Shown piece by piece: positions 1 through 47,545 of a stretch of DNA of 47,545 nucleotides; the stretch's first letter is position 1; every line of letters starts with the position of its first letter. Under the pieces are notes generated by a model. That model made no database searches. It was given only the letters and a program-made list of their open reading frames with translations, and had not been told where the DNA came from. The DNA lies in NCBI GenBank assembly GCA_903946925.1, contig CAJAXK010000051.1, positions 1-47,545 on the forward strand, in the 5' to 3' direction. This stretch comes from an uncultured Bacteroidales bacterium. Its GTDB lineage: Bacteria > Bacteroidota > Bacteroidia > Bacteroidales > UBA4417. The position numbers were made by a program, and so were the translations under genes.

Positions 1-84
1 GATATCACTTTTGTTACCACAGCCAAAACTGACAAAGAATGTATGGCTTTGTTAAAAGAATTTGGATTACCATTTAAGAAATAA
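1..84 (+). CDS. rplE: 50S ribosomal protein L5, C-terminal end (partial)
   Basis: Frame 1 reads [27 protein letters not shown], directly upstream of rpsN in spc operon order. Confidence 0.88.
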
Positions 85-95
85 CATATATTGAC

Positions 96-365
96 ATGGC
101 AAAAGAATCGTTAAAAGCTAGGGAAGTAAAAAGGCAGAAATTGGTAGATAAATATGCTGCCAAGCGTGCTGCACTCAAAGCTGCCGGGGATAATGTAGGA
201 TTACAAAAATTACCTTTAAACTCAAATCCTATACGTTTGCACAACCGTTGCAAAATTACCGGAAGGCCAAAAGGATATATGAGGCAGTTTGGTGTTTCAC
301 GTATCAACTTCCGTTTCATGGCTCTCGATGGATTGATTCCAGGAGTTAAAAAAGCCAGTTGGTAA
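96..365 (+). CDS. rpsN: 30S ribosomal protein S14
   Basis: 89 aa; [26 protein letters not shown] motif; operon position. Confidence 0.97.
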
Positions 366-400
366 AATATCACAGAAACAATTAATTACAAGATACAACA

Positions 401-799
401 ATGATCACAGATCCGATTGCAGATTATCTTACAAGAATAAGGAATGCCGTGATGGCCAACCATAGGGTTGTTGAAATTCCTGCATCTAATCTCAAGAAGG
501 AGATAACCAAAATCCTCTTCGACCAGGGATTTATCCTCAACTTCAAATTTGAAGATGAAACTAAACCTGGTGTTATTAAGATCGCACTCAAGTATCACCC
601 TGTTACCAAACAATCGGCCATTACGCAGATTGAAAGGGTAAGCAAACCTGGTTTACGCCGTTATGTTGGTAAGGACAGCCTTCCAAGGGTACTTAATGGA
701 CTGGGTATTGCCATAGTTTCGACCTCGCAAGGGTTGATGACCGATAAAGATGCTAAAAAGCAAAATGTTGGTGGCGAAGTAATTTGTTACGTTAGTTAA
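401..799 (+). CDS. rpsH: 30S ribosomal protein S8
   Basis: 132 aa; [16 protein letters not shown] start and GGEVICYVS end. Confidence 0.98.
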
Positions 800-817
800 T
801 AAAAGGAGGATAAAAGA

Positions 818-1375
818 ATGTCGAGAATTGGAAAATTGCCGATTACGATTCCTTCCGGAGTTACAATCACAGTGTCAGAAAAAAACCTTGTTACAGTTAA
901 AGGTGGCAAAGGTGAATTGAAACAACAAGTGGACCCGGATATTACTATAAGAATTGAGAATAATCAGATGCACGTAGAACGCCCCACTGATCAGCAGAGG
1001 CATAGGGCAATGCATGGGCTTTATCGCTCACTTCTTTTCAATATGGTAACAGGAGTTAGCGAAGGCTTTACTGTAAAACAAGAACTTGTAGGTGTGGGTT
1101 ATAAAGCGGTTGCCACTGGGCAAACCCTTGAACTGGCCTTAGGATATTCGCATAACTTTTTCTTTGAACTTCCTGCTGAAATACAGGTTAGTGCATTGAC
1201 TGAAAGAGGTAAGAATCCCATTATTACAATGGTTTCGCACGATAAACAACTTATTGGTCAGGTGGCAGCCAAAATAAGGTCGCTGCGCAAACCTGAACCA
1301 TACAAAGGTAAAGGTATCAAGTTTGTTGGCGAATTACTGAAACGCAAAGCTGGTAAATCAGCATCTGATAAATAA
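818..1375 (+). CDS. rplF: 50S ribosomal protein L6
   Basis: MSRIGKLPITIP start; PEPYKGKGI motif. Confidence 0.98.
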   Translation: MSRIGKLPITIPSGVTITVSEKNLVTVKGGKGELKQQVDPDITIRIENNQMHVERPTDQQRHRAMHGLYRSLLFNMVTGVSEGFTVKQELVGVGYKAVATGQTLELALGYSHNFFFELPAEIQVSALTERGKNPIITMVSHDKQLIGQVAAKIRSLRKPEPYKGKGIKFVGELLKRKAGKSASDK

Positions 1376-1405
1376 TCATTGAGAACAGCATAATACTTTC
1401 AATCG

Positions 1406-1768
1406 ATGTCATTTAAAGTAGATAAAGAATACAGGAGACTGAAAATCAAGCAACGCGTGCGTAAAGTCATTACTGGCTCAGGTGAACGCCCACGAATGAC
1501 AGTTTTCCGCAGCAATAAAGATATTTATGTCCAATTGATCGATGATCAGTCAGGCACAACATTGGTAGCTGCATCATCCCGCGTTAAAGGTATTGCGGAT
1601 CAAAAAATTACCAAAAGCGAGAAGGCCAAGCTTGTTGGAAAACTTATTGCAGAACGCGCTCTTGAGAGTGGTATTCTGGCTGTGGTTTTCGACCGTAACG
1701 GTTATCTTTATCATGGTAGGGTAAAAGCTTTGGCTGATTCAGCCAGGGAAGGTGGCATCAAATTTTAA
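1406..1768 (+). CDS. rplR: 50S ribosomal protein L18
   Basis: [20 protein letters not shown] and [26 protein letters not shown] motifs. Confidence 0.98.
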
Positions 1769-1776
1769 TTACAGCT

Positions 1777-2295
1777 ATGGCAAACGTAAATACAAATAGG
1801 GTAAAATCGAGCGATACCGAATTGAAAGACAGGCTCGTCGCCATTCAGCGCGTTACTAAGGTTACCAAAGGCGGTCGTACATTCACTTTCTCAGCAATTG
1901 TTGTTGTTGGAAATGAAAATGGGATTGTTGGTCACGGTCTTGGTAAAGCAAAAGAAGTTCAGGCTGCAATTGCAAAAGGAATTGAAGACGCCAAGAAAAA
2001 TTTGGTTCGTGTTCCCGTCCTTAAAGGCACTATACCTCACGAACAATTAGGGAAATATGGTGGTGCACTGGTTTTTATGAAACCTGCAACAAGTGGTACA
2101 GGCGTTATTGCCGGTGGTGCAATGCGTGCAGTACTCGAAAGCGTTGGTGTTAAGGATGTACTTGCCAAATCTAAAGGCTCTTCAAACCCTCACAGTGTTG
2201 TTAAAGCTACCATCGAAGGTTTGTGCCAACTTAGGGACGCTCATTCTGTAGCTCAACTCCGTGGAGTAAGCATGGATAAAGTATTTAATGGTTAA
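1777..2295 (+). CDS. rpsE: 30S ribosomal protein S5
   Basis: 172 aa; S5 motifs [22 protein letters not shown] and [13 protein letters not shown]. Confidence 0.98.
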
Positions 2296-2312
2296 CCACT
2301 AATTTATTAGCG

Positions 2313-2492
2313 ATGAAAAACGTAAGAGTAACACAGATAAAAAGTGGTATCAAGCAACCTGAGAGGCAAAAACGCACATTGCGTGCCTTAGGCATTACAA
2401 AAATGAACCGTCCGGTTGATCATGTTGCTACCCCTCAAATTGAAGGAATGATCAGGGCAATCAGCCATTTATTAAAAGTGGAAGAAATTTAA
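2313..2492 (+). CDS. rpmD: 50S ribosomal protein L30
   Basis: 59 aa ORF below the track cut-off: [59 protein letters not shown]. Confidence 0.95.
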
Positions 2493-2520
2493 TTGTAAAT
2501 CCTTTATAGACAAATATAAC

Positions 2521-2967
2521 ATGGATCTAAGTAATTTAAAGCCAGCAGAAGGCGCTACAAAAAGTGAAAAGCGAATTGGTCGTGGTCAAGGTTCCGGTCG
2601 TGGTGGTACATCAACACGCGGACACAAAGGGGCCAAATCCCGTTCTGGTTACAAGCGCCGCCGTGGCTTCGAAGGAGGTCAAATGCCTTTGTATCGTCGC
2701 GTACCAAAAGGAGGCTTCAAAAACATTAACAGGGTTGAATACACCGGCTTAAATATTGATGTATTGCAAAAACTTGCCGATTCAAGAAACTTGTTCGTAA
2801 TAACACCTGAAATTTTGAAGGAAAACGGACTTCTTGGAAAGAATGACCTTCTCAAAGTTTTGGGTCGTGGCAAATTGACCGCAAAATTAGAAGTAACAGC
2901 CGATGCTTTTTCAACAAAAGCTATTGAGGCAATTGAATCAGTTGGTGGAACTGTTATTAAACTCTGA
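2521..2967 (+). CDS. rplO: 50S ribosomal protein L15
   Basis: 148 aa; [43 protein letters not shown]. Confidence 0.98.
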
Positions 2968-2972
2968 ACTTA

Positions 2973-4334
2973 ATGAAACGCTTCATTCAGACACTAAAGA
3001 ACATTTATAAAATCGATGAGCTTCGTAATAGGATAGGCTACACTTTAGGGCTTATCCTTATTTACAGGTTCGGATCGTATGTTACTATTCCTGGTGTTGA
3101 TCCCCAGCAATTGATGGCATTGAAAAACCAATCATCATCAGGACTTTTGGGCTTGCTTAATATGTTCTCTGGTGGTGCTTTCAGCAATGCCTCAATTTTC
3201 GCCTTGGGTATTATGCCTTATATTTCAGCTTCTATCGTAATTCAGTTGCTGGGGATGGCAATTCCTTATTTCCAGAAACTTCAGAAAGAAGGTGAAAGTG
3301 GACGTAAGAAAATTAACCAGATCACACGTTACCTGACCGTTTTGATTACCGCATTACAGGCTCCAGGTTACATTACCAATTTGATTTCGCAATTACCTGC
3401 TCAGGCTATTACACCGTTTGATCCTAACGTTACTACACCCTCGCTTTTCTTTTGGATTACTTCAATAGTAGTTTTAGTTGCGGGTACTATGTTTGTAATG
3501 TGGTTGGGTGAAAAAATCACCGACAAAGGTTTAGGAAACGGTATCTCATTGATAATCATGGTGGGAATTATCGCACGCCTTCCTTTTGCACTTTTCAGCG
3601 AGTTTCTTGCACGTATGGAGCAGAAAGGTGGTGGTCTAGTTCTGTTTATTGTTGAAATTGCAGTTCTGGTATTGGTAGTTTTACTGTGTATCCTGTTAGT
3701 TCAAGGAACTCGGAAAATTCCGGTACAATACGCCAAAAGAGTAGTTGGTAACAAACAATATGGTGGGGTAAGGCAGTATATACCCTTAAAGGTAAACGCC
3801 GCTGGAGTTATGCCAATCATTTTTGCACAAGCCATTATGTTTTTGCCTCTTACAATTGCAGGCTTTGCAAGTAGTGAAAATTTGCAGGGATTTGCATCAG
3901 CCTTCACTAATATTGATGGATTTTGGTACAACTTTACATACGCCTTGTTGATTGTTGTTTTTACTTATTTTTACACTGCCATTACGGTTAATCCAAACCA
4001 AATGGCTGAAGATATGAAAAAGAACAATGGTTTCATTCCTGGTGTAAAACCTGGTAAAAAGACAGCAGATTTCATTGATTCTGTAATGTCGAAAATAACA
4101 TTCCCTGGTTCCTTATTTCTTGCGCTTGTTGCCATAATGCCAGCACTTGTTAAAATGGGTGGTGTTAGTTCACAATTTGCACAGTTTTATGGTGGAACTT
4201 CACTTTTGATTTTAGTTGGTGTTGTTTTGGATACCCTACAACAAATTGAAAGCCATCTGTTAATGCGCCACTACGAAGGATTGACAAAATCAGGTCGCAT
4301 AAAAGGCCGTAATGCCGCCGGAGCAGGCTTTTAA
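2973..4334 (+). CDS. secY: Preprotein translocase subunit SecY
   Basis: 453 aa multi-spanning membrane protein in canonical operon position; GNGISLIIMVGI motif. Confidence 0.98.
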   Translation: MKRFIQTLKNIYKIDELRNRIGYTLGLILIYRFGSYVTIPGVDPQQLMALKNQSSSGLLGLLNMFSGGAFSNASIFALGIMPYISASIVIQLLGMAIPYFQKLQKEGESGRKKINQITRYLTVLITALQAPGYITNLISQLPAQAITPFDPNVTTPSLFFWITSIVVLVAGTMFVMWLGEKITDKGLGNGISLIIMVGIIARLPFALFSEFLARMEQKGGGLVLFIVEIAVLVLVVLLCILLVQGTRKIPVQYAKRVVGNKQYGGVRQYIPLKVNAAGVMPIIFAQAIMFLPLTIAGFASSENLQGFASAFTNIDGFWYNFTYALLIVVFTYFYTAITVNPNQMAEDMKKNNGFIPGVKPGKKTADFIDSVMSKITFPGSLFLALVAIMPALVKMGGVSSQFAQFYGGTSLLILVGVVLDTLQQIESHLLMRHYEGLTKSGRIKGRNAAGAGF

Positions 4335-4352
4335 TCTGCCTCAAATCAGATT

Positions 4353-5144
4353 ATGGCTCTAATAAAAACAGATATTGAAATAGAAAAAATACGTACCAGT
4401 TCTTTACTTGTTGGGAAAACAATAGCTGAAGTAGCCAAGCATATACGGCCTGGTGTTACAACCGCTCATCTTGATAAAATCGCAGACGAGTTTATCCACG
4501 ACCATAAAGCTAAACCTGCTTTTAAAGGGTATCACGGATTTCCATCCACACTGTGTATATCAGTAAATGAAGTTGTTGTACATGGGATTCCTGGAAACAG
4601 GGAGTTGAAAGAAGGGGATTTGGTTTCTATTGACTGTGGTACAGTAATAGATGGCTACTTTGGGGATTCTGCGTTTTCATTTGGATTGTTGCCTGTCGCC
4701 ATCGAAATAGAATTGCTGTTGCAACGCACACACAATTCGCTTTTGAAAGCAATTAAATCGATAACACCGGGTAAACGGGTTGGCGATATCGGCTTCGAGG
4801 TGCAATCTTATGTTGAAAGCTTTGGATATTCGGTTGTTCGAGATCTTGTTGGACATGGATTAGGAACAAGTTTGCATGAGAAGCCCGAAGTTCCAAATTA
4901 TGGAAAGCGAGGAACCGGTGCAAAACTGGAAGTAGGCATGGTAATTTGTATCGAACCAATGATAAATCTTGGAATGAGACAGGTTATGCAAGAGAAGGAT
5001 GGATGGACAATACGCACACTGGATAGGAAAGCTTCTGCACATTTTGAACATGCTATTGCAATAAGGAATCATGGGGCTGAAATTCTTTCCAGCTTCAAAG
5101 ACATAGAACAGGTTTCAAATCCTGATATAGTAATAATTAGGTAA
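4353..5144 (+). CDS. map: Type I methionine aminopeptidase
   Basis: 263 aa; HGIPGNRELKEGDLVSIDCGTVIDGYFGDSAFSF and GHGLGTSLHEKPEVPNYG motifs; position after secY. Confidence 0.97.
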   Translation: MALIKTDIEIEKIRTSSLLVGKTIAEVAKHIRPGVTTAHLDKIADEFIHDHKAKPAFKGYHGFPSTLCISVNEVVVHGIPGNRELKEGDLVSIDCGTVIDGYFGDSAFSFGLLPVAIEIELLLQRTHNSLLKAIKSITPGKRVGDIGFEVQSYVESFGYSVVRDLVGHGLGTSLHEKPEVPNYGKRGTGAKLEVGMVICIEPMINLGMRQVMQEKDGWTIRTLDRKASAHFEHAIAIRNHGAEILSSFKDIEQVSNPDIVIIR

Positions 5145-5147
5145 TAA

Positions 5148-5366
5148 ATGGCGAAACAACTTGTAATTGAACAGGATGGTGTAGTGAAAGAATCACTTGG
5201 AAATGCGATGTTCCGGGTGGAACTGGAAAATGGTCACATGATTATTGCCCATATTTCAGGAAAAATGAGGATGCACTACATAAAAATCCTTGTTGGTGAT
5301 AGGGTTAAAATAGAAATGTCGCCGTATGATCTGACTAAAGGAAGGATTAACTTCCGTTACAAATAA
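5148..5366 (+). CDS. infA: Translation initiation factor IF-1
   Basis: 72 aa; [30 protein letters not shown]. Confidence 0.98.
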
Positions 5367-5396
5367 AGAAAACCACATTTAGAAATAACTCAAGCA

Positions 5397-5513
5397 ATGA
5401 AAGTTAGAGCATCTGTAAAAAAAAGAACACCTGAATGCAAAATCGTGCGCAGGAAAGGGAGAATCTACGTCATCAATAAAAAGAATCCCAAGTACAAACA
5501 AAGGCAAGGTTAA
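5397..5513 (+). CDS. rpmJ: 50S ribosomal protein L36
   Basis: 38 aa ORF not in the track: [38 protein letters not shown]. Confidence 0.96.
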
Positions 5514-5545
5514 TAATTGTGTAATCCCATAAGCTATTAATATAT

Positions 5546-5923
5546 ATGGCACGTATTGCTGGTATCGACTTACCAAAAAACAAAAGAGGAGAAATAGGCC
5601 TGACTTACATTTTCGGCATAGGCCGTAATTCAGCGCAAAGTATCCTGGACCAATGCGGTATCGACCGTAATAAAAAAGTTCAAGACTGGAGTGATGACGA
5701 ACAGAACAATATTCGTACCGTCATTAACGACAGTTTTAAAGTAGAGGGCGCACTTCGTTCGGAAGTACAGCTTAACATTAAACGATTGATGGACATCGGT
5801 TGTTACCGTGGGGTCCGTCACCGTTTAGGCCTTCCGCTACGTGGACAGAGTACAAAAAATAATGCCCGTACGCGTAAGGGTAGGAAAAAAACTGTTGCTA
5901 ATAAGAAAAAAGCAACCAAATAA
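5546..5923 (+). CDS. rpsM: 30S ribosomal protein S13
   Basis: [26 protein letters not shown] start; [25 protein letters not shown]. Confidence 0.98.
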
Positions 5924-5953
5924 GTTAGCATTTAAAGTACAAATAGTTTTACT

Positions 5954-6343
5954 ATGGCAAAGACCACCAAAGTATCGAAGAAAAGAGTTGTTAAAGTTGA
6001 GGCTGTTGGAAGAGCTTATGTTTCGGCTTCGTTTAACAACATCATAATTTCGCTGACCAATAATGCCGGACAGGTTATTTCCTGGGCTTCGGCTGGAAAA
6101 ATGGGTTTCAGAGGCTCAAAAAAGAATACTCCTTATGCTGCTCAAATGGCAGCTACCGATTGTTCTAAAGTAGCTTATGACCTTGGTTTGCGGAAAGTGA
6201 AAGTTTTCGTTAAAGGTCCAGGATCAGGCAGGGAATCTGCAATCCGCACCCTTCACACCGCAGGTATTGAAGTTACCGAAATACAGGATACCACGCCATT
6301 GCCACACAACGGTTGTAGGCCTCCAAAACGTAGAAGGGTTTAA
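5954..6343 (+). CDS. rpsK: 30S ribosomal protein S11
   Basis: 129 aa; [42 protein letters not shown]. Confidence 0.98.
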
Positions 6344-6406
6344 TTTTACCTGCTTCTTCGATATTAAAGAGTAAATAAGTTTAATAATTCATAATCAAAA
6401 GGCTTT

Positions 6407-7012
6407 ATGGCAAGATATATTGGTCCTAAGACAAGGATAGCCAGAAAATTCAAAGAACCTATCTTTGGGCCCGACAGTTCTTACGAAAAAAAGAACTATC
6501 CTCCAGGAATGCACGGACAAAATAGACGCCGGAAAAAACAATCCGAATACGGGGTTCAGTTGCAGGAAAAACAAAAAGCTAAATACACTTATGGTATTCT
6601 TGAAAAACAATTCAGGAACACATTTGAAAAGGCTACCCGCAAAAAAGGTGTTACAGGTGAAATACTGTTACAATTAATCGAAGCAAGGCTCGATAACGTG
6701 GTTTACCGTTTGGGTATTTCGCCAACTCGCGATGGTGCCCGTCAATTAGTGGGACATGGTCATATTACCGTGAACGGAAAAGTTTTAAATATCCCATCGT
6801 ACGAATGTTGCAAAGGTGATGTTGTAGCTGTTCGTGAGCGTTCGAAATCACTCGAAGTCATTCAGAATTCATTACAAGGACGCATAATGCGTTATTCATG
6901 GCTCGAATGGGACGGCGCCTTAATGACTGGTAAATTTGTCAATTTCCCTGAACGTGAAGAAATTCCTGAAAACATTAAGGAACAACTCATAGTGGAATTG
7001 TACTCGAAGTAA
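6407..7012 (+). CDS. rpsD: 30S ribosomal protein S4
   Basis: 201 aa; [32 protein letters not shown]4 domain. Confidence 0.98.
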
Positions 7013-7049
7013 TTTTAATCTTGCATTTTTTTTTAAACAAAGGACTTTT

Positions 7050-8042
7050 ATGGCCATTTTAGCATTCCAGAAACCTGATAAGGTTATCATGATACAGGCT
7101 GATGAGTTTGAGGGAGTTTTCGAATTCCGCCCACTCGAACCTGGCTTCGGTATCACTATAGGTAATGCATTGCGCAGGATTTTGCTATCTTCACTTGAGG
7201 GGTTTGCTATCACCTCGTTGCGTATAGAAGGGGTAGAACATGAGTTCTCATCGGTAAAGGGAGTTGTTGAGGATATTACTGATGTAATCCTTAACCTTAA
7301 AAAGGTCAGGTTCCGGAAACAAATAGATGGGGAAGAAAGCGAAAAAATTAATTTTACTGTTACTGGCAAGGATACTTTTACCGCCGGGGATATTGAGAAA
7401 CACCTTTCATTGTTCCATGTATTGAATCCAAATGTGGTAATCTGCCACATGGAGCCTACAGTAAAATTAAATGTTGAGATTTGTATCAACAAAGGCAGGG
7501 GCTATGTTCCGGCCGAAGAAAATAAAATCTCAACGGCACATCTTGGAACCATTTTTATGGATTCAATACATACCCCAATTAAAAATGTAAAATTCAGCAT
7601 CGAAAATTACCGTGTTGAGCAAAAGACAGATTACGAGAAACTTGTTCTGGAAATCAAGTCGGATGGTTCAATACATCCAAAAGATGCTTTAAAGGAAGCT
7701 GCCCGGATACTTATACATCACTTCATGCTTTTCAGCGACGAAAAGATCACACTTGATATTGAGGAAAAAGCCGTTGCTGAAGAATTCGATGAAAACACAC
7801 TTCATATACGCCAGCTTCTGAAGACCAAATTGGTGGATATGGATCTTTCGGTACGCGCCCTGAATTGCCTGAAAGCTGCTGATGTTGAAACCCTTGGTGA
7901 ATTGGTAGCTTTTAATAAAAACGATTTATTGAAATTTCGCAATTTCGGTAAGAAATCGTTGACCGAACTCGAAGACTTGGTGAAAACGAAAGGGCTGGAA
8001 TTCGGTATGAATGTTGCGAAGTACAAATTAGATAAGGAATAA
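7050..8042 (+). CDS. rpoA: DNA-directed RNA polymerase alpha subunit
   Basis: 330 aa; [38 protein letters not shown]-terminal alpha-CTD. Confidence 0.98.
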
Positions 8043-8047
8043 GCGAA

Positions 8048-8572
8048 ATGAGACATCAGAAATCAATAAACCACCTGGGACGGACCAGTACCCATCGCAA
8101 AGCTATGCTGTCGAATATGGCTAGCTCGTTGATAAAACACAAAAGAATAAGTACTACTATAGCTAAAGCTAAAGCTTTGAGAGGTTATGTAGAACCATTG
8201 ATTACCAAAGCTAAAACAGATTCGACTCATTCGCGTCGGGTTGTATTCAGCTATTTGCAGGATAAAGATGCTGTTACAGAACTCTTCCGTGATGTATCTG
8301 TAAAAGTTGCTGATCGTCCCGGTGGATATGTTCGTATATTGAAAACAGGATTCAGGCTTGGTGATAATGCCGATATGTGCATAATCGAATTGGTGGACTA
8401 CAACGAAGCTTTGTTAACCGTTAAGGAATCAACAGCCAAGAAGGCTACACGCCGCCGCAAACCTGCTGCTAAAAAAGTTGGCGAAGCTACAGTTCCAGCA
8501 ACCAAAACCGCAGAAACCACGGCAAAAGAAGTTGAAGAAACTGAAACAAAAGAAGGCGAAGAAAAGGTTTAA
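8048..8572 (+). CDS. rplQ: 50S ribosomal protein L17 with charged low-complexity C-terminal extension
   Basis: [29 protein letters not shown]; tail [14 protein letters not shown]...[12 protein letters not shown]. Confidence 0.97.
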
Positions 8573-8598
8573 TATAAAATAAAGTAAATGAATTGACT

Positions 8599-9972
<1,374 letters not shown>

Positions 9973-9994
9973 TTTGTGTTTATTATTTAAAAAC

Positions 9995-10020
9995 AAAAGC
10001 CGGCATCACTGCCGGCTTTT
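9995..10020 (+). terminator. Rho-independent-type terminator after eno
   Basis: Perfect 10-bp stem AAAAGCCGGC-ATCACT-GCCGGCTTTT. Confidence 0.9.
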
Positions 10021-10142
10021 TGCATAAATATGTATTTGATTGTATGTTAGTTAGATGTTTAATAGGAGCTTTTCATTAATCGAAAAATAAAATTTGGTGG
10101 CTTTCTCAAATGTTTATTTTGCGAATAGATTGAACTGAAATT

Positions 10143-10418
10143 CTACAGAAATGAAATGCGGGTACCTTGTTTCCCTTCATCCTCTTCTGAAAAATCAAAC
10201 AAGCTTAGCTGGTTGGTATTTACTTCATGGGAAATATGCAAAACGGGATGGACGTGGTTTTGTAAAAAATCCCTCAAAGCCTTACGGAAAACTTTATTTT
10301 CAGTAGTTTGGTTTTCCTTGCAGAATTGGCGAAGTCGTTTATTCTGTCCTTCCGGAATTTTCAGGTTCTTCTTATAGAACTTGATTTTACGAGGTTTCTT
10401 TTTCCCACGTTTTGGCAT
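10143..10418 (-). CDS. Small basic hypothetical protein, possible ribbon-helix-helix-like core, consensus beta-clamp-binding pentapeptide near C-terminus
   Basis: 91 aa; KKKPRKIKFYKKNLKIPEGQNKRLRQFCKENQTTENKVFRKALRDFL then NQLSLFDF. Confidence 0.6.
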   Translation of the reverse strand: MPKRGKKKPRKIKFYKKNLKIPEGQNKRLRQFCKENQTTENKVFRKALRDFLQNHVHPVLHISHEVNTNQLSLFDFSEEDEGKQGTRISFL

Positions 10419-10502
10419 AACAATCTGATTAAAATCAATTGTGTGCTAAAGTAGTGCTTTATAGAACATTGCAACCAGCCTGATAAAAATAGTATTTCAC
10501 AA

Positions 10503-10797
10503 TTTATGAACAGGTAGGGTGTAAGGATGTGCGAAGTTGGATGTGCGAGGTTTGATGTGGGAAGTGGGATGTTGGATACTTGAGGTAACTGCTTAAAAAC
10601 TCAAAATATAGGTGCAGATACAATTTCCTAATAACCATTTTCAATTCACTATTTCCCTTTAACCATTAACCTTTTTCTATTGCCTATTTCCCAATAACCA
10701 CTTTCTAATTACCTTTTTCTATTGACTATTTCCCAATAACCATTTTCTAATGACCATTTTCTATTTCCCAATAACCAATAACCATTTCCCCTTAACT
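10503..10797. repeat. Bipartite quasi-repetitive intergenic region (GGATGTGGGA words, then TATTTCCCAATAACCA words)
   Basis: Repeated GATGTG(C/G)GA(A/G)GT(T/G)GGATG words at 10515-10590 and CTATTTCCCAATAACCA/TTTTCTAATTACC words at 10630-10797. Confidence 0.75.
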
Positions 10798-12177
10798 AAA
10801 TCCCTTAATATCTTTAATAATCCTCTCGGCCAACTCTTCCGCCTTTGCTGCTGACTCACTTTCGGAATAAATGCGGATAATAGGTTCTGTATTCGACATG
10901 CGGAGATGGACCCATTCTTTCCCAAATTCAATTTTTACTCCGTCAATGGTGCTGTTTGGTTGATCTTTATACTTTTCCTGAACTTTTGCCAGTATTTCTG
11001 CAGTGTCCATATTGGGCAACAAAGTAATTTTATTCTTGGAAATGGTATATTCAGGATAGGTTGCCCTTAACTGTGAGCACGAAAGTTTAGTTTTTGCAAG
11101 ATGTGTAAGAAAAAGTGCAATCCCAACAAGTGCATCGCGGCCGTAATGCAATTCAGGATAAATAACACCGCCATTGCCTTCGCCACCAATAACAGCATTG
11201 GTATCCTTCATCATTTTAACTACATTAACTTCGCCCACTGCTGAAGCCGAATAGTTTTGGCCTTTGCTTTCTGTTACATCGCGCAAAGCCCGTGTTGACG
11301 ACATGTTTGAAACCGTGTTTCCAGGTGTGTGGTCAAGTACATAATCGGCTACTGCAACCAAAGTATATTCTTCACCGAACATTTTGCCATTCTCGCTAAC
11401 AATCGCAAGCCGATCTACATCAGGATCCACCACAAAGCCTAAATGGGCGTTGTTTTCGACAACAGTTTTGCTCAATTCGTGCAAATGTTCGGGCAAGGGT
11501 TCGGGATTATGGGGGAAAATCCCATTTGGCTCGCAATAAAGTTCGATTACCTGTTGTACGCCCAAAGCATGTAATAGCCTGGGAATTGCAATTCCACCAG
11601 TGGAGTTAACGGCATCAATGGCCACTTTGAAATTTGCCTTTTTAATTGCACCAATATCTACTAAGGGCAAATCAAGAACCATTTGTATATGCTTATCTAT
11701 AAAAGTATTATCGATTGAATAACTGCCAAGTTCGTTAACCGCACAGTATTCTACATCTTTCGATTCCGCTATTTCAAGTATTTTTTTTCCTGCTTCAGCA
11801 TCAAGGAATTCGCCTTTGGAATTGAGAAGTTTAAGTGCATTCCATTCGCCTGGGTTATGGCTGGCAGTTAAAATTATTCCACCGCTGGCTTTATAAGAAG
11901 TAACTGCAACTTCCACAGTGGGTGTGGTCGAAAGCCCAAGATCAATAACATCCACTCCCATACCCATTAAAGTGCCACAAACCAGGTTGTTGACCATTGC
12001 CCCCGATACACGTGCATCACGTCCTACAACAATGGTGAGGCGCAAGCCCGCATTTTGATTTTTCATGAAAGTTGCATAGCCGGTAACGAACTTTACAATA
12101 TCCAAGGGTGTGAGATTCTGATCAATTATTCCACCTATGGTTCCCCTGATTCCTGAAATACTCTTGATTAATGTCAT
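10792..12177 (-). CDS. glmM: Phosphoglucosamine mutase / phosphohexomutase family protein
   Basis: Start MTLIKSISGIRGTIGG at 12177; GIILTASHNPGEWNALKLLN phosphoserine loop; DPDVDRLAIVSENG metal loop; GEGNGGVIYP sugar loop; TEPIIRIYSE phosphate loop. Confidence 0.9.
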   Translation of the reverse strand: MTLIKSISGIRGTIGGIIDQNLTPLDIVKFVTGYATFMKNQNAGLRLTIVVGRDARVSGAMVNNLVCGTLMGMGVDVIDLGLSTTPTVEVAVTSYKASGGIILTASHNPGEWNALKLLNSKGEFLDAEAGKKILEIAESKDVEYCAVNELGSYSIDNTFIDKHIQMVLDLPLVDIGAIKKANFKVAIDAVNSTGGIAIPRLLHALGVQQVIELYCEPNGIFPHNPEPLPEHLHELSKTVVENNAHLGFVVDPDVDRLAIVSENGKMFGEEYTLVAVADYVLDHTPGNTVSNMSSTRALRDVTESKGQNYSASAVGEVNVVKMMKDTNAVIGGEGNGGVIYPELHYGRDALVGIALFLTHLAKTKLSCSQLRATYPEYTISKNKITLLPNMDTAEILAKVQEKYKDQPNSTIDGVKIEFGKEWVHLRMSNTEPIIRIYSESESAAKAEELAERIIKDIKGFS

Positions 12178-12190
12178 AAGTTTTTTTTTG

Positions 12191-12198
12191 CAAAGATA
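12191..12198 (-). promoter_or_regulatory. Putative Bacteroidota -7 box for glmM
   Basis: Minus strand reads TATCTTTG, matching TAnnTTTG, 13 nt upstream of the ATG. Confidence 0.5.
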
Positions 12199-12295
12199 CA
12201 ATTAGGCAGAAAACTGGGAACAAGCAGGAGAAATCAATTCCTGGGTAAAATCGACAAGAATCAAAAAGCCCAAAAGAGCAATCACGAAAAAGTAT

Positions 12296-12303
12296 TATCT
12301 TTG
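12296..12303 (+). promoter_or_regulatory. Putative Bacteroidota -7 box for the TPR gene
   Basis: TATCTTTG (TAnnTTTG), 27 nt upstream of the ATG at 12331. Confidence 0.5.
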
Positions 12304-12330
12304 CGGTTTCAAAAAAACAGAAGATAACAA

Positions 12331-13737
12331 ATGGATAATTACGAAGAAGATCAAGAATACCTGCGCGAACTGCTCGAACGCTTCGAAAGCGTTTCTGGCG
12401 ACGGAGGTTATTCCTTTTTCGACAGTGGGGAGTTAGAGGATATAATTTACTTTTACTTTAGCGAATCAGAACTGGAAAAAGCCCGGAAAGCTATTGATTT
12501 TGCTATCAATAATTTCCCTGAAGAGGTTAGTTTTCAGGTATTTAAAGCGCAATATTTTCTTAATAACGGTGAGCCGGAAAAGGCTCTTGCAAGGCTCAAC
12601 AGCCTTGATGTGTTAGATCCGCAGAACCCTGATATTTCGCTCACACGTGCAACGGTTTATAGCACTATGCATAAACATGCCGAAGCCATTAAAGAATATC
12701 AAAAAGCCATTACCAAAGTTGATGAGGATTTAGATGAAATTCATACCAGCATAGCATTTGAATACCAAAACCTTAGGGATTACAAAAAAGCTGCTGAGCA
12801 TCTGAAGAAAGCGATCAGGCTAAACCTTGAAAATGAAAGCCTTTTATATGAAATTGGCTATTGTTACGAAATGGGCCAGATGAGTGATGAAGCAATCGCT
12901 TTTTTTACCCAGGAAATAGACAAAAGGCCCTATTCGCTTGTAGCTTGGTACAACCTCGGTATTGCCTACAGTACTATTGAACTGTACGAAAAAGCCATTG
13001 ATTCGTTCGATTACTCCATTGCCATTGATCCAACCTTTACCCCAGCTTATTTCAGTAAAGCCCAGTGCTTTGAGCAAATGGATATGTATCTGGAAGCCAT
13101 AAATGTTTACAAACAGACTTTCGATCTGGAAAAGCCGGATGCCATGATCAATTATTATATTGGCGATTGTTATGCAAGTATGGATAAATACGAAACTGCC
13201 ATTGATTTTTACAGGAAATCGATCAGCCTTGAGCGGCAGTTTTCGGATTCGTGGATGGGGATTGGATTGTGTTTCGTTGAATTGGGAATGTACAGCGAAG
13301 CCCTTTCGCACATGGAACAGGCTATTAAACTCGAAAATGACAATGCCGATTACTATATAGTATATGCCGAGACCCAAATTTCGCTTGGGCTGTTGGACGA
13401 AGCCGCTTTGTCCTACAAAAAAGCTAGTGAGTTGGAACCCTACCATGCCGAAATTTGGCTGGATTACTCCGATTTTTATGCCGATTTGAGAAAAGATTAC
13501 GATATGGCTCTCGAAATCCTGGAAGATGGCATTTATTTTCAAGGTGAAAACAGCTCGCTTACCTATCGTCGCGTTGCATATTTATACGAATCGGGCAAAC
13601 ATAAGGAAGCAATCCTGGAATTGTTTATAGCCCTGACACAAGATTTTGAAGCACATATCCAGTTACTTGAGTATTCTGAACAAGTTAAAAATTCGCCGGA
13701 AATACTGGCAGTAATTGCTTCATACAAAAACCAATAA
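12331..13737 (+). CDS. Tetratricopeptide repeat protein
   Basis: 468 aa with about 10 TPR-like units, e.g. SLVAWYNLGIAYSTIELYEKAIDSFDYSIAIDPTF. Confidence 0.92.
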   Translation: MDNYEEDQEYLRELLERFESVSGDGGYSFFDSGELEDIIYFYFSESELEKARKAIDFAINNFPEEVSFQVFKAQYFLNNGEPEKALARLNSLDVLDPQNPDISLTRATVYSTMHKHAEAIKEYQKAITKVDEDLDEIHTSIAFEYQNLRDYKKAAEHLKKAIRLNLENESLLYEIGYCYEMGQMSDEAIAFFTQEIDKRPYSLVAWYNLGIAYSTIELYEKAIDSFDYSIAIDPTFTPAYFSKAQCFEQMDMYLEAINVYKQTFDLEKPDAMINYYIGDCYASMDKYETAIDFYRKSISLERQFSDSWMGIGLCFVELGMYSEALSHMEQAIKLENDNADYYIVYAETQISLGLLDEAALSYKKASELEPYHAEIWLDYSDFYADLRKDYDMALEILEDGIYFQGENSSLTYRRVAYLYESGKHKEAILELFIALTQDFEAHIQLLEYSEQVKNSPEILAVIASYKNQ

Positions 13738-13800
13738 CGGGAAAAACATATTGTTGGCCTCCCTAACCCCAAATCCCCAACCCCTAAACCCTTACAAAAA

Positions 13801-14427
13801 ATGGGAATTACTCAATGGATTGCAAACACAGCCGTAGCTTTTATCGCAGCGACTTCTTACCCTGGTGTTTTTTTGCTGATGGTGCTCGAAAGCATGGTTT
13901 TCCCAATTCCAAGCGAAGCCGTGATGCCCTTTGCCGGATTCCTGATTGCTGACGGGCAATTTACTTTTACAGGCGTAATTTTTGCTAGTACTTTAGGCAG
14001 TATTGTAGGCTCTTTGATTTCGTATGCCATGGGTTATTATGGAGGCAAGCCTTTTATTGATAAGTTTGGGAAATACCTGCTTTTAGATGCACACGACTTG
14101 AAAATAACCGAGAAATTCTTTGACAAGCATGGCGAGTTGACCATATTTATTTCACGTTTCATACCTGTAATCAGGCATTTGATAAGTATCCCGGCAGGCT
14201 TAGGCCGAATGAATTTATGGAAATTTTCTATTTACACAATTATCGGAGCGGGCTTATGGAATACCTTCCTTACTTATGTTGGTTTCAAACTTAAAACCAA
14301 TTGGGAAGAGGTTATGAAATATAGCCACACAATTGATATAGTGGTTGTTGCCGTGCTTGGGCTGGCGTTTTTGTACTATGCGTATAAAATTTATGTGAAC
14401 CTTACCAAGAAAAACACAGCAAGCTAA
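13801..14427 (+). CDS. DedA family membrane protein
   Basis: 208 aa; FPIPSEAVMPFAGFLIADG; FISRFIPVIRHLISIPAGLGRMNLWKFSIYTIIGAGLWN. Confidence 0.92.
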   Translation: MGITQWIANTAVAFIAATSYPGVFLLMVLESMVFPIPSEAVMPFAGFLIADGQFTFTGVIFASTLGSIVGSLISYAMGYYGGKPFIDKFGKYLLLDAHDLKITEKFFDKHGELTIFISRFIPVIRHLISIPAGLGRMNLWKFSIYTIIGAGLWNTFLTYVGFKLKTNWEEVMKYSHTIDIVVVAVLGLAFLYYAYKIYVNLTKKNTAS

Positions 14428-14428
14428 C

Positions 14429-15175
14429 ATGCAGTTGTTTGGCTTGATTGGCTTTCCTGTGTCACATTCTTTCTCGGCAAGGTATTTTGCGGAAAAGTTT
14501 TCAAATGAAGAAATATCCAATACGGAATATCGCCTTTTCCCTTTGGAGGATATCTCTCAATTGCCAACATTAATTGAAAATAATCACGAACTTCAAGGGT
14601 TTAATGTTACTATTCCGCATAAAGTGGGCATTCTGCCTTATTTGGATCAGGTTACACCCGAAGCAGCAGAAGTTGGTGCTGTGAATTGTGTAAAAATAAG
14701 TAGGAATATTTCTGGTATTCAACTTATTGGTTATAATACTGATGCTTTTGGGTTTCGCGAGTCTTCAATCCCTTTTTTGAAACCGCATCATAAAAATGCC
14801 CTTGTTTTAGGTACTGGCGGAGCATCCAAGGCTGTATGCTATTCTTTAAAATCGTTGAATATTCATTATACTCTCGTTTCCCGTTCACCTGGTAAAAGTG
14901 ATGTTATACAGTATAATCAAATTACTGAAAAAATTATTCACGACAACCTTCTCATTATCAATACTACTCCTTTAGGACAGTTTCCTGATATTGAAGCTTG
15001 TCCTGAAATTCCGTATAAGTTTTTAAGTAACAAACATTTGTTGTTCGATTTGATATACAACCCGGTTCGAACCCAGTTTTTGGAGAAAGGACTGGGGTAT
15101 GATGCAAGTATTTTAAATGGGCAACAAATGCTCCAATTGCAGGCAGAAAAATCATGGGAAATCTGGAATAGCTGA
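14429..15175 (+). CDS. aroE: Shikimate dehydrogenase
   Basis: 248 aa; GLIGFPVSHSFSARYF; GFNVTIPHKVGILPYLD; GYNTDAFGF; LGTGGASKAVCYSL. Confidence 0.93.
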   Translation: MQLFGLIGFPVSHSFSARYFAEKFSNEEISNTEYRLFPLEDISQLPTLIENNHELQGFNVTIPHKVGILPYLDQVTPEAAEVGAVNCVKISRNISGIQLIGYNTDAFGFRESSIPFLKPHHKNALVLGTGGASKAVCYSLKSLNIHYTLVSRSPGKSDVIQYNQITEKIIHDNLLIINTTPLGQFPDIEACPEIPYKFLSNKHLLFDLIYNPVRTQFLEKGLGYDASILNGQQMLQLQAEKSWEIWNS

Positions 15176-15229
15176 TATATAGTCAGATATTAAATATTGA
15201 GGTTTCTTTTTGATGTGGAATGTATTTTT

Positions 15230-15297
15230 TTTAATTGAAAATCCCCACATCCTCAAATCCCCACATCCCCTAATTCCCACATCCCCAAATTAAAAAA
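15230..15297. repeat. C-rich quasi-repeat (AATCCCCACATCC words) 3' of aroE
   Basis: ATCCCCACATCCTCAAATCCCCACATCCCCTAATTCCCACATCCCCAAATT. Confidence 0.75.
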
Positions 15298-15482
15298 TTA
15301 TGTATTTTTGGCTCATATTTTGAAAACAGCTCCCATGCTTTGGAATTTATATTTTCTCATTCAAATAAACAGGACCAGCCTTTAGGTTCATATCCTTATT
15401 GCCGCGTTTTTAGCCAAATTTCCTAAAGCTTCTTTTTAATAACCAACGCCCATTCGAGGTGTTAATTAGCGTTCACAAAATT

Positions 15483-16988
15483 ATGTCGAAAAACACACAT
15501 TACATAACATCAAGCCCAATTACGTTTGATCAGATCGAAAATATGCTTTCTACTGAAAGTCAACTTGTTTTATCTGGCGAATCCATTGAAAAAATTGAAA
15601 AGTGCCGAAAATACCTGGATCATAAAATAGGATCGCAACAAGATCCGATTTATGGAATCACAACCGGTTTTGGTTCGCTTTGCAACCGGAGTATTTCAAA
15701 AGAAGACCTTTCGCAATTGCAGGTAAACCTTGTTATTTCACATGCCTGTGGTATGGGCGATTTGGTTGACAACGAGATAGTTAGGATAATGCTTTTGCTA
15801 AAAGCGTATGGCTTATCTTTGGGGAATTCTGGTGTCCAAACCGAAACAGTCCAGCGTTTGCTTGATCTATACAACAACAATATTTTTCCTGAAGTCAGGC
15901 AACTCGGCTCACTTGGTGCTTCTGGCGATCTTGCTCCTTTGGCTCATTTGGTTTTGCCTCTTTTGGGTAAAGGCAAAGTGAGTTTTCAGCATAAGCTTCA
16001 ACCTGCTGAGCAAGTAATGTCAGAATTTGGCTTTTTACCAATCAATCTAAAATCGAAAGAAGGATTGGCTTTGCTCAATGGCACACAGTTTATGAGTGCG
16101 CATGGGGTGCAGGTACTGCTAAAAGCATTTAAACTTTTGCGGTTGGCCGACATTACGGGTGCAATTTCACTCGAAGCCTACAACGGCAGGTTGGATCCTT
16201 TTCATAATTTGATACATCAAATCAGGCCTCATCCCGGACAGATCGAAACAGCTAAAAATATCCGTTCAATCCTTAAAGGAAGCAAACTGATTGATAATCT
16301 GGGCAAAGCTGTACAGGATCCCTATTCGTTCAGGTGTATCCCGCAAGTGCATGGTGCTGTAAAAGATACGGTTAGATATACTGCCGAAGTCATACTTCGG
16401 GAAATTAATTCTGTTACTGATAACCCTACTATTTTTCCTGATGATGATCTAATTTTATCAGGTGGGAATTTCCATGGCGAACCTTTGGCGTTTGTGCTTG
16501 ATTATATTTCGATTGCACTTGCCGAGCTTGGGAATATTGCTGAAAGGCGCTTGTATAGGCTCATTGCCGGACAGCGCGGATTGCCCGAGTTTTTGGTTGC
16601 CCATCCCGGTTTAAACTCAGGATTTATGATTCCACAATATGCGGCAGCTTCGGTTGTAAGCCAGAACAAGCAACTTTGTACACCTTCGTCAGTGGATAGC
16701 ATCACTTCGTCGAACGAACAGGAAGATCATGTTAGTATGGGTGCTAATGCTGCCACCAAAGCGTTGAGGGTAGTGAAAAATGTAGAAAATATCCTGGCTA
16801 TTGAATTGATGGCAGGGTGTCAGGCTCTGGAATTCAGGGGTGTTGCAAATACATCTCCATTTCTTCAATCCATAATAGGGGAGTACCGTCAAACGGTTCC
16901 TTATGTGGAAGATGATGTGCTGATGTACGAACTGATAGATAAATCGCTTCAATTTATTCATTCCCATAATTTTCATTTACCGGAGTAG
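15483..16988 (+). CDS. hutH: Histidine ammonia-lyase (canonical MIO motif)
   Basis: Start MSKNTHYITSS; GASGDLAPLAHL; NLVISHACGMGD; QDPYSFRCIPQVHG; NEQEDHVSMG. Confidence 0.9.
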   Translation: MSKNTHYITSSPITFDQIENMLSTESQLVLSGESIEKIEKCRKYLDHKIGSQQDPIYGITTGFGSLCNRSISKEDLSQLQVNLVISHACGMGDLVDNEIVRIMLLLKAYGLSLGNSGVQTETVQRLLDLYNNNIFPEVRQLGSLGASGDLAPLAHLVLPLLGKGKVSFQHKLQPAEQVMSEFGFLPINLKSKEGLALLNGTQFMSAHGVQVLLKAFKLLRLADITGAISLEAYNGRLDPFHNLIHQIRPHPGQIETAKNIRSILKGSKLIDNLGKAVQDPYSFRCIPQVHGAVKDTVRYTAEVILREINSVTDNPTIFPDDDLILSGGNFHGEPLAFVLDYISIALAELGNIAERRLYRLIAGQRGLPEFLVAHPGLNSGFMIPQYAAASVVSQNKQLCTPSSVDSITSSNEQEDHVSMGANAATKALRVVKNVENILAIELMAGCQALEFRGVANTSPFLQSIIGEYRQTVPYVEDDVLMYELIDKSLQFIHSHNFHLPE

Positions 16989-17081
16989 CTAATAGGGTAT
17001 GCGTTTAGAATAAAAATCAGCAGGAATTTTAATGTTTGTAAATGATATTTTCAGTAGGTTTGCTTGTTTTAATTTGAGCTT

Positions 17082-17590
17082 GTTTTAATTTGAGAATTTG
17101 AAAATGTGGGGATTTGAGGATTTGAGGATGTGGGGATGTGGAAATTTGGGGATGTGGAAATTTGAAAATGAGATAATTTGATAATTTGAAAATTAACCCT
17201 TCTAGTGGTTTTTTCAACCCTCGAAGTGGTTGATTTGAGAAAGGAATTTGAAAATGAGACAATTTGAAAATGAGACAATTTGGGAACTTGAACTTGGAAA
17301 GCACAGCATTTAAACAATTAAATAAATGAACAATAGAACATTTGAACAATCTAACACGAAGCAATTGAACGCGAAGCAATTGAACTTTTGAATGAAAAAA
17401 AGAACAATTGAATAAATGAACAATCGAACATTTGAACAATTGAACGCGAAGCAATTGAACCCTTGAACAAAAAAAAAGAACAATTGAATAAAAGAACAAT
17501 AGAACATTTGAACAATCGAACGGGAAGCATTGAACGCGAAGCAATTGAACGGCGAAGCCAATTGAACCCTTTTTAACCCTTTAAACAAAA
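17082..17590. repeat. Quasi-tandem intergenic repeats upstream of the second HAL gene, including a three-copy higher-order unit
   Basis: GGGGATTTGAGGATTTGAGGATGTGG words at 17095-17190; duplicated AACCCT...AGTGGTT at 17195-17235; three copies of GAACAATTGAATAAATGAACAATMGAACATTTGAACAAT...GAAGCAATTGAAC from about 17312 to 17575. Confidence 0.85.
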
Positions 17591-17595
17591 AATAT

Positions 17596-19119
17596 ATGAC
17601 ACTCATCATTTCAGGCCAGGGACTTACAATCGAAAACGTTGTAGATGTAGCACGCAACCGCCAAAAAGTTGAACTTCACCCCGAAGCCCTTAACAGGATA
17701 ATTGCTTGCCGTGCCATGTTGGAACGCAAGATTGATGCCCACGAAATCATGTATGGCGTCAATACCGGTATTGGCGAATTTTCGGAGGTTGTTTTGAACG
17801 ATGATCAAGTCAAGGATTTTCAGAAATACCTTATATATAACCATGCTGCCGGAATTGGCGATCCCATGCCCGAGGAATATGTTCGGGGAGCCATGTTGGG
17901 GCGCATAAATGTTCACGCCCATGGCAATTCGGGGTGTAGGCCTGAGATAACACAAACTTTGGTCCGCATGTTGAACGAAGGTGTTACTCCTTATGTTTGC
18001 CAAAAAGGTTCTGTTGGTGCATGTGGCGATCTTGCGCCCATGTCGCAGATTGCCCTGCTTATGATGGGCGAGGGAAAAGCCTATTTTAAAGGTGAACTGC
18101 TCGAAGGCAAACTAGCCATGGATGCTGCCGGAATCCCAATTCCGGGATTGATGGCCCGCGATGGCCTTGCAACCATAAATGGTTCAAATGTGCTCACGGC
18201 TATGAGTGCTATTTTTCTGGTTGATGCCAACAATTTTTTAAAGCAGGCAGAAATTGCAGCTGCCATGTCGCTCGAAGCCTTGAAGGCCAATATGAAACCC
18301 TACGAATCTAAAATCCATGAAGTCCGCGGGTTTGCAGGTGCGATCCGTAGTGCCGAAGCAATCCGCAAAATGGTTTCTGGTGGCGATCTTTCCGAAGGCC
18401 GCGTAAAATGCAAGGTACAGGATGCATATAGTATGCGTTCCACACCACAAGTAGTTGGAGCGGCGCACGATGCATTAAAATACGCACGTTCGCAGGTTGA
18501 AATTGAACTCAATGGCGTTGGCGATAATCCGATTTTCTTTCCCGAGGAGAATATTCAACTTTCAGGGGCAAATTTCCAGGGTTCGCCAGTTTCGGTGCCA
18601 ATGGATATGGCGGGAATGGTAATCACAATGGTTTGCGTATTGAGCGAGCGCCGTATGAACCGCTTGAACAATCCTGCACTAAGCGTTGGCCTCCCAGCTT
18701 TCCTCACCAAAGGTGCCGGTATGTTTTCCGGTTTGATGTTAAGCCAATATACTGCTGATATGCAAATAGTTGAACAGCGGATTTTGTCGGCACCAGCTTG
18801 TATCCAGTCTATTCCGGCTGCCGCCGATCAGGAAGATTTTGTAAGCATGGGAATGAATACCGCGATTAAAAATTTCCAGATTCTCGACAACGCTTATGGA
18901 ATATTAGGGATTGAGCTGATGGCAGCCGCGCAGGCATTGGATTTCCGCGAATATGCTTTTGGGGCAGGAGTAACCAAAGCCAAGGAAGTAATCCGCCGTC
19001 ATGTTGATTTTCTTGAAATTGACCGCCCATTGTACAACGATCACAACGCAATGAAAGCCTTGGTAAAATCATGCGAAATACTCGAAGAAGTTGAAAAAGT
19101 AACTGGTTGTTTAGGATAG
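17596..19119 (+). CDS. HAL/PAL-family aromatic amino acid ammonia-lyase paralog with Ala-Cys-Gly MIO motif
   Basis: 507 aa; GSVGACGDLAPMSQ, YGVNTGIGEFSEVV, QDAYSMRSTPQVVGA, DQEDFVSMG. Confidence 0.9.
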   Translation: MTLIISGQGLTIENVVDVARNRQKVELHPEALNRIIACRAMLERKIDAHEIMYGVNTGIGEFSEVVLNDDQVKDFQKYLIYNHAAGIGDPMPEEYVRGAMLGRINVHAHGNSGCRPEITQTLVRMLNEGVTPYVCQKGSVGACGDLAPMSQIALLMMGEGKAYFKGELLEGKLAMDAAGIPIPGLMARDGLATINGSNVLTAMSAIFLVDANNFLKQAEIAAAMSLEALKANMKPYESKIHEVRGFAGAIRSAEAIRKMVSGGDLSEGRVKCKVQDAYSMRSTPQVVGAAHDALKYARSQVEIELNGVGDNPIFFPEENIQLSGANFQGSPVSVPMDMAGMVITMVCVLSERRMNRLNNPALSVGLPAFLTKGAGMFSGLMLSQYTADMQIVEQRILSAPACIQSIPAAADQEDFVSMGMNTAIKNFQILDNAYGILGIELMAAAQALDFREYAFGAGVTKAKEVIRRHVDFLEIDRPLYNDHNAMKALVKSCEILEEVEKVTGCLG

Positions 19120-19215
19120 GTCCCTACGACTCCCCGATAATAAAATACTCAGGCAGGATTTTTAATTTATATCTGCCACCAACCCCTAAAACCCAATCCC
19201 CAACCCCTAAAATAA

Positions 19216-19653
19216 ATGGACGAACAACAACAGCCTACACTCAACGAAGCACCTCCAAATTTGGTATTGCTCAAAGTCCTCTGCGTTTTTACGTTTGTAG
19301 GTAGTGGCTTGGGTTTTATTTCATACGGGGTAATAGGGCTTGTACACGACTATTTTTCCAATAACCTTTCACTTATCCCTGATGAAAAAAACCGCGAATT
19401 GATCGAAATAATGCTTTCGGGTGGCCGGATGTTCTTTTTGCTGAATGCAATACTATATGCTGTTTCTTTTGCAGGATCAGTGTTCTTGTGGAAGATGAAA
19501 AAAGTTGGTTTCCACCTCTATACAGCCTCTCAATTACTGTTGCTAATATTACCATTGCTTTACATCAAAGGTTTTCCAATGCCTGGGACAAGTATTTTTT
19601 TGACCATACTTTTTATTTGGGGATACAGCGGGTTCCTTAAATTTATGAAATAG
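19216..19653 (+). CDS. Small multi-spanning membrane protein, unknown function
   Basis: 145 aa with about 4 hydrophobic segments; resembles 20972..21370. Confidence 0.7.
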   Translation: MDEQQQPTLNEAPPNLVLLKVLCVFTFVGSGLGFISYGVIGLVHDYFSNNLSLIPDEKNRELIEIMLSGGRMFFLLNAILYAVSFAGSVFLWKMKKVGFHLYTASQLLLLILPLLYIKGFPMPGTSIFLTILFIWGYSGFLKFMK

Positions 19654-19709
19654 TTATTTGCAAGTATTGAAAATCAACCCGTTTTATCAATCAATTATTT
19701 AATGTCATT

Positions 19710-20774
19710 ATGAAGGCAGGAATTTTAGTAACCACCTTTCTTGTTTTGTCGATATTTGGATCTGCATTTTCACAAACGACTGATAAACCTGCATATATTG
19801 TAAATCAACAGGATACAATATATGGCATTGGCCATGTGGGTAAAAATCAGCAATACATCCAGTTTAAAAGGGCTGATGCTACCAAATTCAGAAAAATCCT
19901 ACCTGAGCAAATAGATGCGTTCAGGATTATAGGTGGCCGGTATTTTATTTCACATCAGGTGGTTGAATACAACAAAAAGCTCAATTGGTATTTTCTGGAA
20001 TTACTGGTTGATGGTGAAATTGATTTATATGCGATCTCGAAGTCGGTCAGATTTTTTATTAAAAAGGACGATGGCGAACTCGTTGAGCTGAAGGACAATG
20101 TCGGAAACATCACCAATATTGATGGATCAAAATACCTGAAAAAAGACAAAAGGTATTTGGGTGTTATGAAGTTGTATATGGAAGATGCCCCTGCACTTTT
20201 TCCAGAAATAGATAAAATGGATAGGCTTCAACAGGCTGATCTGGTGAAGCTTGCGGTTGATTATCACAAAGCTGTTTGTACCGACCACGAATGTGTCAAT
20301 TATACAAAGGACGTCCCAAAAGTTACCTATAAGCTCGAACTTCTTTCAGGGGCAAATCATCACAACAGTACTTATACCCCACAATTTGGGGTGTTGGTTT
20401 ATGTTTGGAGGCCACTACATAATGAGCGCTTATATCTTAAAACAGGCCTGATTTATTCGGCCAGAGCTTATGGCAGGACTGAATATACTTATCCTGAGAA
20501 GATTGTTTATAACCTGAAAATCCCTTTTAGCTTCGAATATGTATTTGGAAACAAAGCAGTTAAACCAACTTTGGCAATTGGTTTTCCAACGGGTATATAT
20601 CCGATTGTTTCGGCCCAGGCTGGATTAATTGTATCTGTTACCCCAAACTTCGAGTTAAGTTTGAGCGGTTCAATTGATGGCTTGTTAGGATTATTGGTTG
20701 GAAATCATCAAGATTTTTATAACAATGATTTTGGCCATACAATCAATTTTGGGCTGATTTTCGATTTGAAGTAG
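19710..20774 (+). CDS. Secreted/outer-membrane-associated hypothetical protein
   Basis: 354 aa; signal peptide MKAGILVTTFLVLSIFGSAFSQ; C-terminal half with alternating strands as in beta-barrel proteins. Confidence 0.7.
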   Translation: MKAGILVTTFLVLSIFGSAFSQTTDKPAYIVNQQDTIYGIGHVGKNQQYIQFKRADATKFRKILPEQIDAFRIIGGRYFISHQVVEYNKKLNWYFLELLVDGEIDLYAISKSVRFFIKKDDGELVELKDNVGNITNIDGSKYLKKDKRYLGVMKLYMEDAPALFPEIDKMDRLQQADLVKLAVDYHKAVCTDHECVNYTKDVPKVTYKLELLSGANHHNSTYTPQFGVLVYVWRPLHNERLYLKTGLIYSARAYGRTEYTYPEKIVYNLKIPFSFEYVFGNKAVKPTLAIGFPTGIYPIVSAQAGLIVSVTPNFELSLSGSIDGLLGLLVGNHQDFYNNDFGHTINFGLIFDLK

Positions 20775-20852
20775 TTTGTCTTGGAGCAAAAGTAGTATTG
20801 TAATCAGTAACATTCCTAAATAGAGCCTGTCCATAGAGTCGGTTTTTAGTCT

Positions 20853-20931
20853 TATTTACGATGTACGAGTTACGATTGACGAATATAACTCGCTGAAAAT
20901 AAATCGTAAGCCGTAAATCGCAAATCGTACA
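20853..20931. repeat. Inverted TACGATT/AATCGTA word array
   Basis: TTACGATT (20870-20877) opposite AATCGTAA (20902-20909), with further variants on each side. Confidence 0.7.
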
Positions 20932-20971
20932 TTTTTAAATTAGCCAAGTAAATAAACACACTCTAAATAAT

Positions 20972-21370
20972 ATGGTAACACGCCCCAAATTCTTAACCTG
21001 GCTCTCAATCGGTTCCATTATTTTTGGAGTTTTATGGGTTGTGATGTATATAGCTGTCATACTATCAATGGTATATGGCAAAGTGGATCCGTATTTGTTT
21101 CCCGGTATAGTGATTGAATATTCCAAAGTTGGTTACTCTTTTCTGTTAGCAGAAATCCTTTTTACCCTGCTTGGTGTTGCTGGGGTGATAATGATGAGGA
21201 AAATGAAAATTGCCGGGCTATACATCTATGCCTTTGCCAAAGTTATACTGTTTTTCCTTCCTGTTGTTTATATTGGCAGCAGTCAACTTTCGTTCCCAAT
21301 CCTTGTTATAACATCAGTTTTGATAACAGCTTATGGTGTGATGCTGTCGGGTATTCATAAAAAAGATTAA
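20972..21370 (+). CDS. Small multi-spanning membrane protein, diverged paralog of 19216..19653
   Basis: 132 aa; KMKIAGLYIYAFAKVILFFLPVVYI parallels KMKKVGFHLYTASQLLLLILPLLYI. Confidence 0.7.
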   Translation: MVTRPKFLTWLSIGSIIFGVLWVVMYIAVILSMVYGKVDPYLFPGIVIEYSKVGYSFLLAEILFTLLGVAGVIMMRKMKIAGLYIYAFAKVILFFLPVVYIGSSQLSFPILVITSVLITAYGVMLSGIHKKD

Positions 21371-21601
21371 ATCCTGTTAAATAAAAATAAAAAGCAGAAA
21401 TTGTTTTCGGTATTAAGAAATTATTACTTTTACTGCCTGATATGGATTTTGGTCCTAAATCAGTCTGTTAGTTCGATAAGATGCAATAAATGAAGATATT
21501 GCAATATTTATTTAACCGTGTTTCCCTTTTTTGAAAAGAATATTGCATAAACAATGTAAAAAATATACTAATATAATTACTTGTTTATGATCAAAACACC
21601 C

Positions 21602-21609
21602 TATCTTTG
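21602..21609 (+). promoter_or_regulatory. Putative Bacteroidota -7 box for susC
   Basis: TATCTTTG (TAnnTTTG) with a TTG about 18 nt upstream. Confidence 0.5.
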
Positions 21610-21780
21610 GGTTAAATTCAAGAAATAATACATACTTTTACCTTAAATTTTGCCAACCAAGAATATAATAAAAGAAAAAAGCCTATGATATGAAAGAAAA
21701 TGCCAATCCTTAATCAATTAATCACTTAACAAATCAAACACTAAACCAATTAAACACTAACTAACCAAATCAATCAACCT

Positions 21781-24700
21781 ATGAGAAAACTAAGTTTTTT
21801 GCTGGTAATGTTGCTGCTTACAGCCGCACAAGTACTGGCACAACGAACCATCACAGGTAAAGTTACCAGCGCCGACGACGGGGGAGGGATTCCCGGTGTT
21901 ACAGTCCTTGTAAAAGGCACTAGCAATGGGGTTTTAACTGACCTTGACGGAAAGTACAGTATCAGCGTTCCAAAAGATGCAACTGCATTGCAATTCTCTT
22001 TTATTGGAATGACGACACAGGAAGTAATGCTAACTACCTCTAATTTGGTGGATGTAGTAATGCAAAGCGAAGCGCAAAATATTGAGGGTGTTGTTGTTAC
22101 AGCTCTTGGTATTACCCGCGAGAAAAAATCGCTGGGTTACGCTACACAAGAAGTAAAAGGTGATGCTGTTAGCACCGTTAAAAGCACCAACTTTATGAAC
22201 AACCTTTCCGGTAAAGTAACCGGTGTTCAAATTAAGAAGAACAACAACATGGGTGGATCAACCAATGTTATTGTTCGTGGTAGCAAATCACTTACCGGTA
22301 ATAACCAGGTTCTGTATGTAGTTGATGGTGTTCCTATCATTAACAATATCGGTTCTTTCGCCAACCAAGCTACTGCCGGTGTTGGTTACGACTACGGTAA
22401 CGCAGCCAGTGACATCAACCCAGAGGACATCGAGTCGGTAAACGTTTTGAAAGGCTCTGCAGCTACAGCCCTTTACGGTTCTCGCGCTGCTGCCGGTGTT
22501 GTGATGATTACAACCAAAAAGGGAAAAATTGGTAAAGCCGGCGAGAAAGGTTCCATCGGTGTTTCCCTCAATTCCAACTTCATGATCAGTTCTATTGACA
22601 AATCAACTTTCCCAACCTATCAGGATCAATACGGTGCTGGTTACGGACAATTCTATGGACCTGACGGAAATGCATGGTTCGACCAAAGGACTACCAGTGG
22701 TGCACTTACCGGATCAGATACCGATCCTTTGGTAGATTGGGTTCCAACAACAGAAGATGCTTCTTATGGGGCAAAATTTGATGGACATGAAGTTTGGGGT
22801 TGGTATTCGGTTGACCCTGCGTCACCTTGGTACAAACAATCGAAACCTTGGGTTAATGCCGCTAACGGTGCCATCACATTCTTCGAAAAACCTGTTACTT
22901 ATGCCAATACAGTGGCTATTGACAAATCAACGGAAACCGGGACTATGAGGTTGGCTTATACCAATTATAATACTACAGGTTTGATGCCTAACAGTAAGTT
23001 GGCAAAAAACAACGTATTGTTGAACGGAACCTGGAATATTACCGATAAACTTACTATTGCAGCTTCGGTGGATTACATTCAGCAAAAAGCTACCGGACGT
23101 AACTCAACCGGTTATAATGACAATATTTTGTCGAACATGCGTCAGTGGGCACAAACCAACCTCGATTATGCTGATCAGAAACAGGCTTATGAACTCACAG
23201 GCAGGAACTTAACCTGGAACTATAACGCAGCCCTCAATTATCCTATTTATACCGATAACCCTTATTTCCAACGGTATAAAAACTATCAGAACGATACCCG
23301 TACCCGTACTATCGGCTACGCCTCCGCCAATTATAAAATTACCGATTGGTTAGAAGCTTATGGACGTTTTTCGGCTGACTCTTATTCTGAATTCCAGGAA
23401 GAAAGAAGAGCGGTTGGTAGTGTTGCAACAACATTTGGTGTTAGCCGTACAAGCCAAAAATCAGGTTATATGCGCAGGGACAATACCTCCAGCGAATACA
23501 ACATGGATGCCATGCTGAACTTTAAGAAAAAAATTAGCGAATCGTTTAACCTCAATGGACTTTTAGGTATCAACGAGCGTAGGACAACCAATTCTTTTTT
23601 CTCAAGCTCCACCAACGGAGGTTTGAGGGTTCCAGATATCTATTCGATACAAAACACAATAGATGCTCCTCCATATCCTTCAGAGTCGATACAAAAAATC
23701 GGAATGCGTAGCCAATATGCAAGCGTGTCCATTGGCTATCAGGACTTTTTGTTCTTGGATGGAACTTTGAGGCGTGATTATTCGTCAACCTTGAAGGAAG
23801 ACAACAACAAATATTTGTACCCTTCGGTTAGTGCAGCATTTATCTTCTCCAAGCTTTATAGCCCTGAATGGTTATCATTAGGTAAATTCCGTTTAAACTA
23901 TGCTGAAGTTGGATCTGGTACTGGTTACGACCAACTTATCAATACGTATGTTGTAAACCAACCAATGAATGGCGCAAACAACGCTAATCCTGCAGTTAAA
24001 AAGAATCCTGATCTTGTTCCCGAAAGGACAAAGAGTTGGGAAACCGGATTGGAAATGAATTTCTTTGACAGCCGTTTGGGTGTGGACATCGCTCTGTACA
24101 AATCCAATTCATACAACCAAATTATGACCATTCCTATCAGCCAGACAGCAGGTTACTCAAGTTTAGTTGTTAACGCTGGGGATATCGAAAATAAAGGTGT
24201 TGAAATCGCAATAACCGGGACCCCTGTTAGAAAAGGTGATTTCAGGTGGGATGTTATGCTCAACTGGTCAAAAAACAAAAATATGGTTGTTGAACTTTAT
24301 TCCGATCCAACAACAGGTAATAAAATTACCAACCTGGTATTGGGAAGCTTCCAAGGTGGTATTACAATTAATGCTACCGAAGGGCAGCCTTACGGTGTAA
24401 TTAAAGGTAAAGATTATACCTACGATGCCAATGGCAATAAAATTATCAGCGCAGCATCAGGGCTTCCTGTAAAGTCAACAACTGCAACTGAAATTATTGG
24501 GAATAACACTCCTGATTACCTGACTGGTTTAAATAACGCATTCAGTTACAAAAATGTAACTTTAAGTTTCCTTATTGATATGCAAAAAGGTGGGGACATT
24601 TTCTCCTTAGATATGTATTATGGTATGTCGAGCGGTTTGTATCCTGAAACTGCAGGTGCCAACGACCTTGGAAACCCTGTAAGGGATCCAATCGTAGGCG

Positions 24701-25101
24701 ATCCTGGTGCTTATGGTGCTGAAAGCGGTGGATATATTATTGAAGGTGTAAATGTTGACGCCAACGGTGTTAGCACACCAAACCAAACCCGCGTTGATGC
24801 TACTACTGCCGATGGTTGGGGATATGCTGTTGAGCCTCAGAGGGCTTTCGTTTATGATGCAAGCTATGTGAAACTGAGGGAAGTTGCCTTATCATACAGT
24901 CTTCCATCCGATTTGCTAAAGAAAACCTTCCTTAAAGGTGTTACCCTCAGTGCTGTTGGCTCAAACCTCTGGATCATGTCGAAGAATTTGCCTTATGCCG
25001 ATCCTGAATCAGGTCTGTCGGCTGGTAACCTTCAAGGTTATACCATTGGTTCACTTCCAACAACCCGCGACTTTAGTTTCAATTTAAAACTTAACTTTTA
25101 A
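21781..25101 (+). CDS. SusC/RagA-family TonB-dependent outer membrane transporter
   Basis: 1106 aa; signal peptide, carboxypeptidase-like domain (RTITGKVTSADDGGGIPGVTVLVKGTSNGVLTDLDGKYSI), plug VLYVVDGVPIIN, NPEDIESVNVLKGSAATALYGSRAAAGVVMITTKKG. Confidence 0.97.
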   Translation: MRKLSFLLVMLLLTAAQVLAQRTITGKVTSADDGGGIPGVTVLVKGTSNGVLTDLDGKYSISVPKDATALQFSFIGMTTQEVMLTTSNLVDVVMQSEAQNIEGVVVTALGITREKKSLGYATQEVKGDAVSTVKSTNFMNNLSGKVTGVQIKKNNNMGGSTNVIVRGSKSLTGNNQVLYVVDGVPIINNIGSFANQATAGVGYDYGNAASDINPEDIESVNVLKGSAATALYGSRAAAGVVMITTKKGKIGKAGEKGSIGVSLNSNFMISSIDKSTFPTYQDQYGAGYGQFYGPDGNAWFDQRTTSGALTGSDTDPLVDWVPTTEDASYGAKFDGHEVWGWYSVDPASPWYKQSKPWVNAANGAITFFEKPVTYANTVAIDKSTETGTMRLAYTNYNTTGLMPNSKLAKNNVLLNGTWNITDKLTIAASVDYIQQKATGRNSTGYNDNILSNMRQWAQTNLDYADQKQAYELTGRNLTWNYNAALNYPIYTDNPYFQRYKNYQNDTRTRTIGYASANYKITDWLEAYGRFSADSYSEFQEERRAVGSVATTFGVSRTSQKSGYMRRDNTSSEYNMDAMLNFKKKISESFNLNGLLGINERRTTNSFFSSSTNGGLRVPDIYSIQNTIDAPPYPSESIQKIGMRSQYASVSIGYQDFLFLDGTLRRDYSSTLKEDNNKYLYPSVSAAFIFSKLYSPEWLSLGKFRLNYAEVGSGTGYDQLINTYVVNQPMNGANNANPAVKKNPDLVPERTKSWETGLEMNFFDSRLGVDIALYKSNSYNQIMTIPISQTAGYSSLVVNAGDIENKGVEIAITGTPVRKGDFRWDVMLNWSKNKNMVVELYSDPTTGNKITNLVLGSFQGGITINATEGQPYGVIKGKDYTYDANGNKIISAASGLPVKSTTATEIIGNNTPDYLTGLNNAFSYKNVTLSFLIDMQKGGDIFSLDMYYGMSSGLYPETAGANDLGNPVRDPIVGDPGAYGAESGGYIIEGVNVDANGVSTPNQTRVDATTADGWGYAVEPQRAFVYDASYVKLREVALSYSLPSDLLKKTFLKGVTLSAVGSNLWIMSKNLPYADPESGLSAGNLQGYTIGSLPTTRDFSFNLKLNF

Positions 25102-25111
25102 TTAAAAAACT

Positions 25112-26602
25112 ATGAAAAAACTATTGATAATCATATCAGTATTCATCGTGTTTTCTGCTTGCAGTAAGCTGGAAGATTTGAATAAGAATACAAAGGATTT
25201 CACAACAGTATCGAGTGAATCACTTTACAATGGAGCTACCAGGGCATTTGTTAACCAAATGCATACATGCAACGTTAACAACAACAATACCCTGCTTTTC
25301 GTGCAACATTGGGCCGAAACTACATATCCTGACGAAAGCCGTTATGATATGGTAACCCGTCCGATTCCTGCAAACCACATGAATGCTATTTACAGAACCG
25401 TTTTAATGAACTACAACGATGCTGCAAATATCATGAAAGCCACTACTCCAATTGATATGGGCATTACCGAAGCAGTTTACAAAAACCGCTTGGCGATTAT
25501 TGAAATTATGAGCGTTTTTGCATGGAGCAATATAGTGGAAACTTTTGGCGACATGCCATACAGTGCAGCCCTTGATTATACAAACCCTTCACCTGCTTAT
25601 GATGATGGTTTGACAATCTACAAAGACTTGATTGCACGTTTGGACGCTGCATTGGCAACAATGAATGCTACAGCAGCCGGTATGCCTTCAGGTTACGACA
25701 ATATCTTTTTGGGAACCCCAGCAGGGACTTCAAAATGGATACACTTTGCCAATACCTTAAAAATGCGTATGGGCTTGATGCTTGCCGACTTAGATGCTGG
25801 TTATGCAAAAACAGTTGTTGAATCAGCAGCTCCTAATGTATTTATAGCTGGAGAAAAGGCTGCTCTTACCTATTTGACCGCTTCGCCAAACCAAAACCCG
25901 CTTTATACCGAATTAGTGGTTAGCGGACGTTCCGACTTTGTTGTTACCAGCATTTTGATTGATGCCATGCAGCCAACTACACCTGCCAGCGATATATTAA
26001 ATGTTACTGTAACCGACCCAAGGTTGGCATTGTATGCAACTACCACTGGCGATCCAGCAGTATTTAAAGGTGGAGCTCAAGGCAGCCCGAATGGATACAA
26101 TTCATTCTCGCATGTAAACGTTCCTTTGCTTGTTAAATCAACTTCCGAAGTTGTGTTGATGGACTATGCAGAAGCTGAATTTTTATTGGCCGAAGCCGTT
26201 GCAAGAGGATTTGCTGTTGGCGGAACTGAAGAAGACCATTACAACAAAGCGATTACTGCTTCTATCACATATTGGGGTGGAACAGCAGCTCAAGCAACTG
26301 CATATTTGGCTCAGCCATCGGTAGCTTATACAACCGCTGTAGGCAACTGGAAACAAAAAATCGGTACACAGGCATGGATAGCATATTGGTTCCGTGGAAT
26401 GACCGCTTGGACATCTTTCCGCAGGCTTGATTTCCCTAAACTCTTAGCTCCAGCAGGACACGTTGAAGGTATTGATAAAGTTCCTGTACGTTATACCTAC
26501 GCGGTAACAGAACAAACCTTAAATGGAACAAACTACACGGCTGCTGCTGCAAAAATTGGTGGCGATACACCGTTAACCAAACTTTTCTGGGATAAAAACT
26601 AA
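25112..26602 (+). CDS. SusD/RagB-family outer membrane lipoprotein
   Basis: 496 aa lipoprotein (IVFSACSK lipobox); PLLVKSTSEVVLMDYAEAEFLLAEAVARG; partner of upstream SusC. Confidence 0.94.
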   Translation: MKKLLIIISVFIVFSACSKLEDLNKNTKDFTTVSSESLYNGATRAFVNQMHTCNVNNNNTLLFVQHWAETTYPDESRYDMVTRPIPANHMNAIYRTVLMNYNDAANIMKATTPIDMGITEAVYKNRLAIIEIMSVFAWSNIVETFGDMPYSAALDYTNPSPAYDDGLTIYKDLIARLDAALATMNATAAGMPSGYDNIFLGTPAGTSKWIHFANTLKMRMGLMLADLDAGYAKTVVESAAPNVFIAGEKAALTYLTASPNQNPLYTELVVSGRSDFVVTSILIDAMQPTTPASDILNVTVTDPRLALYATTTGDPAVFKGGAQGSPNGYNSFSHVNVPLLVKSTSEVVLMDYAEAEFLLAEAVARGFAVGGTEEDHYNKAITASITYWGGTAAQATAYLAQPSVAYTTAVGNWKQKIGTQAWIAYWFRGMTAWTSFRRLDFPKLLAPAGHVEGIDKVPVRYTYAVTEQTLNGTNYTAAAAKIGGDTPLTKLFWDKN

Positions 26603-26638
26603 TTTCAGATAATTTTGCCAATCAATTGATTGGGTTTT

Positions 26639-26670
26639 AAAAAAGGCTGTCCTTATGGGCAGCCTTTTTT
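26639..26670 (+). terminator. Rho-independent-type terminator after susD
   Basis: AAAAAAGGCTGTCC-TTAT-GGGCAGCCTTTTTT: 14-bp stem with one G-U and terminal T-run. Confidence 0.9.
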
Positions 26671-26723
26671 AGTTGGGATATTATACTAAAAACAGGGTAA
26701 TTTGTCGGAAATAGATTTCAAGT

Positions 26724-26865
26724 TTTACCACGGAGCGTTGTGCTGAGTGGTAAAATGAGCCTGCCGATGTGCCTGCCGAAGCAGCTTAGATTTCACTGAG
26801 GTACACGGAGTTTATTCTCAGTGCTTTTCTCCGTGTTCTCCGTGTCGCAGTGGTGATTTTTTTGT
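26724..26865. repeat. Inverted-repeat-containing intergenic element, copy 1
   Basis: ACCACGGAGCG...TGTGCTGAGTGGTAAAATGAGCCTGCCGATGTGCCTGCCGAAG...CACGGAG...CTCCGTGTTCTCCGTGTCGCAGTGGTG; core similar to the element at 30234-30427. Confidence 0.7.
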
Positions 26866-27189
26866 AATTTTATACCATGGTTTTATCTCATTTACTGTAT
26901 AGTATAGTCTAAGAATGGTTAACATTCTGTTTAACAAAATTTTATAGTAAATTTGTTGATATGGTTTAAAGGGATGTTTTTTTGGTAGTCAGAATAATTG
27001 TTTCTGAAGCTTCTTGAATAAATATTTTATCACTTATATTTTACAATTTGAGGACAATTAATTTAAATTTGTTCGTATCAATCGAAAAAAGCAGCTTCCT
27101 TTTTTGCTATCACATCGGTCCAGTGTATGCCTTCTTTTGACCTCAAAATAGTTAAATTACACTTAATCTACTGTAGGGCCAATTTTTTT

Positions 27190-27197
27190 TAACTTTG
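27190..27197 (+). promoter_or_regulatory. Putative Bacteroidota -7 box for the GH30 gene
   Basis: TAACTTTG (TAnnTTTG), 55 nt upstream of the ATG at 27253. Confidence 0.45.
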
Positions 27198-27252
27198 CAT
27201 CAACCTGTAACATGATTTCTAATCAATAAATACACCCTAACCATAAAAGCGC

Positions 27253-28707
27253 ATGAAGAAAGTAATAGCATTGTACGTATTGCTCGTAATGGCAGCCCCG
27301 TTGTTTGGACAAACCAAAGCAAGCTGGGTAACTACCACAGCATCGGAGCAATGGAAAATACAAAATATCCTTCCAACAATAAACCAGACCGGATTACCTG
27401 ATGTTGAAATTGAGCTGGGCAAACCGCAACAAACCATTGAAGGCTTTGGCTCATGTTTTAACGAATTGGGCTGGACTTCTTTAAACCTGTTGACAGCTAA
27501 AGACCGGGAAAGTATTATGCGCGAACTGTTCATGCCTGGGGTTGGAGCCAATTTTACCCTATGCCGGATGCCAGTTGGAGCCAATGATTTTTCGCGGCAG
27601 TGGTATTCGTATAATGAAACGGATGGCGATTTTGAAATGAAAAAATTTAGCATCGCCAATGATATGGAAACGCTTATCCCATTTATAAAAAATGCTTTCA
27701 AATACAACCCTAATCTTCGTATTTGGGCTTCCCCATGGTCGCCGCCAAGCTGGATGAAGTATAACCGCCATTATGCAGCCAAGAGCGTGCTTGGCAATTC
27801 CGATTTCCAGTCGGAAGAATGGGGCATGGATTTTAGGGGCATCAACAATGGTTTGCCGCCGGATAAAGAAGGCAAGGAAGGAACGGATATGTTTGTTCAG
27901 GATGAAAAATATTACAAGGCTTATGCCTTATATTTTTCAAAATTTATCGAAGCCTACCGGCAGCAAAAAATCAATATCGAAATGGTAATGCCACAAAACG
28001 AATTCAATTCGGCTCAGGTGTTTCCAAGTTGTACTTGGACAGCCGCCGGTTTGAGCAGATTTATACCGTACCTTGGGCAACATATGGATAAGGCAGGGGT
28101 AAAAGTGTTTTTCGGAACCATGGAGCGGGCAAATGCAAAACTTGTTGACAGTATTTTGGCCAATCCTCTTAGCGGTCCATTTATAAAAGGTGTTGGTTTT
28201 CAGTGGGCTGGAAAAGATGCTATTCCAATTGTACACCAAACATACCCTGAGCTTGCCCTTTACCAAACCGAACAGGAATGTGGAAACAGCAAAAACGATT
28301 GGAAATATTGTATTTATGCCTGGGGCTTGATGAAGCAGTACCTTTCCAACGGTGCTAATGCATACATGTATTGGAACACTTCGTTGAAACAAGGTGGGAT
28401 CAGCACTTGGGGCTGGAAACAAAATTCGTTGGTGAGCGTGGATACCATAAGTAAAACCTATAAATATAATTACGAGTATTTCCTGTTAAAGCATTTGAGC
28501 CATTTTGTTAAACCACAGGCAAAACTTTTACAGACGAGTGGCTCTTTCAATAACATGCTTGCTTTTATTAACCCTGATAAATCGGTTGTTGTGGTAATTC
28601 AAAACGAAAGCGATACCGAAAGAAGGATGCTTATAAAAGTGGGAGACCAAACTTTAAACCCATTGCTAAAAGCTAATTCGTTCAATACATTTTTGATAAA
28701 ACGGTGA
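27253..28707 (+). CDS. Secreted glycoside hydrolase family 30 (glucosylceramidase-like) protein
   Basis: 484 aa; signal peptide; IEGFGSCFNELG; RMPVGANDFSRQWYSYNETDGD; WASPWSPPSWMKYN; MPQNEF acid/base; TEQECG nucleophile. Confidence 0.93.
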   Translation: MKKVIALYVLLVMAAPLFGQTKASWVTTTASEQWKIQNILPTINQTGLPDVEIELGKPQQTIEGFGSCFNELGWTSLNLLTAKDRESIMRELFMPGVGANFTLCRMPVGANDFSRQWYSYNETDGDFEMKKFSIANDMETLIPFIKNAFKYNPNLRIWASPWSPPSWMKYNRHYAAKSVLGNSDFQSEEWGMDFRGINNGLPPDKEGKEGTDMFVQDEKYYKAYALYFSKFIEAYRQQKINIEMVMPQNEFNSAQVFPSCTWTAAGLSRFIPYLGQHMDKAGVKVFFGTMERANAKLVDSILANPLSGPFIKGVGFQWAGKDAIPIVHQTYPELALYQTEQECGNSKNDWKYCIYAWGLMKQYLSNGANAYMYWNTSLKQGGISTWGWKQNSLVSVDTISKTYKYNYEYFLLKHLSHFVKPQAKLLQTSGSFNNMLAFINPDKSVVVVIQNESDTERRMLIKVGDQTLNPLLKANSFNTFLIKR

Positions 28708-28777
28708 TTGGAAAAAGAGTAGCTGATAACGATTCTTTGAACAGAAGTAGGTTCAATACTAAGTTAATGGTAAGTGC

Positions 28778-30202
28778 ATGGTACACAAATGTAAACGCTT
28801 AATTTTACTTGTGTTTTTACTGCTGTTTTCGGTTGCTTGTAAAAAAGATACAGGGGGGGTCCAAAATCCAATCCCCAATTTTTCGGTAAAAGCATTCCCC
28901 GGATTCCTGGAGGCAGAAATTTCATGGGAAGTGAGTGGAAATGATTCAAGTGTTTTATACTCAATCTATCTCGAAAATATATTGGTGGCACAAAATATTA
29001 CTGATCAGCATTTTGTATTTGAAAACCTTACGGAGAAAACTTTTTATTCGGGTAAAGTTGTAGCTACCGATAATGAAAACAATACCAAAGAAGCAGGTTT
29101 TTCATTTATCACCCTGCTTGCCAAACCTCCTGCGGATTTTCAACTTGTCACAAATGCCATAACAAGCGACTCTATTTCCATTTCGTGGGAAATTCCTATT
29201 GATCCTCAAGGTTCTAAAGTTCTTTTTGATATTTATTTGAACAATCAAATTGTAAGAAAAGATCAAACAAAACCAGGATTGGATTTAGGAGGATTGGAAC
29301 CCCACTCGGTGTATTATATCAAAGTGGTTGCAAGGAATTCATTCATTAAAACTACCAGCAGTTCAATGTATTTTGTTACCTTGGCGGCAGGGGGTGCAAA
29401 ACTTCTTCATAAAAATATGGTCTGCCAGGGCTTAAAACGGGAATATGGTTATTACTTGCCTTCCGGAATTTCAAATACCAATCCGGCACTGCTTATTTAC
29501 CTTCACGGGGCGGCAGGAGTAGCCTGGCCCGAATTAACTACATCGCCACTTAAAGATATTGCCGAAAGGGAAAAATTCATTTTTGCCATGCCACAGGCTT
29601 TAAAGGGAACAACTTCCGATGGCACTTACCTTCAATGGAATGCACACGAAGTTTTGGCTTGGGATGACGTTTTGTTTATCGAAAACATGGTAGATGCCTT
29701 GTCAGCGAAGTATGCAATAAATATAAACCGGATATACCTTTGCGGGATGTCGAATGGCGGGTTTATGACTTTTTACACAGTAAGCCGGAGCAATAAATTT
29801 GCTGCCATAGCCCCAATGTCGGGGTTGATGTCGAATAATATCTATGTCAAATACAATACTGATTGGCCATTACCTCTTTTATATATTCATGGAACAGCAG
29901 ATGATATTGTTCCCTATAACGGACTATCATGGATGCCTCCTGTTGAAGATGTAATTAATTTTTGGGTAAAAAATAATAATTGTGATACAATCCCAACGGT
30001 AACACAACTCCCCAATGTTGCCACTAACGATGGGTCAACAGTAACTTTGTTCAATTACAAGGGAGCAATACCCAAATCGGAAATTTATTTTTATAGGATC
30101 AACGGAGGAGGACATTCCATTGCAGGCTATGAACCCGGTGCAAATCAGGATTTCAGTGCATTTGAAGCCATATGGGATTTTGTTAAAACCAAATCCAAAT
30201 AA
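28778..30202 (+). CDS. Lipoprotein with two fibronectin-III-like domains and a PHB-depolymerase/CE1-like esterase domain
   Basis: 474 aa; lipobox VACKKD; two FN3-like repeats; LLIYLHGAAG, GMSNGGFMTF nucleophile elbow, IHGTADDIVPYNG, GGGHSIAG. Confidence 0.87.
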   Translation: MVHKCKRLILLVFLLLFSVACKKDTGGVQNPIPNFSVKAFPGFLEAEISWEVSGNDSSVLYSIYLENILVAQNITDQHFVFENLTEKTFYSGKVVATDNENNTKEAGFSFITLLAKPPADFQLVTNAITSDSISISWEIPIDPQGSKVLFDIYLNNQIVRKDQTKPGLDLGGLEPHSVYYIKVVARNSFIKTTSSSMYFVTLAAGGAKLLHKNMVCQGLKREYGYYLPSGISNTNPALLIYLHGAAGVAWPELTTSPLKDIAEREKFIFAMPQALKGTTSDGTYLQWNAHEVLAWDDVLFIENMVDALSAKYAININRIYLCGMSNGGFMTFYTVSRSNKFAAIAPMSGLMSNNIYVKYNTDWPLPLLYIHGTADDIVPYNGLSWMPPVEDVINFWVKNNNCDTIPTVTQLPNVATNDGSTVTLFNYKGAIPKSEIYFYRINGGGHSIAGYEPGANQDFSAFEAIWDFVKTKSK

Positions 30203-30233
30203 GGATATACCAAACCTTTCTGATCAATTAAGG

Positions 30234-30427
30234 TTTGAGTCCACTCCGAACCCCCCCAAAAAAAGGAAACCGCAAAGCGATGTGCTGAGTGGCACACTGA
30301 GCCAGCCGAAGTGCCTGTCGAACTGAGTCGCAGAGGTAACGTGTTGATAAATATATATATATATGCGAAACTCTGCGGTCCTCTGCGGTAAAATTATTTG
30401 TAATCAACTTTTCGGAGTGGACCCAAA
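30234..30427. repeat. About 194-bp element with 17-bp terminal inverted repeats (one mismatch), copy 2 of an intergenic element family
   Basis: TTTGAGTCCACTCCGAA (30234-30250) and TTCGGAGTGGACCCAAA (30411-30427), with nested CCGCAAAG/CTCTGCGG and the core shared with 26724-26865. Confidence 0.8.
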
Positions 30428-30459
30428 TTTTTAAAAGCTGGCCAGGTGAATGTTAAACC

Positions 30460-31653
30460 CTATTTGGAAACCGTAAAGCCCACTGAATCAATCAGAAAAC
30501 TATTTTTTGTAATACGTAATAAATAAAAGCCTGTAGGCCAGTTGCTTGTTTTAAGCTTGATTTCCTGCTCCGAAACATTGCACTTTTGCCAAACTTGCTG
30601 CCCAAGGGCGTTATAAATTGATAAAGTTACATTGCTCCAACCAAAACTTGTTTTTATGGTTGCCTGGTTTGCAATTGGGTTTGGGAAAATTGAAATACCC
30701 GAAGAACCCTTAAGTTTCCTAAAGCCTGTATTAGTGCAAATAACTGTGCAATTTTGTTGCGAAGCAATCCCCTCACCTTCCGAAATCAAACCCTGAAACT
30801 GGATCCCCGCTGGGCAATCATCCTTCAAATAAAAATTCAACCAAGGCAAAAGCAGGCTTAATGTAATACTTTGTTGAACCGTTGGGGTTATAGTAGGTTG
30901 TGGGCTGCAACTAAGTTCACCTAATGAGCAATTGAAATTGTAGCTTGCAAACTGGCAATGGCTTCCACCCGTAATGGTTACGAGTGTTTTGCAAACCGAA
31001 CCCAACGAATCGTAAATCGGAATTTGATTTGTACTGGGTGGTGTAATGCAATCGTTGGCACCTGCAAGGATCAGTGCAGGTATGTTTATTGAGCTGGCAA
31101 CAGTAACAGGCGATGGGCTTGTAACCGCTGGTGCAAGCGTGGCCAAAGCTGTAATAGTAGAATCGTACTGTATGGATAAAAACGAACAGCCGCCACCCAT
31201 CGAATGTCCCATAACAGCCGATTTGCCTGCAACTGACCCAAAAAATGGCGAGGATGGATTGGCACCTTCTGATTTCATGGCACCGGTTAAAAATGCGATG
31301 TCCTTTGCAAAATCAATTATTGAAGGTGAAAACGACATTTCAGTAGTTGGAAAAACCATGATATACCCATTCGGAACCAAACTATCCCACTCTACATCGT
31401 AAGCGCTCCACGCAGTAAGAAAACCATGCCCAAAAACAAGTGTTGGGAATTGCCCTGCCGATATGGCAACATTGTTTCCTGAAACATCTGCCGGATAATA
31501 AATTTCTGCCGGAATGTTGCGATTTGGTCGTGAAGCGTCAACAAAGGTTTTCTGCCTGTGGCCAACCTGATAGGGTTGCGCGACCAAAAGGGAAACAAAT
31601 AGCTGAAAAATAACAAGCAAAACAAACACATTATTCATACTGTTGATTTTCAA
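30460..31653 (-). CDS. Secreted alpha/beta hydrolase (polyesterase/PAF-acetylhydrolase-like) with type IX secretion C-terminal sorting domain
   Basis: 397 aa; signal peptide; GHSMGGGCSFL elbow; GANDCITPP and GGSHCQF as likely Asp/His; C-terminus SGISIFPNPIANQATI...LSIYNALGQQVW...LPTGFYLLRI-like por-CTD. Confidence 0.87.
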   Translation of the reverse strand: MKINSMNNVFVLLVIFQLFVSLLVAQPYQVGHRQKTFVDASRPNRNIPAEIYYPADVSGNNVAISAGQFPTLVFGHGFLTAWSAYDVEWDSLVPNGYIMVFPTTEMSFSPSIIDFAKDIAFLTGAMKSEGANPSSPFFGSVAGKSAVMGHSMGGGCSFLSIQYDSTITALATLAPAVTSPSPVTVASSINIPALILAGANDCITPPSTNQIPIYDSLGSVCKTLVTITGGSHCQFASYNFNCSLGELSCSPQPTITPTVQQSITLSLLLPWLNFYLKDDCPAGIQFQGLISEGEGIASQQNCTVICTNTGFRKLKGSSGISIFPNPIANQATIKTSFGWSNVTLSIYNALGQQVWQKCNVSEQEIKLKTSNWPTGFYLLRITKNSFLIDSVGFTVSK

Positions 31654-31885
31654 AATAATACTTTTTTAGAAAACTTTTACGAAAGGACTTTTCAACAAAT
31701 ACAGTATAAAAATCCAAGCACCGACCAGCAAATTTAACTTATTCATCCGACACTGTTGGGAATTGTATTGATTATCGTTTGAGTTTGGCTTTTTCAAGAA
31801 ACAAATCCACTCATGAATCCCCCGCTTTGTTAATAAATTCACAAAACAAAGCAAAGAAATAGTGCCCATGAACAAAAGATATTTC

Positions 31886-31893
31886 TACATTTG
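31886..31893 (+). promoter_or_regulatory. Putative Bacteroidota -7 box for gatE
   Basis: TACATTTG (TAnnTTTG), 24 nt upstream of the gatE ATG at 31918. Confidence 0.5.
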
Positions 31894-31917
31894 ACCCGCT
31901 TTAATTTAACTTTAAAA

Positions 31918-33885
31918 ATGGCTCAGAATATAGATCCAAAGCTCAACTACGAAGAAACCAAACGCAAGATCGGTTACCTTCCACGCCATCAATCCACACA
32001 GGAAACTTACGACCGCATCGGCTTTATGTCGGGGCTTGAAGTTCACCAGCAGCTTAATACTGCCCAAAAGCTTTTTTGCCGATGCCCGGCAGGTGTTTAT
32101 CAAAAACCTGGTGATTTTGATGCAGAAGTTATCCGGCACATGCGCCCCACGCTCAGCGAGTTGGGCGAATATGACGGCACAGCTTTAATGGAATTCAAAA
32201 CACGAAAAGAAATCATCTACCGACTAAAGAGCAAAACTACCTGTACTTACGAGGTTGACGACACACCTCCGTTTCCGCTTAACCGCGAAGCCTTGGGAAT
32301 TGCCATAGAAATTTCGCTGGTTTCAAAACTTAATATAGTTGGCGAAGTACATATTACCCGCAAGCAATACCTTGATGGCAGCATCCCCACGGGTTTTCAA
32401 CGCACTGCTATTATTGGCGTTGAGGGTGAAATTCCACTGAAAAACAAAAAAATCAGGTTAATACAACTCAGCCTCGAAGAAGATTCCTGCCGCGAAGTAA
32501 GCGATATTGGCCATACGCGCATTTATCGCACCGATAGGCTTGGTATGCCGCTTATAGAAACGGTTACCTACCCGGATATGACCAATCCTGACGAGGTGAA
32601 AGAAGCATGCAATTACATACGTTTTCTCGGCCGCAGCACAGGCAAAGTACGTACCGGAATCGGTGCAGGACGCGAAGATGTTAATGTAAGCTGCAAAGGC
32701 GGCACCCGTGTCGAAATTAAAGGTGTGGCCCATAGCCGCTGGATTCCTGACCTTACCCATATCGAATGTTTCAGGCAGTGGGCCTTACTCGCAATCCGCG
32801 ATAATTTGAATACCCGTTTCCCCGATTTAAAAATCTGGAAACAAACATTTGTTGAACTCGATTTGCATACCCTGAAAACAAAAAACAGCTTTGTTTTGGA
32901 TGCAAAAGCCAATGGGTTGAAGTTGGTGGCAGTAAACCTTCCAGGTTTTAAAGGCATACTTTCGCATTTTACACAACCTGGAAAGATGTTTGCCAACGAA
33001 CTCGTTGAAAGGTTGAAAGTGATCGCCTGCATCGAAATACCAAATATGACCCATAGCGAAGAATTTGAACCTCAACTCATTGCCGGCGATTGGGACAAAA
33101 TATCAGTCTTATTAAAACCAGGTGAAAACGATGCACAGGTAATTATTCGGGGACCAATAGAAGATATAAAAACAGCCCTCGAAACCATAGAAGAACGTTG
33201 TAAAATGGCGTTTGCCGGAGTACCACCCGAAACGCGCAAATCATTTGAGAATGGAACCACCATTTTTGAACGGGTTCTTCCTGGTGCCGACCGAATGTAT
33301 CCTGATACTGATTCTGCACCGATTCCTTTGGAAAATGAATATATAGAATTGTTGGGCAAGAACAAACCAGAGGAGGTCATTGACCGATACAAACGACTAC
33401 AGGACTGGAATGTACCAGAGGATTGCTATACATATATTTTCAAGAAAAACCTTTTCCCCCTTATCGAACGCATCGTAACCGAACTACAGCTTGATCCTGC
33501 ATTTGTTGGGAAGTTTTTCGGACATGCCGTAAAATGGGTCGAAGGCCAGTATAAACCTGCAGCCGAGTTCGATTACAAAATCATTTACGCCTTACTCAGG
33601 TTTATAAAACAACGAAATCTCGATTTGGGTATAGCCCGCCGTATGCTTCCTCTGGTTTATCAATACCCAAAAATGGAATTCGATTCGGTGTTGACCAGCA
33701 TTCATTTTAAATCAGTGAGTAAAGAGCAGATTGTATCGAAAATACCATTCCTGAAGAAAAAATTAGCTGAAATAAGGCTTTCGAAAGGCGAAACCGTGGA
33801 GCATAATTGGATAATGGGTCAATTGCGCCGACAAGCCGAAGGGAATATGAGCATGCATGAGTTGCACGAATCAATTGATAATTGA
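31918..33885 (+). CDS. gatE: Archaeal-type Glu-tRNA(Gln) amidotransferase subunit E
   Basis: 655 aa from MAQNIDPKLNYEE; IGFMSGLEVHQQLNTAQKLFCRCPAGVYQ; AspRS-like insertion (LPGFKGILSHFTQPGKMFANELVERLK); RVLPGADRMYPDTDSAPIPLENEYI; C-terminal helical/tail domain. Confidence 0.92.
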   Translation: MAQNIDPKLNYEETKRKIGYLPRHQSTQETYDRIGFMSGLEVHQQLNTAQKLFCRCPAGVYQKPGDFDAEVIRHMRPTLSELGEYDGTALMEFKTRKEIIYRLKSKTTCTYEVDDTPPFPLNREALGIAIEISLVSKLNIVGEVHITRKQYLDGSIPTGFQRTAIIGVEGEIPLKNKKIRLIQLSLEEDSCREVSDIGHTRIYRTDRLGMPLIETVTYPDMTNPDEVKEACNYIRFLGRSTGKVRTGIGAGREDVNVSCKGGTRVEIKGVAHSRWIPDLTHIECFRQWALLAIRDNLNTRFPDLKIWKQTFVELDLHTLKTKNSFVLDAKANGLKLVAVNLPGFKGILSHFTQPGKMFANELVERLKVIACIEIPNMTHSEEFEPQLIAGDWDKISVLLKPGENDAQVIIRGPIEDIKTALETIEERCKMAFAGVPPETRKSFENGTTIFERVLPGADRMYPDTDSAPIPLENEYIELLGKNKPEEVIDRYKRLQDWNVPEDCYTYIFKKNLFPLIERIVTELQLDPAFVGKFFGHAVKWVEGQYKPAAEFDYKIIYALLRFIKQRNLDLGIARRMLPLVYQYPKMEFDSVLTSIHFKSVSKEQIVSKIPFLKKKLAEIRLSKGETVEHNWIMGQLRRQAEGNMSMHELHESIDN

Positions 33886-33978
33886 CGATTTACGACTGAC
33901 GATTTACGATTGTGTGCTTCGTTACACAAATCTCCCGTAATTCGTACCTCGTAAATCGTAATTCGTACCCCGTAAATC
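33884..33978. repeat. Inverted ACGATTTACG / CGTAAATCGTAATTCGT word array between gatE and gatD
   Basis: GACGATTTACGACTGACGATTTACGATTGTGT ... ACACAAATC...GTAATTCGTACCTCGTAAATCGTAATTCGTACCCCGTAAATC. Confidence 0.75.
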
Positions 33979-34003
33979 AAAAAATAAAAAATCCATAATT
34001 CTA

Positions 34004-35389
34004 ATGACCGACGATATTTTTCAAGGATATAAAGGTGCTGCACTCGAAGTACTCAAAAATTACAATGTCCGTGTTTGGGGACAAGCCGTGGTAAAAACCA
34101 CACGTGGCGAATTTTCCGGAACCATCCTTCCTCGTTCCGAAAACGATGACGATAAGCACATTGTAATGAAAATCCCAACGGGCTATAATATCGGGCTTGA
34201 TGTAGCCACCATTTCCGATATGAAGGAAACCGGTTATAAAAAGGCGAATTATAAAATCCCCGAAAAGGAATTCCCATACACTGAAGGTTTGCCCAAAGTA
34301 AAACTAATCGGCACGGGCGGCACAATTGCTTCGCGCCTCGATTATCGCACCGGTGCTGTGATTCCTGCATTTTCGCCTGGCGAATTGTATGGTGCTGTTC
34401 CCGAATTGGCATCTATCTGCAACCTTACTACCGAAAAAGTTTTTGCCGTTTTCAGTGAGAATATGGCACCCGACCATTATAAAAAGTTAGCTATTGCAAT
34501 AGGAAAAGAAATTGAAGCCGGAGTTGATGGTATTGTAATCGGCCACGGGACCGATACCTTACACCATACTGCTGCTGCACTCACCTTTATGGTGCAAAAT
34601 TCGCCGGTACCTATTGTTTTGGTGGGTTCGCAGCGTTCCAGCGACCGTCCTAGCTCTGATGCAGCCCTGAACCTAATGCATGCTTGTACTGCTGCCGGGC
34701 ATGGTGATGTGGCCGAAGTAATGGTTTGTATGTTTGGCCCTACCAGCGATGAATACGGGTTTCTGCACAAAGGAACACGCGTAAGGAAAATGCATTCTTC
34801 GTACCGCTCAACTTTCCGTACTATTGGCGATACACCGCTGGCAACAATAACCCGCAAAGGATTAAAACCAATCAAGGAAACTTACAACCATCGCCGTAAG
34901 GATCGCAAAGTAACCATACTTCCCTATTTTGAAGAAAAAGTTTCCATTGTTTACTACTATCCAAACATGCAGCCCGATATTATTGATTCACTGGTTGAAC
35001 ATGGATATAAAGGCATTGTGATTGCCGGTACCGGTTTGGGACATGTGAACAAACCTTTGTATCCGGCTATCGAAAGGGCAGCAAAAGCAGGTGTTGCTAT
35101 TTATATGACCGTTCAAACCTTGTGGGGATATGTTCACATGTTTGTTTATGATACGGGCCGCGACCTTATGGCGAAAGGAGTAATCCCAGCCGAAAACATG
35201 CTGCCTGAAGTAGCTTATATCAAACTGGGTTGGGCTTTAGGACAAACAAGTGATTTAGAAGAAGTTAAGCGACTCATGCTCACCCCGATAAATGACGAAA
35301 CCACTCCGCGCGAACCCTACAACGGCTATCTTATTTATCAGGGCGGCGTTACAGAAGTAGAAGATTTTATCAGGAAAGTACATAAATAG
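34004..35389 (+). CDS. gatD: Archaeal-type Glu-tRNA(Gln) amidotransferase subunit D (asparaginase-like)
   Basis: 461 aa; N-terminal GatD domain (VRVWGQAVVKTTRGEFSGTILPRSENDDDKHIVMKIPTGYNIG); GTGGTIASRLDYRTGAVIPAF; IGHGTDTLHHTAAAL; HKGTRVRKMHSSYRSTF. Confidence 0.93.
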   Translation: MTDDIFQGYKGAALEVLKNYNVRVWGQAVVKTTRGEFSGTILPRSENDDDKHIVMKIPTGYNIGLDVATISDMKETGYKKANYKIPEKEFPYTEGLPKVKLIGTGGTIASRLDYRTGAVIPAFSPGELYGAVPELASICNLTTEKVFAVFSENMAPDHYKKLAIAIGKEIEAGVDGIVIGHGTDTLHHTAAALTFMVQNSPVPIVLVGSQRSSDRPSSDAALNLMHACTAAGHGDVAEVMVCMFGPTSDEYGFLHKGTRVRKMHSSYRSTFRTIGDTPLATITRKGLKPIKETYNHRRKDRKVTILPYFEEKVSIVYYYPNMQPDIIDSLVEHGYKGIVIAGTGLGHVNKPLYPAIERAAKAGVAIYMTVQTLWGYVHMFVYDTGRDLMAKGVIPAENMLPEVAYIKLGWALGQTSDLEEVKRLMLTPINDETTPREPYNGYLIYQGGVTEVEDFIRKVHK

Positions 35390-35454
35390 AAACTTCAGCT
35401 AATCTCTTTTAGTTTCAGAATCTTATTTGAAGCAATACATACTGAATTTTCCTG

Positions 35455-36063
35455 TTATGCTTTGCTGATTTCAATCCGATCAACAATAGCATTGATTTGA
35501 ATATCAATAGCTTCGGAAAAATCGGAATAACTTGCTGGTTGTATCCTGTTCATATAAAACAAAAGCATGCCAGCCGTAATGTAGTTTAATTCTGCTTTTG
35601 CTACCGTAATATCGTTTTCCTGCAAATTATATTTTTTCCGGCAATAGTCCCAGTCATCGGCAGTAAGCCTGTCAAGGAATGTGAAAATGAGGTTTGCGGT
35701 AGGTTGTTTTTGCCCAATATCGCCTAATTTCTCAATAAAGAACAAATTGAAAACACTTGGGTATTGAACAAAATAAGCCATATAGGCTTTTGTGATTGCT
35801 TTAATTTTTGCCGGACCACCCGGAACTCCATTTACTTTTTGAGTAATTTCGGCTGCACATTCCTGCTGAAAATCATCAACACACAGGAAAACCAATTCCT
35901 TTACATCTTTAAAATAGTTGTACAACGTGGCAAACGAATATCCTGCCTGTTGGGCTATGTTCCTTACATTTAAGCTTTTTAACCCTTCACCTTTCAGTAA
36001 CTCCTTGGTAGCCTGCATGAAATACCCTTTCATACGCTGCTCCTGAATTTCTTTATTATTCAT
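35455..36063 (-). CDS. TetR/AcrR family transcriptional regulator
   Basis: 202 aa from MNNKEIQEQRMKGYFMQATKELLKGEGLKSLNVRNIAQQAGYSFATLYNYFKDVKELV, a typical TetR N-terminal HTH. Track ORF start at 36261 is probably too far upstream. Confidence 0.87.
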   Translation of the reverse strand: MNNKEIQEQRMKGYFMQATKELLKGEGLKSLNVRNIAQQAGYSFATLYNYFKDVKELVFLCVDDFQQECAAEITQKVNGVPGGPAKIKAITKAYMAYFVQYPSVFNLFFIEKLGDIGQKQPTANLIFTFLDRLTADDWDYCRKKYNLQENDITVAKAELNYITAGMLLFYMNRIQPASYSDFSEAIDIQINAIVDRIEISKA

Positions 36064-36101
36064 TTTACAAAGGTTTAATTTATTTAACGCTGCAAATATA
36101 A

Positions 36102-36114
36102 TTAACATTGTTAA
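36102..36114. promoter_or_regulatory. Candidate TetR operator palindrome
   Basis: TTAACA-T-TGTTAA perfect 6-bp arms, 38 nt upstream of the tetR ATG. Confidence 0.35.
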
Positions 36115-36308
36115 ATATATAATAATGATAATATTTTTAATTCCATTGAGTGCAATGAAATTAAACTTTTGCAATTGCAAAGCGTTTATAACTAACAAAT
36201 AGCTTTTGTTCAAGTAACAACATTCTGCCGAATCAGCTTTTTGTAGAATATTATTTCGCAACTTTACTCATTACTAAATTACAAATTACCAAAGAATCAA
36301 GTAAATCC

Positions 36309-38327
36309 ATGTCCTACACTAATCAGTTAATAAACGAAACCAGTCCTTACCTGCTTCAACATGCACGTAACCCTGTAGATTGGCTTCCATACAAAACTGA
36401 AGCTTTCGAAAGGGCTAAACTGGAAAACAAACCCATTTTGATCAGTATTGGATATTCCGCCTGCCATTGGTGCCATGTTATGGAGCACGAAACTTTTGAA
36501 GATGAAGTTATTGCAAAATTGATGAACGATAATTTTATCTGCATTAAAGTGGATAGGGAGGAGCATCCCGATGTGGACCATATATATATGGATGCCGTGC
36601 AACAGATTCACGGTAATGGCGGCTGGCCATTAAACTGTTTCGCCTTGGAGGATGGAAGGCCGTTTTGGGGTGGAACCTATTTTAAACCTGAACAGTGGAA
36701 ACTATTGCTTACAAACATTGCCCAGTTGTTCAAAAACAAGTATGCTGACCTCGAAGCACAGGCAGCAGAAATAGTTGAAGGTGTGGCCAGACAAAACTAT
36801 CTGCTAAACGTGGAGGTTGCAGAGAGTATAGGCGAATTAGATTTTTATGCTATTTACAAAAAATTGCACAATGCTTTTGATACCGAAAAAGGCGGGATGC
36901 GTGGTGTCCCAAAATTTCCAATGCCTGTAGTTTTGGATTTTTTATTGCATTATTCAAAATCTGAAAAAGATTCCGAAGCCCTTAAATTGGTTGAATTGTC
37001 CTTGCAGAAAATGGCCCAAGGCGGAATATACGATCAGGTAGGAGGCGGTTTTGCGCGTTATTCCACCGATAGTGATTGGAAAGTTCCCCATTTTGAAAAA
37101 ATGCTTTATGATAATGCACAGCTAATAAGTCTTTATTCCACAGCATATCAGGAAACGGGGAATCTTTTGTATAAAAGTGTAATTGAGCAAACCATCGAAT
37201 TTATAAACCGCGAAATGTTATCGCCCGAAGGCGTATATTTTTCAGCACTTGATGCGGATAGCGAAGGTGAGGAAGGATTGTTTTATACCTGGACTACAGC
37301 CGAATTTAACGAAACGCTAGGCCATTATGCCACTTTGGCGGGTGAATATTATGGAGTTGGGGCATCGGGTTTATGGGAAAACGACCGGAATATCCTGCTT
37401 CGTCCCGAAAGTGATGAATTATTTGCTCAGCAGCATTTCCTTTCAGCGGAAGAGTTAGCATCCCTCACAGGTTTTTGCCGACAGCAATTGCTCAAAACAC
37501 GTTCGCTACGGGTTCGTCCGGGCTTGGACGATAAAATGCTGGTCTCCTGGAATTCGCTGCTTATCAGTGCTTTGATTGACGCTTCTATTGCATTGGACAG
37601 GAAGGATTACCTCCAATCAGCTTTGCAAACAGCCAATTTTATTAAACAAAACCTGAAACGCCCGGAAGGAGGGCTTTTTCATACATGGAAAAATGGAAAA
37701 GCTCAGATTGAAGCCTTTCTGGATGATTATGCGTTCACTTGCGAAGCCTTTTTAAAACTCTATTCTGTTACTACCGATATACCATGGTTGGATGAAACCG
37801 AAAAACTGGTTTCGTTTGTGATAGAGCATTTCCATGATTCCCAATCCGGATTTTTCTGGTATTCACAACATACAGAAAAACAGGTTTTTACGCGTAAAAT
37901 CGAAATTTACGATGGTGTAATCCCGTCGGCTAATTCGGCAGTGGCATTTATTTTAAATAATCTGGGCATTTTTCTTCACAATGAAGATTTCCTTGAAAAA
38001 TCCAGGCAAATGCTTTTGTCAATGGAAAGTAAAGTCCAACAACAGCCTTCAGCTTACAGCAATTGGGCAAAGTTAGCTTTTACCTGCCGAAAAGAACAAA
38101 AAGTAATTGCTGTTGTCGGTCCTGAAGCTGTTTCAGTTATCCGGAAATTGAAAAAAGAAAAAATAAATACGGAACTCATTTTTGGCAGCACTATCAAAAG
38201 TGATTTACCCTATTTTAAAAATCGTTTTGTGGAAGGTAAAACACTGATTTATATCTGTATAGGCCAACATTGCCTTATGCCTGTTGAAACGGTGGAAGAA
38301 GCTGTTGGTTATGCAATAAATACCTAA
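36309..38327 (+). CDS. DUF255 / YyaL-like thioredoxin domain-containing protein
   Basis: 672 aa; [71 protein letters not shown]. Confidence 0.95.
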
Positions 38328-38425
38328 AAAAATACCAGTCAACAACAGCTACTTCCCAATTTAACCCTAAAATATTACTTTTGTATTCTCCATATCAGTC
38401 GAACTTAAACCTAACCCAAAATGCA

Positions 38426-38647
38426 ATGAAAACATTTTCTATTACCATACAAGACGATAAGGAAAGCATCTTTATTGAATTAATGAAATGTTTCACTTTC
38501 GTTAAGAAAATTGAAGATGTATCCTCCGGCAATGAAATTCCAACATGGCACAAAACCATCTTAGACCAAAGATTGGAGAACCAAAGCAAGGATTCTATCA
38601 GTTGGGATGTTGTGCAAGAGGAAATAAATTTGAAATATGGCTTATAA
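38426..38647 (+). CDS. Putative antitoxin of a type II TA module
   Basis: MKTFSITIQDDKESIFIELMKCFTFVKKIEDVS...; small ORF overlapping the toxin start (38637). Confidence 0.65.
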   Translation: MKTFSITIQDDKESIFIELMKCFTFVKKIEDVSSGNEIPTWHKTILDQRLENQSKDSISWDVVQEEINLKYGL

Positions 38648-38948
38648 AATCATTATTGATGCCGCTGCAAGGCTCGATATTATTGAGGCCATTGATTGGT
38701 ATAATGATAAGCAACGAGGCCTGGGTTTTCGATTTTATGAACATACCAAAACGGCACTCAAAAACATTCAGCAGAATCCTCTTGGATATGTCATCCGTTA
38801 TAAAACCATACATACGGCCATCATAAATAAATTCCCATATATGATCCACTATGTTGTGGAACAAGATTTGGGAATAATAAGGGTTCTTGCTATAATTGGC
38901 ACATACCGCAATCCCGAAAGCTGGCCCGAAATCACAAAGGAGGAATAG
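38637..38948 (+). CDS. RelE/ParE-family toxin
   Basis: 103 aa; YKIIIDAAARLDIIEAIDWYNDKQRGLGFRFYEHTKTALKNIQQNPLGY...IIRVLAIIGTYRNPESW. Confidence 0.85.
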   Translation: MAYKIIIDAAARLDIIEAIDWYNDKQRGLGFRFYEHTKTALKNIQQNPLGYVIRYKTIHTAIINKFPYMIHYVVEQDLGIIRVLAIIGTYRNPESWPEITKEE

Positions 38949-39082
38949 CATTTTATGTACTGAATAGGTGGCTTTTTTATTTCAACGTCTATATTGATAA
39001 GCTACTTGATTACTGATAAGCATTGATTTACACGTTTGATCCCAATACTTGCCAGAAAAGAAGGCTCACTGAAAAAACAAAA

Positions 39083-39126
39083 TTTGTGCCACACGCATCA
39101 GAAAAGAAGATGCGCTCGAACGGAGG
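39083..39126 (+). repeat. TA-associated hairpin repeat, copy 1
   Basis: TTTGTGCCACACGCATCAGAAAAGAAGATGCGCTCGAACGGAGG; CGCATC/GATGCG inverted arms. Confidence 0.85.
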
Positions 39127-39164
39127 TTGTAGATTTATAATGTATTTTTGTAAAAAACAACCAA

Positions 39165-39406
39165 ATGGACTTGCAAACTAGAAAGCTTAAACAATCGAAT
39201 ACCTTGTTGGCATTCGGGATGAAAAAGTATTGAGCAGGATTGAATCTACTATTTGTGAAGCCCTGAAACAGCAATTGCTCAGAAGAAAAACCAAACCCTT
39301 TACCCAAGAACAATTGGTAGAAAGGGCGAACCGTTCTATGCAAGATTACCGCGCTTGCAAATACACAATACAGGAACCACTCGAAGCAGAATCAGAAAAC
39401 TGGTAA
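39165..39406 (+). pseudogene. Frameshifted antitoxin
   Basis: MDLQTRKLK / TIEYLVGIRDEKVLSRIESTICEALKQQ...FTQEQLVERANRSMQDYRACKYTIQEPLEAESENW*; the two parts need a -1 shift in an A run at about 39189-39191. Confidence 0.75.
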
Positions 39407-39407
39407 T

Positions 39408-39728
39408 CGGATAAAGGTTATTTGGCCAGATTTTACTTTCGGAATGGAATTGGAAATCTATCAATACTATAAGGAAAAGGCTGGTTATGCGGTTGCAAAG
39501 AAAATCAAGTCAGAAATCTTTGCTGCTACCAAACAACTGATAAAACATCCAATTTCCGGACAAATTGAAATAAATCTTGAAAAGCTTAATGAAAATTATT
39601 GGTATTTAGTGGTAGGGAATTACAAGATAATTTAAAAGAAAATATTAAAAGGTGTACTCATCACCGATGTGTTCGACACGAGGTAAGACCCTATAAAAAT
39701 TAACGATGAAAAGCGAAACCCCAAATAA
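39408..39728 (+). pseudogene. Decayed RelE/ParE-family toxin with two in-frame stops
   Basis: One frame reads RIKVIWPDFTFGMELEIYQYYKEKAGYAVAKKIKSEIFAATKQLIKHPISGQIEINLEKLNENYWYLVVGNYKII*KKILKGVLITDVFDTR*DPIKINDEKRNPK*. Confidence 0.75.
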
Positions 39729-39814
39729 CAGAAGCAGCTAACCTAACAGTTTTTTCTCTGCCTTTATTTACCACAATGCTTCCTGAAAGAATTACTACAC
39801 TGATAAAACAATGA

Positions 39815-39855
39815 TTTCTGCCACACGCATCAAAAATGAAGATGCGATTAAACGG
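39815..39855 (+). repeat. TA-associated hairpin repeat, copy 2 (diverged)
   Basis: TTTCTGCCACACGCATCAAAAATGAAGATGCGATTAAACGG. Confidence 0.85.
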
Positions 39856-39888
39856 TTTTTAATGTAAATTTGTATAAAATTAAAGACT

Positions 39889-40116
39889 ATGAAAACAATT
39901 AGTGTGTCAATTTCCGATTTGGAATACAACCGATTTGGAATTAAAAACGACAAATTGTCTTTTACCGAATTTGTTGATCTTATAAATAAAGAGATTTCGA
40001 AACAAGCCCTTGCCAAGAGTGTGCAATTAGCCGAAAGATATCAACTTTCGAAAATGACAATGGACGAAATTTCAGATGAAGTTAATGCAGTGAGAAATGC
40101 AAAAGGTAATCATTGA
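39889..40116 (+). CDS. Putative antitoxin of a PIN-domain TA module
   Basis: 75 aa; MKTISVSISDLEYNRFGIKNDKLSFTEFVDLINKEISKQAL...; overlaps toxin by 20 nt. Confidence 0.75.
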   Translation: MKTISVSISDLEYNRFGIKNDKLSFTEFVDLINKEISKQALAKSVQLAERYQLSKMTMDEISDEVNAVRNAKGNH

Positions 40117-40516
40117 TACCAACGTGTTGGTTTCAGCATTAATCCAGCAGAGCTTTCCGAATTTTATCCTCAATTATTGCGTGTTCGAGAATCTTGTTGA
40201 AGTTTGTATATCCGATGCATTGTTCGAAGAATATCTGGAGGTAATAAATAGGCCAAAATTTAACAGATATCCTGATTTCCTTAAAAAAGCAGAGTTTGTA
40301 TTATCGCAGATTGAAAGTTTAGCGACTAAATACTCCCCAACTGAGAGATTCGAAATAATTGAAGATATGAACGATAACAGATTGCTTGAATTAGCTTCTG
40401 AATCGAAAGCAGATTTCATCATTACCGGCAATACCAACGATTTTACGATGAGTAATTTCAAACGCACAAGAGTTGTAAGCCCTAAAGAATACTGGGAAAA
40501 TTTCAGGATTATATAA
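40097..40516 (+). CDS. PIN-domain toxin
   Basis: 139 aa; MQKVIIDTNVLVSALI; acidic residues at DTN, E and ADFIITGNTNDF. Confidence 0.9.
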   Translation: MQKVIIDTNVLVSALIQQSFPNFILNYCVFENLVEVCISDALFEEYLEVINRPKFNRYPDFLKKAEFVLSQIESLATKYSPTERFEIIEDMNDNRLLELASESKADFIITGNTNDFTMSNFKRTRVVSPKEYWENFRII

Positions 40517-40599
40517 GCCTGAAGTAAAATCAATATTTCATTCGGCTATTTGCTGCCACCACATATCACACTGAAAAGCCCTCCCTACCAAAACTATCC

Positions 40600-40643
40600 T
40601 TTGTGCCACACGCATCAGAAATGAAGATGCGCTCGAACGGAGG
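40600..40643 (+). repeat. TA-associated hairpin repeat, copy 3
   Basis: TTTGTGCCACACGCATCAGAAATGAAGATGCGCTCGAACGGAGG. Confidence 0.85.
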
Positions 40644-40663
40644 TTTATTTAAACCACGTGCAA

Positions 40664-40852
40664 GGATTCGTGTGGTATCGGGGATGTTGGAAGTAGGATT
40701 TCCGATGTTTGAGGATTGTGGTGAAAAGTTGATGTTTGTATGTTTTTAATAACTATTTCCCCGATAACTAATTCCCAATAACTATTCTCTATCAACTATT
40801 CTCCATTAACCATTTCCCAATAACTATTTTCAAGAACTGATCCTTATCCCCC
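40664..40852. repeat. Bipartite quasi-repetitive intergenic region, second occurrence
   Basis: GGGGATGTTGGAAGTAGGATTTCCGATGTTTGAGGATTG then AATAACTATTTCCCCGATAACTAATTCCCAATAACTATTCTC.... Confidence 0.75.
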
Positions 40853-42631
40853 TCAATCCTCCGAAAAATCCTTCACCAACTTACGGTAGGCAGAAAAAAC
40901 ATTGGCACGGGATACAAAACCAACATATTTCCCATTATCCAGCACGGGTAGGTTGTAATGCGAGGTTTCGGCAAATTTCTGTGCAACATCTTCCATGGTC
41001 GCGAACTTATCAATAAGCGTATCGGGCATATACATCAGGTTGCGTATATAAACCGTGTCGTATTGGTCGTGTTCAAAAATAATATGGCGAATATCGTTTA
41101 TAAAAATAACCCCAAGGAAATTGTTTTCTGCATCAACAACTGGGAATACGTTGCGCTGCGATTTGGCAACCAATTTCACAAATTCGCCCAAAGTAACATC
41201 GGGGTTTGTGGTAAGGAAATTCTTTTCTATCAGTTTCTCTATCGAAAGCCGCGACAAAACGGCTTTGTCCTTATCATGCGTTATCAGCTCGCCGGTTTCG
41301 GCCAAGCGCTTGGTATAAATAGAGTGTGGCTCGAAGGGCACGATGGTAAGGTATGCAACCACCGAAGTTATCATAAGCGGCACAAAAAACTGATAACCGC
41401 CGGTAATTTCGGCAATAAGGAAAATGGCGGTTAAGGGTGCATGCATCACCGCAGCCATAACGCCGGCCATCCCTGCCAGGGCAAAATTGTTTTCGGGCAA
41501 GCGTCCGTTAGTGAAAAAATTTACGGCTTTGCTCAGGAAAAAGCCTGTAATGCCTCCCATAAACAGCGAAGGAGCAAACACACCGCCCACGCCCCCTCCA
41601 CTGGTGGTTGCCGACATGGCCACAACTTTAAAAATCAATATCAGTACCAGGAATACCAAAAGCAGGAAATAGTTGTTCCCCATGGCCGAGAATATACTCC
41701 CGTCCAACACCTTCATCCCATTTCCGTTAAGCAGGTTGGTAAGCGTTTCGTAGCCTTCGCCAAACAAGGGCGGGAATAGGAAAACCAATAAACTGGTTAT
41801 GATGCCACCAGCCATCATACGCACAAACCCATTAGGCATACGCTGGAATTGTTTCTCGATGGATTGGTTTGCCTTGGTGAAATAAATGGAGACCAACCCA
41901 CAAAGTAGGCCCAACAGTGCGTAAAACGGAAGGTTAGACAGCGTAAACGGGTGGGCTGCAACCGCAAAAGAAAAAAGCACCCCATTCCCCATGAAAAAAT
42001 AAGCCAAAATAGCACCCGAAGCCGATGAAATAAGCAGAGGTATGAGGCTGGCCATGGTAAGGTCGAGCATCAATACTTCCAAAGCAAAAATTACAGCTGC
42101 AATGGGCGCTTTAAAAATACCAGCAATGGCACCCGCAGCACCGCATCCCACCAATAAGGTAATAGTTTTATAGTCGAGGCGCAAATATCGGCCCAGATTG
42201 GAACCGATTGCAGAACCCGTAAGTACAATTGGCGCTTCCAAACCCACGCTGCCACCAAAACTCACGGTCAATGTACTTGCAATCAGCGAAGTGTACATGT
42301 TATGTGCCTTAATAATGCTGTTGCTTTTGGAGATAGATTGCAAAATGCGGCTTATGCCATGCCCGATATTGTCCCTAACAATGTATTTCACATACAAATA
42401 AGTAATTAAAATGCCGATAAAGGGCAGGATTAAATATAGCAGGTTGAAGCTCTTTATCGAAATGGCATCCATTACAAGCAAATGCCCCAAATGGACGGCA
42501 TTTTTAAGCAAAACCGCAGCCAAACCACCTAATACCCCAGCTAAAAGACTGAGCAGCAATATGAAATTACGCGGCGAGATATGCCGTAACCTCCACGAAT
42601 GTATTTTTTGATAAAATTTGCTGCCTGGCAT
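40853..42631 (-). CDS. ClC-family chloride channel/transporter with C-terminal CBS pair
   Basis: 592 aa; GGSVGLEAPIVLTGSAIGS; TTSGGGVGGVFAPSLFMGG; two CBS domains at C-terminus. Confidence 0.94.
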   Translation of the reverse strand: MPGSKFYQKIHSWRLRHISPRNFILLLSLLAGVLGGLAAVLLKNAVHLGHLLVMDAISIKSFNLLYLILPFIGILITYLYVKYIVRDNIGHGISRILQSISKSNSIIKAHNMYTSLIASTLTVSFGGSVGLEAPIVLTGSAIGSNLGRYLRLDYKTITLLVGCGAAGAIAGIFKAPIAAVIFALEVLMLDLTMASLIPLLISSASGAILAYFFMGNGVLFSFAVAAHPFTLSNLPFYALLGLLCGLVSIYFTKANQSIEKQFQRMPNGFVRMMAGGIITSLLVFLFPPLFGEGYETLTNLLNGNGMKVLDGSIFSAMGNNYFLLLVFLVLILIFKVVAMSATTSGGGVGGVFAPSLFMGGITGFFLSKAVNFFTNGRLPENNFALAGMAGVMAAVMHAPLTAIFLIAEITGGYQFFVPLMITSVVAYLTIVPFEPHSIYTKRLAETGELITHDKDKAVLSRLSIEKLIEKNFLTTNPDVTLGEFVKLVAKSQRNVFPVVDAENNFLGVIFINDIRHIIFEHDQYDTVYIRNLMYMPDTLIDKFATMEDVAQKFAETSHYNLPVLDNGKYVGFVSRANVFSAYRKLVKDFSED

Positions 42632-42752
42632 AGTAAGGGCAAAAATAAGAATATTCAGGCAAATTTGAAGCTAATAAAATTAGTGCCTATGTGTGGTATA
42701 TTTCAAATTGAGCATTGCCTTTATCAGCATGGCGGCATTGTTTGTTGTTGAT

Positions 42753-42787
42753 GGGTTGATGGGTTTATGGGTTGATGGGTTTATGGG
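42753..42787 (+). other. Potential G-quadruplex / 8-nt periodic repeat
   Basis: GGGTTGATGGGTTTATGGGTTGATGGGTTTATGGG: five GGG tracts with exactly 5-nt spacers. Confidence 0.7.
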
Positions 42788-42931
42788 TTGCATAGCGGTA
42801 TGGTGGCCATTGAAAGGAAGTTGAGCCATATTCGAGATATAATTTTGGAAGTGAATAGCGAAGGGTGAAAAATAAAAAATGGGTACCAAGATATTTCTTG
42901 TCACCCATTCTCAAATTTTCAAATTACCGCA

Positions 42932-44290
42932 TTATCTCAATTTCCCAATTATCCCCTCTGTCGAAATTTTTTCCTGTTCGCCGGTAAGCATATTTTTCAA
43001 TTGATAAATACCAGATGCGGCTTCATCAGCTCCAATTATTAGGGTGTAAGGGATTTTTTTGTTGTCGGCATAACCAAATTGTTTCTTCATCTTTTGCGGT
43101 TCGGGGTATAGCTCCGCCGAAATGCCTGATTCATGCAATTTCTTCAGCAGTTTTAAACTAACCAGTTCTTCGTTGCCGCCAAAATTTACAAGCAAAACGG
43201 TGGTTGCCTGTTCTGTAGTGGCAGGGAAAAGTTTCAATTCGTTCATTACATCGTAAATGCGGTCGGCACCAAATGAAATCCCAATGCCCGACATACCTTT
43301 CAGTCCAAAAATCCCGGTAAGGTCATCGTAGCGGCCTCCGCCACTTATACTTCCCATTTGAACATTGTTTGCTTTTATCTCGATAATTGCACCCGTATAA
43401 TAATTCAGTCCACGTGCAAGGGTAAGGTCAATTTCAACTGTAGCTTCAGGTTTCAAGGCTTCGATAAAACCAAAAATTGTACGCATTTCAGCAATGCCTT
43501 TTAATCCGGTTTCGGACATAGAAAGAATTACTGAGAGTTGATCAAGCTTTTCAATGCTGTTTCCAGTTAAGCCCAATATGGGTTGCAGTTTTTCAATGGT
43601 TTCGGTGCTCAGGCCTTTTTCGGCAAGTTCCTTATTTACGCCATCTTGTCCAATTTTGTCTAATTTATCAATAGCAACAGTTATGTCGGTAATTCGGCTG
43701 GATTCGCCAATCACTTCTGCAATCCCCGACAGGATTTTACGGTTGTTCATCAGTATAGTAATGCCGATACCAAGTTTTTTGAAAATTTCGGCGGCTATAC
43801 TCACCATTTCCACCTCGTAAAGCAACGAATTGCTGCCAATTACATCCACATCGCATTGGTAAAATTCGCGGTAACGGCCTTTTTGCGGACGGTCGGCACG
43901 CCAAACCGGCTGTATCTGGTAACGCTTGAAAGGGAAAGTGATTTCGTTGTTATGCTGCACCACATAACGGGCAAAAGGTACGGTAAGATCGTAACGCAAA
44001 CCTTTTTCGGAAATGTATTTCAACATTTTCCCGGCTTCTTTTCCCGCATAAATTTCATCGTTAACATCCGAAAGGTAGTTGCCGGAATTCAGTATTTTAA
44101 ATAGCAATTTGTCGCCTTCTTCACCATATTTCCCCATTAAAGTACTGAGGTTTTCCATTGCCGGGGTTTCAATCGGCAGAAAACCATGCAACTTAAAAAC
44201 ACTGCGGATGGTATCGAAAATATAGTTGCGCCTCGCCATTTCGGTAGGGGAGAAGTCGCGGGTGCCTTTGGGTATGGAAGGGGAGGACAT
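42932..44290 (-). CDS. hisS: Histidine--tRNA ligase
   Basis: 452 aa; [73 protein letters not shown]. Confidence 0.97.
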
Positions 44291-44292
44291 TG

Positions 44293-44400
44293 GGATTTCG
44301 GATTTTTGATGTCGGATTTCGGATGTGGGATGTGGGATTTGGGATTTCGGATGTGGATTTTTCTTCCAACTTTTCCCTATTCGTTAGCCACTATTTTCTA
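44293..44400. repeat. Bipartite quasi-repetitive intergenic region, third occurrence
   Basis: GGATTTCGGATTTTTGATGTCGGATTTCGGATGTGGGATGTGGGATTTGGG then CCACTATTTTCTATTTTCTATTAAG. Confidence 0.7.
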
Positions 44401-44888
44401 TTTTCTATTAAGTATTCACTTAAAACAATCCCAAGTTTGGCGAAAACTTCTTTTAAAAACAACCGTGCTTCGGGAGTGCCTTCTTTGGGTGAAAATGGGG
44501 CTGAACTGCCTTCGGTATGTGGCACGAAAGGGCCTTCTTTTATTTCGTAAACGGCAGAACCTGTTTCGAGCGAAGTTAGCATGTGGTAACAGTTTTCTTC
44601 AAATTCAATACCTAACACACCCGAGGTCTTGCTTAAAATGGCATGTTCGCGGATTGTTCCGTCTTCATTAAAAACAACGGCCAACACCGTTCCGCAAAGC
44701 AAAACAAAAGATTCCTCTTTGGTGGTGTGTTTATGCGGGCGTATGTAAGTCCATGGTTCGAGTGCATTTATCAATCGTTGGACAGGATCGCTCAATTCAG
44801 GATGAAAATTGTGGTTCATGCGCAAGCGTGGTGAGGTCCGCGCCTTTTCAACAACAGAATTTATTAAGTCTGTGGTAATTCTAATCAT
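44391..44888 (-). CDS. WbuC-family cupin fold metalloprotein
   Basis: 165 aa; RMNHNFHPELSDPVQRLINALEPWTYIRPHKHTTKEESFVLLCG; KEGPFVPH. Confidence 0.87.
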   Translation of the reverse strand: MIRITTDLINSVVEKARTSPRLRMNHNFHPELSDPVQRLINALEPWTYIRPHKHTTKEESFVLLCGTVLAVVFNEDGTIREHAILSKTSGVLGIEFEENCYHMLTSLETGSAVYEIKEGPFVPHTEGSSAPFSPKEGTPEARLFLKEVFAKLGIVLSEYLIENRK

Positions 44889-44958
44889 TTTATTATCAAT
44901 TAATTGATTTTGATAAGTTTAAAAAAACATTTTTTTCAAGCTTATGGGATGAATATGG

Positions 44959-46635
44959 CTAAGCAATAAACTTCCTGAATTTTATCCGTTTCGGGCCTTC
45001 ATCACCTAATCGTTTACGTTTGTTTTCCTCGTAATCGGTATAACCGCCTTCGAAGAAATAAACCTGCGAATCACCTTCAAAAGCAAGGATATGCGTTGCA
45101 ACGCGGTCGAGGAACCAGCGGTCGTGTGATATTACAACGGCACATCCGGCAAAGTTCTCGAGGCCTTCTTCCAAAGCGCGTAGCGTATTAACGTCAATAT
45201 CATTGGTAGGTTCGTCGAGTAGCAGCACATTAGCTTCCGATTTCAGCGTCAAAGCCAAATGCAGCCTGTTGCGCTCGCCTCCCGAAAGCACTCCGGCTTT
45301 TTTCCCTTGGTCGGAACCACCAAAATTAAAGCGCGAAACATAAGCCCTGGAATTGATTAGTTTTCCTCCTAATTGTATGGTTTCATTGCCTTCGGAGATA
45401 ACTTCCCAAACCGATTTTTCAGGATCAATGTTGGCATGTGCCTGATCAATATAGCCAACTTTAACAGTTTCACCAACTATAAATTCACCGTTATCGGGTT
45501 TATCAATACCCATAATCAGGCGGAAAAGCGTTGTTTTACCGGCTCCGTTTGGCCCGATAATACCAACAATCCCTCCTGGGGGCAACATGAAATTCAGGTC
45601 TTCGAAAAGTACTTTTTCTCCGAAAGCCTTGCTTACATTTTTTACTTCAATTACCTGGTTGCCAAGCCTCGGGCCGTTGGGGATGTATATTTCGAGACGC
45701 TCTTCCTTTTGTTTTACATCTTCGTTGAGCATTTTTTCGTACGAATTCAAGCGAGCTTTACCTTTTGATTGCCTGGCTTTTGGGGCCATTCGAACCCATT
45801 CCAGCTCATTTTCGAGGGTCTTTCGGCGGCGGCTTTCGGTTTTTTCTTCCATTTCCATCCGTTTGGTTTTTTGCTCAAGCCATTCGGTATAATTGCCTTT
45901 CCATGGTATGCCTTCGCCTCGGTCGAGTTCCAAAATCCAACCGGCAACATTATCGAGGAAATAGCGGTCGTGGGTAACGGCAATTACAGTTCCTTTGTAT
46001 TGTTGCAGAAAATGTTCCAACCATTCGATAGATTCGGCATCCAAATGGTTGGTAGGCTCATCGAGCAACAAAATATCGGGTTGCTGCAACAATAGCCTGC
46101 ACAAAGCCACGCGGCGGCGTTCGCCTCCCGAAAGCACTTTTACCGAAGTTTCGCCTTCGGGGCAACGGAGCGCATCCATGGCCCTTTCCAGTTTGGTATC
46201 GAGTTCCCAAGCATCGTGTTGTTCTATCAGGTCGGTCAACTGACCTTGCCTTTCGATAAGTTTGTCCATTTCGTCATCACCCATAGGTTCCATGAAGCGG
46301 TTATTCACTTCTTCATATTCCTTAAGGATATTCACCACATCCTGAACCCCCTCTTCAACAATTTCTTTAACTGTTTTATTTTCATCGAGGTATGGTTCCT
46401 GTTCCAATATCCCAACGGTATAGCCTGGCGAAAATACAACCTCTCCAATAAAGGATTTATCAAGCCCGGCGATTATCCGCAGCAAGGTAGATTTTCCGGA
46501 TCCGTTCAAACCGATGATGCCAATTTTAGCACCGTAATAAAAGGAAAGGTAAATGTCCTTTAAAACCTGCTTGCTGGGTGGGTGGATTTTGCCAACCCCA
46601 ACCATCGAAAATATTATTTTTTTATCGTCAGCCAT
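44959..46635 (-). CDS. ettA: ABC-F protein, energy-dependent translational throttle EttA
   Basis: 558 aa; two ABC domains; GLNGSGKSTLLRIIAG; LSGGERRRVALCRLLLQQPDILLLDEPTNHLDAESIEWLE; GPNGAGKTTLFRLIMG; C-terminal GGYTDYEENKRKRLG. Confidence 0.95.
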   Translation of the reverse strand: MADDKKIIFSMVGVGKIHPPSKQVLKDIYLSFYYGAKIGIIGLNGSGKSTLLRIIAGLDKSFIGEVVFSPGYTVGILEQEPYLDENKTVKEIVEEGVQDVVNILKEYEEVNNRFMEPMGDDEMDKLIERQGQLTDLIEQHDAWELDTKLERAMDALRCPEGETSVKVLSGGERRRVALCRLLLQQPDILLLDEPTNHLDAESIEWLEHFLQQYKGTVIAVTHDRYFLDNVAGWILELDRGEGIPWKGNYTEWLEQKTKRMEMEEKTESRRRKTLENELEWVRMAPKARQSKGKARLNSYEKMLNEDVKQKEERLEIYIPNGPRLGNQVIEVKNVSKAFGEKVLFEDLNFMLPPGGIVGIIGPNGAGKTTLFRLIMGIDKPDNGEFIVGETVKVGYIDQAHANIDPEKSVWEVISEGNETIQLGGKLINSRAYVSRFNFGGSDQGKKAGVLSGGERNRLHLALTLKSEANVLLLDEPTNDIDVNTLRALEEGLENFAGCAVVISHDRWFLDRVATHILAFEGDSQVYFFEGGYTDYEENKRKRLGDEGPKRIKFRKFIA

Positions 46636-46676
46636 AATTGCCTATTTTGTTTTTGTGAATGTATGTCGTTGATTTA

Positions 46677-47545
46677 TTAAGATTTGAAAAGTTTTTCCAA
46701 TTGCTGTGTGGAATTTTCCCAACTGAAAGTTTTTTGCACGAAAGCATGTCCGTTTTGAGCAAGGGTTTCTGCGAAAGCCTCAGCCTGCAAAAGCCTGATG
46801 ATGTGTTTTGCATATTCAACAGCGGTAACGCCTACCAATATTTCTTCGTTTGGTTTGGCTCCAAGTGCCTGATTGGCAAGTTCCGAAGTGATGCACGGAA
46901 GCCCCATCGCCATAGCCTCAAGCAGTTTATTCTGTAATCCGCAACCAATACGCATGGGAGCTATAAAAATAAGGGAACTTGAATAGCTGTCGCGGATGTC
47001 GGAAAGCCACCCTGTAACAGTAACTTGCTGCGATTGGAGAGCCAAAACTTTGGGATGTGGGGTTGCACCTGCAAGCATCAGTTTTGTTTCGGGGTGAACA
47101 TTCAAAACTAAAGGCAAGATTTCTTCGGCTAAAAACCTTGCAGCATCAATGTTCGGTGGGTAACCCATATTGCCAGTGAAAACAATGTCAAAAGTTTTCT
47201 GCTTTTTGACTGGATAAAAATACTCACTGTCAACCCCATTGGGTATTACAGTTACTTCCTTGTTAGAAGGATGCTTTATAAAATCGCGGTCGGGTATTGA
47301 AATGATGGTTTTATGTAAAAATTTATCGAAAATATAGTGTTCATACCTGAGCAAACGTTTGTATTCCATCAAAAAAATCATTTTCAGAAGGAAAGTGGAT
47401 GTATCAGCCCTGCGTTTCACTCCAACTGACAGAGTATCTTGATAATCAAGTGTTTTTGGTATCCTGCTGTCCTTTATATATTCCGAAACCCTGATAAGCT
47501 GGCAATAAATATGATCGGGTTTTGTATTAGTTAAAATTTGGTCAA
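46677..47545 (-). CDS. Glycosyltransferase (GT4-like), 5' end outside the window
   Basis: IPNGVDSEYFYPVKKQKTFDIVFTGNMGYPPNIDAARFL; GCGLQNKLLEAMAMGLPCITSELANQAL; the frame stays open upstream of 47420 (TKPDHIYCQLIRVSEYIKDSRIPKTLDYQDTLSVGV) to the window end. Confidence 0.88.
   Translation of the reverse strand, partial: DQILTNTKPDHIYCQLIRVSEYIKDSRIPKTLDYQDTLSVGVKRRADTSTFLLKMIFLMEYKRLLRYEHYIFDKFLHKTIISIPDRDFIKHPSNKEVTVIPNGVDSEYFYPVKKQKTFDIVFTGNMGYPPNIDAARFLAEEILPLVLNVHPETKLMLAGATPHPKVLALQSQQVTVTGWLSDIRDSYSSSLIFIAPMRIGCGLQNKLLEAMAMGLPCITSELANQALGAKPNEEILVGVTAVEYAKHIIRLLQAEAFAETLAQNGHAFVQKTFSWENSTQQLEKLFKS

Follow-up and report, generated by a model that had tools for sequence, protein, structure and literature searches.

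A predicted GatDE amidotransferase coexisting with GlnRS is widespread in Bacteroidota

A pair of adjacent genes in an uncultured Bacteroidales bacterium (GTDB lineage UBA4417; assembly GCA_903946925.1) is predicted to encode a complete, genuine GatDE with intact catalytic sites. Judging from the conserved residues, the chemistry of the pair is very likely of the GatDE type. The genes lie in a stretch of 47,545 nucleotides (contig CAJAXK010000051.1), which was analyzed as a whole and is termed the window below. The pair matters not as a feature of one odd bacterium but as a representative of a widespread, apparently old, and conserved GatDE of Bacteroidota that lives with GlnRS. On balance, we favor the reading that this GatDE is a working tRNA-dependent amidotransferase native to the lineage and, next to GlnRS, acts as an accessory or repair pathway for Glu-tRNA(Gln). 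The initial annotation placed gatE and gatD next to each other and in the same direction, and both genes were recovered at those positions with 118 bp between them. The features are as follows (positions in the window):

31918..33885, plus strand: gatE, the transamidase and tRNA-binding subunit (655 aa); over the cut-offs of NF003107 and TIGR00134; PDB 2d6f_C (E 6e-84) and 1zq1_C (E 7e-80); AlphaFold model against 1zq1_C (E 9e-39) and also 2d6f
34004..35389, plus strand: gatD, the amidohydrolase (ammonia-releasing) subunit with a GatD_N domain (461 aa); TIGR02153 at 501 bits over 324; PF18195 GatD_N; 1zq1_A (E 2e-116)
31886..31893, plus strand: predicted -7 promoter box TACATTTG of the Bacteroidota form for the gatE-gatD unit; TAnnTTTG kept in relatives
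33886..34003, no strand: intergenic gatE/gatD stretch with CGTAAATCGTA/CGTAATTCGTA-like repeat words, read directly from the sequence; similar words in loci L069 and L070
32803..33192, plus strand: GatE residues 296-425, the putative AspRS-like insertion domain region, with approximate boundaries from the alignment to archaeal GatE
33352..33882, plus strand: GatE residues 479-655, the all-helical tail region; helices H473-654 in the AlphaFold model

Both proteins were full-length and exceeded the cut-offs of the NCBIfam equivalog models, in agreement with the assignment that the initial annotation had proposed to check by profile search. GatE scored 462.3 bits against NF003107, a narrow pass over the cut-off of 456, and 397.2 bits against TIGR00134 (cut-off 319.55), whereas its score against the GatB model TIGR00133 was far below the cut-off (111.7 versus 314.8 bits). 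GatD passed both GatD equivalog models (501.2 bits against TIGR02153, cut-off 324) and bears the Pfam domains GatD_N (PF18195, 40 over 25.7), Asparaginase, and Asparaginase_C. GatE had been separated from GatB by reading alone; these scores bear out the separation and also set GatD apart from a plain asparaginase. The best solved relatives of both subunits were the archaeal GatDE structures 2d6f and 1zq1. Likewise, a structure search with the AlphaFold model of GatE (mean pLDDT 82.5) retrieved 1zq1 and 2d6f first (E 9e-39 and 5e-37, respectively), followed by GatB structures. The model aligned with archaeal GatE over 510-519 columns at an rmsd of 7-8 A, and we used it for domain content only, because the overall rmsd was high and the confidence was low in several catalytic-core loops. 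The AspRS-like insertion ascribed to GatE was seen as a region in both the sequence and the model, but the Pfam GAD domain stayed above an E-value of 0.001.

T107, T183, D184, and K262 of GatD, which we take to be the catalytic residues from established knowledge of the asparaginase family, were invariant in 103 bacterial GatD sequences and aligned with MTH T101, T177, D178, and K254. The initial annotation had regarded the Thr/Thr-Asp/Lys set as intact and guessed at the catalytic Lys; all four residues are present, and the Lys corresponds to K262. In GatE, the residues E41, H43, E187, E214, T217, N256, and S258 match, by motif and spacing rather than by superposition, the Mg2+ and ATP ligands of GatB, which were described in yeast GatFAB (H36, E156, E186; E34, T189, N230, S232; PMC4027206). 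All of the seven were among the 85 sites conserved across the archaeal and both bacterial types.

The gatE-gatD pair appears to be a stand-alone unit, since its other neighbors vary across loci. The two genes were co-directional in all of the 112 gatE-positive loci in which both genes were within the fetched stretch, and no other gene was conserved beside the pair across these neighborhoods. None of glnS, gltX, and asnS was detected in the fetched flanks, which were short and missed a glnS beside gatD in genome G014. In that genome, glnS adjoins gatD. The best start of gatE is ATG at 31918; TTG at 31891 likewise opens the frame but sits inside the promoter box, and ATG is therefore preferred. 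The -7 box of Bacteroidota has the form TAnnTTTG. The box TACATTTG noticed in the initial annotation is indeed present at 31886, 24 nt upstream of the gatE ATG, and 13 of 15 genomes, counting that of the window, have TAnnTTTG 24-41 nt ahead of gatE (chance expectation, ~0.09 per 120 b). The window and loci L069, L070, and L179 share an identical stretch AAAAGATATTTCTACATTTGA in the promoter region, which in L069 and L070 is embedded in differing flanks. Repeat words resembling CGTAAATCGTA were found in the spacer between the two genes, as had been noted. In the comparison of the window with L179, which is of the same genus, dN/dS was 0.034 for gatE and 0.004 for gatD at a dS of ~0.5, and such values point to strong purifying selection on both genes.

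GatE was over the cut-off in 125 of the 294 sampled genomes of the order to which the window belongs and in 4 of the 4 genomes of its genus. The initial annotation, which spoke of acquisition by one bacterium, was thus too narrow. In the sampled Bacteroidota, 30 of 396 genomes were positive including that of the window (29 of the 395 others). Among these 29, a single genome (G156, locus L032) possesses the window type, with 66% identity, and the remaining 28 possess other types that are 34-44% identical to the window GatE (members aligned), mostly a second, 42%-identical type. When genomes were sorted into families, some of the labels of which were interpolated, 47 families were uniformly positive, 52 were uniformly negative, and 12 were mixed. 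Such near-uniform presence within families suggests that GatDE is old and mostly inherited vertically with losses. A scan of GTDB with the window GatE recovered at least 562 relatives, the best 80 of which were 59-87% identical and mostly from Bacteroidales MAGs. The identity of the window GatE was 33-37% to two archaeal GatE sequences as opposed to 42-66% to nearly all other Bacteroidota GatE, and this speaks against the option of transfer raised in the initial annotation, if a recent one from archaea was meant. In a quick ML tree of GatE, the window type was united with an SH-aLRT of 100% on a stem of 1.83 changes per column, and it joined the second main type from bacteria (91), away from the three archaeal sequences (99), with L030 standing alone. 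Long branches and a sampling of three archaeal rows make the root of this tree tentative, and the deep origin may have been either a transfer or an old bacterial branch. Mobile spread of bacterial gatDE was rejected, as no GatE was found in phages (weak GatB-like matches only) and the sole gatE among the plasmid matches listed was archaeal (a Natrinema replicon), the rest being GatB-like.

The genome carrying the window, a draft of 498 contigs with 6.17 Mb and an estimated completeness of 100%, possesses a full-length GlnRS (750.7 bits over 425.8) with readable HIGH and MSK motifs, and GluRS, AsnRS, and bacterial AspRS were all over the cut-offs. No GatB was found in a search with GatE as the query, and no GatA was over the cut-off, the one partial match being a lipoprotein-like amidase. 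The inventory of glnS, asnS, GluRS, and GatCAB suggested in the initial annotation therefore yielded the three synthetases but neither GatA nor GatB. A missing AsnRS was rejected as the explanation for GatDE, as AsnRS is present. This genome encodes glutamine synthetase, as do 33 of the 35 that were checked; the amide donor is thus available, and loss of this enzyme was rejected as a reason to keep GatDE. GlnRS was over the cut-off in 64 of the 71 GatE-positive genomes. Of the two roles that the initial annotation had entertained, use instead of GlnRS disagrees with these data and use alongside GlnRS agrees with them. Among the seven exceptions, GlnRS appears as fragments in G399 and as one short fragment in G252; incompleteness of the MAG may account for G420, G427, and G434 (no completeness figures); and G288 and G315, which are 99% complete and bear the other GatE type, seem truly to lack GlnRS. 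GatA was over the cut-off in 23 of the 71 genomes, including G288 and G315, which thus have GatCAB as well, and in a single genome (G424) out of the 42 to which loci of the window type had led. As GlnRS is frequent and GatA is rare in the genomes with the window type, the typical state in Bacteroidales is GlnRS plus GatDE without GatCAB.

No second or archaeal-type GluRS was found in the genome of the window, which has one GltX only, and the GluRS of Bacteroidetes was classed as discriminating in a published survey (PMC3927822). The single GluRS has Arg at the position of T. thermophilus R358, but this mark of a discriminating enzyme failed the control, as the GlnRS-lacking G288 and G315 have Arg too. 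The same genome carries two tRNA-Gln genes: that with the anticodon CUG is 74 nt long and lies immediately downstream of glnS, and that with UUG is 72 nt long. Archaeal GatDE reads the tRNA-Gln pair A1:U72 (PMC9499178), and the initial annotation had pointed to the identity elements of tRNA-Gln; both tRNAs have U1-A72 and A73, and the archaeal A1-U72 is absent. The tRNA-Gln was alike (U1-A72, A73) in all of the GatDE-positive and GatDE-negative Bacteroidota examined. There is thus no sign of tRNA-Gln having been shaped by GatDE, and co-evolution of the two was rejected.

An ordinary GlnRS would be expected to render GatDE superfluous. Since GlnRS is present and intact, GatDE is unlikely to carry the main flow and would work beside GlnRS. 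In the accessory or repair route that we favor, GatD would hydrolyse glutamine (or asparagine) at the Thr/Thr-Asp/Lys center and hand the ammonia to GatE, which would hold the Glu-charged tRNA and use ATP and Mg2+ to activate the glutamate before amidating it to give Gln-tRNA(Gln). The substrate, Glu-tRNA(Gln), would be made by GluRS in error, under stress, or on purpose, and its conversion to Gln-tRNA(Gln) by GatDE would amount both to repair and to a spare route to Gln-tRNA. The discriminating nature of Bacteroidetes GluRS (PMC3927822) makes repair more natural than a role as the main route. On the other hand, with one GltX only and the GluRS of Bacteroidetes classed as discriminating, the supply of Glu-tRNA(Gln) is in doubt, and this counts against repair, as do, at the level of sequence, the U1-A72 pair in tRNA-Gln and the divergence of GatE, which is greatest in the parts facing the tRNA.

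That last point makes a changed substrate the main rival. GatDE in Bacteroidota may have retained GatDE-like chemistry and turned to a new target, namely a different tRNA or an aminoacyl-tRNA with a role outside translation, and we regard this as possible but rather improbable. Between the two main bacterial types, GatE is 42-44% identical as against 68-70% for GatD, and the change is concentrated in the insertion and tail, which show 28% and 16% identity, respectively, to the other type's consensus, compared to 64-70% in the catalytic core. The co-occurrence of GlnRS with GatE almost everywhere, the long stem leading to the Bacteroidales-type GatE, and the lack of an archaeal-type tRNA-Gln are consistent with such a shift. 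However, conservation within each type is also lowest in the insertion and tail, so the divergence may be general and is suggestive only as a sign of a substrate shift. Moreover, no conserved neighbor gene hints at another pathway, and GatE still passes the equivalog cut-offs, albeit narrowly for NF003107. Should the Bacteroidales-type GatDE have been retuned away from bulk Glu-tRNA(Gln), toward another tRNA, a subset of tRNAs, or a non-translation aminoacyl-tRNA, it would be a widespread bacterial amidotransferase with a function undescribed for GatDE or GatCAB; we hold this unlikely at present.

It is considerably less probable that Gln-tRNA(Gln) comes mainly from GatDE, with GlnRS degenerate or specialised (e.g., one enzyme per tRNA-Gln isoacceptor). 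The two tRNA-Gln genes of different length would fit such a division, and the 74-nt type, scored by BLAST similarity to that of the window genome, tracks GatE across the order (89 of 125 GatE-positive genomes versus 40 of 167; odds ratio ~8). The association vanishes within families (z = 0; three informative families, with the labels of 26 genomes interpolated) and therefore looks like a clade effect. The GlnRS-lacking G288 and G315 would also suit GatDE as the main supplier, but both carry GatCAB, and the GlnRS of the window genome is full-length, scores well over the cut-off, and has readable motifs. We see very little room for GatD acting alone as an asparaginase or glutaminase with GatE as a relic: GatD is the better conserved subunit, but the catalytic sites of GatE are invariant and its dN/dS is low. 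Finally, contamination, mis-binning, or a very recent archaeal transfer, which might be suspected from a draft of 498 contigs with relatives that are mostly MAGs, is refuted by the typical Bacteroidota genes flanking gatDE in the window (TonB plug/SusC-like, SusD, and a Por secretion tail), the Bacteroidota promoter ahead of gatE, the presence in all four genomes of the genus, the co-location of gatE and glnS in G132, G124, and G295 (other GatE type), each of which is a single contig, and the window-type GatDE in two isolates among the matches listed (Marinifilum flexuosum DSM 21950 and Perlabentimonas gracilis). The initial annotation had described the pair as integrated and expressed-looking rather than contaminating, and the flanks, genus-wide presence, and conserved promoter, from which expression is predicted, are in line with this.

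GatDE was described in archaea only in a 2021 review (PMC8007984) and as now restricted to archaea in a 2022 review (PMC9499178), and no paper treating it as a bacterial family was found in the open-access literature. Sequence databases very likely list the bacterial proteins as GatD and GatE, since the NCBI family models would assign these names. GatDE is central to explanations of how the genetic code came to include glutamine, which argue from the absence of GatDE in bacteria and from GlnRS never having settled beside it (PMC9499178). With GatDE common in a bacterial phylum and stable beside GlnRS, those arguments need revisiting. A large and partly culturable set of bacteria, M. flexuosum DSM 21950 among them, lends itself to studying the purpose of a second route to Gln-tRNA.

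The window pair shares with the archaeal GatDE of Methanothermobacter thermautotrophicus (2d6f) and Pyrococcus abyssi (1zq1) the two subunits, the fold as judged from sequence and model, the GatD N-domain and asparaginase core with Thr/Thr-Asp/Lys, the Mg2+/ATP ligands of GatE, and a long GatE with a putative insertion and a predicted helical tail. It differs in sequence (33-37% identity for GatE and 44-48% for GatD), in standing beside GlnRS where archaeal GatDE occurs in genomes without it, in the U1-A72 rather than A1-U72 of tRNA-Gln, and in that an archaeal-type GluRS partner was not found in the window genome. Bacterial GatCAB provides a parallel to GatDE plus GlnRS, as some bacteria have it together with GlnRS and AsnRS (PMC4206432), and its GatB is the homologue of GatE with the same transamidase fold and ligands. 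In contrast to GatCAB, the window GatE reaches only 112 of 314.8 bits on the GatB model, GatD instead of GatA would be the source of ammonia, and the genome has no GatA over the cut-off and no GatB that was found. With Type I/II L-asparaginases, GatD shares the core domain and catalytic residues and passes the broad subfamily cut-off of TIGR00519, but it is set apart from them by the GatD_N domain, the 501 bits over 324 on the GatD model, and gatE as its fixed neighbor.

Two nearly complete genomes from parts of the phylum Bacteroidota other than that of the window, G288 and G315 (loci L006, L007, L173, L174, L180 and L181), appear to be without GlnRS, while both GatDE and GatCAB are present. 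We regard these two genomes as the strongest candidates for GatDE serving as the true main route. In the genome G014, gatD-gatE abuts glnS in convergent orientation (L223:1418-6461, contig G014:C45), the sole instance of GatDE adjoining GlnRS seen among the loci examined:

L223:1418-3166 (G014:C45), + strand, glnS
L223:3169-6461 (G014:C45), - strand, gatD-gatE

Two further GatE loci were as follows:

L030:1471-3399 (genome G358), divergent GatE, 34% identical to the window GatE
L149:4914-6865 (CP031304.1, Natrinema thermotolerans plasmid), archaeal gatE broken by a frameshift

In the tree, the GatE of G358 grouped with neither of the two main bacterial types, and it possibly represents a separate acquisition. 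GatE of the window type also occurred in contigs labelled as Aminicenantes, Cloacimonadota and Archangium (L106, L118, L147 and L138); these sequences were nested within those of Bacteroidales, reflecting either transfer or mis-binning. The Natrinema gatE, carried on a 987-kb plasmid, is frameshifted approximately halfway along the gene and is absent from the gene table (i.e., unannotated).

A 74-nt type of tRNA-Gln (L063, L155, L160, L170 and further matches), altered in the D-loop and variable region, is common across Bacteroidales and in some cases adjoins glnS. The tRNA-Gln of every member of Bacteroidota examined (including L063:1500-1573 and L067:1501-1572) bears the discriminator A73, in contrast to G73, a listed Gln identity element in bacteria (PMC9976931).
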